Shown here: piece by piece, positions 1-64,000 of the stretch
How positions within the stretch are numbered: position 1 is the stretch's first letter
Layout of the letters: each line of letters begins with the position of its first letter
NCBI RefSeq assembly: GCF_903970965.1
Contig: NZ_CAJCKW010000002.1
Location: forward strand, 496,001-560,000
Length of the DNA: 64,000 bases
Source: Aureimonas sp. ME7
GTDB taxonomy: Bacteria; Pseudomonadota; Alphaproteobacteria; Rhizobiales; Rhizobiaceae
Direction: 5' to 3'
Made by a program: the position numbers and the translations under genes
The notes under the pieces: model-generated
Database searches by the model: none
Told to the model about the DNA's origin: nothing
What the model saw: only the letters and a program-made list of their open reading frames with translations

Positions 1-103
1 GCCCCACCATGCGCCGCAAAGGCCGCTCCACCGGTGCCGAAAGCTCCGAGAAGTCCGGCGCAACCGAGGCAGACGCGAGACGATGCGGAAGAACGGTCCA
101 GGT

Positions 104-481
104 TCACAGGATCGGCCGCTGGTTGGGATCGCCATCGTCCGTTTCGGGTCGCCTCGCGTCGGGCATCTCGTCCAGCACCGAACCGGACCACATGCGATAG
201 CCCGCCGAATAGGCGGCCTTGCCGAGAAGATGGGCGGCGATCGGGGCGGTGAGGAAGAAGAACACGATGGCCGCGATGGCGCGCAGGACTTCGGCCGTCT
301 GCACCGAAACGATGGCGAGCGCCACCAGTGCCAGCGCCGAGCCGATGGTGCCCGCCTTGGAGGCTGCATGTACGCGCGTGTAGAAGTCCGGCAGGCGCAG
401 GATGCCGACGGAGGCAACCAGCGCGAACATCGCGCCGAGGATCACGAAGACGGAGGCCAAGAGATTGCCGACGGCGGTCAT
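104..481 (-). CDS. mrpG: Mrp Na+/H+ antiporter subunit G
   Basis: Smallest membrane subunit of the multisubunit cation/proton antiporter (Mrp/Mnh/Pha), which exports Na+ (K+ in some rhizobial homologues) in exchange for protons. The 125-residue product has three hydrophobic segments and the family hallmark [20 protein letters not shown] near residue 25. The ATG at 479-481 overlaps the stop of mrpF (ATGA), which fixes the start; longer readings upstream are out-of-frame mrpF. It is the last gene of the seven-gene minus-strand operon. The C-terminal tail after residue 100 is hydrophilic and acidic. The family call is firm; whether Na+ or K+ is the main ion cannot be read from the sequence. Confidence 0.93.
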
Positions 482-843
482 GGATGCGGCTCCTCGCTCA
501 ACACGGCCAGATCGACCTCCTCGTCCGCCCGCTCCGACACGGGCGATCGCTCCGTGTCGCCACGCGCCAGAATGAAGCGGGCGAAGGAAACCGTCGCCAG
601 AAACCCGACGAGGCCGAGCGCGATGGCGATATCGACATAGAGCGTGAAGCCGGTGTCGATGCCGATCACCGCGATGAAGCCGATCGACGAGCTCGTCAGG
701 ACGTCGAGCCCGAGCACCCGGTCCGGCAGGGTCGGCCCCTTCCAGATGCGAACGATCGTCAGAATCAGCGAGACGCAGAGGAGGACGAGCGCGATCGACA
801 GCGCCCAATCGAGTACGATCTCCGACAGCTTGAGAAGCGTCAT
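478..843 (-). CDS. mrpF: Mrp Na+/H+ antiporter subunit F
   Basis: Subunit F of the Mrp antiporter, 121 residues with three predicted membrane helices and the family motif [16 protein letters not shown] around residues 33-48. The C-terminal 30 residues are charged and acidic. Start and stop are fixed by four-base ATGA overlaps with mrpE (upstream) and mrpG (downstream), a pattern expected for translational coupling of stoichiometric complex subunits. It functions in the inner membrane only as part of the full MrpA-G complex. Confidence 0.93.
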
Positions 844-1313
844 CGGAACACCTCCAGAATACGCCGCTCGAACCCTTCGGCGATCTCGCGCCGGCGTGCA
901 TCCGGGTCGGAGCAGTCCAGCGCATGGACGAAGAGGGTCCGCTCGTCGTCCGAAATGTCGAAGATCAGCGTTCCCGGCGTCAGGCCGACGAGGTTGGACA
1001 GAAGCGCGATCTCGAACTCCGACTGGACGCGGTGACGATACAGGAACACGCCGGGCTTCACGTCGAGCTTGGGCCGCATGACGACGAGCGCCACCCGCCA
1101 AGCGGAGACGGCGAGGTCGTAGAGAAGGAAGAGGACGAGATCGACGACTTTGCGCCCGCGCCGGAAATAGTTGCCCGCACCGACCTGTTCGCGGATCAGG
1201 AACAGCGTCCCCGCCCCGAGCAGGAAGCCGAAGATCAGGTTGGCGAGGCTGAAGCCGCCGGTGACGATCAGCCAGACCAGGGCGAGAAGGAGATTGGCGA
1301 CGAACGGGTTCAT
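840..1313 (-). CDS. mrpE: Mrp Na+/H+ antiporter subunit E
   Basis: Subunit E of the Mrp complex, 157 residues, normal length for the family. Two N-terminal hydrophobic segments are followed by a cytoplasmic domain carrying the conserved stretch [16 protein letters not shown] near residues 101-116. The start ATG at 1311-1313 overlaps the mrpD stop (TGA at 1310-1312) and the stop overlaps the mrpF start. MrpE is needed for complex stability in characterised systems; here its role is inferred from family and operon position. Confidence 0.93.
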
Positions 1314-2995
1314 GGCCGGGCTCCCAGGACGGACGTGAGATAGGCTTCGGGACGCAGGATCTGGTGGGCGGCCGTCATCGAAAGCTCGGCGAGCGGCTCC
1401 GGCCAGACGCCGATCGCGATGACGAAGAAGCAGAGCGCGATCAGCGGCACGAGCGCCAGCGGGCGGCCAGGCGGCGGCGCGCGGAAGGCTTCTTCGCCCG
1501 GATGCAGCTCGGCGTCGGCCGCGACCGGGAACGGGCGCCAGAACGCCAGCGCGAAGACGCGCGCGCAGGCGATCGTCAAAAGGAAGCCGGATACGAGGAC
1601 GGCCGCTGCCAGCCACGGCAGATCCGCCGCGATGGAAGCGCGCACGAGAAGCATCTTCGGCCAGAAGCCGGAAAACGGCGGAAGGCCGGCGACCGTCAGC
1701 AGGAGAACCAGCATCAGCGCGGAGAACATCGGATGCCGCCGCCACAGCCCGCCCATCTCGTGGAGCGACGACGACCCGTTGCGGAAGGCGGCGACGCCCG
1801 CCGCCAGATACAGCGCCGTCATCACCACAATGGAATGGAGGGCGTAGAAGATCGCACCCGACAGCCCGGTGGCAAGCGGCCCCTCGTCCGAGATGCCGCT
1901 CTCGAAATAGGGCCCGAGCGCCTGCTCGCGCACGACGCTCGCCGCCCCGGTGGTGATCGCGCTCGATGCGCTTTCCAGGACCGGCGGAATGGCGATGCCG
2001 ACGAGGATCGTGCCGATGCCGGTGATCACCACGTAGTTCAGCATGCGCCGGAGGTCGGACTGCGCCAACGCGCCGAAGGCGCCGATCAGCATGGTCAGCG
2101 CCGCCATCCAGGCGATCACGAAGCCGAGGCCCCCGCGTTCGGGCGGAAACAGCATCAGGACGACGCGGATCAGCGCGTAGATCCCGACCTTGGTCAGGAG
2201 CCCTGCGAACAGCGCCGACACGACGAAACGGGGCGTATGGTAGGAGGCCGGCAGCCAGAAGTTCAGGGGAAAGGCCGCCGCCTTCATCGAGAACGCCACG
2301 ACATAAAGCGAAGCGATCGTCAGAAGGATGCCGTTGCCCTCCATGCGCGACGATTTGAGCGCGATATCGGCCATGTTGAGGGTGCCGAACAGCCCGAACA
2401 GGTAGCCGGTCGTCAGGAGGAACAGCGTCGCGCCGATGAGGTTGAGGAAGCAGTACTTGGTCGCGCCGTCGAGTTGCTCGCGCTCCGAGCCGAGGATCAG
2501 GAGGCCGAACGAGCCGATCAGCATCACCTCGAACCAGACATAGAGGTTGAAGATGTCACCCGTCAGAAACGCGCCGGAAACGCCTGCCATCACCATGAAC
2601 AGGAACGGAAAGAACCCATAGCGCCGCCCTTCCTCGTCGATCGAGGCGATCGCATAGATCCCGCAGGCGAGACCCGCGAACCCGGCGACCGACAGGAACA
2701 GGGCGGACAGGAGGTCGGCCGTGAAGGAGATGCCGAAGGGCGGCTTCCACGCGCCCATGGCCATGGACATCGGCCCGCCCTCGGCGATGCGCACGAGAAG
2801 CGCGAGATCTGCCAGGAGCAGCAGCGTCAACCCGACCACCGCGATCACCGGATGCAGATCCATCCGCCGGCGCATCATCAGGAGAATGGCGCCGAACACG
2901 AAGCAGATCGCGACGGGCACGATGAGCAGCGTCTGGTCGGCATGGAACCGATCGAACACCATGGCTTCGGCGATGAGAGCCGCAGTCTCTTCCAT
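1310..2995 (-). CDS. mrpD: Mrp Na+/H+ antiporter subunit D
   Basis: Large proton-translocating subunit of the Mrp antiporter, related to the NuoL/M/N antiporter-like subunits of complex I. The 561-residue product has about 14 hydrophobic segments. NuoM/N-like signatures include [10 protein letters not shown] (about residue 155), the lysine-containing segment [20 protein letters not shown] (about residue 235) and a conserved [15 protein letters not shown] segment (about 310). It lies 9 bp downstream of mrpC and overlaps mrpE by four bases. A long plus-strand ORF opposite this gene (about 1364-3388) is an antisense shadow rich in Arg, His and Asp. Confidence 0.95.
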
Positions 2996-3004
2996 CGAAA
3001 TTCC

Positions 3005-3382
3005 TCAATAGCCGAGGGGCGGCAGCCCCTCGTCCTCCGGCTCGGCGACGCGCATCTCGTTGGTGTCGTCGGTCTCCAGGTCCTGATACGCGCGGTAGGC
3101 CAGCACCAGAAGGAACACGAAGAACGAGAAGGAGATCACGATCGCCGTCAGCACCAGCGCCTGCGGCACGGGGTTGGCGATATCCTGCGGCGGCACCTTC
3201 AGATGCGATGGGATCAGCGGCGGCGCGATCGGATCGATGCGCCCGGCGACGAAGAGCGACAGATTGACCGAGTTTCCGAGCAGCACGACGCCGAGCAGCA
3301 TCCGGATGATGTAGCGCGACAGAAGGAGGTAGATGGTGATGGAGAACATCACCGCGACGAGGCCGGCGAGAGCGACTTCCAT
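3005..3382 (-). CDS. mrpC: Mrp Na+/H+ antiporter subunit C
   Basis: Subunit C of the Mrp antiporter, homologous to NuoK. The 125-residue product has three membrane helices and the family motif LLGVVLLGNSVNLSLF (residues 29-44), followed by a periplasmic loop (DPIAPPLIP) and a PVPQALVLTAIVIS helix. The ATG at 3380-3382 is chosen because the open frame continues upstream into mrpB coding sequence in another frame. It lies 16 bp after the mrpB stop and 9 bp before mrpD. Confidence 0.93.
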   Translation of the reverse strand: MEVALAGLVAVMFSITIYLLLSRYIIRMLLGVVLLGNSVNLSLFVAGRIDPIAPPLIPSHLKVPPQDIANPVPQALVLTAIVISFSFFVFLLVLAYRAYQDLETDDTNEMRVAEPEDEGLPPLGY

Positions 3383-3398
3383 GCTTAGCGCCCTCCCC

Positions 3399-3818
3399 TC
3401 ATCCCGAGTACCGTTCTTCCAGGGACAGGGCGATCGCCGAAATCGCCCCGACGATGACGAGAAAGACCCCGACGTCGAAGACGAGCGTCGTGGACAGGGC
3501 GACATCGGCGCCCGCGACGGACACGAAAGCCCAGAGCCCGGTCATGAACGGGCTGCCCGAGAAGATGGGCAGAAACCCCGCGGCCACCGCCATCAGAAGG
3601 CCGAACCCGGCATAGGCGATGGGGTGGAAGTGGAGCGCGCGGCGCACCGCGTCGACGCCGCAGGCCATGCCGTAGACCGCGATCGCAGAGGACGCGATCA
3701 GCCCGCCGATGAAGCCGCCACCCGGCTCGTTGTGCCCGCGCAGAAGCACGAACAGCGAGAACAGGAGCATTAGTGCCGTCAGATAGGGCGCGGTGACGCG
3801 AAAGATCACGGTTCTCAT
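3399..3818 (-). CDS. mrpB: Mrp Na+/H+ antiporter subunit B
   Basis: Subunit B of the Mrp antiporter, 139 residues with four hydrophobic segments. It carries the family signature [15 protein letters not shown] at about residues 27-41 and ends in [21 protein letters not shown] sequence. Its start ATG (3816-3818) overlaps the mrpA stop (3815-3817). Because MrpB is separate from MrpA here, the operon is a group 1 (seven-gene) arrangement rather than the fused AB form common in some rhizobial pha loci. Confidence 0.93.
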
Positions 3819-6187
3819 GAATGCAGCTCCCCGGAGCGGCGGCGACGCTTGCGCGAATGGCGCGCGTCCGGCTTGGCAGCCCGGATGCGCACGAGGGCCA
3901 GGATCGCGGCGCCCGTCGTCAGCACCACCGCGATCTCGCCCATCGTATCGACGCCGCGAAAGTCGACGAGGATGACGTTCACGATGTTGCGGCCATGGGC
4001 GATCGTGTAGGCGTAGGTCTCGTAGAAGGTAGCGAGCGAGGGGTCGAAGGGCCGCTGCGTCACCGCCAGAAGGAACAGGCCGAGCCCAGCCCCGCCGGCC
4101 ACCGCCAGCCCCGCCTCCGACAGGATCTTGCCCCAGGGCCGGCGATCGGCCGGCATGAGCCGGAGCCGCGTCATCACCAGCGCCAGGATCGAGACCGACA
4201 GGATCTCCACCATGAACTGGGTGAAGGACAGGTCGGGTGCGCCGAGCAGCATGAACAGGAGCGCGACGGCCAGACCCTGGATGCCGAGCGAGACGATCGC
4301 CGTCAGACGGCTCGACGAGAAGGCGACGACGAAGAGCCCGAGCACCACGATGCCGATCACCGCCCACTCGTAGAAGAAGAGCCGAGGGAACGGGGGCAAG
4401 GCCGGCAGCGAGCGGGTCCAGATCATGGTGATCCAAAGCGTGGCGACGATGACGCCGAAGGTCACGCGCATGTAGACGTCGAGCCGTCCCGGCTGCAGCC
4501 GGTTGGTGATGACGGAGGACGAGATCACGAGGCCTCGCATCAGCTGGTCGAAGCCCTTGTCCGGCCCCCAGCCGATCCGCGACAGAAGCGCGGCGATGCG
4601 CGCGCGCATGACCTGCGCCCGCCAGAACAGAAGCGCTCCGAGCGCCACCGTGGCGATCGACAGGATCAGCGCCGGCCCCCAGTGGAACCCGAGCGCGATA
4701 TCCACCGCGAGCGCCCCGTCGAGCGCGGGCGGCGACATCGGGTTGGAGATGAACTGGTGCGTCGTCTGCGAGAAGATCGCCGCGACCAATCCGATGACGC
4801 CGAGAAGCAGCGGCCCGAACCAGATCAGGGGGTGGGTCTCATGGGCGCGTCGCATGCCGCTCGGCAGCGGACCGAGGAAGGGCTTGAGGGCGACGAGGAG
4901 CGCCACGGCGAACATCAGCGAATTGCCGAGAACGGCGGCGATCGTCGTCAGGACGCCCCGCACGTCTCCGATGGCGGTGGCGGCGTAGACCTCCTCCTTG
5001 GCGAGGAAGCCGAAGAGCGGCGGCAGGCCACCCATCGCGGCAGCGCCCAGAAGGGCGGCGGCGAAGGTGATCGGCATCTTGGAGCGCAAACCGCCGAGGG
5101 CTCGGATGTCGCGCGTGCCCGCGCCGTGGTCAATTGAGCCGGCCACCATGAAAAGGCAGGCCTTGGCCAAGGAGTGGGCGAAAAGGTAGAGGACCGCCGC
5201 CTCCACCGCGAGTTCGGTGCCGATGCCGAGCAGCATGACCAGGAGCCCGAGCGAGGCCACGGTCGTGTAGGCGAGCATCAGTTTGATGTCGCTCTGGCGC
5301 ATGGCGAGGATCGCGCCCACCACCAGCGTCACCCCGCCGAAGATCGGCAGGACGACCTCCCAGACCGGCGTGTTGCCGACCAGCGGGAACATGCGCATGA
5401 GTAGGTAGATGCCGGCCTTCACCATCGTGGCGGAGTGGAGATAGGCGGAGACCGGCGTCGGCGCCTCCATCGCGTTGGGCAGCCAGACGTGGAACGGCAT
5501 CTGGGCCGACTTGGTGAAAGCGCCGATCAGGAGAAGAACGAGGGCGGGTGCGCAGACGGCGCTGTTTCGCAGAGCATCGGGAGAATCGAGGAGCAGCGTC
5601 AACGAGTTGAAGCCCGTTCCCTCGCGGATGAGTAGGAGGCCTGCCAGAAGCGCCAGACCGCCGCCGCCGGTGACCACCAGCGCCTGGACCGCGCCGCGCC
5701 GCGCCGCTTCCCGCTCGTGGTCGAAGCCGATGAGCAGGAACGAGGTGATGGAGGTCAGCTCCCAGAAGATGAAGAGCGTGATGAGATCGTCGGCCATCAC
5801 GAGGCCGAGCATCGAGCCCATGAAGAGAAGGATATAGGCGTTGAAGCGTCCGCGCTTGGAGCCGCGCGGCATGTAGCCGCCGGAATACAGGACCACGAGG
5901 GCGCCGATGAAGAGGATCAGGAAGGCGAAGCCGAAGGACAGGCCGTCCAGCCGGAAGGCGAAGCGCACGTCGAAGGCTGGCACCCAGTCGAAGCCGAACA
6001 GGATCGGCACGCGGGACTGAACCTCTCCGCTCTGCTGGAACAGGATGGCGAGCGCAGAGAGCGGAAACAGGGCGAGCAGCACCGAGCCGAAGCGGTTCAG
6101 GAAGATGATGGCGGGAGGGGCGAAGGCGGCACCGATGAAGGGAAGTGCGAGGACCAGAAAGAGCAATCCGTCGGAGAGGTTGTTCAT
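3815..6187 (-). CDS. mrpA: Mrp Na+/H+ antiporter subunit A
   Basis: First and largest gene of the antiporter operon. MrpA is homologous to NuoL and provides a proton channel plus the C-terminal DUF4040/MbhE-like region. The product is 790 residues with about 20 hydrophobic segments. Diagnostic stretches are [17 protein letters not shown] (about residue 135), the lysine motif [20 protein letters not shown] (about 220) and [11 protein letters not shown] (about 395), and a C-terminal region with [19 protein letters not shown]. The start ATG at 6185-6187 is preceded by a purine-rich GGGACGGA. No gene lies directly upstream on this strand, so the promoter should be in 6188-6383. Alkaline pH and salt tolerance is the expected phenotype from family knowledge. 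Confidence 0.95.
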
Positions 6188-6383
6188 TCCGTCCCGTTTT
6201 CCTCGTCTCGAACGTCGTCGTGTGCGGCTGTACCCGGAATCGTATGGCGCAAGGCCTGGAAATCAAGGCAAAAAGCCCTGCGAAAGGCCAGTTTGCGCCC
6301 CACGTCGGGTGCTGCCGCGCTTGTGAGAGTGCGCCTGTCTTCCTAGGTAACGGCCACCCGAAAGCTCAACTGACGAGGACGTG

Positions 6384-6797
6384 ATGAGCGAACAAAATTC
6401 CGACCATCGCAAGGTCATCAAGAGCGATGCCGAGTGGCAGGCGATCCTGACGCCCCAGCAGTATCAGGTGGCGCGGGGACATGGCACCGAGCGCCCCTTC
6501 ACCGGACCGAACTGGGACCAGAAGGCGGAGGGTCTTTATTCCTGCGTCTGCTGCGAGCGGCCGCTGTTCCGCTCCGAGACCAAGTTCGATTCGGGCACCG
6601 GCTGGCCGAGCTTCCATTCCCCGATCGACACTGAGGCGGTCAGCGAGCACACCGACCGCTCGCACATGATGGTGCGCACGGAGGTGCGCTGCGCCGACTG
6701 CGACGCGCATCTCGGCCACGTGTTCGACGACGGGCCCCGGCCGACGGGCCTGCGCTACTGCATGAACGGCTACGCGTTGAATTTCGAGCGCGACTGA
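6384..6797 (+). CDS. msrB: Peptide-methionine (R)-S-oxide reductase MsrB
   Basis: Thioredoxin-dependent repair enzyme that reduces methionine-R-sulfoxide in oxidised proteins. The 137-residue product is a complete SelR domain. It has two zinc-binding CxxC pairs (Cys54/Cys57 in CVCC and Cys103/Cys106 in CADC), the GTGWPSF motif (71-77), HLGHVF, and the catalytic cysteine Cys126 in RYCMN. The GTG three bases upstream is a less likely start; ATG at 6384 follows GACGAGGACG. There is no signal peptide, so it is cytosolic. It stands alone and divergent from the mrp operon. Confidence 0.96.
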
Positions 6798-6813
6798 CGC
6801 TAGAGCGAACCGG

Positions 6814-6831
6814 CGGGCGCTCCGGCGCCCG
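6814..6831 (+). terminator. Possible hairpin after msrB
   Basis: A seven-base-pair GC-only stem (6814-6820 with 6825-6831) with a TCCG loop lies 16 bases after the msrB stop. There is no T-tract after it, so it may be a weak or Rho-assisted terminator or simply a GC-rich chance palindrome. Confidence 0.3.
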
Positions 6832-6876
6832 GCCTCCTGCCGCCTGCGACCTGCCCTTCAGACGATCGGACCTTCG

Positions 6877-8994
6877 ATGCCTGCCGCTTTCCGTCCCGAC
6901 CTGCCCGCCCCGCCATCCGTCCAGCAGCGCGCCGTTTCGGACGAACGGCACGGGATCACCCGCACCGACGAGTTCGCCTGGCTTCGCGCGCCGAACTGGC
7001 AGGAGATGTTCAAGGACACCAGCCTTCTCGACCCGGTCATCCGAGCTCATCTCGATGCGGAGAACGTCTACTGCAAGGCGGTTCTGGGCGATCTCGACGG
7101 GCTGAAGGCAGCGCTTGTCGCCGAAATGCGCGGGCGCATCAAGGAGGACGATTCCTCCGTCCCCGCCCCGGACGGGCCGTATGCCTACGGCGTGTCGTAC
7201 CGCCACGGCGCCGAGTATCCATGCTTCGTCCGTCGGCCGCGCGAGGGCGACGAGGAAACGGTGATCCTTGATGCCGAGCGGGAAGCGGGCGCAAGCGACT
7301 ACTTCGCGCTCGGCGGCGTCGAGCACTCGCCCGACCATCGCTGGCTCGCCTGGTCGCGCGACGACAAGGGCTCGGAATTCTACGCCGTGTCTCTGCGCGA
7401 TCTGGAGACCGGACAGGACACGGCGGAGCGCATCGAGGACACGAGCGGCGGCGTCGCTTGGGATTCGCGCTCGCACGGCTTCTTCTACACGGGGCTCGAC
7501 GCCAACCACCGGCCGAGCCGGGTCCTCTACCACGCTCTTGGGGCGGATGCCGCCGACGACACGCTGGTTTACGAGGAAACCGACAAGGGCTTCTTCATGG
7601 GCGTCGGCGAAACGCAGTCGGGCCAGTTCATCGTGATCGACATCCACGACCACGAGACGTCGGAAGCCTGGCTGATCCCCGCAGCGAACCCCGCCGCCGA
7701 ACCCCGCCTCGTGGCGCGACGCCAGACCGGCGTCGAGTACGACGTCGACGAGGGCGACGGCATCCTCTACATCATGACCAACGCGGACGGCGCGCGGGAC
7801 TACAAGATCGTCACCGCCCCGGCCGAACTGCCGGGCAAGGAGAACTGGCGCGATCTCGTGCCGCACGAGGACGGGCGCCTGATCCTCAGCCACCTCGTCC
7901 TGAAACGGCACCTGATCTGGCTGGAGCGCCGGGACGGGTTGCCGCGCATCGTGGTCAAGCGTCTCGCCGACGGCGCCGAGCATGTCGTGGCCTTCGACGA
8001 GGAGGCCTATTCGCTGGGTCTGGGCGGCACCTACGAGTTCGACACCGATACGATCCGCTTCTCCTACTCGTCGATGACGACGCCGAACCAGACGTTCGAC
8101 TACGACGTCGAAACGCGCGAGCGCCGCCTCCTGAAGACGCAGGAGGTGCCATCCGGGCACGACGCGTCGAACTACGTCACGAGGCGGATCATGGCGCCCG
8201 CGCCGGACGGCGAAACCGTGCCCGTGTCGCTGGTCTACCGCAAGGACACGCCGCTCGACGGAACCGCGCCCTGCCTTCTCTACGGCTACGGCTCCTATGG
8301 CATGACCATCCCTGCCTCTTTCAGCACCAACGCGCTTTCGCTGGTGGATCGCGGCTTCGTTTGGGCGATCGCCCATATCCGAGGCGGCAAGGACAAGGGG
8401 TTCCGCTGGTACGAGGCGGGCCGACGCGAGCACAAGACCAACACGTTCACCGACTTCATCGCGGCGGCCGACCATCTCGTGGCCGAGCGCTTCACCGCCT
8501 ACGATCGGATCGTGGCCAACGGCGGCTCGGCGGGCGGCATGCTGATGGGCGCGGTCGCCAACATGGCGCCCGAGAAGTTCGGCGGCATCGTCGCGGTGGT
8601 GCCCTTCGTCGACGTCCTCAACACGATGCTGGACGACACGCTGCCGCTCACCCCGCCCGAATGGCCGGAATGGGGCAATCCGATCACCTCCCAGGCCGAC
8701 TATGCCAACATCGCGGCCTACAGTCCCTACGACAACGTGAAGGCTCAAGGCTACCCGCCTATCCTGGCGCTGGCGGGCCTGACGGACCCGCGCGTGACCT
8801 ATTGGGAGCCGGCGAAATGGGTGGCGCGCCTTCGCGCGCTCAAGACCGACGGCAACCCCGTCGTGCTCCAGACCAACATGGGCGCCGGCCACGGCGGCGC
8901 CTCCGGCCGCTTCGCCAAGCTGGACGAGGTGGCGATGATCTACGCCTTTGCGCTGAAGCTGATGGGACAGGCCGAGCTCCAGAAGGCCGCCTGA
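6877..8994 (+). CDS. ptrB: Oligopeptidase B-like S9 prolyl oligopeptidase family peptidase
   Basis: Cytosolic serine peptidase of family S9A. Oligopeptidase B cleaves short peptides after Arg/Lys. The 705-residue length fits the family: an N-terminal seven-bladed propeller (about residues 75-400) and a C-terminal alpha/beta hydrolase domain. The nucleophile is Ser551 in NGGSAGGMLMG, a form typical of OpB. AHIRGGKDKGFRWYE and NTFTDFIAAADHL also match OpB. Candidate triad partners are an Asp at about 637 (GLTDPRV) and His672 (GAGHGG). There is no signal peptide. It ends just before a strong shared terminator. Trypsin-like specificity is inferred from the family. Confidence 0.9.
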   Translation: MPAAFRPDLPAPPSVQQRAVSDERHGITRTDEFAWLRAPNWQEMFKDTSLLDPVIRAHLDAENVYCKAVLGDLDGLKAALVAEMRGRIKEDDSSVPAPDGPYAYGVSYRHGAEYPCFVRRPREGDEETVILDAEREAGASDYFALGGVEHSPDHRWLAWSRDDKGSEFYAVSLRDLETGQDTAERIEDTSGGVAWDSRSHGFFYTGLDANHRPSRVLYHALGADAADDTLVYEETDKGFFMGVGETQSGQFIVIDIHDHETSEAWLIPAANPAAEPRLVARRQTGVEYDVDEGDGILYIMTNADGARDYKIVTAPAELPGKENWRDLVPHEDGRLILSHLVLKRHLIWLERRDGLPRIVVKRLADGAEHVVAFDEEAYSLGLGGTYEFDTDTIRFSYSSMTTPNQTFDYDVETRERRLLKTQEVPSGHDASNYVTRRIMAPAPDGETVPVSLVYRKDTPLDGTAPCLLYGYGSYGMTIPASFSTNALSLVDRGFVWAIAHIRGGKDKGFRWYEAGRREHKTNTFTDFIAAADHLVAERFTAYDRIVANGGSAGGMLMGAVANMAPEKFGGIVAVVPFVDVLNTMLDDTLPLTPPEWPEWGNPITSQADYANIAAYSPYDNVKAQGYPPILALAGLTDPRVTYWEPAKWVARLRALKTDGNPVVLQTNMGAGHGGASGRFAKLDEVAMIYAFALKLMGQAELQKAA

Positions 8995-9001
8995 CGAAAA
9001 A

Positions 9002-9029
9002 GGCCCCGTCGCCTGGTGGCGACGGGGCC
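9002..9029 (-). terminator. Rho-independent terminator of sodB (convergent with ptrB)
   Basis: A perfect 12-bp GC-rich stem (9002-9013 with 9018-9029) and TGGT loop lies between the convergent ptrB and sodB genes. Five A residues at 8997-9001 become a U-tract on the minus-strand transcript, so it is a canonical terminator for sodB. On the plus strand the following sequence is CTCGATT, so it may also act weakly for ptrB. Confidence 0.85.
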
Positions 9030-9056
9030 CTCGATTATCGCTAGGGACGCTGGGTA

Positions 9057-9659
9057 TTAGGCGCCGGCGGCCTCGTAGCGCTCCAGGACGTAGTCCCAGT
9101 TGATCAGGTTGTCGACGAAAGCCTCAAGGTACTTCGGGCGCGCGTTGCGGTAGTCGATGTAGTAGGAATGCTCCCACACATCGACGCCGAGGATCGGTGT
9201 CGCGCCGTGAACCAGCGGGTTCTCGCCGTTCGGCGTCTTCGAGATCTCGAGCTTGCCGTTCTTGACCGACACCCAGGCCCAACCCGAGCCGAACTGGCCC
9301 TTGCCGGCTTCGATGAAGTCGTTGCGGAACTTGTCGTAGCCGCCGAGATCGGAATCGAACGCCGTCTGCAGCTTGCCCGGCAGGCTCTTGCCGCCGCCGT
9401 TTGGGGCCAGCCACTTCCAGAAGTGGATGTGGTTGTAGTGCTGCGCCGCGTTGTTGAAGAGCGGCTGATTCTTGCCGAACGACTGCTTCACCACCTCTTC
9501 CACCGAGGCGTCGGCAAGGCCCGCATCGGCCGCCAGCTTGTTGCCCTGGTCGACATAGGCCTGATGGTGCTTGTCGTGATGGAACTCCAGCGTTTCCTTC
9601 GACATGTAGGGGCCGAGCGCGTCGTAGGCGTAGGGAAGCTCAGGCAGGGTAAAGGCCAT
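9057..9659 (-). CDS. sodB: Superoxide dismutase (Fe/Mn type)
   Basis: Detoxifies superoxide in the cytoplasm. The 200-residue product carries all metal ligands of the Fe/Mn-SOD family: His in LEFHHDKHHQAYV (about residue 27), His in AQHYNHIHFW (about 79), and Asp/His in DVWEHSYYIDYRN (about 162-166). The WEHSYYIDYRN form and length favour an Fe-type or cambialistic enzyme, but metal choice cannot be settled from sequence. The start ATG is preceded by AAAGGAGAC-like purine-rich sequence on the minus strand (9662-9671). It has no signal peptide and is monocistronic with its own terminator. Confidence 0.96.
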   Translation of the reverse strand: MAFTLPELPYAYDALGPYMSKETLEFHHDKHHQAYVDQGNKLAADAGLADASVEEVVKQSFGKNQPLFNNAAQHYNHIHFWKWLAPNGGGKSLPGKLQTAFDSDLGGYDKFRNDFIEAGKGQFGSGWAWVSVKNGKLEISKTPNGENPLVHGATPILGVDVWEHSYYIDYRNARPKYLEAFVDNLINWDYVLERYEAAGA

Positions 9660-9972
9660 GGTCGTCTCCTTTCGAGGAGCCCGTCCGGCGGCGAATCGGC
9701 GCGTCGGCGGGCGCTGGAACCGGGACCGTAGCTAGAGCCTGTGCGCGCTTTTGTCAGCCGCGCGCCGTCTCGAAAAGCGGCGGGGACGGAGAAAACCGTT
9801 CCGCCATAGCCCTTCTGCAGTCCGTGGCAGCGAGCAGGTCCGGAGGATGATCAGGTGTTCTTAAGGGTTGGGAACGAATATCGGGCCAACCCGTTTGAAC
9901 GGAATTCTGTTCGCGGCGCGCGACGAAAACCTCCGGCATAAGGAGGCGCGTGCGTCGCCCGTGTATGGCTGG
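9660..9972 (+). other. Intergenic region between sodB and the L,D-transpeptidase
   Basis: About 310 bases between divergent genes. It must hold both promoters, but I cannot place confident -35/-10 boxes. A good AAGGAGG at 9940-9946 is 14 bases from an in-frame GTG (9961) and 26 from the ATG at 9973. No extra gene is seen. Confidence 0.5.
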
Positions 9973-10701
9973 ATGATGTCTCACAATTCCGACTCGCGCG
10001 CCGTGTCCCGGCGCTTCGTGCTGCAGGGCCTTGGTATCGGCGCTGCGGCCCTCGCCCTTTCGGGCTGCACCACCGACGGGCGCGCCCGCATGGCCAACCT
10101 GACGCCGTTCAACGGCGGCACCGGCCCGAACGGCATCAGCCCGGAATACGTGACGGCCTACGGCCCGATCTCCGACAACGGCTTCAACATTCCGGGCATC
10201 GACCTCAAGCGTGTCGACCCGCGCTACCTGCGCCGCGAGGTCAGCTATGCCGGCCCCGAAGCGCCGGGCACGATCATCATCGACACGCCGACGCGCTACG
10301 CCTACCTGATCCAGCCGGGCGGCACGGCGATCCGCTATGGCGTCGGCATCGGGCGTGACGGCTTCGCCTGGGAAGGCCGGGCCCGCGTCCAGTTCAAGCG
10401 TCAATGGCCGCGCTGGACCCCGCCCTCTGAGATGATCGCTCGCCAGCCGGAGCTGGAAGTGTATCGCAACGGCATGGAGCCGGGCCTGAAGAACCCGCTC
10501 GGCGCGCGTGCGCTCTACCTGTTCAAGGACGGCAAGGACACCCTCTACCGCCTCCACGGCACGCCGGAATGGTGGACGATCGGCAAGGCGGTATCGTCGG
10601 GCTGCGTGCGGTTCATGAACCACGACATCATCGACCTCTACGACCGTGCCGACTCCGGGGCGAACGTCATCGTCAACCAGGAAGGCGGCGCGACCGTCTG
10701 A
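9973..10701 (+). CDS. L,D-transpeptidase (YkuD), Tat-type lipoprotein
   Basis: Peptidoglycan L,D-transpeptidase of the ErfK/YbiS/YnhG type, which forms 3-3 crosslinks or anchors outer membrane proteins to the wall. The N-terminus has a twin-arginine motif (SRRFVLQG, residues 12-19), a hydrophobic stretch and a lipobox LSGC with Cys32. This suggests Tat export followed by lipidation. The YkuD catalytic signature is complete: HGTPEWWTIG then SSGCVRF with the nucleophilic Cys, followed by NHDIIDLY. From ATG 9973 it has 242 residues. GTG 9961 is an alternative start that fits the AAGGAGG better. Confidence 0.9.
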   Translation: MMSHNSDSRAVSRRFVLQGLGIGAAALALSGCTTDGRARMANLTPFNGGTGPNGISPEYVTAYGPISDNGFNIPGIDLKRVDPRYLRREVSYAGPEAPGTIIIDTPTRYAYLIQPGGTAIRYGVGIGRDGFAWEGRARVQFKRQWPRWTPPSEMIARQPELEVYRNGMEPGLKNPLGARALYLFKDGKDTLYRLHGTPEWWTIGKAVSSGCVRFMNHDIIDLYDRADSGANVIVNQEGGATV

Positions 10702-10722
10702 CCGATCATCGCGTGATGATCT

Positions 10723-10757
10723 ACGGCCGGCCTTCCCCCACGGGAATGGCCGGCCGT
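10723..10757 (+). terminator. Rho-independent terminator after the L,D-transpeptidase gene
   Basis: A 10-bp perfect stem ACGGCCGGCC (10723-10732) with its complement (10748-10757) is extended inward by TTCCC/GGGAA around a four-base loop, with one bulged T. It is followed by TTTCGTTT. It separates this gene from the convergent kynureninase gene. Confidence 0.85.
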
Positions 10758-10768
10758 TTCGTTTGGGG

Positions 10769-11971
10769 TCAGGTGACCCGGCTGCGCTGCCGGAACCGCG
10801 GCTGGTCCCAGCGGCGCGAGCGCATCACGTCCACGAGGATCGCCGCGCCACGCTCCACACCGCCTTCGCTGAGGTAAAGCGGGGTGAAGCCGAAGCGCAT
10901 GATGTCGGGCGCGCGGAAATCACCGATGACCTTTTCGGCGATCAGCGCCTGCATCACCGCGTAGCCGTCCGCGAAGCGGAACGAGACCTGCGAGCCGCGC
11001 CGTGCTGGATCGCGCGGGGAAGCCAGTTCCAGTTCGGGGCAGCCCGCTTCCACCCGAGCGATGAACAGCTCCCCAAGTTCCATCGACCGGCGGCGCAGCG
11101 CCGCCATGTCGACGCCCTCCCAAGCATCGAGCGCGGCATCAAGCGCGGCCAGCGCCAGGACCGGCGGGGTGCCGACACGCATGCGCTCCGCGCCATCGGC
11201 CGGACGATAAGTCGGCTCGAAGGCGAAGGGCGCGTCGTGGCCGAACCAGCCGGACAACGCCGGGCGGACCGTTTCGCCAAGATGGGGCGCCACATAGATG
11301 AAGGCCGGCGCGCCCGGTCCCCCGTTCAGATACTTATAGGAGCAACCCACCGCGAAGTCGGCTTCCGCCCCCGACACGTCGACGGGAATGGCGCCCGCCG
11401 AATGGGCGAGATCCCAGATCACCAGGGCGCCGGCGGCGTGCGCCTTTTCGGTCAGCCGCTTCATGTCGTGGAGGCGCCCGGTCCGGTAGTCCACCTCCGT
11501 CAGCATCAGGACGGCGACGCTCTCGTCGATCGCCGCCTCCACCGCTTCGGGCTCCAGAACACGCAGTTCGTGGCCGCGATCCAGCGAGGCGATCAGCCCC
11601 TGCGCCATGTAGAGATCGGTCGGAAAGTTTCCGCTGTCCGACAGGACGACGCGGCGGTCGGGGCGCAGCTCCAGCGCGGAAGCGAGCGCCTGATAGACCT
11701 TGATCGACAAGGTGTCGCCCATGACGACCGTGCCGGCAGGCGCGCCGATCAGCCGCCCGACGCGATCGCCGACCCGGCGGGGCATATCGACCCAGCCCGA
11801 CGTGTTCCAGGCGCCGATCAGCTCAGCCCCCCATTCGCGCGTGATCGCTTGCCCCACGCGCTCGGCGACCCCCTTCGGCAGGGCGCCGAGCGAGTTGCCG
11901 TCGAGATAGATCACATCCGGCGGCAGGTCGAAGCGCTGGCGCGTAATCTCGAAGGGGTCGTTTGTCGACAT
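10769..11971 (-). CDS. kynU: Kynureninase
   Basis: PLP enzyme of aminotransferase fold type I that hydrolyses kynurenine to anthranilate and alanine (or 3-hydroxykynurenine to 3-hydroxyanthranilate) in tryptophan catabolism. The product has 400 residues, normal for KynU. The PLP lysine sits in GCSYKYLNGGPGAPAF (about residue 217), preceded by an IWDLAHSAGA aspartate motif that contacts the cofactor. IYLDGNSLGALP near the N-terminus is a family hallmark. No kynA/kynB genes are adjacent, so the rest of the pathway must lie elsewhere or the enzyme serves a salvage role. It is convergent with the preceding gene. Confidence 0.94.
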   Translation of the reverse strand: MSTNDPFEITRQRFDLPPDVIYLDGNSLGALPKGVAERVGQAITREWGAELIGAWNTSGWVDMPRRVGDRVGRLIGAPAGTVVMGDTLSIKVYQALASALELRPDRRVVLSDSGNFPTDLYMAQGLIASLDRGHELRVLEPEAVEAAIDESVAVLMLTEVDYRTGRLHDMKRLTEKAHAAGALVIWDLAHSAGAIPVDVSGAEADFAVGCSYKYLNGGPGAPAFIYVAPHLGETVRPALSGWFGHDAPFAFEPTYRPADGAERMRVGTPPVLALAALDAALDAWEGVDMAALRRRSMELGELFIARVEAGCPELELASPRDPARRGSQVSFRFADGYAVMQALIAEKVIGDFRAPDIMRFGFTPLYLSEGGVERGAAILVDVMRSRRWDQPRFRQRSRVT

Positions 11972-12043
11972 GGGCTGGCTTCCTCGAAGGGGTCGCGAGC
12001 TTCTTGGCGGGAACCGCTGATCCTCGCAAGGGAGACCGGGCGC

Positions 12044-13090
12044 TCACACCTCGACGAACATCTCCGGTCCGAAGCCGATGCGCTGCGCGAACTCGTTCCA
12101 GTCGGCATTGCGCAGCGCCCCGCCCGAGGCGGCACGGTGGCCGTTGCCGTATTGCTCGGTGGCGCCGCTCGGGCGCGCTTCCGCCAGGAACGCCAGGATG
12201 TCGCGATCGGTGGCGGTGCGCGCGGCAAAATGCACCCAGCCTTCGCGGTAGCCGGTATTGGCGGCGATCACGATCCGGTCCTTCAAACGGCCGCGCCATG
12301 CTTGCGCGACGAGCGGATGGATCTGGCAGGGGGAATCGAAGCGGACGATCCCGACCTCGCCGTTCACCTTGGGGGCGATCTTGCGCGCCTCGTCCAGGGC
12401 TTCGCGGACTTCGACCTTGGCCTGTAGGAGCCTCTGCGTCTCGGGATGGTCGCCGGACAGAACCGCCTTCGGACCGTCGGCCTTTTCCAGAAGCGCGAAC
12501 GCGGCCGAGGCGTCTCCGCTCGCCGTGCGGCGCGGGGCGTTCACCAGCGAGGCAGCCTTGCGCAGCGCCGTGATGCCGTAGCGCGAGCGCGCGTCCGCCA
12601 TCTCCGCAAAACCATAGTCCTCGGCCATGTCGCCGATGATGCCGATCGCTGCAAGCCATAGAAGGTCGTCCGCCTCGCCGAGCATCTGGGCGCAGCGATA
12701 GGCGAGGAGGCTGGAGGTCGGGATCGGATCGTCCGCCACGCCGCTGATGACGACGGCGCCCTTCGGCACGCCGCTCGGGACATGATGGTCGATCAGGACC
12801 GTCGGCACGTCGTCGCGCGGCAGCGTGGCGGCGACGCCGAGATCGGTGATGATCAGCCCACCCATCGCGCGCCCGCCGAGTTCCTGCCGAAACTCAGCCG
12901 AGTAGGCGTTCTCGCCCTTGCCCACGATGCGAAGCTCGCTGCCGATCCCCGCCCGTTCGAGCGCCTTGCGCAGGATCACGCCGGCCGACAGACCGTCCGC
13001 GTCGTTGTGGCACACGATGAGTGGGTCCGGACCGAAGTCTCGCACGGCCTTGGCGAACGCTTCCGGCGGATCGAACTTGAAAACCGACAT
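12044..13090 (-). CDS. DHH/DHHA1 family phosphoesterase
   Basis: A 348-residue protein with an N-terminal DHH domain: metal-binding CHNDADGLSAG near residue 26, IITDLG, and the defining LIDHHVP near residue 98. A C-terminal DHHA1-like domain has a GNGHRAASGG substrate motif near residue 322. The family includes RecJ exonuclease, nanoRNases and cyclic dinucleotide phosphodiesterases. This one lacks RecJ's extra domains, so the substrate is unknown. ATG 13090 is chosen because the MSVFKFDPPEAF start follows a clean coding onset; the long upstream open frame runs over the divergent DUF2171 gene. Confidence 0.8.
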   Translation of the reverse strand: MSVFKFDPPEAFAKAVRDFGPDPLIVCHNDADGLSAGVILRKALERAGIGSELRIVGKGENAYSAEFRQELGGRAMGGLIITDLGVAATLPRDDVPTVLIDHHVPSGVPKGAVVISGVADDPIPTSSLLAYRCAQMLGEADDLLWLAAIGIIGDMAEDYGFAEMADARSRYGITALRKAASLVNAPRRTASGDASAAFALLEKADGPKAVLSGDHPETQRLLQAKVEVREALDEARKIAPKVNGEVGIVRFDSPCQIHPLVAQAWRGRLKDRIVIAANTGYREGWVHFAARTATDRDILAFLAEARPSGATEQYGNGHRAASGGALRNADWNEFAQRIGFGPEMFVEV

Positions 13091-13291
13091 GGATGGGGAC
13101 TCGCGTTGGATGGCACTCCCGAGCCAACGTCTCCACGCTCCATTCGCTCCCCGCTGCGACCGGCGGACGCTTCGATCGCGTCCCAGCCAACCAGTCCCCC
13201 GACGAGCGCCGGAACCCAAGCCGCATACGCCCCATTCCGGCCCACAAGGCTTCGGTCGAAAGCGAGCGAAGCGACAGGACAGGAGCCCCCG

Positions 13292-13594
13292 ATGGCCGAT
13301 CGAAACGCGATACGCGAGCATATGGAAGTGAAGGGGTCCGACGGCGGCCATGTCGGCACGGTGGACCATCTCGACGGCGAGCGCATCAAGCTGACGCGCA
13401 CCGATGTCGCCGCCGACGGGGAACATCGTTTCATCCATCTCGACAGCGTGGACCGCGTCGAAGCCGAGGCCGTGGTTCTCAATCGCACCACCAGCCAGGC
13501 CCAGGACGAATGGGGCGTCGAGAGTGTCGGCGCCGCGCCTGCCGACGACGAGGAGCACGGCGCGGGCGCGGGCTCGCCCACGGCCGGCCCATGA
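13292..13594 (+). CDS. DUF2171 domain protein
   Basis: A 100-residue, strongly acidic soluble protein. Residues 5-65 match the DUF2171 pattern (IREHMEVKGSDGGHVGTVD, then IKLTRTD and IHLDSVDRVE), a PRC-barrel-like fold of unknown function. The C-terminal 30 residues are low-complexity Gly/Ala/Glu/Asp. ATG 13292 follows AGGAGC with good spacing. It is divergent from the DHH phosphoesterase gene with a 200-bp gap. No function can be assigned. Confidence 0.75.
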   Translation: MADRNAIREHMEVKGSDGGHVGTVDHLDGERIKLTRTDVAADGEHRFIHLDSVDRVEAEAVVLNRTTSQAQDEWGVESVGAAPADDEEHGAGAGSPTAGP

Positions 13595-13635
13595 CCCGCC
13601 GCCACGCCCTTCCCCCTCTCGGAGACCTGAGTCCG

Positions 13636-14784
13636 ATGAACCATCTCAAGCATTCCACCGCTGCCCTCCTCATCGGGATCGGGCTGGCAGCCGCACCGGC
13701 TATCGCTTTCGCGCAAGCGACGGAGGGCGCCGGCGTCCAGAAGGTCGCCGACTTCCCCCATCAGGTCACCGGCGTCAGCGTTTCGGAGGATGGGCGCATC
13801 TTCGTGAACTTCCCGCGCTGGACGGAAGATTCGCCGATCTCCGTCGGCGAGTGGAAAGACGGGGCGCTCGTCCCCTACCCCAACGACGAATGGAACGCGT
13901 GGCGCAACGCGAGGAAGGACGAGCTTTCGCCCGGCGATCATTTCGTCTGCGTTCAGAGCGTTGTCGCCGACGGGCGTGGTCATCTCTGGGTGCTGGACGC
14001 GGCAGCACCCGCGCAGAGCCTTCTGGTTCCCGGCGGCGCCAAGCTCGTGGCGATCGACCTCGAAACCAACAAACCGTCGAAGACGATCGCCTTCGACGAA
14101 ACGGTCGCGCCTCAGGGCTCCTACCTCAACGACGTCCGGTTTTCCGCCGACGGCCGTCATGCCTTCATCACGGATTCGGGCGCGAAGGGCGCGCTGATCG
14201 TGGTGGATCTGGAAAGCAAACAGGCCCGGCGCGTTCTCGACGGCCATCCCTCGACGCAGGTCGAAAAGGGCCTCGTGGTAAAGGCGGACGGAAAGGACCT
14301 GCGTCGCCCGGACGGGCGCGGCGTCGAGTTCTCGGCCGACGGCATTGCCCTGTCGGCGGACGGCTACCTCTACTGGCAGGCGATCAAAGGCCGGACGCTC
14401 TACCGCATCGCCACCGACGCCCTGACGGGCGACGGGCTCGCGGGCAAGGATGTGGCCGGAAAGGTCGAGACCTTCGGCGAGAACGGCGTGGCGGACGGAC
14501 TCTGGATCGGCCGTGACAGCGGCCGGATGTACATCACTTCGCCCGAGGACGATTCGCTGAAAGTTCGCGACCTTTCGGCCGGCGCCGAGGGCAAGCCCGA
14601 GGTCCTCGTGAAGGACGCGCAGCTGCGTTGGCCGGACACGCTGTCGGAAGGCCCGGACGGGTCGATCTACGTGACGACCTCGCGCATCCAGGATTCGGCG
14701 TTCTTCAAGCCGGACGCCCCGGCCAGCCTGCCGACCCAGCTTTGGCGCGTCGTGTTCCCGACGGACGCCGAAGCGCGTCCCTGA
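13636..14784 (+). CDS. Yellow/MRJP-like secreted beta-propeller protein
   Basis: A 382-residue exported protein. Residues 1-27 form a signal peptide (hydrophobic LLIGIGLAAAPAIAFA ending at AFAQ). The rest resembles the major royal jelly/yellow family of six-bladed propellers: GRIFVNFPRWTEDSP (about 55), LWVLDAAAP, GSYLNDVRF, FITDSG, GIALSADGYLYWQAIKGRTLYRI (in two parts, about 237-260) and PDTLSEGPDGSIYVTTS. Bacterial members are periplasmic proteins of unknown role, sometimes annotated SMP-30/gluconolaconase-like. It ends at a strong terminator. No operon partner is obvious. Confidence 0.8.
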   Translation: MNHLKHSTAALLIGIGLAAAPAIAFAQATEGAGVQKVADFPHQVTGVSVSEDGRIFVNFPRWTEDSPISVGEWKDGALVPYPNDEWNAWRNARKDELSPGDHFVCVQSVVADGRGHLWVLDAAAPAQSLLVPGGAKLVAIDLETNKPSKTIAFDETVAPQGSYLNDVRFSADGRHAFITDSGAKGALIVVDLESKQARRVLDGHPSTQVEKGLVVKADGKDLRRPDGRGVEFSADGIALSADGYLYWQAIKGRTLYRIATDALTGDGLAGKDVAGKVETFGENGVADGLWIGRDSGRMYITSPEDDSLKVRDLSAGAEGKPEVLVKDAQLRWPDTLSEGPDGSIYVTTSRIQDSAFFKPDAPASLPTQLWRVVFPTDAEARP

Positions 14785-14794
14785 ATCCGATATG

Positions 14795-14826
14795 AAAAGG
14801 GGCACCGATCGCTCGGCGCCCCTTTT
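14795..14826 (+). terminator. Rho-independent terminator after the yellow-like gene
   Basis: A nine-base-pair stem AAAAGGGGC (14795-14803) with GCCCCTTTT (14818-14826) around a 14-base loop, ending in a T-tract followed by CCTC. It lies 11 bases after the stop codon. Confidence 0.8.
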
Positions 14827-14851
14827 CCTCATTCCGATCGGGATACGAGAC

Positions 14852-14932
14852 ATGGACAGTCTGCCCGACGATCTCGGCCTGCTCCTAAAGATCTGGCGCG
14901 TCCTCTTCGGCGGCAGCGAAGGCACGGGATGA
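14852..14932 (+). CDS. Possible 26-residue small ORF
   Basis: Starts MDSLPDDLGLLLKIWRVLFG and ends in a short polar tail, 26 codons plus stop. Its stop overlaps the start of the next small ORF by ATGA. It is amphipathic with an acidic N-terminus. GGGATACGAGAC lies just upstream as a weak ribosome site. The coupling pattern is the main reason to list it; its length and the lack of a known family keep confidence low. Confidence 0.35.
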   Translation: MDSLPDDLGLLLKIWRVLFGGSEGTG

Positions 14933-15003
14933 CGAAGCTGATGGGCTTCCTCGCCGCCTATCTCCTGATCGGCGGCCTCGTCTTCGCCCTTTGGACGCGG
15001 TAG
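14929..15003 (+). CDS. Possible 24-residue single-span membrane peptide
   Basis: Twenty-four codons, starting MTKLMGFLAAYLLIGGLVFA and ending LWTR. One continuous hydrophobic span of about 18 residues is flanked by Lys at the N side and Arg at the C side, the layout of small membrane accessory peptides. The start overlaps the preceding small ORF's stop (ATGA). It lies head-on to the MFS transporter gene, with 10 bases between stops. I recognise no family. Confidence 0.4.
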   Translation: MTKLMGFLAAYLLIGGLVFALWTR

Positions 15004-15013
15004 CCGGCGCCGG

Positions 15014-16345
15014 TCAGACGGCCCGCAGCCGGCGCTGCCGGTTCACGCGCAAGGCGACGAGCGTGCAAACGGCGCCCGACATCAGGTAGATACCGACCGC
15101 TGCCAGCCCGAAACGGCTGGAGGCGCCGAGCGCGACGAGCGGCGCGAAGCCCGCGCCGATCAGCCACGCGAGGTCCGACGTGAAGGCGGAGCCCGTGTAG
15201 CGGTCGCGGCCTTCGAAGTTCGACGCCACGGCGCCCGCCGACTGGCCGTGCGCCAGCCCGAGCAGCGCGAAGCCGATCATGATGAACGTCGTTTGCCCGG
15301 TGTCGCCGCCGCCCAGAAGAAAGGGCGTCGCCACGCTGAAGACGCCGATCGCGATGGCGCAGGCGCCCAAGTAAGTGCGGCGCCCCGTCCGATCGGCGAT
15401 GACGCCCGACAGGATGATACACACCAAGCAGATCAGCGCGCCGACCAGCTGCGTCAGCAGGAATTCGCCGGGCGAGCGGTCGGAGAAGAGGTCGATGTAG
15501 GAAATCGGGAAGATCGTCACGAGGTGGAACAGGGCGAAGCTCGCCAGCGGCACGAAGGCGCCGACGAGAACCGCCGGGCCGCTCGTGTTCAGGAGTTCGC
15601 GCACGCTGATCGGCGTCAGGTCGCGGCTCTCGTAGAGGCCGGCATATTCTTCCGTGGCGATGAGGCGCAGCCGGGCGAAGAGGTTCACGACGTTGATCGT
15701 GAAGGCCACGAAGAACGGATAGCGCCAGCCCCAGCCGAGGAAATCCTCCGTCGACAGGTTGAGATAGAAGAAGGCGAAGAGCGCGCTGGCGATGATGAAG
15801 CCGATGGGATGCCCGAGCTGCGGCATCATCGCGTACCACGCACGGTGCTTCTCGGGCGCGTTCAGCGCGAGCAGCGAGGCGAGGCCATCCCACGCGCCGC
15901 CGAGCGCGAAGCCCTGGCCGAGGCGGAACACGATGAGCGCGGCCACCGCCCATGTGCCGATCGTCTCGTATCCCGGAATAAAGGCAATCGCGGCGGTGGA
16001 GCCGCCCAGCATGAAGAGCGCGATCGTCAGCTTGACGCCGCGCCCGTGGCGGCGGTCGATGCGGGTGAAGAACATCGAGCCGAGCGGGCGTGCCACGAAG
16101 GCGAGACCGAACACGGCGAAGGCGTAGAGCGTGCCCGTCAGCCGGTCGGCGAAGGGGAAGATCAGCGCGGGAAAGACGATCACGGAGGCGATGCCGTAGA
16201 CGAAGAAGTCGAACGCCTCGGACGCGCGCCCGATGATGACGCCGATCGCGAGTTCGCCCGGCGAGACATGCCCGTCCGTCGAAACGAGACGGGCGTCGCG
16301 CTCCATTTCCGTGGACGATGCCACTGACTGGTTCGGCGTCGACAT
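15014..16345 (-). CDS. MFS transporter, metabolite:H+ symporter-like
   Basis: A 443-residue inner membrane protein with 12 hydrophobic segments. The loop 2-3 signature appears as RIDRRHGRGVKL (about residues 97-108), and RASEAFDFFVYGIAS at TM1 is typical of the MHS branch (ProP/KgtP/ShiA type). VIADRTGRRTYLG is the second half's equivalent loop. The start ATG 16343-16345 avoids the upstream hydrophilic extension. It is divergent from cyoA with a 176-bp shared promoter region. The substrate is unknown. A transporter at this position suggests co-regulation with the quinol oxidase. Confidence 0.85.
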   Translation of the reverse strand: MSTPNQSVASSTEMERDARLVSTDGHVSPGELAIGVIIGRASEAFDFFVYGIASVIVFPALIFPFADRLTGTLYAFAVFGLAFVARPLGSMFFTRIDRRHGRGVKLTIALFMLGGSTAAIAFIPGYETIGTWAVAALIVFRLGQGFALGGAWDGLASLLALNAPEKHRAWYAMMPQLGHPIGFIIASALFAFFYLNLSTEDFLGWGWRYPFFVAFTINVVNLFARLRLIATEEYAGLYESRDLTPISVRELLNTSGPAVLVGAFVPLASFALFHLVTIFPISYIDLFSDRSPGEFLLTQLVGALICLVCIILSGVIADRTGRRTYLGACAIAIGVFSVATPFLLGGGDTGQTTFIMIGFALLGLAHGQSAGAVASNFEGRDRYTGSAFTSDLAWLIGAGFAPLVALGASSRFGLAAVGIYLMSGAVCTLVALRVNRQRRLRAV

Positions 16346-16521
16346 GCCGCAGCTCCTGATGAATCCGGTCGCACAGCGCTCTCTTGAGAAAGATGGCGCT
16401 GGCACCGATGTCGAATAGGTCGCTCGCCGTATATTCGTCAAACGACGACGGGTGGACAAAACGTCCAATCCTCATGCCGCGCTGCAAAACATACACCGCA
16501 AGCCAAGATTTCGGGACTGAG

Positions 16522-17754
16522 ATGGTCGTTTTGCTCAACAGATCCGTACGCATCCTCGGGTTGCTCTTCGCGCTCGTCGCCCTGAGCGGCTGCAACCTCG
16601 TGGTGATGAACCCTTCCGGCTTCATTGCCTCGCAGCAGGCGAACCTCATCCTGATCTCGACCGGGCTGATGCTGCTGATCATCGTTCCGGTGATCGTGGC
16701 GACGCTCTGGTTCGCCTGGCGCTACCGCGCGAGCAATCCGGACGCCAGGTACGACGGGGACTGGCACCATTCGACGCAGCTCGAAGTCTTGATCTGGACC
16801 GCACCGCTGATGATCATCATCGCGCTGGGCGCCGTCACCTGGATCTCGACCCACCTTCTCGATCCCTACCGGCCGCTGGAGCGCATCGACGCTGCGCGCC
16901 CCGTCACCGCCGAGACGCCGCCGATCACGGTGGAGGTCGTGGCGCTCGACTGGAAGTGGATGTTCATCTACCCCGAACTCGGCATCGCGACCGTGAATGA
17001 GCTCGCGGCGCCCGTGGATCGGCCGATCAACTTCAAGCTGACCTCCAGCGCGATCATGAACACGTTCTACGTGCCCGCGCTCGCCGGCATGATCTACACG
17101 ATGCCCGGCATGGAAACGAAGCTTCATGCCGTGATCAACAAGCCGGGCATTTATGACGGCCTGTCGGCCAACTATTCCGGCCCCGGCTTTTCCAACATGC
17201 ACTTCAAGTTCCATGGTCTCGAAGCGGCCGAATTCGACGCGTGGGTCGCCAAGGTGAAGGCCGAAGGGCAGCCGCTCGACCGCACGCGCTATATGGAAGT
17301 GGAAAAGCCGAGCGAAGCCGAGCCGATCCATTATTACGCCTCGGTGGACGACGACCTCTTCCATTCCATCCTGAACATGTGCGTCGAGCCGGGCCGCATG
17401 TGCATGGACGAGATGATGCATATCGACATGCAGGGCGGCGGCGGACACGACAGCGCGGCCAACCGCGATCGTCTCGTCTACGACGGCAACCGCCATCATG
17501 ACGGCGCGGGTCACGGCCCTTCGGGCTATGCCGGCGCCAAGGTGGAGGGCGAGGAAGCACCGGGCGCGACGTTCCCGGCGTCGGGCCGCACGCCGCGCTC
17601 GCCCGACCAGCCGGAAGGCATGCAGTCCGACGAGACCGGCCCGGCGACCCAGCCCTCCGCGCCCAGCTCCAGCGGTGGGCACGAACACCATCAGATGGCC
17701 CCGAGCGGCGGCGCGGATGCGCCCGCTCCCAGCCAGCTGAACCAGAACCAGTGA
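16522..17754 (+). CDS. cyoA: Cytochrome bo3 ubiquinol oxidase subunit II
   Basis: Subunit II of the bo3 quinol oxidase, 410 residues from ATG 16522. A lipoprotein signal ends at LSGC (Cys24). Two membrane helices (about 45-70 and 92-115) precede a periplasmic cupredoxin domain (VEVVALDWKWMFIYPELGIA, about 140-160) that lacks a CuA site, as in quinol oxidases. The core ends near residue 300; E. coli CyoA is about 315 residues. The remaining 108 residues are a Gly/His/Pro-rich periplasmic tail (GGGGHD, NRHHDGAGHG, GGHEHH). ATG 16384 would add an implausible hydrophilic N-terminus before the signal. First gene of the cyo cluster. Confidence 0.95.
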   Translation: MVVLLNRSVRILGLLFALVALSGCNLVVMNPSGFIASQQANLILISTGLMLLIIVPVIVATLWFAWRYRASNPDARYDGDWHHSTQLEVLIWTAPLMIIIALGAVTWISTHLLDPYRPLERIDAARPVTAETPPITVEVVALDWKWMFIYPELGIATVNELAAPVDRPINFKLTSSAIMNTFYVPALAGMIYTMPGMETKLHAVINKPGIYDGLSANYSGPGFSNMHFKFHGLEAAEFDAWVAKVKAEGQPLDRTRYMEVEKPSEAEPIHYYASVDDDLFHSILNMCVEPGRMCMDEMMHIDMQGGGGHDSAANRDRLVYDGNRHHDGAGHGPSGYAGAKVEGEEAPGATFPASGRTPRSPDQPEGMQSDETGPATQPSAPSSSGGHEHHQMAPSGGADAPAPSQLNQNQ

Positions 17755-17813
17755 GCGAGCGGCCGAGGCCTTCCCCCTCGACCGGCCCCGACGCGAACCG
17801 ATAGGTCCGACCG

Positions 17814-19817
17814 ATGTTTGCCAATATGGATCTTCAGCAGTTGATCTTCGGGCGCCTGACGCTCGAAGCCATTCCCTATCACGACCCGATCCTGCTCGTG
17901 ACCTTCGCGGTGGTCGCCATCGGCGGCGCCGCGCTTCTGGGAGCGCTCACCTACTACCGGCTCTGGGGCTATCTCTGGACCGAATGGTTCACCACCGTCG
18001 ATCACAAGAAGATCGGCATCATGTACATCATCCTGGCGATCGTGATGCTGCTGCGCGGCTTCTCCGACGCGCTCCTCATGCGCGCCCAGCAGGCCATGGC
18101 CTTCGGCGCCAACGAGGGCTACCTGCCCCCGCACCACTACGACCAGATCTTCACCGCCCACGGCGTGATCATGATCTTCTTCGTGGCGATGCCCTTCGTC
18201 ACCGGCTTCATGAACTACGTGGTGCCGCTGCAGATCGGCACGCGCGACGTCGCCTTTCCGTTCCTCAACAACTTTTCGTTCTGGATGACGGCGGGCGGCG
18301 CCATCATGGTGATGTTCTCGCTCTTCGTCGGCGAGTTCGCGCGCACCGGCTGGCTGGCCATGCCCCCGCTCTCGGGGCCGGCCTACAGCCCCGGCGTCGG
18401 TGTCGACTACTACATCTGGGCGCTGCAGATCGCAGGCGTCGGCACGCTCCTGTCGGGCATCAACCTCGTCGTGACGATCGTCAAGATGCGCGCGCCGGGT
18501 ATGACCATGATGAAGATGCCGGTCTTCACCTGGACCTCGCTCTGCACCAACGTGCTGATCGTCGCCGCCTTTCCCGTTCTGACGGCGGTGATGGCCCTTC
18601 TTTCCATGGATCGCTACGTCGGGACGAACTTCTTCTCGAACGACCTCGGCGGCAATCCGATGATGTACGTCAACCTCATCTGGATCTGGGGCCACCCGGA
18701 GGTCTACATCCTGATCCTGCCGGCCTTCGGCATCTTCTCCGAAGTGGTGTCGACCTACTCGTCCAAGCGCCTCTTCGGCTACGCCTCGATGGTCTATGCG
18801 ACCGTCGTCATCACCATCCTGTCCTACCTCGTGTGGCTGCACCACTTCTTCACGATGGGCTCGGGCGCCAGCGTGAACTCGTTCTTCGGCATCACGACGA
18901 TGATCATCTCGATCCCGACGGGCGCCAAGATCTTCAACTGGCTGTTCACGATGTTCCGGGGCAAGATCCGCTTCGAACTGCCGATGCTGTGGACGCTCGG
19001 CTTCATGGTCACCTTCGTGATCGGGGGCATGACGGGCGTGCTTCTGGCCGTGCCGCCGGCCGACTTCGTCCTGCACAATTCGCTGTTCCTCGTCGCCCAC
19101 TTCCACAACGTCATCATCGGCGGCGTCCTGTTCGGCCTGTTCGCCGGGGTGAACTACTGGTTCCCGAAGGCCTTCGGCTTCAAGCTCAACGAGTTCTGGG
19201 GTAAGCTCTCCTTCTGGTTCTGGCTGACGGGCTTCTGGTTTGCCTTCGCCCCGCTCTACGTGCTCGGGCTCATGGGCGTGACACGCCGCGTCAATCACTT
19301 CGAGGACCCCTCGCTCCAGATCTGGTTCGTGATCGCGGCCTTCGGCGCCTTCCTCGTCGCACTCGGCATCGCCTCGTTCCTGATCCAACTCTATGTGAGC
19401 TTCCGCGACCGCGAGGAGCTGCGCGACGTGACGGGCGACCCCTGGGGCGGGCGTACGCTGGAATGGGCGACCTCCTCGCCGCCGCCGGCCTACAATTTCG
19501 CCTTCACGCCCATGATCCACGACGGCGACGCCTGGTGGGACATGAAGAAGCGCGGTTATGTCCGCCCGCTCACCGGCTTCCGCCCGATCCACATGCCCAA
19601 GAACACCGGGGCGGGCGTGATCCTGTCGGCGCTCTCGGTGGCCTGCGGCTTCGCCCTCGTGTGGTACATCTGGTGGCTAGCGGCCCTCTCCTTCGCCGCG
19701 ATCGTCGTCTACTCGATCGCCCATACCTTCAACTACAAGCGCGACTTCTACATCTCGGCCGACGAGGTGACGCGTACGGAAGAGGAGCGCTCGCAGCTCC
19801 TGGCGGCCAAGGTCTGA
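17814..19817 (+). CDS. cyoB: Cytochrome bo3 ubiquinol oxidase subunit I
   Basis: Catalytic heme-copper subunit, 667 residues with about 15 hydrophobic segments. Visible features are the low-spin heme ligand region [11 protein letters not shown] (about 112-122), the CuB/crosslink motif [15 protein letters not shown] (about 288-302), [11 protein letters not shown] (second and third CuB histidines) and [11 protein letters not shown] (heme o3 and low-spin heme histidines). It pumps protons while reducing O2 with quinol electrons. It lies 59 bp after cyoA and 4 bp before cyoC. Confidence 0.98.
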
Positions 19818-19821
19818 TCGG

Positions 19822-20460
19822 ATGGCGAACGCACACGCATTAAGCGCCTCGGGGAAGCCCGAGGAGGAACTGAAGTTCTACGTCGCCGAAGAGGACGGCC
19901 ACGCCGAGGGCGGAACGCTCCTCGGCTTCTGGATCTACCTGATGAGCGATTGCCTCATCTTCGCGGTCCTCTTCGCCTGCTACGGAGTCTACGGCCGGTC
20001 GTATGCCGCCGGCCCCTCGGGCGCCGACCTGTTCGAGTTGGAGCTCGTGGCAGTCTCCACGGCGCTTCTGCTCGTATCCTCCATCACCTACGGCATGGCC
20101 ATGCTGACGATGGAGAAGAACCAGAAGGGCACGACCCTCCTCTGGCTGGCGGTCACCGGCGTTCTCGGTCTCGGCTTTCTCGGCGCCACGGCCTACGAGT
20201 TCCACCACCTCATCGAGATCGGCGCGGGCCCCCAGCGCTCGGCGTTCCTGTCGTCCTTCTTCGCGCTGGTCGGCACGCATGCGCTCCATGTCGCCTTCGG
20301 CGCCCTGTGGCTCGTCGTCCTGATGGTGCAGGTCGTCACCCACGGCCTGATCCCGGAAAACAAGCGTCGCCTCATGTGCCTGTCCATGTTCTGGCACTTC
20401 CTGGACGTCGTCTGGATCGGCGTCTTCTCCTTCGTCTACCTGATGGGTGTGCTGCCATGA
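19822..20460 (+). CDS. cyoC: Cytochrome bo3 ubiquinol oxidase subunit III
   Basis: Subunit III, 212 residues with five hydrophobic segments. Family stretches include [18 protein letters not shown] (about 34-51), an acidic residue in [11 protein letters not shown], and [12 protein letters not shown] near residue 153, then [20 protein letters not shown] at the C-terminus. The stop overlaps the cyoD start (ATGA). Required for stability and proton pumping of the complex. Confidence 0.97.
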
Positions 20461-20843
20461 GCGAGAAACATCACGGTGCGCAGGTCGAGGTTCTGCACGA
20501 CCACCACGAGGCCGGCCACGGCTCGCTGAAGGGCTACGTCACCGGCTTCGTCCTCGCCGTCGTCCTCACGGCCATCCCGTTCTGGCTGGTGATGGGAGAC
20601 GTGTTCGACAACACGCGCCTTGCGGGCCTCGTCATCATGGGGCTCGCCGTCGTGCAGATCGTCGTCCACATGGTCTACTTCCTCCACATGAACACCAAGT
20701 CGGAGGGCGGCTGGAACATGCTGGCGATGATCTTCACGATCGTCATCGTCGTCATCACGATCGCCGGCTCGCTCTGGGTCATGTACCATCTCAACGTCAA
20801 CATGATGCCGGCCATGCAGCACGACATGAGCCAGATGCCGTGA
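20457..20843 (+). CDS. cyoD: Cytochrome bo3 ubiquinol oxidase subunit IV
   Basis: Subunit IV, 128 residues with three membrane helices and the family motif [14 protein letters not shown] (about 67-80). The N-terminus is His-rich ([21 protein letters not shown]). ATG 20457 overlaps the cyoC stop and the gene's own stop overlaps the GTG start of the SURF1 gene, so coupling continues. Confidence 0.96.
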
Positions 20844-21637
20844 GCGATCTCCGGCGTCCGGCGCCGGAAACAGAGCTTGGCTCGGGCGCGCAGCGCCCGC
20901 GCAGCCGCCTCGCGCTCGGCCTTCTCGGCGCGGCGGGCCTCCTCGTCCTCGCCGTGCTCGTCGCACTCGGAACCTGGCAGGTCCAGCGCCTGTTCTGGAA
21001 GCTCGACCTCATCGCGCGCGTGGACGCGCGGGTTCATGCCGATCCGGTTCCCCCTCCCCCGCCCGCCGACTGGACGAGCTTCATGGGCGCCGACGCCGAG
21101 TATCGTCGGCTTCGCCTGGAAGGCACCTTCCGGCACGACCGGGAAACGCTGGTTCAGGCGGTCACGGAACTCGGCCCCGGCTTCTGGGTCCTGACCCCGC
21201 TCGTGGAGCGCAACGGCGCGACCTATCTCGTCAATCGCGGTTTCGTGCCGAACGAGCGCCGCTCGCCCGATACGCGGCAGGCGGGACAGGTCGCCTCGCC
21301 CGCGACGGTCATCGGGCTCGTGCGCCTCCCCGAGCCGGGCGGCGGCTTCCTGCGCCACAACGACCCCGCCGCCGACCGCTGGTTCTCGCGCGACGTGGCG
21401 GCCATCGCGCAGTCGAAGAACCTCGGAGCGGTGGCGCCCTTCTTCGTGGATGCCGACGCGACCGCCAATCCCGGCGGATATCCGATCGGCGGACTGACGG
21501 TGATCGCCTTCCGCAACCATCATCTCGTCTACGCCCTCACATGGTTCACCCTCGCCGCGATGCTGGCGGGCGCCGCCATCTGGATCGCGCGCAACGGGAG
21601 GCGGCGGCGGATCGCCGGCGCGGAGATCCACCCATGA
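20840..21637 (+). CDS. SURF1 family oxidase assembly protein
   Basis: A 265-residue SURF1 (Shy1) protein, involved in heme insertion into heme-copper oxidase subunit I. Two membrane helices near the ends flank a periplasmic domain. Family motifs are LGTWQVQRLFWKLDLI (about 44-59), GFWVLTPL, YLVNRGFVP (about 131-139), and a C-terminal NHHLVYALTWFTLA helix. The GTG start at 20840 overlaps the cyoD stop and is favoured by that coupling. The gene's stop overlaps the next gene by ATGA. Its place after cyoD suggests a role in bo3 maturation. Confidence 0.93.
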   Translation: MSDLRRPAPETELGSGAQRPRSRLALGLLGAAGLLVLAVLVALGTWQVQRLFWKLDLIARVDARVHADPVPPPPPADWTSFMGADAEYRRLRLEGTFRHDRETLVQAVTELGPGFWVLTPLVERNGATYLVNRGFVPNERRSPDTRQAGQVASPATVIGLVRLPEPGGGFLRHNDPAADRWFSRDVAAIAQSKNLGAVAPFFVDADATANPGGYPIGGLTVIAFRNHHLVYALTWFTLAAMLAGAAIWIARNGRRRRIAGAEIHP

Positions 21638-22986
21638 CGGCGGACGCCGCACGGTCGCCGCACACGAGGCTACGGCGCATGCGCGACCGCGTTCTCGGCG
21701 GCGCATCCCTCGAAGATCCGGCCGAGCGCAAGAACCTGTTCCTCCTGATCCAGCTGCGCTGGATCGCGGCGCTCGGACAGGTGGTCAGCATCGCCGTCGT
21801 GTCCTGGCTTCTGGGCGTCGAGCTTCCCACCCTGCCGATGCTCGGCATCATCGCGGCGCTGGTGCTTCTGAACCTTGCCAGTCTCGTGCGGCTCCGTTTC
21901 CGCTTCCGCGTGTCCAATCTCGAGCTCTTCGCGGCTCTCCTGATCGATGTCGCCGGCCTGACCGCCCAGCTCTATCTCAGCGGCGGCGCGGCGAACCCCT
22001 TCACCTTCCTCTACCTTCTTCAGGTGACGCTCGGCGCCATTCTCCTGAAGTCCTGGTCGTCGATCGCTCTCGTCGTCCTGACCATCCTCTGCTTTGCCGG
22101 TCTCACCGTCTTCTATCGTCCGCTCGACCTGATCGTGGCGGAAGGGCTCGGCTTCCTCAGCCTCCATATCCTCGGCATGCTGATGTGCTTCGCGTTGAAC
22201 GCGGCGCTTCTCGTCGTCTTCGTGAAACGCATCAGCCGCAATATCCGCGAGCGCGACGCGCGCCTCGCCGATCTCCGCCAGCATGCGGCGGAAGAGGACC
22301 ACATCGTGCGCATGGGTCTTCTGGCATCCGGCGCGGCGCACGAACTCGGCACGCCGCTGTCCACCCTCTCGATCATCCTCGGCGACTGGCGCCGCATGCC
22401 GGCCCTGACGAAGGACCCCGAGCTGGTGGACGAGATCGAGGCCATGCAGGCCGAGGTGAAGCGCTGCAAGTCGATCGTCACCGGCATCCTGGCCTCCGCG
22501 GGCGAAGCGCGCGGGCTGGAAGCGGGGGTGACCACCATGCACGCCTTCCTCGACGGGCTCGCGGCGGACTGGGGCGCCACGCGCCCGAACGCGCGCCTCC
22601 TCTACGACAACCGGTTCGACCAGGACCTGGAGATCGTCTCCGAATCCACCCTGCGGCAGGTCGTCTTCAACGTCCTCGACAACGCCTACGACGTGTCGCC
22701 CGGCTGGATCCGCTTCACGGCCGAACGCGACGGCGACCTCCTGCAACTGCGCGTGGAGGACCAAGGGCCCGGTTTCGACGAGACGATCCTTTCCGCCCTC
22801 GGCAAGCCCTACCAGTCCACCAAGGGCAAGCGCGGCGGCGGGCTCGGCCTGTTCCTCGTCTTCAACGTCGTGCGCAAGCTCGGCGGCAACGTGCGCGCGG
22901 TCAACCGACCGGATGGCGGCGCCGCCGTCGATCTGATCCTGCCGGTGGACGCGCTTTTGATCGCGGAAGGACGAGACGATGAGTGA
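21634..22986 (+). CDS. regB: Redox-sensing histidine kinase, RegB/ActS/PrrB type
   Basis: A 450-residue membrane sensor kinase. Six N-terminal hydrophobic segments include the quinone-associated RegB heptapeptide GGAANPF (about 116-122). The phospho-acceptor is His236 in AAHELGTPLSTLSII. Cys278 in VKRCKSI is placed like the redox-active cysteine of RegB. The ATP-binding domain shows NVLDNAYD, VEDQGPGFD and GGGLGLFLVFNV. ATG 21634 overlaps the SURF1 stop, and the gene overlaps the regulator by 8 bp. The family controls respiration, carbon and nitrogen fixation genes according to electron-transport redox state. Confidence 0.93.
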   Translation: MTADAARSPHTRLRRMRDRVLGGASLEDPAERKNLFLLIQLRWIAALGQVVSIAVVSWLLGVELPTLPMLGIIAALVLLNLASLVRLRFRFRVSNLELFAALLIDVAGLTAQLYLSGGAANPFTFLYLLQVTLGAILLKSWSSIALVVLTILCFAGLTVFYRPLDLIVAEGLGFLSLHILGMLMCFALNAALLVVFVKRISRNIRERDARLADLRQHAAEEDHIVRMGLLASGAAHELGTPLSTLSIILGDWRRMPALTKDPELVDEIEAMQAEVKRCKSIVTGILASAGEARGLEAGVTTMHAFLDGLAADWGATRPNARLLYDNRFDQDLEIVSESTLRQVVFNVLDNAYDVSPGWIRFTAERDGDLLQLRVEDQGPGFDETILSALGKPYQSTKGKRGGGLGLFLVFNVVRKLGGNVRAVNRPDGGAAVDLILPVDALLIAEGRDDE

Positions 22987-23509
22987 GCGCCTGCTGGTGG
23001 TCGTCGACGACGACGAAGCCTTCGCCAAGACGTTGAAGCGCTCCTTCGAGCGGCGCGAATACGAGGTGGTGGTGGCGCCCGACGCCGAGGCCCTGCGCGC
23101 GCTGCTCGACGAGCGGACGCCGGGCTTTGCGGTGGTGGACCTGAAGCTCGCCGGCGCGTCGGGTCTCGTTTGCGTCGAGATGCTGCACGAGCACGACCCG
23201 GACACGCTGATCGTGGTCCTGACGGGCTTTGCCAGCATCGCCACGGCCGTCGAGGCGATCAAGCTCGGAGCCTGCCACTATCTCGCCAAGCCCGCCAACA
23301 CGGACGACATCGAGAACGCGTTCGGCCGAAGCTCGGGCGACACGAGCGTCCCTTTGACGGGCCGTCCGACATCGATCAAGACCCTGGAATGGGAACGCAT
23401 CCACGAGGTGCTCGTGGAAACCGACTTCAACATTTCGGAAGCCGCGCGGCGTCTCGGCATGCACCGCCGGACGCTGGCCCGCAAGCTCGAGAAGCGCCCC
23501 GTCAAATGA
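22979..23509 (+). CDS. regA: Response regulator, RegA/ActR/PrrA type
   Basis: A 176-residue two-domain regulator. The receiver domain (residues 1-120) has the acidic pocket VVVDDDEAF, phosphorylation site Asp54 in VVDLKLAG, and Lys in LAKPAN. A short linker leads to a Fis-type helix-turn-helix (EAARRLGMHRRTLARKLEKR), the strongly conserved RegA DNA-binding end. It overlaps regB by eight bases, giving a coupled sensor-regulator pair directly downstream of the quinol oxidase genes it probably helps regulate. Confidence 0.95.
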   Translation: MSERLLVVVDDDEAFAKTLKRSFERREYEVVVAPDAEALRALLDERTPGFAVVDLKLAGASGLVCVEMLHEHDPDTLIVVLTGFASIATAVEAIKLGACHYLAKPANTDDIENAFGRSSGDTSVPLTGRPTSIKTLEWERIHEVLVETDFNISEAARRLGMHRRTLARKLEKRPVK

Positions 23510-23519
23510 ACGGGGCGCT
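23493..23519. terminator. Hairpin spanning the regA stop codon
   Basis: A perfect 10-bp stem AGCGCCCCGT (23493-23502) with ACGGGGCGCT (23510-23519) and a seven-base loop that contains most of the regA stop. It lies between the convergent regA and aldolase-like genes. Neither side has a clear T-tract, so it may be a weak bidirectional terminator. Confidence 0.5.
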
Positions 23520-23530
23520 CCCTATGCCGA

Positions 23531-24574
23531 TCAGGCGGCGCGCAGCGAGGATGCCGGCTTCAGGTTGGCCTCGGTGATGGTGCGGTCGTCTTCCAGCGAA
23601 CGCGCAGGCACCAGCCCGGCCTTCTGAAGCTCGCCGTGATAGGCGCGCACCGCCTCCTCGGGCGCGAGCGCGCCGTCGGCGACATGGCGCATGGTGGCGA
23701 TCATGGCGAGCGGCGATTCCGCGAGATTGATCTTGCGACCGAACAGAGCGACGCGCGCGCCGTACTTCTCGGCCTGCGCCACCAGTTCGAACGTGTCGCG
23801 CGCGGTGCCGGCGCCCCCGCCGAGAACGCCGACCACCAGCGTCGAATCGAACGAGGCCAGTTCCTCCAGCGCCTTCGGACCGTTGTAGACGATCTTCAGG
23901 AACTCCGGTCGGTTGGCCTTCGAAACACCGGCGAGCGAGCGCAGAATGCAGTCGTTCATGTATTCGCCGAGCGCATCGCGATCGAGATCCAGCGGGACGT
24001 TCGGATTGAACACCTCGTAGAAATACTTGAACTCGTTGGCGGCGGCATCGCGGCGGAAATCGGCGAAGGCTTCCAGCGAACGGATGTCGGCGTCGAAATC
24101 GTTGTTGAACGTCACCGAATAAAGGCCGAGATCGGTGCCCTTCACCGGCGCGCCGGGCTGCGGCACCTCCGATCCGTAGCGCACCTGCGGCAGGTGCGCC
24201 GTGCGGAACGGGTGGGAGGGTCGGCACACGTAGGTTTCATGGCGCACCCCGCCCCAGCAGTCGGTGGTTTCGTTGGCTCGGATGGCCGGCTTGACCGCGC
24301 TGCCATCGAAGGCCCCGCGGGCATGGAGTTCGTCGAGGTTCGAGACCGAGACGAGCATGATGTCGACGACATCCTGACGGACGATCTCCTCGATGGCTTG
24401 GAGAAACTCCTGGCGCGTGCGGCGCCGCCCCTGCGTTCCGTCCGCGTTGCGCAGGAACCCGGTGCCCGTGACCCCCGAGCCCATGTCGCTGTCCTTCGCG
24501 TCGGCGATGATGAAGTCGCCCGGCGCGTAGCGCCCGTCGCGGATCTTCTGAAGCTTCTGGTCCAAGCGTAGCAC
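23531..24574 (-). CDS. Class I aldolase-like protein (DeoC/LacD/FbaB superfamily)
   Basis: A 347-residue soluble protein I read as a beta/alpha-barrel aldolase relative. Supporting stretches are FIIADAKDSDMGSGVTGTG near the N-terminus, EFLKIVYNGPKALEEL (about 222-237), where a lysine is placed like the Schiff-base lysine of class I aldolases, and VVGVLGGGAGTARDTFELV followed by KYGARVALFGRKIN, a phosphate-binding pattern. The exact substrate is not clear. It is divergent from the ADP-dependent kinase gene with an AT-rich 280-320 bp region, and adjoins the polyol locus. A cleavage of fructose or tagatose 1,6-bisphosphate is possible. A canonical fructose-bisphosphate aldolase lies separately at 45942-46853. 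Confidence 0.6.
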   Translation of the reverse strand: MLRLDQKLQKIRDGRYAPGDFIIADAKDSDMGSGVTGTGFLRNADGTQGRRRTRQEFLQAIEEIVRQDVVDIMLVSVSNLDELHARGAFDGSAVKPAIRANETTDCWGGVRHETYVCRPSHPFRTAHLPQVRYGSEVPQPGAPVKGTDLGLYSVTFNNDFDADIRSLEAFADFRRDAAANEFKYFYEVFNPNVPLDLDRDALGEYMNDCILRSLAGVSKANRPEFLKIVYNGPKALEELASFDSTLVVGVLGGGAGTARDTFELVAQAEKYGARVALFGRKINLAESPLAMIATMRHVADGALAPEEAVRAYHGELQKAGLVPARSLEDDRTITEANLKPASSLRAA

Positions 24575-24666
24575 GGTTCGTTCCTCCCTGACTTCGAGAG
24601 CCGTGCGGACGCGCCGGAGGCAACCGTCGAAGCAAGGCCGGCGAGAGTCGTACTCCCAAATTATTC

Positions 24667-24691
24667 CATTGGAAATCGAAAAATTTCAATG
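24667..24691. promoter_or_regulatory. Imperfect inverted repeat upstream of the aldolase-like gene
   Basis: CATTGGAAAT (24667-24676) faces ATTTCAATG (24683-24691) with one extra G in the left arm, in a locally AT-rich stretch about 95 bases upstream of the aldolase-like start. It is a plausible regulator operator; the DeoR-family protein encoded at 31301 is a candidate ligand, by inference only. Confidence 0.4.
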
Positions 24692-24825
24692 AGTCCCGTT
24701 TAAGTCTGATGGACGGCGTAGTTGAACCCCATGCGAACGCAGCTCTCAAATCCCGCATCTACGAGGTTTCCTCGCCACGACTGAGCATCCGCAGCACGAC
24801 AATGCTGCGGGACAATGACGTTTCT

Positions 24826-24845
24826 TGATTGACTAATATCAATCA
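24826..24845. promoter_or_regulatory. Perfect inverted repeat upstream of the ADP-dependent kinase gene
   Basis: TGATTGA (24826-24832) and TCAATCA (24839-24845) form a perfect 7-bp inverted repeat with a six-base AT-rich spacer, 44 bases before ATG 24890. The position suits an operator for the plus-strand polyol operon. It shares the TCAAT core with the other repeat in this region. Confidence 0.5.
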
Positions 24846-24889
24846 GAAACCCGAATGTGACCGAGATTGGAAATTCGGTTGGCGCTGGG

Positions 24890-26149
24890 ATGATGATCGA
24901 TACCATTGCGAACTGGCATGACGCCTATGCCGCGCTGGCCACCCGGCTGCCGTCGCTTGCCGAAACGGCGCCGCTGACGCTTTGCGGCATGAGCGCCTGC
25001 GTGGATGCCAAGATCGAGCTTGGGCGCGCGGCAGCGCTCTGGTCGGCCGAGACCGCCGAGGCGGTGTCCTTCGCCGCCATGCTCAAGGATCGCGTCGCGC
25101 GAGGTGTCGGCGGCGAGGTGCGGGTGGAATGGGCCGGTGGGCCGGCATGGCTTGCCGAACATGTCCCGGCCGCCTACGCGCTGGGCGGTGTCGGACCGCA
25201 GGCGGGATGGGTGCTGACGACGCTGGGCGCGCCCGCGCTCGTCAATCTGGCCGACCGCAGCCGCCACATGCTGGCGCAACTGCCGCCGAACCTTCTCCTG
25301 TCGGACGGCGAGCGCACGGTTCGTGCCCGCTCGGTGCAGCCGCGCGGCGAGCGCCGGCCCGATATCTACATCTTCGAATACACCGCCGGGGTTCGCGTCG
25401 CGGACGTCGTTCCCCAGCGCTCCTCTCGCATTATCGTGCGCTTCGGGGACCCGGGCCTCGAACACGACGCCGCCTTCGATAGCCTCACCCCTCATCTGGC
25501 GACCAGTGCCGGGGCCGGGCTCGTGGCTGGCTTCAACTGCGTGCCGCCCGCCGATCTGGCTGATGAAACGAACCGGGTGTTCGGGTTGACCCGGCAATGG
25601 CGAAGCGCCGGCCTGCGGACCGTGCACCTCGAGATGAGCACCTATGACGGCGCGGCTGCGCGCGACAAGGTGCTGGAAGCGGCGCGGGGCGCTGTGACCT
25701 CGCTCGGCATGAGCCATTCGGAGATGCGCGATCTGGCGTCCGGCATCAGCGATGGCGACCTGCCGGAAGCCATGCGCGATCTGGCGCGTCGGCTGGACCT
25801 TCGACGGGTCTGCGTGCACGCCGACCATTGGGCGCTCGCGGTGACGCTGGACGACCCGGCGAGCGAGCGCGAAGCGTTGATCGCCGGCTGCCTTCTCGCC
25901 AGTGCCCGCTCGCAGGCAGGGCGCCCCGCCGCCCCGCGCTCCGTGCCCGACGGAGCGAGCTTCCATCCGTTGCCGTTCGATGGGGTTCGCGAAACGGACG
26001 GCTGGGCGACGATCGCCGTTCCCAGCCCCTATCTCGCCTCGCCCACCACGACGCTCGGGCTCGGCGATACGTTCACCGCCGGCTGCCTTCTGGTTTTGGG
26101 CTCGGCGGAGCGGATGTCGTCTCGGGAGGAACGACGCGCCCGCGCATGA
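24890..26149 (+). CDS. ADP-dependent phosphofructokinase/glucokinase family kinase
   Basis: A 419-residue ribokinase-fold protein of the ADP-dependent PFK/GK family, best known from archaea and animals. Matches: ALGGVGPQAGWV (substrate loop, like GGQAG), IFEYTAG, VAGFNCVP (where archaeal enzymes have SGxQ), the nucleotide-binding-region motif VHLEMSTYD (His246-Glu248), SLGMSHSEMRDL (archaeal enzymes: SLGxNExEL), and the catalytic GLGDTFTAG with Asp393. It would phosphorylate a sugar or sugar phosphate using ADP. ATG 24890 was chosen; GTG 24857 is in frame but has no better ribosome site. It precedes the ABC transporter genes by 69 bp, so probably starts the operon. Confidence 0.75.
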   Translation: MMIDTIANWHDAYAALATRLPSLAETAPLTLCGMSACVDAKIELGRAAALWSAETAEAVSFAAMLKDRVARGVGGEVRVEWAGGPAWLAEHVPAAYALGGVGPQAGWVLTTLGAPALVNLADRSRHMLAQLPPNLLLSDGERTVRARSVQPRGERRPDIYIFEYTAGVRVADVVPQRSSRIIVRFGDPGLEHDAAFDSLTPHLATSAGAGLVAGFNCVPPADLADETNRVFGLTRQWRSAGLRTVHLEMSTYDGAAARDKVLEAARGAVTSLGMSHSEMRDLASGISDGDLPEAMRDLARRLDLRRVCVHADHWALAVTLDDPASEREALIAGCLLASARSQAGRPAAPRSVPDGASFHPLPFDGVRETDGWATIAVPSPYLASPTTTLGLGDTFTAGCLLVLGSAERMSSREERRARA

Positions 26150-26218
26150 AGAAGAACGCGGGCACCCAAGCCCGCGCTGCAGACATCGCCCAAGACCGGG
26201 CTCAAGGGAGGAACGGGA

Positions 26219-27526
26219 ATGACGAGAATCCTGCTGGCGAGTCTGCTCGCCGCCGTATCGATGCCCGCGCTCGCGCAGACGACGCTGACCATCGCCACCG
26301 TCAACAACAACGACATGGTGGTGATGCAGCGGCTGTCCACCGAGTTCGAGAACGAGAATCCCGACATCAAGCTGAACTGGGTGGTTCTGGAGGAGAACAC
26401 GCTTCGCCAGCGCCTCACCACCGACATATCGACCAATGGCGGCCAGTACGACGTCATGACCATCGGCATGTTCGAAGCGCCGATGTGGGGCGAGCGCGGC
26501 TGGCTGAAAGCCTTCGACAACGTGCCGGCGGACTACGACCTCGACGATGTGTTCCAGTCGGTGCGCGACGGCCTGTCGTTCGACGGCAAGCTCTACGCCC
26601 TGCCCTTCTACGCCGAAAGCCAGATGACCTTCTATCGCAAGGATCTGACTGACAAGGCGGGCGTCACCATGCCCGAGCACCCGACATGGAAGGATATCGG
26701 CGAGGTCGGCGCCAAACTGCACGACCCGTCCAATGGCATCTATGGCGTGTGCCTTCGCGGCAAGCCGGGCTGGGGCGAGAACATCGGCCAGATCACGCCG
26801 GCGGCCAACAGCTTCGGCGCGCGCTGGTTCGACATGGACTGGAAAGCCCAGCTCGACAGCCCGCAATGGCACGAGGCGCTGACCACCTATACCGATCTCA
26901 TCAAGAACTACGGCCCGCCGGGCGCCTCGTCCAACGGCTACAACGAAAACCTCGCGCTCTTCGCCAGCGGCAAGTGCGGGATCTGGGTGGACGCCACCGT
27001 GTCCGCCGGGTTCCTGGCCGATCCCGACCAGAGCACGGTGATCGACAAGGTCGGCTACGCCTATCCGCCCTACGGCAAGTTCGACAAGGGCAGCCACTAC
27101 CTTTGGGCCTGGTCGCTGGCGGTGCCGGTCTCTTCCAAGTCGCCGGATGCCGCCAACAAGTTCATCTACTGGGCGACGTCCAAGGCCTATATCGATCTCG
27201 TGGCCAAGGACACGGGCTGGGCGACCGTGCCCCCGGGCACCCGCAAGTCGACCTACGACAACCCCGAGTACATCGAGGCCGCCCCTTTCGCCAAGCTGAC
27301 GCTGGAAACGATCCAGTCGGCCGACGTGAACGGCCCGACGCAGGAGCCCGTGCCCTATCGCGGCATCGGCTTCGTCGGCATCCCCGAGTTCCAGTCGATC
27401 GGAACCTCGGTCGGGCAGGAGTTCGGTGCCGTCGTCGCGGGGCAGAAGTCGGTGGACGACGCCTTGAAGGCCGCCCAGGACCTGACGACGCGCGCCATGG
27501 CGCAGGCCGGCTATCCGAAGAAGTGA
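26219..27526 (+). CDS. ABC sugar/polyol transporter, substrate-binding protein
   Basis: Periplasmic family 1 solute-binding protein, 435 residues. Residues 1-19 are a signal peptide (LLASLLAAVSMPALAQ). TTLTIATVNNNDMVVMQRLS starts the mature domain, and KDLTDKAGVTMPEHPTWKDI is typical of the family. It resembles the sorbitol/mannitol-binding proteins (SmoE type) of alphaproteobacteria. The start is preceded by AAGGGAGGAACGGG, a strong ribosome site. An intergenic hairpin follows, then two permease genes. The ligand is inferred to be a hexitol from the downstream enzymes. Confidence 0.9.
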   Translation: MTRILLASLLAAVSMPALAQTTLTIATVNNNDMVVMQRLSTEFENENPDIKLNWVVLEENTLRQRLTTDISTNGGQYDVMTIGMFEAPMWGERGWLKAFDNVPADYDLDDVFQSVRDGLSFDGKLYALPFYAESQMTFYRKDLTDKAGVTMPEHPTWKDIGEVGAKLHDPSNGIYGVCLRGKPGWGENIGQITPAANSFGARWFDMDWKAQLDSPQWHEALTTYTDLIKNYGPPGASSNGYNENLALFASGKCGIWVDATVSAGFLADPDQSTVIDKVGYAYPPYGKFDKGSHYLWAWSLAVPVSSKSPDAANKFIYWATSKAYIDLVAKDTGWATVPPGTRKSTYDNPEYIEAAPFAKLTLETIQSADVNGPTQEPVPYRGIGFVGIPEFQSIGTSVGQEFGAVVAGQKSVDDALKAAQDLTTRAMAQAGYPKK

Positions 27527-27532
27527 ATTCGC

Positions 27533-27559
27533 CGGCCGGCGCCCCCAAGGCGCCGGCCG
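27533..27559 (+). other. Intercistronic hairpin between binding protein and permease genes
   Basis: An 11-bp perfect GC stem (27533-27543 with 27549-27559) and five-base loop begins 7 bases after the binding protein stop. There is no T-tract. Such hairpins in ABC operons usually protect the upstream mRNA, giving excess binding protein over permease; that role is inferred here. Confidence 0.6.
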
Positions 27560-27646
27560 ACAATCGAGGAAGCGACGTCGCGGCTCGGTCGCGACGCTTC
27601 CGCCCATCGCCTTGTTCAACTTGGGTCTTGCGTTCGGGAATCGCTG

Positions 27647-28537
27647 ATGGCGCTCGCTACCAACTCGGAAGGGATCGGCCCCAGGGTCGCCACGCGCCCG
27701 CTTCTGGCGCCCAGCGTCGGCCTCCTGCTCCTGTGGATGATCGTTCCCCTGGCGCTGACCCTGTGGTTCTCGGTCCAGCGCTACAACCTCCTGGATTCCT
27801 CGGTCGGAGGGTTCGTCGGCTGGGGCAACTATGCGTTCCTCCTTTCCGACCCGAACCTCGCCAACGCTCTTCTCAACACGGTCCTGCTCGTCGGCGGCGT
27901 GCTCCTCGCCTCGGTGATCGGGGGGCTTGCCTGTGCCGTCGCGCTCGATCAGGGCTTCCCGGGCCAGGGCGTCGCGCGCCTCCTGTGCATCGCGCCCTTC
28001 TTCGTCATGCCGACGGTCAGCGCGCTGGTCTGGAAGAACCTTCTGATGCATCCCGTGAACGGGCTCTTCGCCTACATCTCCCGTTCGCTCGGACTGCCCG
28101 TCGTCGACTGGTTCGCTCAAGTGCCGCTGACCTCGGTCGGCATCATCGTCGCCTGGCAGTGGATCCCCTTCGCGACGCTGATCCTCCTCACCTCGCTTCA
28201 GTCGCTCGACCGCGAGCAGATGGAAGCGGCGCGCATGGACGGGGCGCGCGGGCTCAAACTCTTCGCCTTCATCACCCTGCCCCATCTCGCCCGCTCCATC
28301 ACCATCGTGGTGATGATCGAGACGATCTTCCTCCTGTCGGTCTTCGCCGAGATCCTGGTGACGACGGCCGGGGGTCCGGGCAACGCTTCCACCACGCTGC
28401 CCTTTCTGATCTACAAGACGGCGCTTCTCGACTACGACGTCGGCGGCGCGTCGGCCGGTGGGGTTCTGGCCATCATCCTTGCCAACATCGTCGCCTTCTT
28501 TCTCGTGCGCACGATCTCGCACAATCTGGATCGCTAG
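27647..28537 (+). CDS. ABC sugar/polyol transporter permease 1 (MalF/SmoF type)
   Basis: A 296-residue inner membrane permease with six hydrophobic segments. The EAA loop that contacts the ATPase reads EAARMDGARGLKLFAFITLP (about 196-215). FSVQRYNLLD and SLGLPVVDWF match sorbitol/mannitol MalF-type permeases. ATG 27647 is preceded by TCGGGAATCGCTG, a modest ribosome site. It is followed after 2 bp by the partner permease gene. Confidence 0.9.
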   Translation: MALATNSEGIGPRVATRPLLAPSVGLLLLWMIVPLALTLWFSVQRYNLLDSSVGGFVGWGNYAFLLSDPNLANALLNTVLLVGGVLLASVIGGLACAVALDQGFPGQGVARLLCIAPFFVMPTVSALVWKNLLMHPVNGLFAYISRSLGLPVVDWFAQVPLTSVGIIVAWQWIPFATLILLTSLQSLDREQMEAARMDGARGLKLFAFITLPHLARSITIVVMIETIFLLSVFAEILVTTAGGPGNASTTLPFLIYKTALLDYDVGGASAGGVLAIILANIVAFFLVRTISHNLDR

Positions 28538-28539
28538 CC

Positions 28540-29361
<822 letters not shown>

Positions 29362-29370
29362 GAATCGCAT

Positions 29371-30471
29371 ATGGCAACCGTCACCTTGAGGGACATTCGT
29401 AAGAGCTATGGCGCGCTGGAGGTCGTGAAGGGCGTCGATCTCGAGATCCGGGATCGCGAGTTCGTCGTCCTCGTCGGGCCGTCCGGCTGCGGCAAGACCA
29501 CGATGCTGCGCATGATCGCGGGGCTGGAGACGATCACCGCCGGCGAGCTGTCGATCGACGGGCGGCGGGTCAACGAGGTGGAGCCGGACGAGCGCGGGCT
29601 CGCCATGGTGTTCCAATCCTATGCGCTGTACCCGCATATGTCGGTCGCCGACAACATGGGGTTCGCCCTGCGCATGGCCGGCGTCGGCAAGGCCGAGCGC
29701 GCGGCCAAGGTGCGCGATGCCGCCCGCATCCTCCAGCTCGAGCCCTATCTCGACCGCCGCCCCGGCCAGCTTTCGGGCGGCCAGCGACAGCGCGTGGCGA
29801 TTGGGCGCGCGATCGTGCGCAGCCCCAAGGTGTTCCTGTTCGACGAGCCCTTGTCCAATCTCGACGCGGCGTTGCGCATGCAGATGCGCATCGAGCTTGC
29901 ACGCCTGCACCGCGAGCTCGACGCCACGATGGTCTACGTCACCCACGATCAAGTGGAGGCGATGACGCTGGCGGACCGGATCGTCGTGGTGAACGGCGGA
30001 CGGATCGAGCAGGTCGGCGCGCCGATGGAGATCTACTCGTCGCCCGCCACGACCTTCGTCGCCGGCTTCATCGGCGCCCCGAAGATGAACCTCCTGGCCG
30101 GGCGCCTGACCAGCTCGGCCGTCCTCCTGGAAAACGGCGCCGCCATTCCGCTCGGCATCAGGCCGGACATCACCGAGGGCGAAACCGTGACGCTCGGCGT
30201 GCGGCCGGAAGCGCTTCTCGTCGTGCCGGACGGCCCCTTGAGTGGCCGCGTCACCGTGGTGGAGCATCTGGGTGGTGAAACGCTCACGCATATCGACATC
30301 GGCGATGGCCATCTCGTCACGGTCAAGACGGCGGAACAGGCCCCCGCCGCGATCGGCGACGCGGTGCGTCTGCGCGCCGACCCCGCCCGCATCCACCTCT
30401 TCGGGGCCGACGGGCGAGCCGTCCGCAGCTCCGCTCCCTCCGCCACCCTTCTCAGCCAAGGCATGCACTGA
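29371..30471 (+). CDS. ABC sugar/polyol transporter ATP-binding protein (UgpC/MsmK/SmoK type)
   Basis: A 366-residue ATPase of the MalK/UgpC subfamily. Walker A is GPSGCGKTT (about 36-44), the signature LSGGQRQR (about 134-141), Walker [13 protein letters not shown], and the switch His in YVTHDQ. Residues 240-366 are the C-terminal OB-fold regulatory region ([10 protein letters not shown]). It completes the transporter encoded by the three previous genes. Its stop overlaps the start of the dehydrogenase gene (TGATG). Confidence 0.94.
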
Positions 30472-31244
30472 TGTACAAAGAAAAATCCGACCTTTCGGGA
30501 CGCACGGCCTTCATCACCGGCGGCGGGCGCGGCATCGGTCTTTGCACAGCCGAAGCGCTTCTGGAGCACGGCGCCCAGGTGGTGATCTCGGACCGGGACC
30601 CGGCCGTTCTGGACGCCGGCCGCGCGGAACTGGCCGAAAAGGGATGGCAGGTCGACGTCGTGGCGCTCGACGTCACCGACTCCAAGGCGGTCGCGCGGGC
30701 GGCGGCGGAGGCCAACGACCGGCATGGTGGAATCGATATCCTGATCGCCAATGCCGGCATTGCCTGGCCCGACACGCCGGGCGAATCCATGTCGGACGAA
30801 ATCTGGCACAAGGTCGTCGATGTCGATCTGAACGGCTGCTACTGGTCCTGCCGCGAGTTCGGCCGCGCCATGCTGGAGCGCGGGCACGGCTCCATCGTCA
30901 CCGTCGGCTCCATGTCGGGCCTCATCTCCAACAAGCCGCAGCGGCAGGTCCACTACAACGCCGCCAAGGCCGGCGTTCACCACATGACCCGCTCGCTCGC
31001 CGGCGAGTGGGCCGAGCGGGGCGTGCGCGTCAACGCGGTGGCCCCGACCTATGTCGACACGGTCATGTCGCGCGGCGGCTTCACCGACGACACGCTGATG
31101 CCGACCTGGATGGAGTTCACGCCGATGAAGCGGCCGGCGCGGGCCGATGAGATCGCTTCCGCGATCCTCTTCCTCAGCACGGACGCCGCCAGCGCGATGA
31201 CCGGCTCGATCGTGACGGTGGATTGCGGCTATACCATCTGGTAA
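30471..31244 (+). CDS. Short-chain dehydrogenase/reductase, probable polyol dehydrogenase
   Basis: A 257-residue classical SDR. The cofactor motif is TGGGRGIG (about 16-23), the structural NAG motif IANAGIAW (about 91), and catalytic Tyr162/Lys166 in YNAAK with Ser in VGSMSG. ISDRD at the end of beta 2 carries an acidic residue, which favours NAD over NADP. It is coupled to the transporter ATPase gene, so it most likely oxidises the imported polyol at C2 or C5 to a ketohexose. Galactitol, altritol, sorbitol and mannitol are all possible; the sequence does not decide. Confidence 0.85.
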   Translation: MYKEKSDLSGRTAFITGGGRGIGLCTAEALLEHGAQVVISDRDPAVLDAGRAELAEKGWQVDVVALDVTDSKAVARAAAEANDRHGGIDILIANAGIAWPDTPGESMSDEIWHKVVDVDLNGCYWSCREFGRAMLERGHGSIVTVGSMSGLISNKPQRQVHYNAAKAGVHHMTRSLAGEWAERGVRVNAVAPTYVDTVMSRGGFTDDTLMPTWMEFTPMKRPARADEIASAILFLSTDAASAMTGSIVTVDCGYTIW

Positions 31245-31300
31245 CGGCCGTGAACGTGCCCCACTCTGGCCATCCCAAACGAGTGTCGTCAGGACCCGCC

Positions 31301-32107
31301 ATGGACGCTCCGACCAAACGCGTCGAAATCATCCCCGCCAAACGGCGGGCGATGATTCTCGACTATCTTAAGGTCAACGGGACGGCCTCGATCGGCGAGC
31401 TGACGGATTCGATCGGCGGCTCGCAGTCCACCATCCGCCGCGATCTGGAGCAGCTGACCGAAGGGGGCTATCTCGAGCGCACCCATGGCGGAGCGCTCCT
31501 GATCCCGCCGCTGCGCGCCACGTTCGAGCGCGAACCCGCGCTCAATGCGCACTATCAGCATCGCCAGAAGGTGGCGATCGGGCTGGAAGCCACGAAGCGG
31601 CTGAACGGCGGCGAAAGCGTCATCTTCGATTCCAGCTCCACCGTGATCGAGGTGGTCCATGCGACGGCGGCACGGCGCATTCCGCTCACAGTCGTCACCA
31701 ACAATATCGAGATCGCACGCATCGGCTCGAGCGTGCCGGAATGGCGGGTCATCGTGACCGGCGGGACCCTGCGCCCCGGCTCCGACATCCTGCTCGGGAA
31801 ACCGGGCGAGCCCTTCTTCGAGACGATCCACGCCGATATCTGCTTCACCGGCGCCTACGCTGTGACGGGTGCGCTTCTGACCGACGCGTCGATGGAAGTC
31901 GCCTCCATCAAGCGCGCCATGATCGCCTCGGCTCGGCGCACGGTGCTCGTGGTGGATTCCACCAAGTTCCAGGCGCCCGCCTTCTGCACCTTCGCGCAGC
32001 TCGGGCAGATCGGCGAACTCATCACCGACGAGGGGATCGACCCCGACATCGGCGCGGGGATCCGCGCCAACGGCACCGAACTGACCGTGGTGTCGCTGCC
32101 GAACTAA
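31301..32107 (+). CDS. DeoR/GlpR family transcriptional regulator
   Basis: A 268-residue sugar-phosphate responsive regulator. The N-terminal DeoR HTH is at residues 10-65 (KRRAMILDYLKVNGTASIGE then STIRRDLEQL and ERTHGGALL, the DeoR fingerprint). The C-terminal sensor domain has FDSSSTVIEV, VTNNIEIA, TGGTLRPGS and a late DSTKF motif. It probably represses the surrounding polyol genes and is relieved by a phosphorylated intermediate. It lies within the operon, 56 bp after the dehydrogenase gene, and before a strong hairpin. Confidence 0.92.
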   Translation: MDAPTKRVEIIPAKRRAMILDYLKVNGTASIGELTDSIGGSQSTIRRDLEQLTEGGYLERTHGGALLIPPLRATFEREPALNAHYQHRQKVAIGLEATKRLNGGESVIFDSSSTVIEVVHATAARRIPLTVVTNNIEIARIGSSVPEWRVIVTGGTLRPGSDILLGKPGEPFFETIHADICFTGAYAVTGALLTDASMEVASIKRAMIASARRTVLVVDSTKFQAPAFCTFAQLGQIGELITDEGIDPDIGAGIRANGTELTVVSLPN

Positions 32108-32166
32108 GCATTTCCAGCGAAAGCCGAGCCGGCGTTCGCGTTCGGGCAATGCGACGAACTAGGAGG

Positions 32167-32208
32167 CAGGACACGTCCGGTGAATTTGCATTCATCGGAC
32201 GTGTCCTG
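32167..32208. other. Long perfect-stem palindrome between regulator and kinase genes
   Basis: A 19-bp stem (32167-32185 with 32190-32208) closed by a four-base TTGC loop, with only one G-T pair. The outer arm reads CAGGACACGTCCG and its complement. It lies 59 bases after the deoR stop and 72 before the kinase ATG. No T-tract follows, so it is not a standard terminator; it could be an RNA processing/stability element, an attenuator, an operator or a dispersed palindromic repeat. Confidence 0.75.
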
Positions 32209-32280
32209 ACCATCGATCGGGAATGGCCGTGCGGCGCGACCGGGGGAGCGGGCGCGGTATGGCCCTGCGGAGGGAAAACG

Positions 32281-33231
32281 ATGAAGACTGTGGTGACGGC
32301 CGGCGAGATCGTCGTCGAGATCATGGCGACGCGGGTCGGACAGACCTTTCTGGAGCCGGGCCCGCTGATCGGCCCCTTCCCCTCCGGCGCGCCGGCGATC
32401 TTCATCGATCAGGTCGGCCGCCTCGGCCAGCCCTGCGGCATGATCTCCAGCGTCGGCGCGGACGACTTCGGCACGATCAACATCGAACGCCTGCGCGCCA
32501 GCGGCGTCGATACGTCCGCGATCGCGGTCCACGAGGGCGCGGCCACGGGAAGCGCCTTCGTGCGCTACAACGCCGACGGCAGCCGCAACTTCGTCTACAA
32601 CATCGCCCACAGCGCCTGCGGTCTCATGGCACTCGATGGCGCGGGCGAGGCGCTGATCGAGCGCGCGGACCATGTCCACGTCATGGGCTCGTCCCTGTTC
32701 TCGGCGGGTGCGATCGAGGTCACGAAGACGGCCGTCGAGCGGATCAAGGCACGCGGCGGCACCCTGTCCTTCGATCCCAACGTTCGGCCCGAGCTTCTGG
32801 CGGACGGCATGCGCGAAGCGCTTCATTGGATGGCGGCGCGATGCGACGTGTTCCTGCCGAGCGGCGCCGAGCTGTTCCTGTTTACGCGCTCGCAGGTGGA
32901 GGAGGACGCCGTCGCCGAAATCCTGGCGGGCGGATGCTCCGTCGTGGTCCTCAAGAAGGGAAGCGAGGGCGCCGTCCACTACGACCGGGCCGGGCGAACC
33001 GCCCTTCCCGCATTCCGGGCGGAGGAGGTCGACCCGACGGGCGCGGGAGACTGTTTCGGGGCGGGTTTCGTGTGCGCCTGGCTGCGCGGCGAAGCGCCTG
33101 CGGATGCCCTGCGCCTCGCCAATGCCTGCGGCGCGCTGGCGGTAGCCAAGAAGGGACCGATGGAAGGCACCGCCTTCCGCGCCGAGATCGACGCCTTCCT
33201 CGCCAGCCAGAACGAGGTCGATGCGGCATGA
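32281..33231 (+). CDS. PfkB family sugar kinase, probable tagatose kinase
   Basis: A 316-residue ribokinase/PfkB kinase. The N-terminal substrate region is AGEIVVEIMA, with GRLGQPCGMISSVGADDFG (about 47-65). The C-terminal signature DPTGAGDCFGAGF holds the catalytic base Asp257 and anion hole. In Agrobacterium alditol loci a kinase in this setting, next to a GatZ-type protein, is a tagatose kinase; that specificity is transferred by context, not proven by residues. ATG 32281 follows GCGGAGGGAAAACG. Its stop overlaps the GatZ gene (ATGA). Confidence 0.8.
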   Translation: MKTVVTAGEIVVEIMATRVGQTFLEPGPLIGPFPSGAPAIFIDQVGRLGQPCGMISSVGADDFGTINIERLRASGVDTSAIAVHEGAATGSAFVRYNADGSRNFVYNIAHSACGLMALDGAGEALIERADHVHVMGSSLFSAGAIEVTKTAVERIKARGGTLSFDPNVRPELLADGMREALHWMAARCDVFLPSGAELFLFTRSQVEEDAVAEILAGGCSVVVLKKGSEGAVHYDRAGRTALPAFRAEEVDPTGAGDCFGAGFVCAWLRGEAPADALRLANACGALAVAKKGPMEGTAFRAEIDAFLASQNEVDAA

Positions 33232-34514
33232 GCACGGCGGCCGACCGTCTCCGCGCCCTTCCCGCGCGTCATGCCGCCGGCGAACATGCCGGCATCGCCT
33301 CGATCTGCTCGGCCCATCCGCTGGTGATCGAAGCCACCCTGCGCCATGGTCTCAAGACCGGGCGCGACGTCCTGATCGAGGCGACCTGCAATCAGGTCAA
33401 CCAGGACGGCGGCTATACCGGCATGACACCGGCCGACTTCCGCCGCTTCATCGAGCGGATCGCCGCCACGGTCGGCTTCCCACCGGAGCGGCTGATCCTC
33501 GGCGGCGATCATCTCGGCCCCAACCCGTGGAAGCATCTGTCTGCGGCACAGGCCATGGCAAAGGCGGAGGCGATGATCGAAGCCTATGCCGCCGCCGGGT
33601 TCGCCAAGCTCCATCTCGACGCTTCCATGGGATGCGCCGGCGAGCTCCCGGCGCTCGCGGACGAGATCGTCGCCGAGCGCGCGGCGCAGCTGGCGGCCCG
33701 CGCCGAGGCGGCCGTACGAAGCGGCGGACTGGTGCCGCCGGTCTATGTGATCGGAACCGAAGTTCCGGTGCCCGGCGGCGCGACGCACGCGCTGGATCAC
33801 CTGGAGATCACCGACCCCGCCGCCGTCCGCCGCACGATCGAAGTGCACGAGATGGCGTTTCGGGCTCTGGGCTTGGAGGAGGCCTTCTCGCGCGCCATCG
33901 CGGTGGTGGTGCAGCCCGGCGTCGAGTTCGGCCATTCCGACATCGTCGTCTACCAGCCGTCGAAGGCGGAAGGTCTGACGCAGTTCCTGCGAGATCAGCC
34001 GCGCTGGGTGTTCGAAGCCCATTCCACCGACTATCAGCCCGGCTCCGCCTTGCGCTCCCTCGTCGGCGACGGCTTTGCCATCCTGAAGGTCGGGCCTTGG
34101 GCGACGTTCGCGCTGCGCGAAGCGCTCTACGGCCTGTCCGCCATCGCCGACATCCTCCACCCCGCGCCATCCGAGCCTTCGCTGCCCGATGCGATGGAGG
34201 CGCTGATGCAGGAGGAGCCGGGCAACTGGCGGAACTACTGCCACGGTTCGGCCGAAGAGCAGCATATCCAGCGCCATTTTTCCTATAGCGACCGCATTCG
34301 CTACTACTGGCCCGACGGCCAAGCCCAGGAGGCGGTGGAGCGGTTGATGCGTCGCCTCGGCGACCGGCCGATCCCCGTTCCACTCGTCGGCCAGCACCTT
34401 GGCAAGCTTCATGCGGCGGTCGCCTCCGGCGCGCTGGAGCCGACGGCGCGCGAGCTTCTCCTGGCAAGCGTGACGGCGGTTCTCGACATCTACGACGCGG
34501 CGACACGGCCGTGA
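33228..34514 (+). CDS. GatZ/KbaZ family protein, probable tagatose-6-phosphate 4-epimerase
   Basis: A 428-residue member of the GatZ/KbaZ family. Characteristic stretches are GIASICSAHPLVIEA, IEATCNQVNQDGGYTGMTP (about 44-62), LGGDHLGPNPW (about 89), KLHLDASMGCAG, YVIGTEVPVPGG (about 175) and EAHSTDYQPGSALR. In enterobacteria GatZ is a partner of the GatY aldolase. No GatY or KbaY gene is present here, so a stand-alone enzyme is more likely. Family knowledge from Agrobacterium assigns such proteins as tagatose 6-phosphate 4-epimerases. It is coupled to the upstream PfkB kinase gene. Confidence 0.82.
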   Translation: MSTAADRLRALPARHAAGEHAGIASICSAHPLVIEATLRHGLKTGRDVLIEATCNQVNQDGGYTGMTPADFRRFIERIAATVGFPPERLILGGDHLGPNPWKHLSAAQAMAKAEAMIEAYAAAGFAKLHLDASMGCAGELPALADEIVAERAAQLAARAEAAVRSGGLVPPVYVIGTEVPVPGGATHALDHLEITDPAAVRRTIEVHEMAFRALGLEEAFSRAIAVVVQPGVEFGHSDIVVYQPSKAEGLTQFLRDQPRWVFEAHSTDYQPGSALRSLVGDGFAILKVGPWATFALREALYGLSAIADILHPAPSEPSLPDAMEALMQEEPGNWRNYCHGSAEEQHIQRHFSYSDRIRYYWPDGQAQEAVERLMRRLGDRPIPVPLVGQHLGKLHAAVASGALEPTARELLLASVTAVLDIYDAATRP

Positions 34515-34548
34515 CGAACTTCATCGCAGGGCAGAAAGGCGATCGAGC

Positions 34549-35700
34549 ATGAACCGCATTGGGATCGGCGTCATCGGCTGCGGCAACATCGCCATGACCT
34601 ACATGCGCAACGCCGCCCTGTTTCCAGGCGTCGAACTGCGCGCCTGCGCCGATCGGGCGCCCGAAATGGCCGAGCGGCGCGCGGCGGAATACGGCATCCG
34701 AGCCTCCAGCGTCGACGAACTCCTCGCCTCGCCCGAGATCGGTCTCGTGCTCAACCTCACCATTCCTGCCGCCCATCACGACGTGACCATGTCGGCGCTC
34801 TCGGCGGGCAAGCACGTCTTCACGGAAAAGCCGCTTGGCGTCACGGTGGCAGAGGGCCGGGCGCTGGTGGCGGAGGCGGAGCGGCGTGGGTTGAAGCTCG
34901 GCTCGGCGCCCGACACGTTCCTCGGCGCCGCCGGGCGCCGGGCACGCGCGCTCGTGGATGGCGGCGCGATCGGCAAGCCCGTAGCCGGCACCGCCTTCAT
35001 GATGGGGCGCGGCATGGAGCATTGGCACCCCAACCCGCAGTTCTACTACCAGCCCGGCGGCGGTCCGGTGCTGGACATGGGCCCCTACTACCTGACGGTG
35101 CTGGTCAACCTTCTCGGCCCCGTTTCGCGCGTCACGGCGCTCGCCGCCACGGGCGAGGCCGAGCGGCGGATCACCGCCGAAGGGCCGTTCCAGGATACCA
35201 CCTTTCCGGTCGGCACTCCGACGACGCTGCTGTCCCTTCTTCAGTTCTCCAGCGGCGCGATCGTGACCTTCGGCGCGTCGTGGGACGTGTTTCGTCATTC
35301 CAATCATCCGATCGAGCTTCACGGAACGAGCGGCTCGCTCCGCCTGCCCGATCCCGACACGTTCGGTGGGACAGTCTCGCTGTCGGACCGGGGCGCGGAA
35401 TGGGCGGATTTCGATACGGAAGGCTCCGACTTCGGTGCCCTCAACTGGCCCTTCGACGCACCGCGCCTTGCGAACTACCGGATGCTCGGCGTCGCCGATC
35501 TCGTCCGCTCGATCGAAACGGGGCGCCCGGCACGTGCGTCCGGCCATCTCGCGCTTCATGTCCTGGAGATCATGGAAGCGATCCTTCGCTCGGGCGAAAC
35601 GGGAGAGCCTGTAGCCTTGGAGGGTACGGCCGAACGGCCGGCAGCGCTCGGCGACGAGGAAGCGGCTTCGCTCCTGAGCCAACCGCGGGCCGCCGCATGA
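34549..35700 (+). CDS. Gfo/Idh/MocA family oxidoreductase
   Basis: A 383-residue NAD(P)-dependent sugar/polyol oxidoreductase. The Rossmann motif is GVIGCGNIAMTYMRN (about residues 5-19), the catalytic EKP motif is FTEKPLGVTV (about 92), and the C-terminal domain begins after GSAPDTFLGAAGR. The dimerisation half has GGGPVLDMGPYYLTVLVNLLG, typical of the family. No DeoR-like or transport role. It follows gatZ after 34 bp and is coupled to the next hydrolase gene. The substrate is probably a sugar or inositol-like compound related to the locus, but is undefined. Confidence 0.87.
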   Translation: MNRIGIGVIGCGNIAMTYMRNAALFPGVELRACADRAPEMAERRAAEYGIRASSVDELLASPEIGLVLNLTIPAAHHDVTMSALSAGKHVFTEKPLGVTVAEGRALVAEAERRGLKLGSAPDTFLGAAGRRARALVDGGAIGKPVAGTAFMMGRGMEHWHPNPQFYYQPGGGPVLDMGPYYLTVLVNLLGPVSRVTALAATGEAERRITAEGPFQDTTFPVGTPTTLLSLLQFSSGAIVTFGASWDVFRHSNHPIELHGTSGSLRLPDPDTFGGTVSLSDRGAEWADFDTEGSDFGALNWPFDAPRLANYRMLGVADLVRSIETGRPARASGHLALHVLEIMEAILRSGETGEPVALEGTAERPAALGDEEAASLLSQPRAAA

Positions 35701-36647
35701 GCCTCGACCCCGAAGCGGCGGAGGTTCTGCGTCTGGGTAAGCGATCGGGCGCCCCGCCCTTCGAGGACGGTACGCCGGATGAGGCCCGCGCGGCCTACCG
35801 CCTGTCCTACCCGCAGCTTCAGGGCGAGCGGGAGGCGGTCGCACGCAGCGTGGAAGAGACGGTCCCCGGGCTTGGGCCCCCCATTCCCATCCGCATCCAT
35901 CGCGGGCTCGGCGCACCGGAAACGGGCGCCCCGGCGGTTCTCTATCTCCACGGCGGCGGTTGGGTCATTGGCGATCTCGAGTCGCACGACGACATCTGTC
36001 GCTGGTTCGCCAATCTCGGCGGATGCGTCGTCGCCTGCCCGGACTACCGGCTGGCGCCCGAGCACCCGTTTCCCGCCGCGATCGAGGATGGGGCCGCCGC
36101 CCTTCGCTTCCTCCACGAGCAGTCCGACCGGCTCGGCATCGATCCCGCGCGCATCGCGGTCGCGGGAGACAGCGCGGGGGGAAACCTCGCCGCCGTGATC
36201 GCCCTGATGGCGCGTGATCGGTCCCTGCCCCAGGTCGCCGCCCAACTCCTGATCTACCCGAACACGGACGCGGTGCAGGATACCGACAGCTACCGGCGCT
36301 ACGCGGAAGGGTACGGCCTTACCCGCCGCACCATGCGCTGGTTCCGCGACCACTACATCGAAAGCGAGGCCGAGGCGCGGGACTGGCGCGTTTCGCCCCT
36401 GAGAGTGGAGACGCTCGCCGACGCGCCGCCCGCCTTCGTCGCGCTCGCGGGATACGACATCCTCCACGACGAAGGCGAGGCCTATGCCGAAAGGCTGCGG
36501 GCCGACGGCGTGCCGCTCGTGCTCCAGCGCCATCCCGGCCAGATCCACGGGTTCGTATCGGCCGGCCGGCATATCGGCGCGGCGCGCGATACGGTTCGCG
36601 CGGCGGTCGAGGCGTGGCGCTCGTTCGAGCCCCCCACTGGCGCTTGA
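35697..36647 (+). CDS. Alpha/beta hydrolase, hormone-sensitive lipase family
   Basis: A 316-residue esterase of bacterial family IV. The oxyanion motif is YLHGGGWVIGD (about 83-93), the nucleophile Ser lies in AGDSAGGNLAAV (about 160-171), a catalytic Asp is likely in AGYDILHDEGEAY, and His in GQIHGFV near the C-terminus. It has no signal peptide. ATG 35697 overlaps the stop of the oxidoreductase gene (ATGA), so the two are made together. A role in removing an acyl group from, or opening a lactone of, a locus substrate is possible but unproven. Confidence 0.87.
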   Translation: MSLDPEAAEVLRLGKRSGAPPFEDGTPDEARAAYRLSYPQLQGEREAVARSVEETVPGLGPPIPIRIHRGLGAPETGAPAVLYLHGGGWVIGDLESHDDICRWFANLGGCVVACPDYRLAPEHPFPAAIEDGAAALRFLHEQSDRLGIDPARIAVAGDSAGGNLAAVIALMARDRSLPQVAAQLLIYPNTDAVQDTDSYRRYAEGYGLTRRTMRWFRDHYIESEAEARDWRVSPLRVETLADAPPAFVALAGYDILHDEGEAYAERLRADGVPLVLQRHPGQIHGFVSAGRHIGAARDTVRAAVEAWRSFEPPTGA

Positions 36648-36749
36648 AGGGTCCTTGGTCAGCTAAATTTCGTGGATGGTGGGCGCGTATTGCCGCAAAG
36701 CCCTTTCCGAAACGGGATGCCTTCCGTATTTCGCCGGTGCGGGGGTGCA

Positions 36750-36944
36750 ATGACAAGCGGCGTTCCGATGGAAGAGGTCGATCCCATCATCACAGTGCTT
36801 CGCCTCGTCGAGGAGGAAGACGACGGCAACGCCATCGCGCGGCGCTTCTTCGAGCATCATCCCGATCTTGACCGAGCGGCCTTCCTGGAGGCCTGCTCGG
36901 TGGCGCTGGACATCATCGGCCTGAAACCGTCCCAACTGCACTGA
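36750..36944 (+). CDS. Small hypothetical protein
   Basis: A 64-residue acidic soluble protein from ATG 36750, containing VLRLVEEEDDGNAIARRFFE and ending IIGLKPSQLH. I recognise no family. An in-frame upstream extension to 36672 would add a Gly/Pro-rich N-terminus. Codon use is like neighbouring genes, and a continuous helical pattern argues it is real. The ribosome site is weak. Confidence 0.45.
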   Translation: MTSGVPMEEVDPIITVLRLVEEEDDGNAIARRFFEHHPDLDRAAFLEACSVALDIIGLKPSQLH

Positions 36945-37084
36945 CGTCCGACAAGCCCGTCGCTAGGCGCGGCGCGAGGCGGATGGGACGCCGAACGCCG
37001 CCCTCCTGCGGGTGGTTTCGAAGTGGCTTTTAGCCCCGTGCCTTGACGATTCGATGACAGGCTTCCGGGGAAATTCAGCCGTAC

Positions 37085-37531
37085 CTATTCCACCTTATCT
37101 TCCCCATTCGGGGTGTTCGGAGCCTGCGGCTCCGCCGACCGTGCTGGTGCCTCCGCGCGCACGAGCTTTCCTTCCTCCGCCTTGTGATAATACTGGCTGG
37201 CAACGAGCCAGCCCTTTAACGGGCGAAGCGGCAGGATGCAGGTGAGAAGCAGGAACGGTAGGGACACGAAGACGTGGACCCAGAAGGACGGCTCGTAGGC
37301 CACCTCAAGCCACACCGCGAAAAGCACCGCCGGAATGCAGCCGAAGCAGACGACGAAGAAGGCCGGTCCGTCGGCGGGATCGGCGAAGGAATAATCGAGG
37401 CCGCAGCGCTCGCAGCCGGGCGCGAGCTTCAGGAAGCCGTCGAACAGTCGTCCCTCGCCGCAGCGGGGGCAGCGCCCCCTGAGGCCGACCTTCCACGGCT
37501 CCAGCCGGGGTGCGCTCGGTTGTGTGCTCAT
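37085..37531 (-). CDS. DUF983 family membrane protein
   Basis: A 148-residue protein with an N-terminal zinc-ribbon-like region CPRCGEGRLFDGFLKLAPGC followed by ERCG (four cysteines, about residues 22-44) and two membrane helices (FFVVCFGCIPAVLFAV and VFVSLPFLLLTCILPL). This is the DUF983 layout; in rhizobia members are often encoded near oxidase or RNase genes, but the function is unknown. The C-terminal 30 residues are low-complexity Ala/Pro/Glu. ATG 37531 places the zinc region near the N-terminus, as usual. Confidence 0.82.
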   Translation of the reverse strand: MSTQPSAPRLEPWKVGLRGRCPRCGEGRLFDGFLKLAPGCERCGLDYSFADPADGPAFFVVCFGCIPAVLFAVWLEVAYEPSFWVHVFVSLPFLLLTCILPLRPLKGWLVASQYYHKAEEGKLVRAEAPARSAEPQAPNTPNGEDKVE

Positions 37532-37610
37532 GACGGCCTCGAATGGTGGGGATGGTGGGTCAGATCGGGCATACAGCCGGAAAGCCGCGCTCGCCACCCC
37601 CGGCCGGTTC

Positions 37611-37841
37611 TCACCGCAGTGCGGTGGACGCTTCCATCCGGTCGAGCCGGCGCTCCAGATGGTCCTGCCAGATCATGGACGGGAGGAGAAACAGGTCGAT
37701 GATCTGCCCGATCCCGAACACGCCGACCGTGAGGAGCCACAAAAGCCCCGTCCAGGGCCGGCCGAGATAGAAGCGGTGCAGGCCGCAGATGCCGATAAGG
37801 CCGCAAAGCCAGAGAAGAAAGGCGGCGGGGCCGGACTTCAT
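37611..37841 (-). CDS. TM2 domain protein
   Basis: A 76-residue protein with two closely spaced membrane helices joined by the TM2 turn: LLWLCGLIGICGLHRFYLGR then TGLLWLLTVGVFGIGQIIDL. The GxHRFYLG motif is diagnostic. A charged C-terminal segment (QDHLERRLDRMEAS) follows. TM2 proteins have no settled function. It lies 79 bp upstream of the DUF983 gene on the same strand. Confidence 0.87.
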   Translation of the reverse strand: MKSGPAAFLLWLCGLIGICGLHRFYLGRPWTGLLWLLTVGVFGIGQIIDLFLLPSMIWQDHLERRLDRMEASTALR

Positions 37842-37907
37842 GATCGCGATGTCTCCGTTCGTCGTCGCAGGACAGGTGGGAACGCGGGAGGCCGATTTCG
37901 AGACGAC

Positions 37908-39509
37908 CTATCGGCCGCGCTTCAACGAGCCGAGGATGCCGCGCACGATCGCGCCGGTGACGGTGGAAGCCACCGTGCGGCCGACCTGCTTCATCACGGT
38001 CTCGGCGATCGTCTGGCGCTGGTAGCCGGACCGCGCGGGCGCGCGCCTCGGCTCGGGCTGGCGCGTCGGCGCCTCGTCGCGCTCCGCCGGCCTTTTGTCC
38101 GCCGGCTCGCCCCAGGGCCCGCGCGGCTCAGCCGAGCGCCGGGCGGCGGCCTCCGCGCGCCGGAACCCGACGTCGCGATCGGCATCTCGCGCCTCGGCGC
38201 GGGCGGCGGGCGCCTGCGCCCGACCGACCAGGCGCTCATAGGCCGATTCCCGGTCCACCGAATGGTCGTAGCGCCCGGCGACGGGGCTTGCGCGCATGAT
38301 CTCGGCGCGCTCGGCATCGCTGATCGGACCGACACGCCCGGCGGGCGGCCGGATCAGGGTCCGCTGGACCATCGTCGGGACGCCGCCCTTGCCCAGCACC
38401 GACACCAGCGCCTCGCCGACGCCGAGTTCGGTGATCGCGATCGCCGAATCGAACGCCGGATTGGGGCGGAACGTCTCGGCGGCGGTGCGGACAGCCTTCT
38501 GCTCGCGCGGGCTGTAGGCGCGAAGCGCATGCTGGATGCGGTTGCCGAGCTGCGCCAGCACCTTCTCGGGCAAATCGAGCGGGTTCTGCGTCACGAAGAA
38601 GACGCCCACCCCCTTGGAGCGGATCAGGCGCACCACCTGCTCCACACGGTCGACCAGCGCCTTCGGCGCGTCGTCGAAAAGGAGATGCGCCTCGTCGAAG
38701 ACGAACACCAGCTTGGGCTTCTCGAGATCGCCGACCTCCGGGAGCTCCTCGAACAGCTCCGACAGGAGCCACAGGAGAAAGGTCGCGTAGAGGCGCGGGC
38801 TGCGCATCAACTCGTCCGCCGCCAGCACGCCGACGACCCCGCGCCCGTCGCGGTCGCAGCGCATGATGTCGGAAAGCTCCAGCGCCGGCTCGCCGAAGAA
38901 CAGCCCGCCGCCCTGCGCCTCGAGAACCAGGAGCTGGCGCTGGATCGCCCCGACGCTCGCCTTGCCGACATTGCCGTAGAGGCGCGAGATCTCGTCCGCC
39001 CGATCGAGGATATGGGCGAGCATGGCCTGAAGGTCCTTCAGGTCGAGAAGAAGCAGCCCGTCCTCGTCGGCGATGCGGAAGGCGATGTTGAGAACGCCCT
39101 CCTGCGCGTCGCTCAGGTCCATCAGGCGCGACAGGAGGAGCGGGCCCATTTCCGAGACGGTGGTGCGGACCGGATGCCCCTTGCGCCCGAACAGGTCCCA
39201 GAAGATCGCGGGATATCGGTCGTTGTAGTAGGGCTCGAGCCCGATCGTGGCCGCTCGCGCCTTGAACGCTTCCCCCGGCTCGCCGCGCTCCGCCAGCCCG
39301 GACAGATCGCCCTTGATGTCGGCGCAGAACACCGGCACACCGGCGTCCGAGAAGCCTTCCGCCAGGACCTGCAGCGTCACCGTCTTGCCCGTGCCCGTCG
39401 CGCCGGTCACCAGCCCGTGCCGGTTGGCGAAGGCGAGGTCGAGATACTCCCCTCCCTCGCCGCCGCCCGCGCCGATGCCGCCAAGGAAAATGCGTCCGTC
39501 TTCCAGCAT
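37908..39509 (-). CDS. HerA/DUF853 family ATPase
   Basis: A 533-residue P-loop ATPase of the helicase HerA-like (DUF853) family. Walker A is GATGTGKTVT (about 31-40), followed by VPVFCADIKGDLSGLAE, LFGRKGHPVRTTVSEMGPLL, and Walker B KLVFVFDEAHLLFDDAPK (about 265-282). FFVTQNPLDLPEKVL is a sensor region. After residue 430 there is a Pro/Arg/Ala-rich low-complexity linker before a C-terminal basic end. ATG 39509 (MLEDGRIFLGG) is chosen because GGGAAGG sits 7 bases upstream and family members start here. Function in DNA handling is presumed, not shown. Confidence 0.85.
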   Translation of the reverse strand: MLEDGRIFLGGIGAGGGEGGEYLDLAFANRHGLVTGATGTGKTVTLQVLAEGFSDAGVPVFCADIKGDLSGLAERGEPGEAFKARAATIGLEPYYNDRYPAIFWDLFGRKGHPVRTTVSEMGPLLLSRLMDLSDAQEGVLNIAFRIADEDGLLLLDLKDLQAMLAHILDRADEISRLYGNVGKASVGAIQRQLLVLEAQGGGLFFGEPALELSDIMRCDRDGRGVVGVLAADELMRSPRLYATFLLWLLSELFEELPEVGDLEKPKLVFVFDEAHLLFDDAPKALVDRVEQVVRLIRSKGVGVFFVTQNPLDLPEKVLAQLGNRIQHALRAYSPREQKAVRTAAETFRPNPAFDSAIAITELGVGEALVSVLGKGGVPTMVQRTLIRPPAGRVGPISDAERAEIMRASPVAGRYDHSVDRESAYERLVGRAQAPAARAEARDADRDVGFRRAEAAARRSAEPRGPWGEPADKRPAERDEAPTRQPEPRRAPARSGYQRQTIAETVMKQVGRTVASTVTGAIVRGILGSLKRGR

Positions 39510-39686
39510 GGTGTCGCCTTCCCGTTCGATCAGCCAAGACATAGGGCGTCGAACCGGCAACGGGACGGTCGCCGTGCCATGCAAAACGACGGAGACGGCC
39601 GATTGCGCGCGGGGGCAAGTCTTGTCATCCTCGCGTTCCTTCCAGGCGCTTCCCGCGCCATCGAACCCTACGGACCCTCCACGATC

Positions 39687-40040
39687 ATGAACGAACTCTG
39701 GAACCGGATCGCCGCGTCGGCCGAAATCGAGCCCGATACGGCCAAGCTCTCGGTGGGCTACATCCTGGCCTATATGCAGGCCGAAAGCGCGGATCCGGCC
39801 GTCGGGCAGATGATTTCCGAAACGCCGGAAGCCGACGAGGCGCTCGGCACGGCGGGCGACGCCGACTTTTCGGGCGGGGGCATCATGGCGCTCGGTGCCA
39901 AGCTCATGGGCCTCGGGCTCGATATGGGGCAGATCCGCCAGGTCGCCGAAGAGCTCGTCGCCTATTCCAAATCGACGTCGGGCGAAGACACGGTGAACCG
40001 CGCGATCTCATCGGTGCCTGCCCTCGCACCCTTCGTCTGA
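39687..40040 (+). CDS. Conserved hypothetical protein, small helical
   Basis: A 117-residue soluble protein beginning MNELWNRIAASAEIEPDTAK. The pattern of an N-terminal helical repeat with GYILAYMQAES and a Gly-rich middle (DADFSGGGIMALGAKLMGLGLDMG, in two parts) resembles small alphaproteobacterial proteins sometimes labelled DUF2267/DUF2780-like; I cannot confirm the family. ATG 39687 is preceded by no strong ribosome site. It lies opposite the start of the HerA-like gene, divergent from it. Confidence 0.55.
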   Translation: MNELWNRIAASAEIEPDTAKLSVGYILAYMQAESADPAVGQMISETPEADEALGTAGDADFSGGGIMALGAKLMGLGLDMGQIRQVAEELVAYSKSTSGEDTVNRAISSVPALAPFV

Positions 40041-40202
40041 CCGGGCGGCCGGGCGCCCGGGGCCTCGGACCGGATTTTCTCCGGCCGGAGGCTTGCCTTT
40101 GCGCCCGGCACAGGCTTTGGCTCCTCGCGAAGCGCGGCCGCCGGACCCGGCACGATACGGAATCGCCGGCCGCCACTTCCTCCGTCACGAGGACGATGGC
40201 CC

Positions 40203-41261
40203 ATGATCGACGCCTATACGGTCTTTGGTTCGCAGGTTCGCCGCCATTCCACGCTCGGCGCCGACGACATTCCCCCCGAAGCCGTGTGGATCGATCTTCG
40301 AAATCCCACCCGCGACGAGGAACAGGCGATCGAGCGCCTGTGCGGCATCGAGGTGCCGACGCGCGAGGAAATGCGCGAGATCGAGGTGTCCAGCCGCCTC
40401 TACTCCGAGGACGGCGGCGACTTCATGACCGCATCCCTCGTCTACGGTCTCGACGAGGGGCGACCGGACTTCGGCCCCGTGACGTTCATCCTCGTCGGCC
40501 AGCGCCTGGTGACGCTGCGCTACACCAATCCACGCTCGTTCCAGATCTTCGCCACCAAGCTCTGCCGGGACGGCAGCGACGGCGCCTCGGCGCCGGCACT
40601 GGCGGCGCTCAACGTCTACGGCCCGCCGCCCGCGCCCCCGAAACCGTCGCGCTCGCGCGGGCCTACGGCCGATTCCATCGCCATCGGCCTTCTGGAAACC
40701 GTGGTGGATCGCGTCGCCGACCTTCTGGAATCGATCGCCTCCGATCTCGACCGGATCGGGGCCGATATCTTCCGCTCGTCCCACACCAAGACGCCCACCG
40801 CAACGGCGGACTTCAAGGAACTGCTGCAGCGCCTGGGCGCGGCCGGAGACATGTCGTCGCGAACGCGCGAAAGCCTGGCGACCCTCGATCGGCTCCTGCC
40901 CTTCCTCCAGTTCGTGTTGGACCGGCGCAAGCCGCAAAAGGAATTGAAGGCCCGCGTCAAGGCGATGGCGCGGGACGTGTCCTCGCTCAACGACTTCGTG
41001 TCCTTCCTGTCGAACAAGACGACCTTCCTGCTCGACACGACGGTCGGCATGATCTCGATCGAGCAGAACGCCATCATCAAGATCTTCTCGGTGGCCGCCG
41101 TCGGCTTCATGCCGCCGACCCTCGTCGCCTCGATCTACGGCATGAACTTCGCGCACATGCCGGAGCTGAACTGGACCTTCGGCTATCCGCTGGCGATCGT
41201 CCTGATGGTGCTGACCGCCGTCTTCCCGCTGATGTTCTTCCGATACAAGAAGTGGCTCTGA
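40203..41261 (+). CDS. corA: CorA family magnesium/divalent cation transporter
   Basis: A 352-residue CorA protein. A large cytoplasmic N-terminal domain is followed by two C-terminal membrane helices. The pore motif GMN is in SIYGMNFAHMPE (about residue 313), followed by the second helix IVLMVLTAVFPLMFF and a short basic tail (RYKKWL). The length is normal. It mediates Mg2+ (also Co2+/Ni2+) uptake in the inner membrane. An M-box or other Mg sensor is not seen upstream; the preceding 160 bases are GC-rich with a palindrome. Confidence 0.95.
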   Translation: MIDAYTVFGSQVRRHSTLGADDIPPEAVWIDLRNPTRDEEQAIERLCGIEVPTREEMREIEVSSRLYSEDGGDFMTASLVYGLDEGRPDFGPVTFILVGQRLVTLRYTNPRSFQIFATKLCRDGSDGASAPALAALNVYGPPPAPPKPSRSRGPTADSIAIGLLETVVDRVADLLESIASDLDRIGADIFRSSHTKTPTATADFKELLQRLGAAGDMSSRTRESLATLDRLLPFLQFVLDRRKPQKELKARVKAMARDVSSLNDFVSFLSNKTTFLLDTTVGMISIEQNAIIKIFSVAAVGFMPPTLVASIYGMNFAHMPELNWTFGYPLAIVLMVLTAVFPLMFFRYKKWL

Positions 41262-41278
41262 CGCGCGCGCGGTTGAAG

Positions 41279-42283
41279 TCAGAGCTCAGCAACGCGGATC
41301 TCGCCGACCGGCGTCCCCTCCCAGTTGCGAAGGATGGTGCGCGACAGGGCATCGAAGCGCTCGGCAAGCGCGCCGTCGCTCGCACGAAAGATCCGCGAGA
41401 GCGTGGCGGCCACCAGTGCCTCCGAAGCGCGGGTCGCGCCATCCTCCGCCTTCAGGGCGAAGCCGAGACCGAGTTCGGGCACCGCTCCGCAAAAGACGCC
41501 TTCGGCGCCCGTCTTGGCGAAGACGCGGCCGGGAGCCGCCTCCATCAGGCGCACACATGCGCGCCCCGTTCCCGCCATCGCCCAAGGCTCCGCCATGCAG
41601 GCATCGATCAGCCGGCGACCGGCGCGCCCCCGCTCGGCCGAAACGCCGAGGCCGGATGCAAGACGGGCGAAGCCGGTCGCAAAGCCCGGCAGCGGCGCGG
41701 CATAGGTCGGGATCGAACACCCATCGATACCCTCAGGCGCGCCCTCGCCCGCCCGAGCGCCCGTCAGGTCCGAGATCGCGGCACTCACCCGGCGTTGCAC
41801 CGGATGCTCCGCACCGACGTAGCCCCGCGTTTCCTCGCCGAGATGGACCGCCGTGCACAGAAAGCCCGCATGCTTGCCCGAGCAGTTATTGTGAAGCTGC
41901 GTCGGTTCGATCCCGCGGCGCGCCAGATCGCGCGCCACGGCGGGGTCGAACGGCCAGTGGCAGCCGCATTCGAGGTCGGGCTCGCCGAGCCCCGCGCGTG
42001 CGAGAAGCCTGCCGGCGCGCGCCACATGCCCCTCCTCCCCCGAATGCGAGGCGCAAGAGAGCGCAAGGTCGGCCGCATCGAAACCCCATGCGTCGGCCGC
42101 GCCGGTTTCGATCAGCGGCAGGGCCTGGAAGACCTTGATGGCCGACCGGGGAAACACCGGCCGTTCCAGATCGCCGGCCCCGAACACCACGCGGCCTTGC
42201 GGGTCGCAAACGGCCAGCGATGCGCGATGCCGGCTTTCGACGGCATTGCCGCGCGTCACTTCGATCACGATATCCTGGGACAT
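41279..42283 (-). CDS. Class 3 L-asparaginase (Rhizobium etli ReAV type)
   Basis: A 334-residue asparaginase of the Rhizobium-type, class 3, unrelated to bacterial type I/II enzymes. The catalytic SxxK pair is Ser47-Ala-Ile-Lys50 in PRSAIKVFQ; ReAV uses Ser48/Lys51. Cys ligands of the family zinc site are visible in LECGCHWPFD, HNNCSGKHAGF and DGCSIPTYAAPLPG. It hydrolyses asparagine to aspartate and ammonia in the cytoplasm. ATG 42283 is chosen; upstream in-frame codons to 42352 do not match the family. It is convergent with corA. Confidence 0.9.
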   Translation of the reverse strand: MSQDIVIEVTRGNAVESRHRASLAVCDPQGRVVFGAGDLERPVFPRSAIKVFQALPLIETGAADAWGFDAADLALSCASHSGEEGHVARAGRLLARAGLGEPDLECGCHWPFDPAVARDLARRGIEPTQLHNNCSGKHAGFLCTAVHLGEETRGYVGAEHPVQRRVSAAISDLTGARAGEGAPEGIDGCSIPTYAAPLPGFATGFARLASGLGVSAERGRAGRRLIDACMAEPWAMAGTGRACVRLMEAAPGRVFAKTGAEGVFCGAVPELGLGFALKAEDGATRASEALVAATLSRIFRASDGALAERFDALSRTILRNWEGTPVGEIRVAEL

Positions 42284-42384
42284 GTCGGCTCGCTTGGCCT
42301 TCTCGGAAGGTTGGGGGAAACCGGCCGGCATGGGTCGGAATGGGCCTACCATGCGACACCACCTCCCGCCCTATCAAGTTGCCG

Positions 42385-43119
42385 ATGCGTGTGTTGCGAA
42401 TTCTCCTTCTCGTCCTGATCGTCGTCTATCTCCTGCCCGCCGGCCTTTCCCTTCTCCTGTGGAAGCTCGGGGAACACCCGTCGTCCTGGCGCGAGGCGGA
42501 CTGGAGTTCGGCGGCCGTCCTGCCGGCTCCGACCGCTTCGCAGGAAGCCGCCGTCTACATCCTCGCCGCCCGGACCGGCGGGTTGAAGGGGGCGCTGTCG
42601 GAGCATTCCTGGGTCGTCCTGAAGCCGGCCGGCGCGCGAACCTACGAGCGCTTCGACAAGGTCGGCTGGGGTTCGCCCATCCGGCGCAATGGCTATGCCG
42701 CCGACGGACGCTGGTACTCCAACACGCCGCGCATCGTCGCCGAGTTGCAGGGCCGCGCGGCTGAGACGGCGATCCCGCAGATCCGCGCCGCCATCGACGA
42801 CTATCCGTTCGCGGCGCGCGGGGGATACCGCATCTTCCCCGGTCCGAACTCCAACAGCTTCGTCGCGCATGTCCTGCGCAACGTGCCCTCGCTCGGCGCC
42901 GTGCTGCCGCCGGCCGCTGTAGGACGAGACTTTCCGGTCGACGGCAAGCTCCTCAGCTTCGACGGTGAATTCCGCGCCTCGCTCTTCGGCTATGCGGGCG
43001 TCGCAGTCGGGGCTACGAGCGGGCTCGAGGTTCAGATCCTCGGTCTCGTGGCAGGCGTCGATCCGTTTCGCGGCCTTCTCAAGGTTCCGGGCTTCGGCAG
43101 CTTTTCGATCGTCGGCTGA
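42385..43119 (+). CDS. DUF3750 domain protein
   Basis: A 244-residue protein with an N-terminal membrane helix (ILLLVLIVVYLLPAGLSLLL). The extracytoplasmic region has HSWVVLKPAGARTYERFD (about residues 74-91) and FPGPNSNSFVAHVLR (about 151-165), which match the DUF3750 pattern; the Cys/His/Asn-like arrangement hints at an NlpC/P60-like fold but I cannot confirm it. The function is unknown. ATG 42385 puts the helix at the very N-terminus. It is divergent from the asparaginase gene. Confidence 0.75.
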   Translation: MRVLRILLLVLIVVYLLPAGLSLLLWKLGEHPSSWREADWSSAAVLPAPTASQEAAVYILAARTGGLKGALSEHSWVVLKPAGARTYERFDKVGWGSPIRRNGYAADGRWYSNTPRIVAELQGRAAETAIPQIRAAIDDYPFAARGGYRIFPGPNSNSFVAHVLRNVPSLGAVLPPAAVGRDFPVDGKLLSFDGEFRASLFGYAGVAVGATSGLEVQILGLVAGVDPFRGLLKVPGFGSFSIVG

Positions 43120-43397
43120 GCATGAGACGGCGCGCGGGCTTTATGCCGAACGCTTGGTCGCATCGGCCTGACCGATCTGGGTCAGCAACCGAGATGGTGA
43201 GTTGAAAGCTTCAAGAGGCCACCTGGTTCACAGCCGGATGCCCGCCTCTCGCCGCTCACCACGCTCCGGGGATTGGGATCGGAAGCCACCTTCGCCCCGG
43301 TGCCTCGATGCGCCATCGGACGCTCTTGTTCCCAGCCCCGCCGTTTTTTGCTAGCCGATTCCCAGTCGGGCCGCGCGGGCCCTTTGGAGGATTGACG

Positions 43398-44354
43398 ATG
43401 TTCCTGAGTTGCGGCGACGCCCTGTTCGACCTCTTCGCCGACAGCGAGGCCGCCGACATCTCCCATATCGCGCTGAACGGCCGGATCGGCGGATCGGCGC
43501 TCAACGTGGCGCTGGGCCTTGCCCGTCTCGGCCATCGCTCGGCCTTCTTCTCCAAGGTTTCCAGCGACCTGTTCGGGCAGCGCATCCGCGCCTTCATGGA
43601 CCGCGAGACGATCGACCGGCGCTTCGTGATCGACACGGATCGCAACACGACACTGGCGATGGTCTCGCTGGGTGCGGGCGGCACGCCGCGATACGACTTC
43701 TACATCGAAGGCACGGCCGACCGTTCCATCGAACCCGGCGAGATTCCTGCCGCCTTCCCCGACGATCTAGCGGCGATCCATCTTGCCGGGTCCTACTCCA
43801 CGGTGGCCGAGCCGACGGCCGGCGCGCTCGCCCGTCTGGTGGCGCAGGAGCATGGGCGGCGCTTCATCTCCTACGATCCCAACATCCGGGCCTCGGTGAT
43901 TCCCGATCTCGACATCTGGCGCTCCCGCATCGGGGCCACCGTTCCCTTCGCTTCCATGGTGAAGGCAAGCGAGGAGGATCTCGAACAGGTCCATCCCGGG
44001 CGCTCCATCGAGGCCGTCCTGTCCGGCTGGATCGAGGCGGGCGCTGCGCTGACGGTGGTGACGCTCGGTGAAAAGGGCGCGGTGGCGATGACGCGGGGCG
44101 GCACCGAAGTGCGCGTGCCCGGCCTGTCGGTGACCGTCGCCGACACGGTGGGTGCGGGCGATACGTTCCAGGCGACGATGCTGGCGCGTCTCTTCGAAGC
44201 CGGCTGCCTGTCGCCCGAAGGGGTCGCATCGCTTTCGGAAGCGGAGCTTTCCGAGTTTCTGACCTTCGCGGTGCGGGCGGCCGCCCTGACCTGCTCGCGG
44301 CGCGGCGCCGACCTGCCCCGCCGCGTGGATCTCGGCCTGCCGCCGCTCGTCTGA
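43398..44354 (+). CDS. PfkB family carbohydrate kinase (fructokinase-like)
   Basis: A 318-residue ribokinase-fold kinase. Features are the N-terminal CGDALFDLF, the substrate-binding GRIGGSALNVALGLARLG (about 34-51), YDPNIRASV (about 161) and the catalytic ADTVGAGDTFQATML with Asp255. The acceptor may be fructose or another hexose; the sequence does not decide. TTTGGAGG lies 7-14 bases before ATG 43398. It stands alone, with a hairpin downstream. This is separate from the polyol locus kinase at 32281. Confidence 0.85.
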   Translation: MFLSCGDALFDLFADSEAADISHIALNGRIGGSALNVALGLARLGHRSAFFSKVSSDLFGQRIRAFMDRETIDRRFVIDTDRNTTLAMVSLGAGGTPRYDFYIEGTADRSIEPGEIPAAFPDDLAAIHLAGSYSTVAEPTAGALARLVAQEHGRRFISYDPNIRASVIPDLDIWRSRIGATVPFASMVKASEEDLEQVHPGRSIEAVLSGWIEAGAALTVVTLGEKGAVAMTRGGTEVRVPGLSVTVADTVGAGDTFQATMLARLFEAGCLSPEGVASLSEAELSEFLTFAVRAAALTCSRRGADLPRRVDLGLPPLV

Positions 44355-44366
44355 GATCATCGGGGG

Positions 44367-44393
44367 TCCCCTGGCGGCGATGTCGCTAGGGGA
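44367..44393 (+). terminator. Hairpin after the fructokinase-like gene
   Basis: A 10-bp stem with one mismatch (44367-44376 with 44384-44393), 12 bases after the stop. There is no T-tract, so termination activity is uncertain. Confidence 0.4.
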
Positions 44394-44449
44394 TCCGGAC
44401 CCAGCTCCCGCTCCGCAGCACGGTTCACACCACAGTTCTCGAACGCAAA

Positions 44450-44481
44450 AAACCCGCCGACCCTTTCGGATCGACGGGTTT
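44450..44481 (-). terminator. Rho-independent terminator of the outer membrane protein gene
   Basis: AAACCCG (44450-44456) pairs with CGGGTTT (44475-44481), extended inward by CGA/TCG and CC/GG with two internal mismatches around a TTTC loop. The A-run 44447-44452 becomes a U-tract on the minus strand. It lies about 48 bases past the stop of the outer membrane protein gene. Confidence 0.8.
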
Positions 44482-44528
44482 CGTTCGTTCCGACGAGAAG
44501 ACCCGAAGGTCTCCCGCCAGTCCACTTC

Positions 44529-45317
44529 TTAGTTGAAGCGGAACGAAGCCTTGGCCCACACGGTGTGGAAGTCCAGGTCGTCGTTCGACGTCGCGGTGAA
44601 GTTCTGCGACAGCGTGCCGTTCGTGTAGGTCACGGTCGTGTCGGACTCGCCGAGGTCGGTGTAGAGGTACTCGAGGCCGAGCGAGAGGTTCGGCGTGACG
44701 AGGTAGTCGACGCCAGCGCCGACGGCGTAGCCGACGTCGTCCGAGTCGGAGTTGACGGTCGGCACGAAGCCGTTGGTCGCCGTCAGCGTGCCCGGAGCGA
44801 AGTACTTCGTGTCCGTGTCGGCATAGGCGAGACCACCGGTCGCGTAGACGGCGAAGCGGTCAGCAACGATACCGGCCTTCGCGCGGACGGTGCCGACGAA
44901 GTTGATGTCCGAGGACACGCCGAACGTGTCGACGACGCCCGGAGCGGAGGTGATCGAGAACGACGAGTTGGACGAGGCGTCGATGTAGTTGATGTCGGCG
45001 ACGACACCCACCAGGAAGTTGTTGATCTGGTAGTCGTAGCCGACGTGCACGCCGCCGATGAAGGCCGCGTCGTCGCTGTCGCCCGAGCCGCCCGAGAAGG
45101 CGGTCGTGGCGAAGGCGCCGGTGTTCGGGTTGTAGCGGACGTCGCCGGCGTCGTTGTTGAACGCAACACCAGCCTGGCCACCGACGTAGAAGCCGGTCCA
45201 GTTATAGGCCGGAGCGATCGCGACCACGGGGGCGGCGGGCTCTTCGTACACGACGTCGGCCGCGAGAGCCGGGGTCACGAAAGCCGTCGAGGCGAGAAGG
45301 AGGGCAAAACGCTTCAT
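44529..45317 (-). CDS. Omp25/Omp31-like outer membrane beta-barrel protein
   Basis: A 262-residue outer membrane protein. The signal peptide (KRFALLLASTAFVTPALAAD) ends near residue 20. The mature start DVVYEEPAAPVV and NWTGFYVGGQAGVAF (about 42-56) are the Omp25/Omp31 (hemin-binding/immunogenic porin-like) pattern of Rhizobiales. Alternating aromatic and polar beta-strands run to the C-terminal WAKASFRFN, ending near Phe as outer membrane barrels do. DYQINNFLVGVVADINYID and LEYLYTDLG are typical strands. Strong codon bias toward C-ending codons suggests high expression. The start is ATG 45317, upstream of which is a long AT-rich region. Confidence 0.9.
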   Translation of the reverse strand: MKRFALLLASTAFVTPALAADVVYEEPAAPVVAIAPAYNWTGFYVGGQAGVAFNNDAGDVRYNPNTGAFATTAFSGGSGDSDDAAFIGGVHVGYDYQINNFLVGVVADINYIDASSNSSFSITSAPGVVDTFGVSSDINFVGTVRAKAGIVADRFAVYATGGLAYADTDTKYFAPGTLTATNGFVPTVNSDSDDVGYAVGAGVDYLVTPNLSLGLEYLYTDLGESDTTVTYTNGTLSQNFTATSNDDLDFHTVWAKASFRFN

Positions 45318-45941
45318 ATTCGATACTCCACTGTCGCCTTGGCGACGTTTCTTCCAACGGATCCGACGACCCGAAAGACTGGACCCGATTATTTCGGGCT
45401 TGAGGCGATTTAGGGTCCGCACCCCTGCCGAGGCAATGGCACCTGGAGCGATCCCGACCGCCATGTGACCTGAGTGCAACAGCTTGGCGCAGGGCAGAAT
45501 GGCGTTCGACGTCTTCAATACGGTCCCAAGCTTAAAGCTTGCTTAAACCATACCGCTTGGGTCCATGCATTTAATATAAAAAAATCAACATCTTAGGACG
45601 GCAATCAACGGATTGTTCACCAAGATTTTCGCAACTGCGAAAGGTGTGATGGACTCTCGCGTCATGACCCCTTGAACGGCGCTTGAACGGTCCGTTGTCC
45701 GCCTTCCGAACGGACGGGCAACCCGACTCGGAAAGCGGCATAATTATGCCGCAAATCAAGCACTTCGGCGCCTTACATGTGACCGAGGACTTAAGATGAA
45801 GGTCCGACCCGTGCGCGCGGCCGACGAACAAGCCGTGACGCATTGTCACCAAAAGCTCTCTTGCAACCATCGCGAAGGATTGGCATCGTCCCCTCCCTTC
45901 GGCGCCGGGCCGCCTTAATGGACGGCCCGGGCTTCGCGATT
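45318..45941. promoter_or_regulatory. Long AT-rich intergenic region between the outer membrane protein and fba genes
   Basis: About 620 bases without a convincing gene. It includes an AT-rich core (45530-45610, with TTTAATATAAAAAAATC) that should hold promoters, CAAGCT/AGCTTG and CCCAAGC/GCTTGGG inverted repeats at 45525-45561, and a GC-rich hairpin CCGGGCCG/CGGCCCGG at 45905-45930 just past the fba stop. A 99-codon minus-strand ORF at 45571-45870 lacks any family pattern and is probably spurious. A long 5' leader for the outer membrane protein mRNA is possible. Confidence 0.5.
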
Positions 45942-46853
45942 TCAGGCGTAGACGTCCATCACGTCCGAGAGAAGACGCAGCGCATCTTCCTTGGAGCGCT
46001 GGAACGAGTTGCGGCCGATGATCGAGCCGTTGCCCCCGCCTTCGCGAATGGCGCGCACCTCGTCCAGAAGCTCGTCGGTGTTCTTCGCCGCCCCACCGGA
46101 GAAGACGACGATCCGCTTGCCGGCGAACGAGGCCTGCATGACGTGACGAACGCGATCCGCTCCGGTTTCGCCGAGGATCTTGTTCTTCTCGTAGGAGGAC
46201 ACCGCGTCCTTCAAATCGACATGGCTGGTCGGCAGCTTGACCTTGATGATCGTCGCTCCGAGAAGGGCCGCCATGTGCGCGGCATAGGCGATGATGTCGA
46301 GGCCGGTTTCGCCTTCCTTCGTCACCTTGCCGCCGCGCGGATAGGACCAGACCACCGTCATCAGGCCGCGCGACTTCGCTTGAAGCGTGATCTCGCGCAG
46401 CTCTTCCATCATGTCGTAGGAATCGTCCGCGCCGGGATAGATGGTGAAGCCGACACCCACGCAGCCGAGCCGCAGCGCATCTTCCACCGTTCCCGTCAGC
46501 GCCTGGTCCTGCTTGTTGACCAGCGAGTTGCCGCTGTTGAGCTTCAGGATCAGCGGCACCTCGCCCGCGAACGTATCGGCCCCCTGCTCCAGAAGCCCGA
46601 GCGGCGCGGCATAGCCGGACACGCCGGAATCGATCGCCAGTTGGTAGAGGTAGTGTGGGTCGTAGGCGATCGGGTTGGGCGCGAAGGAGCGCGCCGGGCC
46701 ATGCTCGAAGCCCTGGTCCACCGGAAGGATCACGAGGCGGCCGGTACCGGCCAAACGACCATGCATCAGGAGACGCGACAGGTTGGACTTCAGCCCCGGC
46801 GTCTCGCCCTCGTACCAGGACAAGATCTTACGTACGGTATCGGTTCTCAGCAT
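45942..46853 (-). CDS. fbaB: Class I fructose-bisphosphate aldolase
   Basis: A 303-residue class I aldolase of the DhnA/FbaB family, cleaving fructose 1,6-bisphosphate to triose phosphates in glycolysis/gluconeogenesis. Matches include KILSWYEGETPGLKSNLSRL (about 8-27), LVILPVDQGFEHGPARSF (about 42-59), LKLNSGNSLV, and ATIIKVKLPTSHVD with the Schiff-base lysine candidate, then FSGGAAKNTDEL and GNGSIIGRNSFQR (phosphate site). ATG 46853 (MLRTDTVRK) is preceded by AGGAAA and fits the family start; ATG 46931 would add an odd 26-residue extension. Confidence 0.94.
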   Translation of the reverse strand: MLRTDTVRKILSWYEGETPGLKSNLSRLLMHGRLAGTGRLVILPVDQGFEHGPARSFAPNPIAYDPHYLYQLAIDSGVSGYAAPLGLLEQGADTFAGEVPLILKLNSGNSLVNKQDQALTGTVEDALRLGCVGVGFTIYPGADDSYDMMEELREITLQAKSRGLMTVVWSYPRGGKVTKEGETGLDIIAYAAHMAALLGATIIKVKLPTSHVDLKDAVSSYEKNKILGETGADRVRHVMQASFAGKRIVVFSGGAAKNTDELLDEVRAIREGGGNGSIIGRNSFQRSKEDALRLLSDVMDVYA

Positions 46854-46958
46854 CGGCGTTTCCTGCCCCAGAATGAAGGCGCCCGGCGAAGCGATCGGGC
46901 GCTCCAGGCTTTCATGCAGATGCCGCGACACAGCGGCAAGACCAGAAAATCTTGCGCT

Positions 46959-46973
46959 ACCAATAAAATCGGT
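46959..46973. promoter_or_regulatory. Inverted repeat in the fbaB promoter region
   Basis: ACCAAT-AAA-ATCGGT is a nearly perfect inverted repeat in an AT-rich stretch about 105 bases upstream of the fbaB start. It could be an operator for a carbon-metabolism regulator; no specific protein can be named from this sequence. Confidence 0.35.
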
Positions 46974-47117
46974 TGAATTAAAAGGCGCTGGACTGAGTGT
47001 GAACTCGATGTTGCTTCGGGAACATCCACCGGAGATGGTGAAAACATCATTTCAATGGATTTAATACGCTTTTCCTCCGATCAGGTCTTACGCGGGAGGG
47101 GACGCCGTGAACGAAAA

Positions 47118-47137
47118 CAGGGGGCCGAAGCCCCCTG
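47118..47137 (-). terminator. Terminator of the membrane protein gene at 47165
   Basis: An 8-bp perfect stem CAGGGGGC (47118-47125) with GCCCCCTG (47130-47137) and CGAA loop. AAAA upstream on the plus strand gives a U-tract on the minus-strand transcript. Confidence 0.75.
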
Positions 47138-47164
47138 GATCCCATACCGACCGGCGATGAACGT

Positions 47165-48073
47165 TCAGTCGCGGTAGTAGCCGACGGTGCGCGCAGGCCG
47201 ACCGACGATGCCGCCGAGCGCCGCGACGATCAGGCCGAGGGCCAAGCCGACGAAAGCGCCGAAGGCGGTCGCCGACGCGGCATTGGCGGCCTTGCCGGCA
47301 GCCTGACGCGCCTGGTCGACGGCTTGGTCGTACTGCGCCTGGAACTGGTTGAGGCGCTGCTCCGCCTCGGCTTGGCTGATGCCGGCCTGCGAGGAAATCA
47401 GCTGCACGGCCGCACTGCGCTGCTGCGGGGTCGCATCCTGGCCGAGGCCCTGGACGATCTGAGAGACCGCGGCGCCGAGGTCCTGCGTCCCGGCGGCCTG
47501 CCGGGCGTCGGCGGCGGCGTCCTGAGCCGCCCCTTGCGCCTGATCGGCCGCCTGCTGCGCCTGATTCTCGCCCCGCGCCAGAAGATCGCGCGCCTGCTGC
47601 TGCAGGCCGGGCGGCAGGGCGTCGAGCGAGTCCGGCGTGACCGACTGGACCGCCGAGCCGAGCGAGGTCACCGTGGAGCCCAGTGCTCCGAAGGCGCTGG
47701 TGGCGAGAGCCGAGGCGCCGCTGGTCAGGAGATAGACCGCGACGAGCGTTGCCGTCGCCCAGGTGGTGATGCCGTGCAGCGCCGCGTCTCGCTTGGCCGG
47801 GGCGCCGGCGAAGCGCGCGGCCGCGAAGGCGCCGATGAAGGTCGCGACGAGGACCGTCAGGATCGCCCAGATCCCGCTGGCCGAGGTGAAGGTGGAAAGG
47901 GCGGGACTGTCGGCGGTTTCCGGATCCAGCGTCGCCAGCCCGATGCCGATGCCCAGAAGCGCCAGCATAATCTGGATGACGAGCGCCAGGATCGTACCGG
48001 CTATGATGGCTCCCCAGGAAATACGCCGGACTGGCAAGGATCCGTATCCACTGCGATCGACGACATCGACCAT
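47165..48073 (-). CDS. Conserved membrane protein with Ala/Gln-rich loop
   Basis: A 302-residue protein. An N-terminal pair of hydrophobic segments (ISWGAIIAGTILALVIQIML and IWAILTVLVATFIGAFAAA) and a third (WATATLVAVYLLTSGASAL) are followed by about 120 residues of Ala/Gln/Asp-rich helical sequence (GENQAQQAADQAQGAAQDAA) that looks like coiled coil, then a C-terminal hydrophobic helix (AFVGLALGLIVAALGGIVG). Such proteins are common in rhizobia and labelled PhnA-like or hypothetical. ATG 48073 (MVDVVDRSG) has GGAG nine bases upstream. No function is assigned. Confidence 0.65.
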   Translation of the reverse strand: MVDVVDRSGYGSLPVRRISWGAIIAGTILALVIQIMLALLGIGIGLATLDPETADSPALSTFTSASGIWAILTVLVATFIGAFAAARFAGAPAKRDAALHGITTWATATLVAVYLLTSGASALATSAFGALGSTVTSLGSAVQSVTPDSLDALPPGLQQQARDLLARGENQAQQAADQAQGAAQDAAADARQAAGTQDLGAAVSQIVQGLGQDATPQQRSAAVQLISSQAGISQAEAEQRLNQFQAQYDQAVDQARQAAGKAANAASATAFGAFVGLALGLIVAALGGIVGRPARTVGYYRD

Positions 48074-48477
48074 GACGATTGACTCCAACTCTGGCGAGGC
48101 CTGGCGCCTCGACCGCATCGCCCACTCGAAATCGAGTGAAGCCCACCTCATGAAAACTTGGCGGCGGCGCGGATTTTTCCAGTCGGCGCGCCCGGTTTTC
48201 CCATCAAAACGCGTCCAAGCGAGGGAAGATCGAACGTTTGCATGCAACGTAGCGAGATTCCCGCCTCGCTCAGGGGCACGCAGGCCCGCGACATACGGCG
48301 CGAATGATCACCGCCGGGCTTCGACCGCGCCGATGGGTCGTGGTATGAACGCATCACCTGTTCGGCTTTGCGCGATGCCGACCCAAGTTTGACTGGCGCA
48401 AGTCGTCGTTCCGCCCTCTTTGTGTTCGCTGCCTGTCGGGCACGCCCATCCCCTTGCATTTGAAGGACCTTCGCCGA
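48074..48477. other. Gap between divergent membrane protein and TPR lipoprotein genes
   Basis: About 400 bases. It should contain two divergent promoters. I see no conserved motif, repeat or extra gene. The minus-strand ORFs crossing it are antisense to the TPR gene. Confidence 0.5.
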
Positions 48478-49341
48478 GTGTCTTCGCTGATTCGCGCTTT
48501 CCCGCCCGCCTCGTTCCGCATGCCGGCGGTGTCCTCGCTGGGCGTACTGATGATGGTGGCCCTGGCCGGGTGCCAAAGCGGCCCGACCTTGCAGTCGATC
48601 AGCCTCGAGCAGGCGCAGGGTTCGGCCGAGAATCTTTCCTCGCTGACCGCCGCCGTGAACGCCGATCCGCGCAACCCGGAAACCTACAACGTGCGCGGTA
48701 TCGCCTATGGCCGGTCGGGCGACAACAAGCGCGCGATCCAGGATTTCACCACCGCGATCCAGCTCGATCCGAACTTCTACCAGGCCTATGCGAACCGCGC
48801 CCTGGTGCTGCGTCAGACCAACCAGAACGCCGAGGCCGTCGCCGACTACAACCAGGCGATCCGGATCAATTCGAACTACGACTCGGCCTATATCGGGCGC
48901 GGCAACATCTATCGCATCGCCAACCGCAACCGCGAGGCGCTCGGCGACTTCCAGAAGGCGATCGACCTCAACACGACCGATCCGCGCGCCTATCACAATC
49001 GCGGCCTGCTCTATCAGCTCGACAAGCAGCATCGGCAGGCAATCGAGGATTTCTCCACCGCCATCTCGATGGATGCCAACGCGCCCGAGCCCTATTCGGC
49101 CCGCGCCGTGTCCTACCTCGCGCTCAACAACGTCGAGGACGCCTCGGACGACATCAACCGCGCGATCCAGCTCGACGGCAAGCGCGCGGAATTCTGGGCG
49201 ACGCAGGGCCTCGTCCTGGAAGCGCGCGGCGACAAGGCCAAGGCCTATCGCTCCTTCGCCCATGCCGCGCAGCTCGACCCGAACTACCAGCCGGCCAAGG
49301 ACGGCGTCGGGCGCACGCGGGGCTCGGCGGCGGGCGCCTGA
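48478..49341 (+). CDS. TPR-repeat lipoprotein (NlpI-like)
   Basis: A 287-residue lipoprotein from GTG 48478. The signal region ends at a lipobox VALAGC with Cys32. About six tetratricopeptide repeats follow (e.g. YNVRGIAYGRSGDNKRAIQD, AYANRALVLRQTNQNAEAVA, AYIGRGNIYRIANRNREALG), the NlpI pattern. In enterobacteria NlpI regulates peptidoglycan hydrolases. AAGGA at 48463 supports GTG 48478; TTG 48454 and later ATG codons are possible starts. It is probably monocistronic. Confidence 0.85.
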   Translation: MSSLIRAFPPASFRMPAVSSLGVLMMVALAGCQSGPTLQSISLEQAQGSAENLSSLTAAVNADPRNPETYNVRGIAYGRSGDNKRAIQDFTTAIQLDPNFYQAYANRALVLRQTNQNAEAVADYNQAIRINSNYDSAYIGRGNIYRIANRNREALGDFQKAIDLNTTDPRAYHNRGLLYQLDKQHRQAIEDFSTAISMDANAPEPYSARAVSYLALNNVEDASDDINRAIQLDGKRAEFWATQGLVLEARGDKAKAYRSFAHAAQLDPNYQPAKDGVGRTRGSAAGA

Positions 49342-49453
49342 GGTTTCGCCTCGTCACGTTTCGTGAAGGGGCGGCGAAGGAGCCGTGGAAACAAAGTCTT
49401 GGGTCAAAGGTTAACGGCGCGAACTTATCGTTCCAGTCGAGTGAACCCAACCC

Positions 49454-49954
49454 ATGAAAACTCCCCTCCTCGCCCTTGCCGCCCTCGCGGCGGCAACTGC
49501 CCTTCCCGCCACCGCAGAGGCCGGCGCCAAGGTCGGCACTTTGGTCTGCAAGAGCCAAGGCACGATCAATCAGATCGTCTCGTCCAGCGAGACGGTGCTT
49601 TGCAACTACATCCCGTTCGGCCGGACGCGGGCAGCCGAGACCTATGTCGGCACGCTCGACACCTATGGCGTCGATCTCGGCATCACCGGTCGCACGCTGA
49701 TGACGTGGTCGGTTCTGGCCGCGAGCTTCCAGGAGGGCGAGCCGGTCTCGCTCGCCGGCCGTTACTTCGGCACCAGCGTCGACGTCTCGTTTGCGGCCGG
49801 GGTCGGCGGCAAGTCGCTGATCGGCGGGCCGAACCGTGGCTTCACGCTGCAGCCGACCAGCCTTCAGGTGCAGGAAGGCGTCAACGCCACGGTCGGCGTC
49901 GCGCGGCTGACGCTGGATGAGGCGCAACCCGTCGCGATGATCTACAAGCCGTAA
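49454..49954 (+). CDS. DUF992 family secreted protein
   Basis: A 166-residue exported protein. The signal peptide (TPLLALAALAAATALPATAEA) ends around residue 23. The mature part begins KVGTLVCKSQGTINQIVSSS and carries two cysteines (in VCKS and LCNY), the DUF992 pattern with GTLDTYGVDLGITG and LAGRYFGTSVDVSFAAGVGG. The function is unknown; it is common and specific to Rhizobiales. A strong terminator follows directly. Confidence 0.88.
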   Translation: MKTPLLALAALAAATALPATAEAGAKVGTLVCKSQGTINQIVSSSETVLCNYIPFGRTRAAETYVGTLDTYGVDLGITGRTLMTWSVLAASFQEGEPVSLAGRYFGTSVDVSFAAGVGGKSLIGGPNRGFTLQPTSLQVQEGVNATVGVARLTLDEAQPVAMIYKP

Positions 49955-49964
49955 GTCGGCAGTC

Positions 49965-49987
49965 GGGGAGCCCTCCGAGGGCTCCCC
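49965..49987 (+). terminator. Rho-independent terminator after the DUF992 gene
   Basis: A nine-base-pair stem GGGGAGCCC (49965-49973) with GGGCTCCCC (49979-49987) and TCCGA loop, followed by TTCTTCGTTC. It separates DUF992 from convergent pntB. Confidence 0.85.
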
Positions 49988-49995
49988 TTCTTCGT

Positions 49996-51396
49996 TCAGT
50001 GCGCGAGCGCCTTGACGATGTCCTCCACCATCTTCTTGGCGTCGGCAAACAGCATCATCGTGTTGTCCTTGTAGAACAACGTGTTGTCGATGCCGGCATA
50101 GCCGGAACCGAGCGAACGCTTTATGAAGAGGCAGGTCTGCGCCTGATCGACGTTGAGGATCGGCATGCCGAAGATCGGCGAGGACGGATCGTCGCGCGCT
50201 GCCGGGTTGGTCACGTCGTTGGCCCCGATCACGAAGGCGACGTCGGTCTGGGCGAACTCGGAGTTGACGTCCTCCAGCTCGAAGACCTCGTCGTAGGGCA
50301 CGTTGGCCTCCGCCAGGAGCACGTTCATGTGCCCGGGCATGCGGCCCGCCACCGGATGGATGGCGTACTTCACCTCCACCCCCTCTCGCTTCAGCGTGTC
50401 GGCCATCTCGCGCAGGGCATGCTGCGCCTGCGCCACCGCCATGCCGTAGCCCGGCACGATGATGACGCGCGCCGCGTTCTTCATGAGATAGGCGGCGTCG
50501 TCGGCCGAGCCCTGCTTAACGGTGCGCTCCACCCCATCGGCGCTCGCCGGCCCCACGGCATCCGCCCCGAAGCCGCCGAGAATGACGGAGACGAAGGAGC
50601 GGTTCATGCCCTTGCACATGATGTAGGACAGGATCGCGCCCGACGAGCCGACGAGCGCGCCGGTGATGATCAGGGCGAGATTCTGCAGGGTGAAGCCGAT
50701 GCCGGCGGCCGCCCAGCCCGAATAGGAATTCAGCATCGACACGACGACCGGCATGTCCGCGCCGCCGATCGGGATGATCAGGAGGACGCCGAGCATCAGG
50801 GCCGCAAGGACCACGAACCAGAACAGGGCGTGGCTTTCCGTCGTCGCGAAGACGAACACCAGAACGACGAGCAGAACCGCCAGCGCGATGTTGATCAGAT
50901 GGCGCTGCGGCAGGAGGATCGGCTTGCCGCTCATCCGCCCGTCGAGCTTCAGGTAGGCGATCACCGAGCCGGTGAAGGTGATCGCGCCGATCGCGACGCC
51001 AAGCGACATTTCCACGAGCGCCTGGGCGTGGATCGCGCCGACCACGCCGATGCCGATGGCCTCGGGCGCATAGAGCGCGGCGGCCGCCACCATCACGGCC
51101 GCAAGGCCGACGAGGGAGTGGAACGCCGCCACGAGCTGCGGCATCGCGGTCATCGCGATCCGCCGCGCGACATAGGCGCCAATGCCGCCGCCAAGGCCAA
51201 GCCCCAAGACGATCAGCACCAGGCCGCCGAGCGAGGGCCGCGCCAGCGCCAGCGTCGTGAGGACGGCGAGCGCCATGCCGGCCATGCCGTAGACGTTGCC
51301 CCGGCGCGAGGTGGTCGGATGCGACAGGCCGCGCAGGGCCAGGATGAAGAGGACGCCGGAGACGAGATACAGGAAGGATGCGAAATTCTGGGACAT
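49996..51396 (-). CDS. pntB: NAD(P) transhydrogenase subunit beta
   Basis: Beta subunit of the proton-translocating transhydrogenase, 466 residues: about eight N-terminal membrane helices (dII) and the C-terminal NADP-binding dIII domain (from about 290). dIII shows VIIVPGYGMAVAQAQHAL, HPVAGRMPGHMNVLLAEA, YDEVFELEDVN, VIGANDVTNPAA and LGSGYAGIDN. It couples hydride transfer from NADH to NADP+ with proton entry. It is last in the pntAA-AB-B operon, four bases after pntAB. Confidence 0.97.
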   Translation of the reverse strand: MSQNFASFLYLVSGVLFILALRGLSHPTTSRRGNVYGMAGMALAVLTTLALARPSLGGLVLIVLGLGLGGGIGAYVARRIAMTAMPQLVAAFHSLVGLAAVMVAAAALYAPEAIGIGVVGAIHAQALVEMSLGVAIGAITFTGSVIAYLKLDGRMSGKPILLPQRHLINIALAVLLVVLVFVFATTESHALFWFVVLAALMLGVLLIIPIGGADMPVVVSMLNSYSGWAAAGIGFTLQNLALIITGALVGSSGAILSYIMCKGMNRSFVSVILGGFGADAVGPASADGVERTVKQGSADDAAYLMKNAARVIIVPGYGMAVAQAQHALREMADTLKREGVEVKYAIHPVAGRMPGHMNVLLAEANVPYDEVFELEDVNSEFAQTDVAFVIGANDVTNPAARDDPSSPIFGMPILNVDQAQTCLFIKRSLGSGYAGIDNTLFYKDNTMMLFADAKKMVEDIVKALAH

Positions 51397-51400
51397 CGTC

Positions 51401-51811
51401 CTAGCGATCCTTCTTCCGGTACATGGCCAGCATGCGCTGGGTCACCAGGAACCCGCCGAAGATGTTGACGCTCGCCAGGACCAGCGCGACGAACCCGAAA
51501 CCGGTGGCAAGTCCCGAAGCGGACAGACCGACGGTCAGCACCGCGCCGACGATGATCACCGAGGAAATGGCGTTGGTCACCGCCATCAGCGGCGTGTGGA
51601 GCGCGGGCGTCACCGCCCAGACGACGTAGTAGCCGACGAAGATCGCCAGAACGAAGATCGCCAGATGGAAGACGAACGGATCGGAGCCGTGCGCGGCGAC
51701 CTGCGATCCCGCTTGGATGGCGATATCGTCGAGGCTCGCGCGCGCCGTGCCGATCGACTGGCTCGCGCTGTCCAGCATCTGGCGCGTATGGGAAAGAGCG
51801 TTCTCGTTCAT
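51401..51811 (-). CDS. pntAB: NAD(P) transhydrogenase subunit alpha part 2
   Basis: The membrane part of the split alpha subunit, 136 residues with three to four hydrophobic segments ([56 protein letters not shown]). [16 protein letters not shown] is the family motif. The Pro/Ala linker to part 1 is absent because the subunit is split, as in Rhodospirillum and most alphaproteobacteria. The TTG codon at 51814 is not used; ATG 51811 overlaps the pntAA stop (ATGA). Confidence 0.95.
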
Positions 51812-52983
51812 CAATCCCCTCCCTGGTCCGTCGCCGAGACGCCGGTATCGACGGGCGTCTCGCGCCTGAATCGATCCTGCACCACGTTGCCGTCATGCGT
51901 CAGCGCGGTCGCCGCCTGGAGCTCGTCCGAAAGGTCGATCCGCAGCGCGTGGGTTTCCTTGTCGATCAAGGTTTCCACGAAGGCCGACAGGTTGCGCGCG
52001 TAGAGAAGCGAGGCGGAGGCCGCGATGCGGCCGGGCACGTTGAGATAGCCGACGACGCGGGCCGGGCCGACTTCGGCCACCTCGCCGGGCACGGCGCCCT
52101 CGACATTGCCGCCCCGCTCCACCGCGAGATCGACGATCACCGAGCCGGGCTTCATACTTTCCACGACCGCGCGCGAGACGAGACGTGGCGCCGGGCGGCC
52201 GGGGATCAGCGCCGTGGTGATGACGATGTCCTGCTTGGTGATGTGGCTGGCAGTCAGTTCGGCCTGTTGGGCCTGATAGGCCTCCGACATCGGCTTGGCG
52301 TAGCCGGCGGCCGTTTCGGCGGCGCGGAACTCGTCGTCCTCGACCGCCACGAACTTGGCGCCGAGCGATTCGACTTGTTCCTTGGCGGCGGGGCGAACGT
52401 CCGTCGCCGTCACCACGGCGCCGAGGCGCCGGGCGGTCGCGATCGACTGAAGGCCGGCAACGCCCGCCCCCATCACGAAGACGCGCGCGGCCGGTACGGT
52501 TCCGGCGGCGGTCATCATCATCGGAAAGGCGCGGTCGTAGAGGGCGGCGGCATCCACCACCGCCTGATAGCCGGCGAGATTTGCTTGCGAGGACAGGACG
52601 TCCATGACCTGCGCGCGCGTGATGCGCGGCATGAGCTCCATGGCAAAGCTCGTCAGCCCCGCTTCCGCCATCTCGGCGACCGCGTCCTCGTGCCCATAGG
52701 GGTCGAGGATACCGACGATCACGGCGCCGCGCCGGTAGGAGGCGATCTCCCCGGCATCCGGCCGGCGCACCTTGAGGACGAGGTCGGCGCTTCCAGCCTC
52801 CTCAGCCTCGCCGATGCGCGCACCGGCGGCCTCGAAGGCGGCGTCGGGAAGGCGCGAGCCTTCCCCCGCGCCACGCTCGACCACGACCTCGGCACCGAGA
52901 CCGATCAGCCGTTTGACGCTGTCGGGCGAGGCTGCGACGCGGGACTCACCCGCATCGCGCTCGCGCGAAACGAAGATCTTCAT
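51811..52983 (-). CDS. pntAA: NAD(P) transhydrogenase subunit alpha part 1
   Basis: The NAD(H)-binding dI component, 390 residues and soluble, homologous to alanine dehydrogenase. Matches: [20 protein letters not shown] (about 7-26), the Rossmann [20 protein letters not shown] (about 174-193), [16 protein letters not shown] (about 195-210) and the [20 protein letters not shown] region (about 276-295). It lacks the membrane C-terminus, which is encoded by pntAB. ATG 52983 starts MKIFVSRE as expected. It is first in the operon. Confidence 0.96.
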
Positions 52984-53075
52984 GAATGCTCCTCCCAAAG
53001 CAGCCGGACTCGGGCCACGCATGCGGCCCGGTCGATCCCTCGCCTCCCGTCCGGCCGTTCAGCCGGCGAAGGGCG

Positions 53076-53321
53076 TCAGTGCGTCTTGGGAGCTTTCGAG
53101 TCAGACAGGACGAAGCTCGCGGCCACGAAGAAGACGATCACTGTGAGCACGCTCATGATGATGCCGCCGCCGATGATCAGCCCGACCAGCATGCCCAGAA
53201 GGATCGCGACGATCGCGATGGAGCCGTACTTCACGAGCGCGAGGAAGCCCATATAGGTCCGGTCGTGCTCGGCGTAGTCCATCGTGGTGCCCTTCCACTC
53301 GTAACCCAGATCCTCGGCCAT
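53076..53321 (-). CDS. aa3-type cytochrome c oxidase subunit IV
   Basis: An 81-residue small oxidase subunit of the bacterial CoxIV family. AEHDRTYMGFLALVKYGSIA (about residues 17-36) is the family motif, with two hydrophobic spans to residue 73. It stabilises aa3 oxidase in alphaproteobacteria. Its place just upstream of pntAA, same strand, 92 bp gap, is commonly seen in Rhizobiales. The in-frame sequence upstream of ATG 53321 contains a second copy of the YEWKG coding segment, a short tandem duplication. Confidence 0.87.
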   Translation of the reverse strand: MAEDLGYEWKGTTMDYAEHDRTYMGFLALVKYGSIAIVAILLGMLVGLIIGGGIIMSVLTVIVFFVAASFVLSDSKAPKTH

Positions 53322-53416
53322 TCCGCTCCTGCCCTTCCACTCGTATTCGATGTGGGCGCAGTTATACGCGACGCATGCGCGCTGACAATCGGCCCCGTCA
53401 TCTGCCCCCACGAAAA

Positions 53417-53440
53417 CGGGGCGTCTCGAAAGACGCCCCG
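53417..53440 (-). terminator. Rho-independent terminator after the PfpI-like gene
   Basis: A perfect 10-bp stem CGGGGCGTCT (53417-53426) with AGACGCCCCG (53431-53440) and CGAA loop. AAAA at 53413-53416 gives a U-tract on the minus strand. It isolates the PfpI-like gene from the CoxIV gene. Confidence 0.8.
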
Positions 53441-53467
53441 CCCGGTTCCCATCGTCATTTCCGACGT

Positions 53468-54031
53468 TCAGGCCGCCTGGCGCTTCTCGTGGCGGCCTTC
53501 CTCGACCTCCTCGATGATCTTGGCGATGAAGGCGGGAAGATCGTTCGGATTGCGCGAGGTGATCAGCGCCTGGTCGGTCACCACCTCCTCGTCGTGCCAG
53601 CGCCCGCCGGCATTCTCGACATCGGTCTTGATGGACTTGTACGAGGTCACGTCGCGACCCTTGATGACGCCGGCCTCCACCAGAAGCCACGGGGCGTGGC
53701 AGATCGCGGCCAGCGTCTTCTTGGAATTGTAGAAGTCACGCACGAAGGATACGGCGGCATCTTCCGCACGCAGCTTGTCCGGGTTGATCTGGCCGCCCGG
53801 CAGGACGAGCGCGTCGTAGTCCGAGACCGACACCTGCGACAGCACCTTGTCGACCGGAACGCTGTCGCCCCAGTCGGTCTCGTCCCAACCCTTGATCTCA
53901 CCTTCCTTCAAGGACACGACATGGACCGTCGCGCCGGCCGCGCGTAGCTTTTCCAGCGGCTGCACGAGTTCGGACTGCTCGAAGCCGTCCGTGGCGAGAA
54001 TGGCGATCTTGGCTTCGCGGATGCTGGGCAT
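53468..54031 (-). CDS. DJ-1/PfpI family protein
   Basis: A 187-residue DJ-1/PfpI protein. The nucleophilic elbow is LAAICHAPWLLVEAG with Cys at about residue 112, preceded by LVLPGGQINPDKLR (about 74-87); an acidic residue in DGFEQSELVQP (about 15) is placed like the DJ-1 glutamate that tunes the cysteine. YEEVRAE-like features of the hydrolase subfamily (WHDEEVVTD, LITSRNPNDLPAF) are present. Members act as proteases, glyoxalases or deglycases; which cannot be told here. ATG 54031 is chosen for the family start (REAKIAILATDGFE). Confidence 0.9.
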   Translation of the reverse strand: MPSIREAKIAILATDGFEQSELVQPLEKLRAAGATVHVVSLKEGEIKGWDETDWGDSVPVDKVLSQVSVSDYDALVLPGGQINPDKLRAEDAAVSFVRDFYNSKKTLAAICHAPWLLVEAGVIKGRDVTSYKSIKTDVENAGGRWHDEEVVTDQALITSRNPNDLPAFIAKIIEEVEEGRHEKRQAA

Positions 54032-54147
54032 CGGGGTGACCTTTCCTTGCGGGCGCCGAGGCATCGTCGATCCGTAGATCGATGGTCGGCCCGCCCATGT
54101 TGGTGTTCGCGTTTCCAACGACCGGCTCCCGCGAGGGTTCCCCCGCC

Positions 54148-54687
54148 TCACTCGCCCTCTTCGATCTCGCGATCGATCGCCGCCGCCGCATGGCCATAGG
54201 AAAAACCGGCGCGCATCAGGGCCGCGACGTCGCGATCCCGGCGCTCGGCGCGCTCGCGCAGACGGTGGGGGCCGAGCCGTCTGCGCTTGGCGAGCCGCCG
54301 CGCCGCCTCTTCTTCGTCGGTCTCGTCGCCGGCCATCACGGCGGCCACGGTCTCGCGGTCGACGCCCTTTTCGGCCAGCTTGGCCGCGCTCTGGCGAAGC
54401 GAGGTGCCGCGCCGACGAAGGCTGGCGAGCTTGGATTCGGCAAAACTCCGGTCGTCCAGAAGCTTGAGCTCCACGAAACGCCCGACCGTTTCGCCGATCA
54501 TTTCGGCGAACGCCTCCGGCTCCTCGCCCCGAGCCCTGGCGCGGCGCAGAACCTTGCGCTCCAGGACGCGGCGCAGGTTGGCTTCGGTGGAGGCGTAGCG
54601 TTCGAGGTAATGAGCGGCCGCCCGAAACATCCATTCGCGCGAGATGGGCCGAGGGATCTTGGGTGTGGGGGCTGCGGCGTCGCTCAT
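54148..54687 (-). CDS. recX: RecX regulatory protein
   Basis: A 179-residue helical RecX family protein, an inhibitor/modulator of RecA filaments. The family three-helix repeats include AAHYLERYASTEANLRRVLE (about 25-44), GRFVELKLLDDRSFAESKLA (about 69-88), and late RAGFSYGHAAAAIDREI. It is Arg/Glu-rich throughout. No recA is next to it, as often in alphaproteobacteria. ATG 54687 and ATG 54693 are both possible starts. Confidence 0.88.
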   Translation of the reverse strand: MSDAAAPTPKIPRPISREWMFRAAAHYLERYASTEANLRRVLERKVLRRARARGEEPEAFAEMIGETVGRFVELKLLDDRSFAESKLASLRRRGTSLRQSAAKLAEKGVDRETVAAVMAGDETDEEEAARRLAKRRRLGPHRLRERAERRDRDVAALMRAGFSYGHAAAAIDREIEEGE

Positions 54688-54733
54688 GCCCATTCACTTA
54701 GGCGCTTCCGCCCCGCCCGTCATCCAACGAAAA

Positions 54734-54763
54734 CGGCCCCGCCGCCGGAAGGCGACGAGGCCG
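54734..54763 (-). terminator. Terminator of the ParA-like gene
   Basis: CGGCC (54734-54738) pairs with GGCCG (54759-54763) and the stem continues inward to 54746/54751 with two mismatches around a GGAA loop. AAAA at 54730-54733 gives a U-tract on the minus transcript. It is 25 bases after the ParA-like stop. Confidence 0.7.
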
Positions 54764-54787
54764 ATGCTGGAAGGGTCTCGGTCGAGG

Positions 54788-55498
54788 TCAGGCGGCGTAG
54801 GCCGCGCGTTCGTCGATCTCGCGAGCGGGATGTTCGGTCGGCTGGACATAGCCGAGGACGCCGAGTTCATAGGCGATCGAAACCGCCTCGGCGCGGGCGC
54901 GCTCCAACCCCGGCGCGCCGTCGTCGGTCAGGGTGAAAAGCGTTCCGCCGTGGAGGAACGGCGCTTCATAGGCCGCCCTAAGCACGAGGCCGATCTCCAG
55001 GCGCGGCGTCGGCGACTGTTCGATCATGCCCTCGATCGTGCGAGCGATGCGGCTCGGAATGGTGGTGACTGCGCTGGCGACGAAGGCCCAGTCACGGCCG
55101 CGCCGGCCCTTGCCGGCTTCCGCCGCCAGCATGCGGTCGGTCGCGAGCGCGGCATAGGCCGACAGCGGCGAAAAGCGGACGGGAATGAGGGCACGGTCCG
55201 AAAGACGGGCGCCGGCGCGCATCATCTCGGCATTGTCGCCGGCGTCGATGAGAGCCAGATCGCCCCGGCGGCGCGCGGCGCGTACGATCCGCTCCAGCGC
55301 GATCTCGTCGTCCGCCACCTCGACCTGGATATGCGCGGGGCGGCCGGGCTTCTGCGCCCATTCCGCGAGATCCTTGTCGCGGGCGGCGTCCACCAGCACG
55401 ACGGGAATCTCGGCGGCGGCGGCGACACCCGCCAGCGTCAGCGCGAGCGTCGAGGAACCGGAGGTCTTCAGCGAGCCGATCGAAAGAACGGGCGTCAT
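54788..55498 (-). CDS. ParA-like ATPase homologue with degenerate P-loop
   Basis: A 236-residue protein of the ParA/MinD/VirC1 fold. The N-terminus SIGSLKTSGSSTLALTLA aligns with the deviant Walker A, xKGGxxK[ST]: the signature Lys11 is kept but the P-loop lysine position is Ser16. VVLVDAARDKDLAEW follows (Walker A' Asp), and DLALIDAGDNAE (about 82-93) is Walker B-like. The later part contains RTIEGMIEQSPTPRLEIGLV. No parB partner or partition site is adjacent. ATP binding is doubtful; it may be a sequestered or non-catalytic relative. Confidence 0.65.
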   Translation of the reverse strand: MTPVLSIGSLKTSGSSTLALTLAGVAAAAEIPVVLVDAARDKDLAEWAQKPGRPAHIQVEVADDEIALERIVRAARRRGDLALIDAGDNAEMMRAGARLSDRALIPVRFSPLSAYAALATDRMLAAEAGKGRRGRDWAFVASAVTTIPSRIARTIEGMIEQSPTPRLEIGLVLRAAYEAPFLHGGTLFTLTDDGAPGLERARAEAVSIAYELGVLGYVQPTEHPAREIDERAAYAA

Positions 55499-55763
55499 GG
55501 AATGTCCTTTTTGAAATCGGCGACCGGACGCACCGGATGCGCGAATACGGCATGCGTGAACGAAACGCCGGGACTGCGGGTGAACCGGCGCGAAGGCGGT
55601 TCATTCGCGACCCCCTCCAAAACGCCGGCCGGATCGTCGGTCCTCGATCGATGACCGGGGAACCCCGGCCGAGTCCGCCGGAGCTAACGCCTTCCGGCTT
55701 GACCGGAGCTTGCGGTCGCGCGATCCAGACGAAGCCCATCACGTCGACAAGGATCTCCCCCGC

Positions 55764-56519
55764 GTGCCCTCCCTCCCCACCATCGTCGCGGTGCCGGCCG
55801 ACACGCGCCGTTTCGAGAACTACGAATGGCATGCCGCGCCCTCCACCTATCTGCGGGCGATCGTCGAGGCCGGCGGCGGGGTGCCCATCATCGTTCCCGC
55901 TGTGGTGGACGAGGACGAATTGGAAGCGATCCTTAACCGCGTCGACGGCGTCCTCGTCACAGGCTCGGCCTCCAACGTTCATCCCGATCGGTACGGCGTG
56001 GAGCCCACCGCCGCGCACGAGCCCTTCGACCCGGCGCGCGACAGGTTGACCGACATGATGATCCGCGCGGCCATTCGGCGCGCCGTTCCGCTTCTGGCCA
56101 TCTGCCGCGGGCATCAGGAGCTCAACGTCGCGCTCGGCGGTTCGCTGGCGACCGAGATCCAGGAGACGGCCGGGCGCATGGACCACCGCGCCCCGACCCA
56201 TCCCGAGCAGGACGCCCGCTTCGCGATCCGCCATCCCGTCTCGGTTGAGCCGGACGGGCGGTTGGCGGAGATCGTCGGCGCTTCCAGCATCGAAGTGAAC
56301 TCGCTGCACCGGCAGGCGATCGACCGGCTGGCGGACGGGCTCGACGTGGAAGCTCGCGCTCCCGATGGAACCGTGGAAGCGGTTTCGGTGCGCGATGCGC
56401 CGGGCTTCACGCTCGGCCTTCAATGGCATCCGGAATACTGGGCGGCCACCGATCCCGCCTCTCGCGCGATCTTCACCGCCTTCGGGGACGCGTGCCGCGC
56501 CTACCGGGACGGTCGCTGA
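55764..56519 (+). CDS. Class I glutamine amidotransferase-like hydrolase (PuuD family)
   Basis: A 251-residue peptidase C26 protein from GTG 55764. The nucleophilic Cys is in LLAICRGHQELNVALGG (about residue 115), the catalytic His/Glu in LGLQWHPEYW (about 218-227). LVTGSASNVHPDRYG (about 72-86) is typical of gamma-glutamyl-GABA hydrolases such as PuuD, in putrescine breakdown. The 4 kb distance to the ornithine decarboxylase gene suggests, but does not prove, a polyamine link. The start is uncertain: AAGGA lies 10 bases upstream of GTG 55764, and frames extend to 55710. Confidence 0.8.
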   Translation: MPSLPTIVAVPADTRRFENYEWHAAPSTYLRAIVEAGGGVPIIVPAVVDEDELEAILNRVDGVLVTGSASNVHPDRYGVEPTAAHEPFDPARDRLTDMMIRAAIRRAVPLLAICRGHQELNVALGGSLATEIQETAGRMDHRAPTHPEQDARFAIRHPVSVEPDGRLAEIVGASSIEVNSLHRQAIDRLADGLDVEARAPDGTVEAVSVRDAPGFTLGLQWHPEYWAATDPASRAIFTAFGDACRAYRDGR

Positions 56520-56520
56520 G

Positions 56521-57600
56521 CTAGCCCGGCCAGGACGCCAGCAGCAGACCCGACCCGACGAGAACGAGCAGCGCCGCCCCGCCGATCTCCAGAACGGTGC
56601 GCACGCTCCGCCCCCGCCCGCCCGAGCGTCCGAGGAGAAGCGCCAGTCCCTTGCCCGAGACGGCGAGCGCGGCGATGGCCGACACGGTGATCGCGGTGCC
56701 AAGCGCCATGGCGAGCACCGACAGCGACCCGGCCGCATAAAGACCGTTCATCAGGGCGAAGGTCAGAACCACGATCGCGCCGGAGCAGGGGCGAAGGCCG
56801 ATCGCCAGAACTGTGGAGAGCCCGGCGCGCCAGGAAAAGGACCCATCCGCCAGGGAGGCCGCATCCGGCATGTGCGGACGCCCGCAGTCGCAGGCATCGC
56901 CCGTCGGATCGTCGCAGATCTCCGCGCCGTAACCGCCCGATGCGCGCAAGGAGCTGGCGCCTCGCGTCGCTTGCGCGCTCGTGAAGGTGCCGCGCCCGGC
57001 GAAGGCCAGCGCCGAGCCGGAGCGCTGCCGGGCCGGTGAGAGGTCCCCGATCCGCCGCATCGCCGGGCGCAGGAGTGGCCAGCCCTTGCGTATCAGAAGC
57101 CAAAGACCGAGCGCCGCGATCATCGCGTAGGAGCCGAGTTCGAGGCCGAAGGCAAGGTTGGTCATCGAAAGCCCCGTGCCGCGAAGAACGAACCAGCCGA
57201 GAAGAACGACGAGATAGGCCGACAGCGCCTGCACCAGCGCCGCGCCGAACGACAGAGCGACCCCGCGCCGAAGCGCCACCTCGTTCGCCAGCATGTAGGA
57301 GGACAGGACGGCTTTGCCATGGCCGGGCCCCGCCGCATGAAACACACCGTAGACGAAGGACAGGCCGAGCAGCCAGCCGAACCCACCCCCGCCGTCGCGA
57401 AGCGCGACGAGCGCCTGGCGCAGATCGACGAAGAAGGTGCGCTGGACGGCGAGAACCCAGGCGAAGAAGCCCGCGAAAAGGCCGCTCGGCGCTGCCGTGA
57501 CCTCGGCGGTGCCGATGCCGAGCGAAGACTGTGCATGCGCCGCGCCGCCGAGCAGCGCCAGGCCGACGAGAAGCGGCAGAATTCCGATCAGCCGGCGCAT
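56521..57600 (-). CDS. NicO family nickel/cobalt transporter
   Basis: A 359-residue membrane protein of the NicO/RcnA superfamily. An N-terminal signal (LIGILPLLVGLALLGGAAHA) precedes six to seven helices. Metal-transport signatures are YGVFHAAGPGHGKAVLSSY (about 84-102) and a second motif GLRPCSGAIVVL (about 277-288). The central cytoplasmic or periplasmic loop contains a Cys/His-containing stretch (EICDDPTGDACDCGRPHMPD, about 226-245). It overlaps the upstream DUF1007 gene by 13 bp; this pair is conserved as a metal transport unit. The direction of transport is unknown. Confidence 0.85.
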   Translation of the reverse strand: MRRLIGILPLLVGLALLGGAAHAQSSLGIGTAEVTAAPSGLFAGFFAWVLAVQRTFFVDLRQALVALRDGGGGFGWLLGLSFVYGVFHAAGPGHGKAVLSSYMLANEVALRRGVALSFGAALVQALSAYLVVLLGWFVLRGTGLSMTNLAFGLELGSYAMIAALGLWLLIRKGWPLLRPAMRRIGDLSPARQRSGSALAFAGRGTFTSAQATRGASSLRASGGYGAEICDDPTGDACDCGRPHMPDAASLADGSFSWRAGLSTVLAIGLRPCSGAIVVLTFALMNGLYAAGSLSVLAMALGTAITVSAIAALAVSGKGLALLLGRSGGRGRSVRTVLEIGGAALLVLVGSGLLLASWPG

Positions 57601-58253
57601 CGCACGTCGATCCGCGTGGCCAGGAGCTGGGAGAAGTTCACCCCGTCCTCGGGGATCGACTGGCCGGGCTTCAGCATGGAAACGGAGTTCATCCAGTCGG
57701 CCGCATCCTCGTCCGGGTTGGGCTGGGTGAACGTCTTCTTGCAGGTCGTCGGCATGTCGAGAAGCTGGAAGGAATTCTCGTCGGCGAAGTCGAAGGCAAC
57801 GAAATAGGATTCGTCGTAGACGGAGAAGGTGACGTCGGACGCCTTGAGGTCGACCGGCTCGGCCGGCTTCATCTCGAAGAACAGGATCAGCTGCCCCTTT
57901 TCGAATAACCCCCGGATTTCGCCCGGCGGGGTCAGCTTGATGTCCTTACCGCCGATAGTGACAAACGTGTAGAATTCCCACTCCGCGATCGACTGACGCA
58001 CGGTCTCGGACACGGCGTGGATCTCGTCGTCGTCGAGCGTTCCGTTGCCGTTCTTGTCGAAGTCCACCACGACGGAGGACGAGAACAGCTCGTCGAAGCG
58101 CCAAATGTTGCGCACGGAGGACAGCATGCCGTCCGGGGTTCCCACGATCTCCATCCGCGACTCGGAGAAGACGTGCGGATGGGCGCTCGCCGGCAACGCG
58201 CCGCCGGCCGACAGCGCGCAAACGGAAGCTGCGAGGATCGATGATCGGCGCAT
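57588..58253 (-). CDS. DUF1007 periplasmic protein, NicO partner
   Basis: A 221-residue exported protein. Signal peptide to about residue 24 (ALPASAHPHVFSES at the junction, with an N-terminal His-Pro-His of the mature protein). DUF1007 pattern: WRFDELFSSSVVVDFDKNGN (about 52-71), then GTLDDDEIHAV, an EF-hand-like loop DKNGNGTLDDDE. VTIGGKDIKLTPPGEI and DESYFVAFDFAD follow. It probably delivers or buffers metal for the NicO transporter encoded next and overlapping by 13 bp. It starts the two-gene operon. Confidence 0.83.
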   Translation of the reverse strand: MRRSSILAASVCALSAGGALPASAHPHVFSESRMEIVGTPDGMLSSVRNIWRFDELFSSSVVVDFDKNGNGTLDDDEIHAVSETVRQSIAEWEFYTFVTIGGKDIKLTPPGEIRGLFEKGQLILFFEMKPAEPVDLKASDVTFSVYDESYFVAFDFADENSFQLLDMPTTCKKTFTQPNPDEDAADWMNSVSMLKPGQSIPEDGVNFSQLLATRIDVRCAG

Positions 58254-58328
58254 GTGTCGTCCCCGGTTTCACCCCGCTCCGGGAACGACGCTTAAACCAA
58301 GGCGAAAGTGGGGAAAAGAGGCGCGCCC

Positions 58329-58838
58329 TTACTGCAGAACCACGACACGCGCGCCCACATGCACGCGCTCGAAGAGATCCTGCACGTCGTCGTTGCGCAT
58401 GCGGAAGCAGCCGGCCGACGCAGCCGAGCCGATCGAGTTCGGCGAATTCGTCCCGTGGATGCGATAGGTGCCCCAGCCAAGATTCATGGCGCGCTTGCCG
58501 AGCGGATTGTTCGGCCCCGGGCCCATCGAGGCGGGCAGGCTCGGCTTCTTCTCGCGCATGGAGGGTGTCGGCACCCAGGTCGGGTTCAGGCGCTTCTTCG
58601 ACACCCAGCTCGTGCCGAACCACTGTTCGCTCGGCTTGCCGACGGCGATGTCGTATTGCAGGGCCGAGTCGGGGCCGGTCACCAGAAAGAGCTGTCGCGC
58701 CCCGGTCATCACCACGATCGTGCCCGGCTCGTAGTCGCCGATGAACACCGTCTCGCGGGCCTGCACGGCGGCACTGGCGGCGCCCCCGCTCCCCAGGCTC
58801 AAGACGGCGGCAAGGAGAAGAGCGGGCAATCGGCGCAT
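58329..58838 (-). CDS. L,D-transpeptidase (YkuD), secreted
   Basis: A 169-residue L,D-transpeptidase with a Sec signal peptide (RRLPALLLAAVLSLGSGGAA). The YkuD domain has the GTIVVMTGARQLFLVTG start, PNNPLGKRAMNLGWGTYRIH and catalytic SAASAGCFRMRNDDVQDLFE (Cys at about residue 145). It crosslinks peptidoglycan or tethers outer membrane proteins. ATG 58838 is preferred: GAGG is 7 bases upstream. ATG 58853 would add MPRFP. This is the second YkuD gene of the window, with no lipobox, in contrast to the one at 9973. Confidence 0.9.
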   Translation of the reverse strand: MRRLPALLLAAVLSLGSGGAASAAVQARETVFIGDYEPGTIVVMTGARQLFLVTGPDSALQYDIAVGKPSEQWFGTSWVSKKRLNPTWVPTPSMREKKPSLPASMGPGPNNPLGKRAMNLGWGTYRIHGTNSPNSIGSAASAGCFRMRNDDVQDLFERVHVGARVVVLQ

Positions 58839-58881
58839 GGGAAACCTCGGCATCGCATCGGGGCCGAGAGAGATAGAGAGT

Positions 58882-59814
58882 TCAGGCAGCGGCGGCGCCC
58901 GGTTCTCGGCCGGTGCTATTCTTGCGGAACCAGGTTGCCAAGAAGTCAACAAAGACGCGCGTCCGGGCCGGAAGGTGCCGGCGATGCGGAAACACCGCAT
59001 AGATGCCCGCATCCTTGGGAACGAAGTCGTCGAGGACGGTCACGAGCCGTCCTTCCGCGATGTCCCGCCGCACCACGAATTCGGGGATCAGGGCGATGCC
59101 GAGGCCCGCCAGCGTCGCCGCACGGACGGTATAGGGGGAGTTGGCCGAAAAGCGCCCCGAGACGGCGACGGGGATCGCATCGCCCGAGACCGGATCGCGG
59201 AAGGTCCAGTTGTAGAGCGTCTTGGCGTTGGAATCGATCACGGCGCGAAAGCGCGAGATGTCGCTCGGATGCTGCGGCGTTCCGTTTTCCGCCAGAAACT
59301 CCGGCGTCGCGCAGATGGCAAATTCGAGCGAGCCGAGGCGCCGCGCGATCATCGCAGAATCCGTCAGCCGCGTCATGCGGATGGCGACGTCGAAATTCTC
59401 CTCCAGAAGATTGGCGAAGGAATCGTCGAGATGGATGTCGAGCGAGATATCCGGGTGGGCGGCGGAAAACTCCACGAGACTGAGCCCGAGCTCCGCGTCC
59501 CCGAAGGTGCGGGCCGCCGTCACGCGCAGCGTCCCCTTCGCCTCCCCCGTGGCTTCTCGCGCTTCCTCGTTCAAGGTCTCGAGATCGGCGAGGATCGCGG
59601 CAGCACGCGACACGTAGACCTCGCCGGCCGCCGTCAGCGCCACCTGCCGCGTCGTCCGGTTGATGAGGAGAACGCCGAGCTCGTCCTCCAGCTCGCGCAC
59701 GTATTTGGAAAGCAGAGCCTTGGACCGCCCCGTCTTGCGCGCGGCCGCCGAGAAGCCTTGAGCCTCCACGACGGACAGAAAGGCGCGCATGCGGGTCAGG
59801 GTGTCCATCGGCAT
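58882..59814 (-). CDS. LysR family transcriptional regulator
   Basis: A 310-residue LysR-type regulator. The N-terminal winged HTH covers residues 5-64 (FLSVVEAQGFSAAARKTGRS and LLSKYVRELEDELGVLLINR). The effector domain includes GTLRVTAARTFGDAELG and VAIRMTRLTDS. It resembles the LysR branch of DsdC/CrgA-like regulators, with effector unknown. It is divergent from the ornithine decarboxylase leader, so it may control that promoter or its own. ATG 59814 and ATG 59808 are both possible. Confidence 0.92.
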   Translation of the reverse strand: MPMDTLTRMRAFLSVVEAQGFSAAARKTGRSKALLSKYVRELEDELGVLLINRTTRQVALTAAGEVYVSRAAAILADLETLNEEAREATGEAKGTLRVTAARTFGDAELGLSLVEFSAAHPDISLDIHLDDSFANLLEENFDVAIRMTRLTDSAMIARRLGSLEFAICATPEFLAENGTPQHPSDISRFRAVIDSNAKTLYNWTFRDPVSGDAIPVAVSGRFSANSPYTVRAATLAGLGIALIPEFVVRRDIAEGRLVTVLDDFVPKDAGIYAVFPHRRHLPARTRVFVDFLATWFRKNSTGREPGAAAA

Positions 59815-59913
59815 AGATTCCTTGCGTGAGACCGACCGGTGTTGCCCTGTGACGACAAGTCAAGCGGAAGTCCAGCCTTTTCGCCAAAACGCAGACGGGG
59901 GTGAATTTTTCTG

Positions 59914-59941
59914 TTGTGTATGACAGAGCGCTTTCTTATAT
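59914..59941 (+). promoter_or_regulatory. Candidate promoter of the ornithine decarboxylase leader
   Basis: TTGTGT (59914-59919), 16 bases, then TTATAT (59936-59941), in an AT-rich island within GC-rich surroundings. It would start transcription near 59948, just before the structured leader. A start here would make the overlapping 101-codon ORF (ATG 59920) untranslatable. Confidence 0.5.
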
Positions 59942-59947
59942 CCGCCT

Positions 59948-60336
59948 TGCCCAAAGTCGCACGTGCCTGTGGGCGTCCCCCGGTCCTCGAATGCGAGGGT
60001 TGCCGGGACGGTACCTGGAGTATCCCTCCAGTCGGTTTCGCTGCTGGCGAAATCGTGGACGCCTTGAAGCAACGACGGTGCGGGCCTTTCTGGTCTCTCC
60101 CGGTCTCCATAGCCGGGAATACTGCAGAGGCACACCATCCTTGCCTGAAGTGCGGCGGGCGTAGCCCTCCAAGCCATGGCAGACTTTCGTTCGGATCGTT
60201 TCGCGGCACCCTGCCGTGAAGGAGCCGAGTCCTGTCGCGTTTCGCATTCGCTTCATGAGCGGGGTCTCCACCGGCCGCTCATGGGACGGATCGCGTGCGC
60301 TCCTCGTCGACCGTTTGGTTAACCGGAGCTTGATCC
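59948..60336 (+). ncRNA. speF-type structured mRNA leader
   Basis: About 390 bases between the candidate promoter and the ornithine decarboxylase ATG, rich in stable stems: CGTCCC/GGGACG (59974-59979 with 60005-60010) enclosing CCTCG/CGAGG (59985-59989 with 59994-59998); CTGGAG/CTCCAG (60015-60020 with 60026-60031); and TCCCGG/CCGGGA (60098-60103 with 60113-60118). The speF motif is a known alphaproteobacterial leader RNA upstream of this gene, so I assign it by position and structure; I have not matched its consensus. A polyamine- or ornithine-responsive role is plausible. Confidence 0.6.
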
Positions 60337-61470
60337 ATGGCTACGCAGCGCATCCTCGACTTCATCGCCACCCGACGTCCCACCGGGCCTTGCCTCGTGG
60401 TCGACCTCGACATCGTCGAAGACAACTTCCGCGCCTTCCGCAAGGCCCTGCCGGATTCGTCGATCTTCTATGCCGTGAAGGCGAACCCGTCGCCGGAGAT
60501 CCTGCGTCTTCTGGCCTCGCTCGGCTCGTCCTTCGACTGTGCTTCGGTCGCCGAGATCGAGATGGCGCTGGATGCCGGTGCGACGCCGGACCGCATCTCC
60601 TTCGGCAACACGATCAAGAAGGAGCGCGACGTGGCGGCCGCCCATGCGCACGGCGTCTCGCTCTTTGCGGTGGATTGCGTCGAGGAGGTCGAGAAGGTGG
60701 CGCGCGCGGCGCCCGGCGCGCGCGTATTCTGCCGAGTCCTGACCGATGGCGAGGGCGCCGAATGGCCGCTGTCGCGCAAGTTCGGCTGCGTTCCCGAGAT
60801 GGCGATCGACGTTCTGACCCATGCGCGCGACCTCGGGCTCGTGGCCACCGGCGTCTCGTTCCACGTCGGCTCGCAGCAGTGCGACACCGAGGCCTGGGAC
60901 AAGGCGCTCTCCGACGCTTCGATGGTGTTCGGTCAGCTTGCCGAGCGCGGCATCCAGCTGACGCTCGTCAACATGGGCGGCGGCTTCCCGACGCGCTACC
61001 TGAAGGACGTGCCATCAGCGGAAGCCTACGGCCGCTCGATCTTCCGCTCGCTTCGTCGCCATTTCGGCAACAAGATCCCGGAGACGATCATCGAGCCGGG
61101 CCGCGGCATGGTGGGCGACGCCGGCGTGATCAAGGCCGAGGTGGTGCTCGTGTCGCGCAAGAGCGCGAGCGACGAGAACCGCTGGGTCTATCTCGACATC
61201 GGCAAGTTCGGCGGTCTCGCCGAAACGATGGACGAGGCGATCCGCTACCCGATCGTGACCGCGCGCGACGCCGACCGTAAGGAGCCGTGCGTGCTCGCCG
61301 GCCCGACCTGCGACTCGGCCGACGTTCTCTACGAGAAGACGCCCTATCCCCTACCGATCTCGCTGACGGTGGGCGACGAGGTTCTGATCGAGGGAACGGG
61401 CGCCTACACGACGACCTACTCGGCCGTCGCGTTCAACGGGTTCGAGCCGCTCCGCTCCTACGTCATCTGA
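60337..61470 (+). CDS. speF: Ornithine/lysine decarboxylase, type III PLP
   Basis: A 377-residue fold III PLP decarboxylase, converting ornithine to putrescine (lysine to cadaverine possible). The PLP lysine is in FYAVKANPSPEIL (about residue 50), GVSFHVGSQQ (about 173) and NMGGGFPT (about 212) bind the cofactor phosphate, EPGRGMVGDAG (about 253) follows, and the catalytic Cys is in GPTCDSADVLYEK (about 328). It lacks the long N-terminal region of eukaryotic-type arginine decarboxylases. ATG 60337 follows AACCGGAGCTTGATCC, with GGAG nine bases upstream. Its long structured leader and terminator make it a separate transcription unit. Confidence 0.93.
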   Translation: MATQRILDFIATRRPTGPCLVVDLDIVEDNFRAFRKALPDSSIFYAVKANPSPEILRLLASLGSSFDCASVAEIEMALDAGATPDRISFGNTIKKERDVAAAHAHGVSLFAVDCVEEVEKVARAAPGARVFCRVLTDGEGAEWPLSRKFGCVPEMAIDVLTHARDLGLVATGVSFHVGSQQCDTEAWDKALSDASMVFGQLAERGIQLTLVNMGGGFPTRYLKDVPSAEAYGRSIFRSLRRHFGNKIPETIIEPGRGMVGDAGVIKAEVVLVSRKSASDENRWVYLDIGKFGGLAETMDEAIRYPIVTARDADRKEPCVLAGPTCDSADVLYEKTPYPLPISLTVGDEVLIEGTGAYTTTYSAVAFNGFEPLRSYVI

Positions 61471-61479
61471 CGATCCCCT

Positions 61480-61500
61480 CGGCGCCGCACATCGGCGCCG
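61480..61500 (+). terminator. Terminator after speF
   Basis: CGGCGCCG (61480-61487) pairs with CGGCGCCG (61493-61500) around a five-base loop, followed by GCCTTTCCTTTCTTC. It is 10 bases after the stop. Downstream GNAT expression needs readthrough or its own promoter. Confidence 0.7.
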
Positions 61501-61617
61501 GCCTTTCCTTTCTTCGCTACCGGCCCGGCCGACGCTCGCGCGCTCGGCCGTTCCCATCCGCACGGCGGTCCCATCGCGGTCGCCGCTTCCGCTCGTCCCG
61601 TTTCGGAGATCGCCCCC

Positions 61618-62208
61618 ATGGCCGCGCATCCCGTTTCCCCGTTCGACCTCTTGCCCTTCCAGCCCGTCCTGGCGCTTCGCGCCGAGACGGCGGCGGACGT
61701 TGCCGCGCGCGAGGAGCTTTTGGACGTCGCCATGGGACCGAACCGCGTGCGCAAGTCGTCGGAGGCCATCCGTCGCGGCCGCCTGCCGGCGGAAGGCCTG
61801 TCGCTGGTGGCGCAAGACGAGGATGGCGCGCTCGCCGGCACCGTGCGTCTGTGGAACGTATCGGCGGGCACGCGTGGCGATGCGGATGTGCCGGCGCTGC
61901 TTCTCGGCCCGCTCGCCGTTCATCCGCGCTTCGAAGGGCTGGGGCTCGGCTCCGCCCTGATGCGGCGCGCGGTGGCGGAAGCCGCGTTTCGCGGCCACGA
62001 CGCCATCCTTCTCGTCGGCGACGCGCCCTTCTACGAGCGCTTCGGCTTCCGGGCCGACGTTGCCGCCGATCTCGCCATGCCCGGCCCGTTCGAGCGCCAC
62101 CGCCTGCTCGGGTTGGAACTGGAGCGCGGAACCTTGCGCGGCGCGGGCGGGCTGATCGTGCCGACCGGGCGGCCGGACGTGACGGCGCTGGCGGCGAACG
62201 CCGCCTGA
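61618..62208 (+). CDS. GNAT family N-acetyltransferase
   Basis: A 196-residue acetyltransferase. The acetyl-CoA-binding signature is LLGPLAVHPRFEGLGLGSAL then MRRAVAEAA (about 98-125), with the later LVGDAPFYERFGF motif. The N-terminus (residues 1-20) is distinct and may confer specificity. In rhizobia a GNAT gene commonly follows speF, which suggests polyamine acetylation; that is an inference. A hairpin follows the stop. It is convergent with the WD40 gene. Confidence 0.87.
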   Translation: MAAHPVSPFDLLPFQPVLALRAETAADVAAREELLDVAMGPNRVRKSSEAIRRGRLPAEGLSLVAQDEDGALAGTVRLWNVSAGTRGDADVPALLLGPLAVHPRFEGLGLGSALMRRAVAEAAFRGHDAILLVGDAPFYERFGFRADVAADLAMPGPFERHRLLGLELERGTLRGAGGLIVPTGRPDVTALAANAA

Positions 62209-62215
62209 ACACGCG

Positions 62216-62238
62216 AAGGGCGCCCTCCACGCGCCCTT
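62216..62238 (+). terminator. Hairpin terminator after the GNAT gene
   Basis: AAGGGCGC (62216-62223) pairs with GCGCCCTT (62231-62238) around a seven-base loop, between the convergent GNAT and WD40 genes. The stem ends in TT on the plus strand, a modest T-tract. Confidence 0.6.
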
Positions 62239-62241
62239 TCC

Positions 62242-63219
62242 CTATCCCGTGATATCGACGACGCCCGCTTCTCCGCCTTCCGTGCCGAAGGCGAGGAAGC
62301 GGCCCTTCGCGTCCCAGCCGAGCGTTCGCACCGGGCTCGATCCGCCACGACGCAGCAGCGCCTCCTTTGCATCGGCAAAGCGCACCGCCAAGATCATGCC
62401 GTCGCCGTAGCCGATCGCCACGACATCGTCGGCGGGATGGCAGGCGACCGCCGTGACGCTCGTGTCGCCGCGCGTGCCGAGCTCCAGCGGCCCCTTGCCC
62501 ATCGGCCCGTCCTTTCCGGAGAAAGGCCAGAGGATCGCGGCGGGCGCGCCGGACGTCGCCAGGAACTTGCCCTTGGCAGACCAGGACCAGCTCTTCACCT
62601 TCTGCGGGTAGCCGGTCATCCGCATATGCTTGCCGTCGTCGAGCCGCCAGCCGTGCAGGGCGTTTTCCTGCATCACGGTGACGAGGAAGCGCCCGTCCGG
62701 CGAGAACAGGGCGCCGGTATGCGCGCCCTTCCATTCGAGGTTCTGGGGAAGGGCGTCGGTGCCGGCGAAGAAGAGCGACGCGCCGTCATAGCGCGCGGTC
62801 GCGAGCCGTAGCCCCTTGGGCGCGAAGGCGACGTCCTCCACCGTGCGCGGATGGACGAACTCGCGCACGGTCCCCTTCCCGTCGCGCACGAAGGCCGCGC
62901 GGCCGACACCGTAGCCGATCGCCCCGTTCGGCCCGCCAGCGACGCTGGAGACCCATTTGCGCCCGGCGGACGCGACCTCGGCCATCTGCCGGTCGGCCCC
63001 GGTCGCCACCACGCGCCCGTCCTCGCCGCCCGACAGGAGGCGCGGCGCGAACGGGTCGAAACGGGCGCAGAGAAGCCCGCCCTCGTGGCCTTCCAGCACG
63101 GTTTCCCCACCGGCGGGAAAACGGATCGTGCCGTCGGCCAACGCGAAGACGGGCTCGTCCTTGAGGAAGCCCGCCGTTTCGACATGGCCTTCGAACGAAT
63201 AAGGGGCGATCTGCGGCAT
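62242..63219 (-). CDS. WD40 repeat protein, CobW partner
   Basis: A 325-residue propeller protein with degenerate WD40 repeats, e.g. GHEGGLLCARFDPFAPRLLS (about 46-65), GALFSPDGRFLVTVMQENAL and SWSAKGKFLATSGAPAAILW. There is no signal peptide. ATG 63219 overlaps the stop of the upstream CobW-family GTPase gene (ATGA). The CobW-WD40 pair is conserved in alphaproteobacteria, probably linked to metal (zinc) homeostasis, with the WD40 protein's own role unknown. Confidence 0.87.
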   Translation of the reverse strand: MPQIAPYSFEGHVETAGFLKDEPVFALADGTIRFPAGGETVLEGHEGGLLCARFDPFAPRLLSGGEDGRVVATGADRQMAEVASAGRKWVSSVAGGPNGAIGYGVGRAAFVRDGKGTVREFVHPRTVEDVAFAPKGLRLATARYDGASLFFAGTDALPQNLEWKGAHTGALFSPDGRFLVTVMQENALHGWRLDDGKHMRMTGYPQKVKSWSWSAKGKFLATSGAPAAILWPFSGKDGPMGKGPLELGTRGDTSVTAVACHPADDVVAIGYGDGMILAVRFADAKEALLRRGGSSPVRTLGWDAKGRFLAFGTEGGEAGVVDITG

Positions 63220-64000
63220 CAGGCGGGCTGCGTCTCGCGCGACTTGGCGGCGCAAGACTGGAACTCGGCTTCCAGGCGCTTGGCGTCGAGCTCGCGACCG
63301 ATGAAGACGAGCCGGCTTTCGCGCGTCTCCCCGTCCCGCCACGGGCGCTGGTGGTCGCCCTCGACGATCATGTGGACGCCCTGCACCACGTAGCGCTCCG
63401 GGTCGCCCTTGAAGGCGATGATGCCCTTGAGGCGCAGGATGTTCGGCCCTTCCGTCTGGGTCAGGTTCTGAATCCAGGGAAAGAACCGGTTCTGATCCAG
63501 CTCGCCGCCGCGTAGCGAGATCGAGGTCACCGTCACGTCGTGAATCGCGGCGACCTCGCCGTGGTGATGATGGTGGTCGTGCCCGTGGTCATGATCGTGA
63601 CCATGGTGATCGTGGTCATGGCCGTGGTGATCGTGATGGTGGTGATCGTGGCCGCAGTCCGGCCCGCAGACATGGTCGTCATGGGCGTGCGCGGCCTGTT
63701 CCAGGAAGTCCGGGTCCCCATCTAGAACGCGCTGAAGGTCGAAGGCGCCCTGCCCCAGCACCTTGCTCAGCGCGATGGCGGAACGCTCGGTGCGGTGGAT
63801 CACGGCGCCGGGATTGATCGCGCGCACCGTCGCCTCCACGCGGGCAAGTTCCTCCGGGGTCACAAGGTCGGTCTTGTTCAGAAGAACGACGTCGGCGAAG
63901 GCGATCTGGTCTTCGGCTTCGCGCGAATCCTTAAGGCGCAGCGGCAGGTGCTTGGCGTCCACCAGCGCGACCACGGCGTCGAGCTTGGTCTTGGCGCGCA
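63219..64000 (-). CDS. CobW/COG0523 family GTPase, partial (N-terminus beyond the window)
   Basis: The last 260 codons of a CobW/YciC/ZigA-type metallochaperone GTPase; the Walker A and most of the G domain are cut off by the window end. Visible are the NKxD motif in VVLLNKTDLVTP, a Cys/His-rich region CGPDCGHDHHHHDHHGHDHD and further His runs (encoded about 63570-63670), and the CobW C-terminal domain (LKGIIAFKGDPERYVVQGVH near the end). It likely inserts or allocates zinc. The open frame continues without a stop to position 64000; ATG 63974 is internal. Confidence 0.9.
   Translation of the reverse strand, partial: RAKTKLDAVVALVDAKHLPLRLKDSREAEDQIAFADVVLLNKTDLVTPEELARVEATVRAINPGAVIHRTERSAIALSKVLGQGAFDLQRVLDGDPDFLEQAAHAHDDHVCGPDCGHDHHHHDHHGHDHDHHGHDHDHGHDHHHHHGEVAAIHDVTVTSISLRGGELDQNRFFPWIQNLTQTEGPNILRLKGIIAFKGDPERYVVQGVHMIVEGDHQRPWRDGETRESRLVFIGRELDAKRLEAEFQSCAAKSRETQPA

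Follow-up and report, generated by a model that had tools for sequence, protein, structure and literature searches.

An ADP_PFK_GK-Family Kinase Paired with a Class I Aldolase in a Candidate Polyol Catabolic Cassette of Aureimonas and Other Bacteria

Most work on ADP-using sugar kinases has dealt with archaeal and animal enzymes. Here we find that their bacterial counterparts are steadily tied to aldolase-bearing catabolic cassettes, as seen in the window, a 64,000-nucleotide stretch of DNA from Aureimonas sp. ME7, in which an ADP_PFK_GK-family sugar kinase gene (24890..26149, plus strand, 419 residues) stands beside a class I aldolase gene (23531..24574, minus strand, 347 residues). We regard the family of the kinase and its linkage to the aldolase as firm, and we infer the substrate, the position that is phosphorylated and the use of ADP. 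In our best reading, to which we give slightly less than an even chance, the window encodes a cassette that would take up a sugar alcohol and break it down via a ketose 1-phosphate. We also propose, tentatively, that the bacterial kinases act together with a class I aldolase family that is so far undescribed, its place being taken in some loci by a LacD-like or class II enzyme, in a pathway from polyol or ketose through ketose 1-phosphate to triose, which would spend ADP and bypass the hexose 6-phosphates.

The original prediction had placed the product of the gene at 24890 in the ADP-dependent phosphofructokinase/glucokinase family, and the profile search bears this out. The protein scores 46.6 bits against PF04587 (ADP_PFK_GK), over the gathering cut-off of 27, and its predicted fold is of the two-domain ADP-kinase type throughout. 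An ordinary ribokinase/PfkB identity is ruled out, with PF00294 absent from the Pfam matches at E ≤ 0.5. The equivalog models gave scores below their cut-offs: 24.8 versus 408.1 for the ADP-specific phosphofructokinase (TIGR02045), and 38.8 versus 387 and 18.2 versus 554 for the ADP-glucokinases NF010642 and NF010641, respectively. Judged from family membership, ADP is probably the phosphoryl donor. PMC7948494 already states that bacterial ADP-type sugar kinases exist, and some of the kinases considered here already carry the database name "ADP-dependent glucokinase/phosphofructokinase", in which the substrate given may be wrong. Another published study reports no evidence of PF04587 in CPR genomes. 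A PF04587 kinase occurs in 8 of the 21 genus genomes searched; seven of these carriers have the window type of aldolase (aldolase A) alongside, and the eighth (L008) has a LacD-like aldolase. A class-wide search found the family in four of 289 genomes, and in three of those four the kinase is of the archaeal type. The reason may be that the Pfam model gives the studied clade weak scores, in which case the genus count may be low too. A different, archaeal-type ADP_PFK_GK gene, which scores 235–262 bits and stands apart from the studied clade, is carried by three small genomes of that class (L090, L091, and L092).

The adjoining gene had been called class I aldolase-like, and the predicted TIM-barrel aldolase fold of its product agrees. 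We assign it to a DhnA/LsrF-like class I family that has no Pfam model. The protein has no Pfam match up to an E value of 0.5 and falls short of the PF01791 (DeoC/LacD) cut-off. Its identity is 11–14% to DhnA/LsrF-type chains and 8–13% to LacD chains; the VIA-align rows are limited to Foldseek-ranked structures, and absence from them carries no weight. Across 21 aldolase sequences, Lys227 in FLKIxYNGP is invariant, and the GGG and GRK elements of GGGxGTxRD...FGRK are invariant or nearly so. By analogy with DhnA-family anatomy, Lys227 is proposed as the putative Schiff-base lysine and GGGxGTxRD...FGRK as the putative C1-phosphate site. A search with the aldolase A family placed 7117 of 7998 scored candidates at E ≤ 0.001, and among the 120 matches listed most are unnamed or "hypothetical protein". 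The genome that contains the window also carries, elsewhere, another aldolase A paralogue (L119, G000:C2:290000-307000), which is 49% identical and has a ribose-type ABC permease-like gene on one side and a PfkB kinase on the other.

The linkage was surveyed in GTDB species genomes, scanned with a 28-row kinase alignment. Of 100 relatives found, 80 were kept (74 bacterial and 6 archaeal loci), each together with its flanks as far as 10 kb or to a nearer contig end; since the search patterns were built from the kinase alignment, the sampling favors its relatives. An aldolase lies within about 8 kb of the kinase in 73 of the 74 bacterial loci, the nearest one at ≤7.6 kb, and is of the aldolase A kind in 40, LacD-like in 5, and class II in 28. 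The pairing is therefore real and wider than the original prediction had guessed. These counts are based on tblastn, the home-made gene caller having produced shadow ORFs, and they include one locus in which the aldolase is cut by the contig end (L013) and one in which it is in two pieces (L041). The 74th locus (L055) ends right past the kinase; a contig of equal length in genome G582, followed further, has aldolase A 1.3 kb on, beyond an ATPase gene. The LacD-like and class II identities are illustrated by the L042 aldolase (NF009498, 225.5 versus a cut-off of 184) and the L066 aldolase (TIGR00167, 268.4 versus 215.6). None of the three aldolase kinds was seen in the six archaeal loci, several of which are on short contigs.

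A second survey covered 347 genomes of the order with separate kinase and aldolase profiles, its organisms being partly shared with the first. It yielded 25 kinase matches in 20 genomes; aldolase A turned up in 57 genomes, in nine of them through no more than weak, partial matches. Aldolase A is present in 18 of the 20 kinase genomes, compared with 3.3 expected (hypergeometric P = 9e-14, a value that ignores relatedness). Within 8 kb, 18 of the 25 kinase matches have aldolase A, and 5 stand beside a LacD-like aldolase (L114, L115, L116, L117, and L133), which leaves an aldolase of some kind near 23 of the 25. No aldolase was found near the kinase of G373, whose genome carries two aldolase A copies elsewhere, one of them beside a DeoR regulator (L121), or near the second kinase of G582 (L134, 4773-6041), a divergent ADP_PFK_GK member of 48.2 bits with none of the three aldolases seen nearby. 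On the linkage counts of both surveys and the expectation test, a chance neighborhood is rejected as the cause of the pairing. Of the two kinase cassettes in locus L117 (G421:C4:62001-82000), one carries a LacD-like aldolase and an SDR and the other carries aldolase A. They are about 10 kb apart, with both aldolase kinds falling within 12 kb, and perhaps serve different substrates.

A quick maximum-likelihood tree was built from 77 kinase rows, six of which form the outgroup (three from archaea and three of archaeal type from the same class). Fragmentary and duplicate rows had been removed beforehand, as had a number of copies from the genus and all rows with an identity of 88% or more. The class II-linked kinases are set apart by a branch with an SH-aLRT of 100 (22 rows), and the kinases with an aldolase A or LacD-like partner, clade A/L, split off together (49 rows, SH-aLRT 98). 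Seven label changes occur over four labels, "none" included; the L117 and L118 rows were labeled manually, and L055 is labeled "none" though G582 shows aldolase A. The LacD-like pairing is scattered in the A/L part, where the starred branches are compatible with a single origin and long branches make placement unsure.

The genes downstream of the kinase fit the polyol-type neighborhood that had been predicted. A polyol-type ABC substrate-binding protein (26219..27526, PF01547) scores 575 bits to PDB 4rya, annotated "(Sorbitol)", and is followed by two ABC permeases (27647..28537 and 28537..29361, the latter with an approximate start), both called from their ORFs and conserved alongside the kinase in the same gene order at several loci, and by a UgpC/MalK-type ABC ATPase (29371..30471; NF008653, 498.3 bits versus a cut-off of 432). 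Next come an SDR polyol dehydrogenase (30471..31244), whose closest PDB match is the putative polyol dehydrogenase 3awd at 255 bits, with galactitol dehydrogenase 2wdz the next, and a DeoR-family regulator (31223..32107, PF00455/PF08220). The row ends with a PfkB tagatose kinase-like protein (32281..33231; NF049991, 414.1, below the cut-off of 420), a GatZ/KbaZ-like protein (33228..34514; TIGR02810, 613.2 versus 568.8), and a Gfo/Idh/MocA-type oxidoreductase (34549..35700, PF01408 and PF22725), all of these genes being on the plus strand. In the divergent intergenic region, an inverted repeat, GCAGCA...TGCTGC (24788..24811), is a candidate operator; it is present in the window, L010, L011, L012, and L014, is weaker in L015, and was not seen in L016. 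On the other side, the 3′ end of the aldolase gene adjoins the end of an ActS/RegB-ActR/RegA-like redox two-component pair (21634-23509; best NCBIfam models below cut-off), which is preceded by cytochrome o oxidase subunit I, CyoB (17814-19817, score over cut-off).

Conservation of the pair with polyol genes, which the original prediction had named as a check, holds for some neighbors and fails for others. Counting relatives anywhere in the 40 alphaproteobacterial aldolase A loci, the SDR is found in 32 (≥60% identity) and DeoR in 35 (≥55%), while the window-type binding protein is found in 9 (≥50%) and the tagatose kinase and GatZ in 4 each, Aureimonas in every case. These counts define a conserved core of kinase, aldolase, SDR, DeoR, and some ABC transporter, and mark the tagatose kinase and GatZ as a local Aureimonas addition outside it. 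Tagatose 6-phosphate (T6P) is thus rejected as a general substrate. For the binding protein of the L029 cassette, the structure matches gave nothing polyol-specific. Among the class II loci, a ManA-like protein (48.8 versus a cut-off of 116.2) follows in 24 of 28, L060 being incomplete.

The kinase active site was compared with that of AncMsPFK (6XIO), described in PMC7948494 as the first fructose 6-phosphate (F6P) complex of the ADP-kinase family. There, Lys179, Asn181, and Arg212 contact the 6-phosphate, and the KM for F6P rises about 1000-fold in the K179A and D36A mutants and about 200-fold in N181A and R212A. We aligned 130 kinase rows, fragments and duplicates among them, to this reference; the residue mapping rests on 17–18% identity, with a possible one-residue gap at 179–181. 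Equivalents of Asp36, Glu90, Gly114-115, Arg206, Glu282, Glu313, His360, and Asp471 are kept in the bacterial rows that cover the site, with the exception of L053, which departs at some of these positions. The catalytic residues of the window kinase are Asp393 (GXGD), Arg180 (for Arg206), Glu248 (HXE), and Glu278 (the second Glu of DXXE). The Asp of DXXE is Ser275 in the window kinase and Ser or Asn in the bacterial kinases, and the His of HXE is Tyr in the actinobacterial L066. These exchanges, together with the fact that sequence does not reveal nucleotide preference, raise the question of whether the kinase has lost ADP use and become an ATP-dependent ketose kinase with an ADP-kinase fold, which would be compatible with any of the substrates considered below. 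We think this unlikely: Asn also occurs at the DXXE position in some archaeal rows, the equivalents of Arg206, His360, Glu282, and Glu313 are kept, and the predicted structure as a whole has the ADP-type fold.

At the sugar site, by contrast with the catalytic residues, the F6P ligands are lost. Aligned position 179 is Lys in no bacterial row, position 181 is Ile, Val, Thr, or His with Asn only in L118_1, and Arg212 is replaced everywhere except in L032; the window kinase has Pro157 (or Asp158 with the gap), Ile159, and Gly186 in the alignment. The position of Asn34 is mostly Cys. Of the glucokinase residues Glu90 and His181, the first is kept as Glu76 and the second is Ile159, whereas in the LacD- and class II-linked kinases position 181 is His, the glucokinase residue. 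One position before 179, the window kinase has Arg156, most LacD/His181-type rows have Lys, and many rows are basic; in addition, the position of S210 is Arg in nearly all clade A/L enzymes (Arg184 in the window, Leu in L053). The alignment shows a pocket that has lost the known 6-phosphate ligands and partly resembles that of glucokinases, yet other basic residues are at hand, and Arg156 and Arg184 could bind a 6-phosphate.

These data weaken the original proposal that the kinase converts F6P or T6P with ADP to the 1,6-bisphosphate, which the aldolase would then cleave to DHAP and GAP as a local Embden-Meyerhof bypass. The premise holds, in that PF00365 (PfkA) is found in none of the 21 genus genomes searched, the one containing the window included. 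ADP-phosphofructokinases belong to the kinase's family, the names of the LacD-like and class II partner aldolases refer to bisphosphates, the two arginines could bind a phosphate, and tagatose kinase- and GatZ-like genes lie adjacent in the window. Nevertheless, with the ligands lost in nearly all bacterial members, a score far below the ADP-phosphofructokinase equivalog cut-off, and the tagatose genes confined to 4 of 40 loci, we consider the bisphosphate route, the main rival of our reading, possible and rather doubtful. Lower still is the likelihood that the kinase is a glucokinase-type 6-kinase for a free sugar or ketose, with the aldolase taking another intermediate or a ketose 6-phosphate lacking a C1 phosphate. 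Glucose 6-phosphate is no aldolase substrate, and the aldolases in question belong to families whose ketose substrates are phosphorylated at C1.

The presence of three aldolase kinds beside one kinase family argues that the product of the kinase is the substrate of the aldolase and carries a C1 phosphate. Loss of the aligned 6-phosphate ligands, with the catalytic residues kept, favors a free ketose over a 6-phosphate, and phosphorylation of a free ketose at C1 is a better fit than use of F6P or T6P. A further PfkB/FGGY kinase lies within 6.5 kb in only 16 of the 80 loci, all 16 bacterial (by tblastn with few queries, some loci being incomplete); with ABC import and a polyol SDR, this makes the ketose 1-phosphate route the simplest scheme. 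In this scheme, the ABC transporter would import the free polyol, as its match to 4rya suggests, and the SDR would oxidize it to the free ketose. The ADP_PFK_GK-family kinase would phosphorylate the C1 hydroxyl, probably with ADP, and the DhnA-like aldolase, through its lysine Schiff base, would cleave the ketose 1-phosphate to DHAP and an aldehyde, which would be glyceraldehyde if the ketose is a hexulose. The DeoR-family protein would control the cassette. According to PMC12193009, alditol dehydrogenases yield several different ketoses, and the ketose of the cassette therefore cannot be named.

The ketose 1-phosphate scheme gains from the 14 fetched aldolase A loci that lack an ADP_PFK_GK kinase (L119-L131 and L135), six of which have a PfkB kinase beside the aldolase or one gene away (L119, L122, L123, L127, L128, and L131). 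Counted against it are the other eight, with no PfkB seen alongside or genes not resolved, and the two of 25 kinases with no aldolase nearby. Arg156, Arg184, and the equivalent Lys residues near the sugar site, the bisphosphate names of the LacD and class II relatives, and the ManA-like gene of the class II loci, which hints at hexose 6-phosphates, also weigh on that side. F6P is present in every cell, and the tagatose kinase and GatZ of Aureimonas may make 6-phosphates locally. Finally, no triokinase was noticed among the recurring neighbors, which were annotated in part.

Through this linkage, an aldolase family that no Pfam model covers gains a probable function and the bacterial ADP-type kinases gain a testable substrate class; the finding also bears on polyol degradation in Rhizobiales without PfkA. 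The cassette points to an undescribed way of splitting sugar alcohols into three-carbon units. Our searches of an open-access collection listed no paper on a bacterial cassette that pairs an ADP_PFK_GK kinase with an aldolase, though an earlier mention may exist in subscription papers.

Among known systems, the archaeal ADP-phosphofructokinases/glucokinases (PF04587; AncMsPFK 6XIO, TlGK 4B8S, and MjPFK/GK 5OD2) have the fold predicted for the window kinase and share with it the equivalents of Asp471, Arg206, Glu282, Glu313, and His360, the GG motif, and Glu90. The window kinase differs from them in being about 18% identical and some 35–70 residues shorter, in the loss of the aligned F6P-phosphate residues, and in its setting with an ABC transporter, a DeoR regulator, and an aldolase, none of whose three kinds was seen beside the six archaeal kinases sampled, several on short contigs. 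Aldolase A differs from the DhnA/LsrF/archaeal class I FBA and the LacD/YihT aldolases in having no Pfam match and 8–14% identity. The logic of kinase plus aldolase is shared with LacC/LacD, and a LacD-like aldolase replaces aldolase A in some loci; LacC, unlike the window kinase, is a PfkB kinase with a 6-phosphate substrate. The ketohexokinases of Haloarcula and humans likewise belong to families other than ADP_PFK_GK, and the Pfam family Khk (PF25270) is separate from PF04587. As described in PMC11519228, the sorbitol/mannitol route of Haloarcula hispanica comprises ABC polyol uptake, dehydrogenation to fructose, and C1 phosphorylation to fructose 1-phosphate, with a 1-PFK ahead of the aldolase; a haloarchaeal ketohexokinase is described there as ATP-dependent. 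The route proposed here would share the first three of these steps, the 1-PFK being particular to Haloarcula, and with the human KHK-aldolase B route (PMC11519228) it would share the cleavage of a 1-phosphate by the aldolase.
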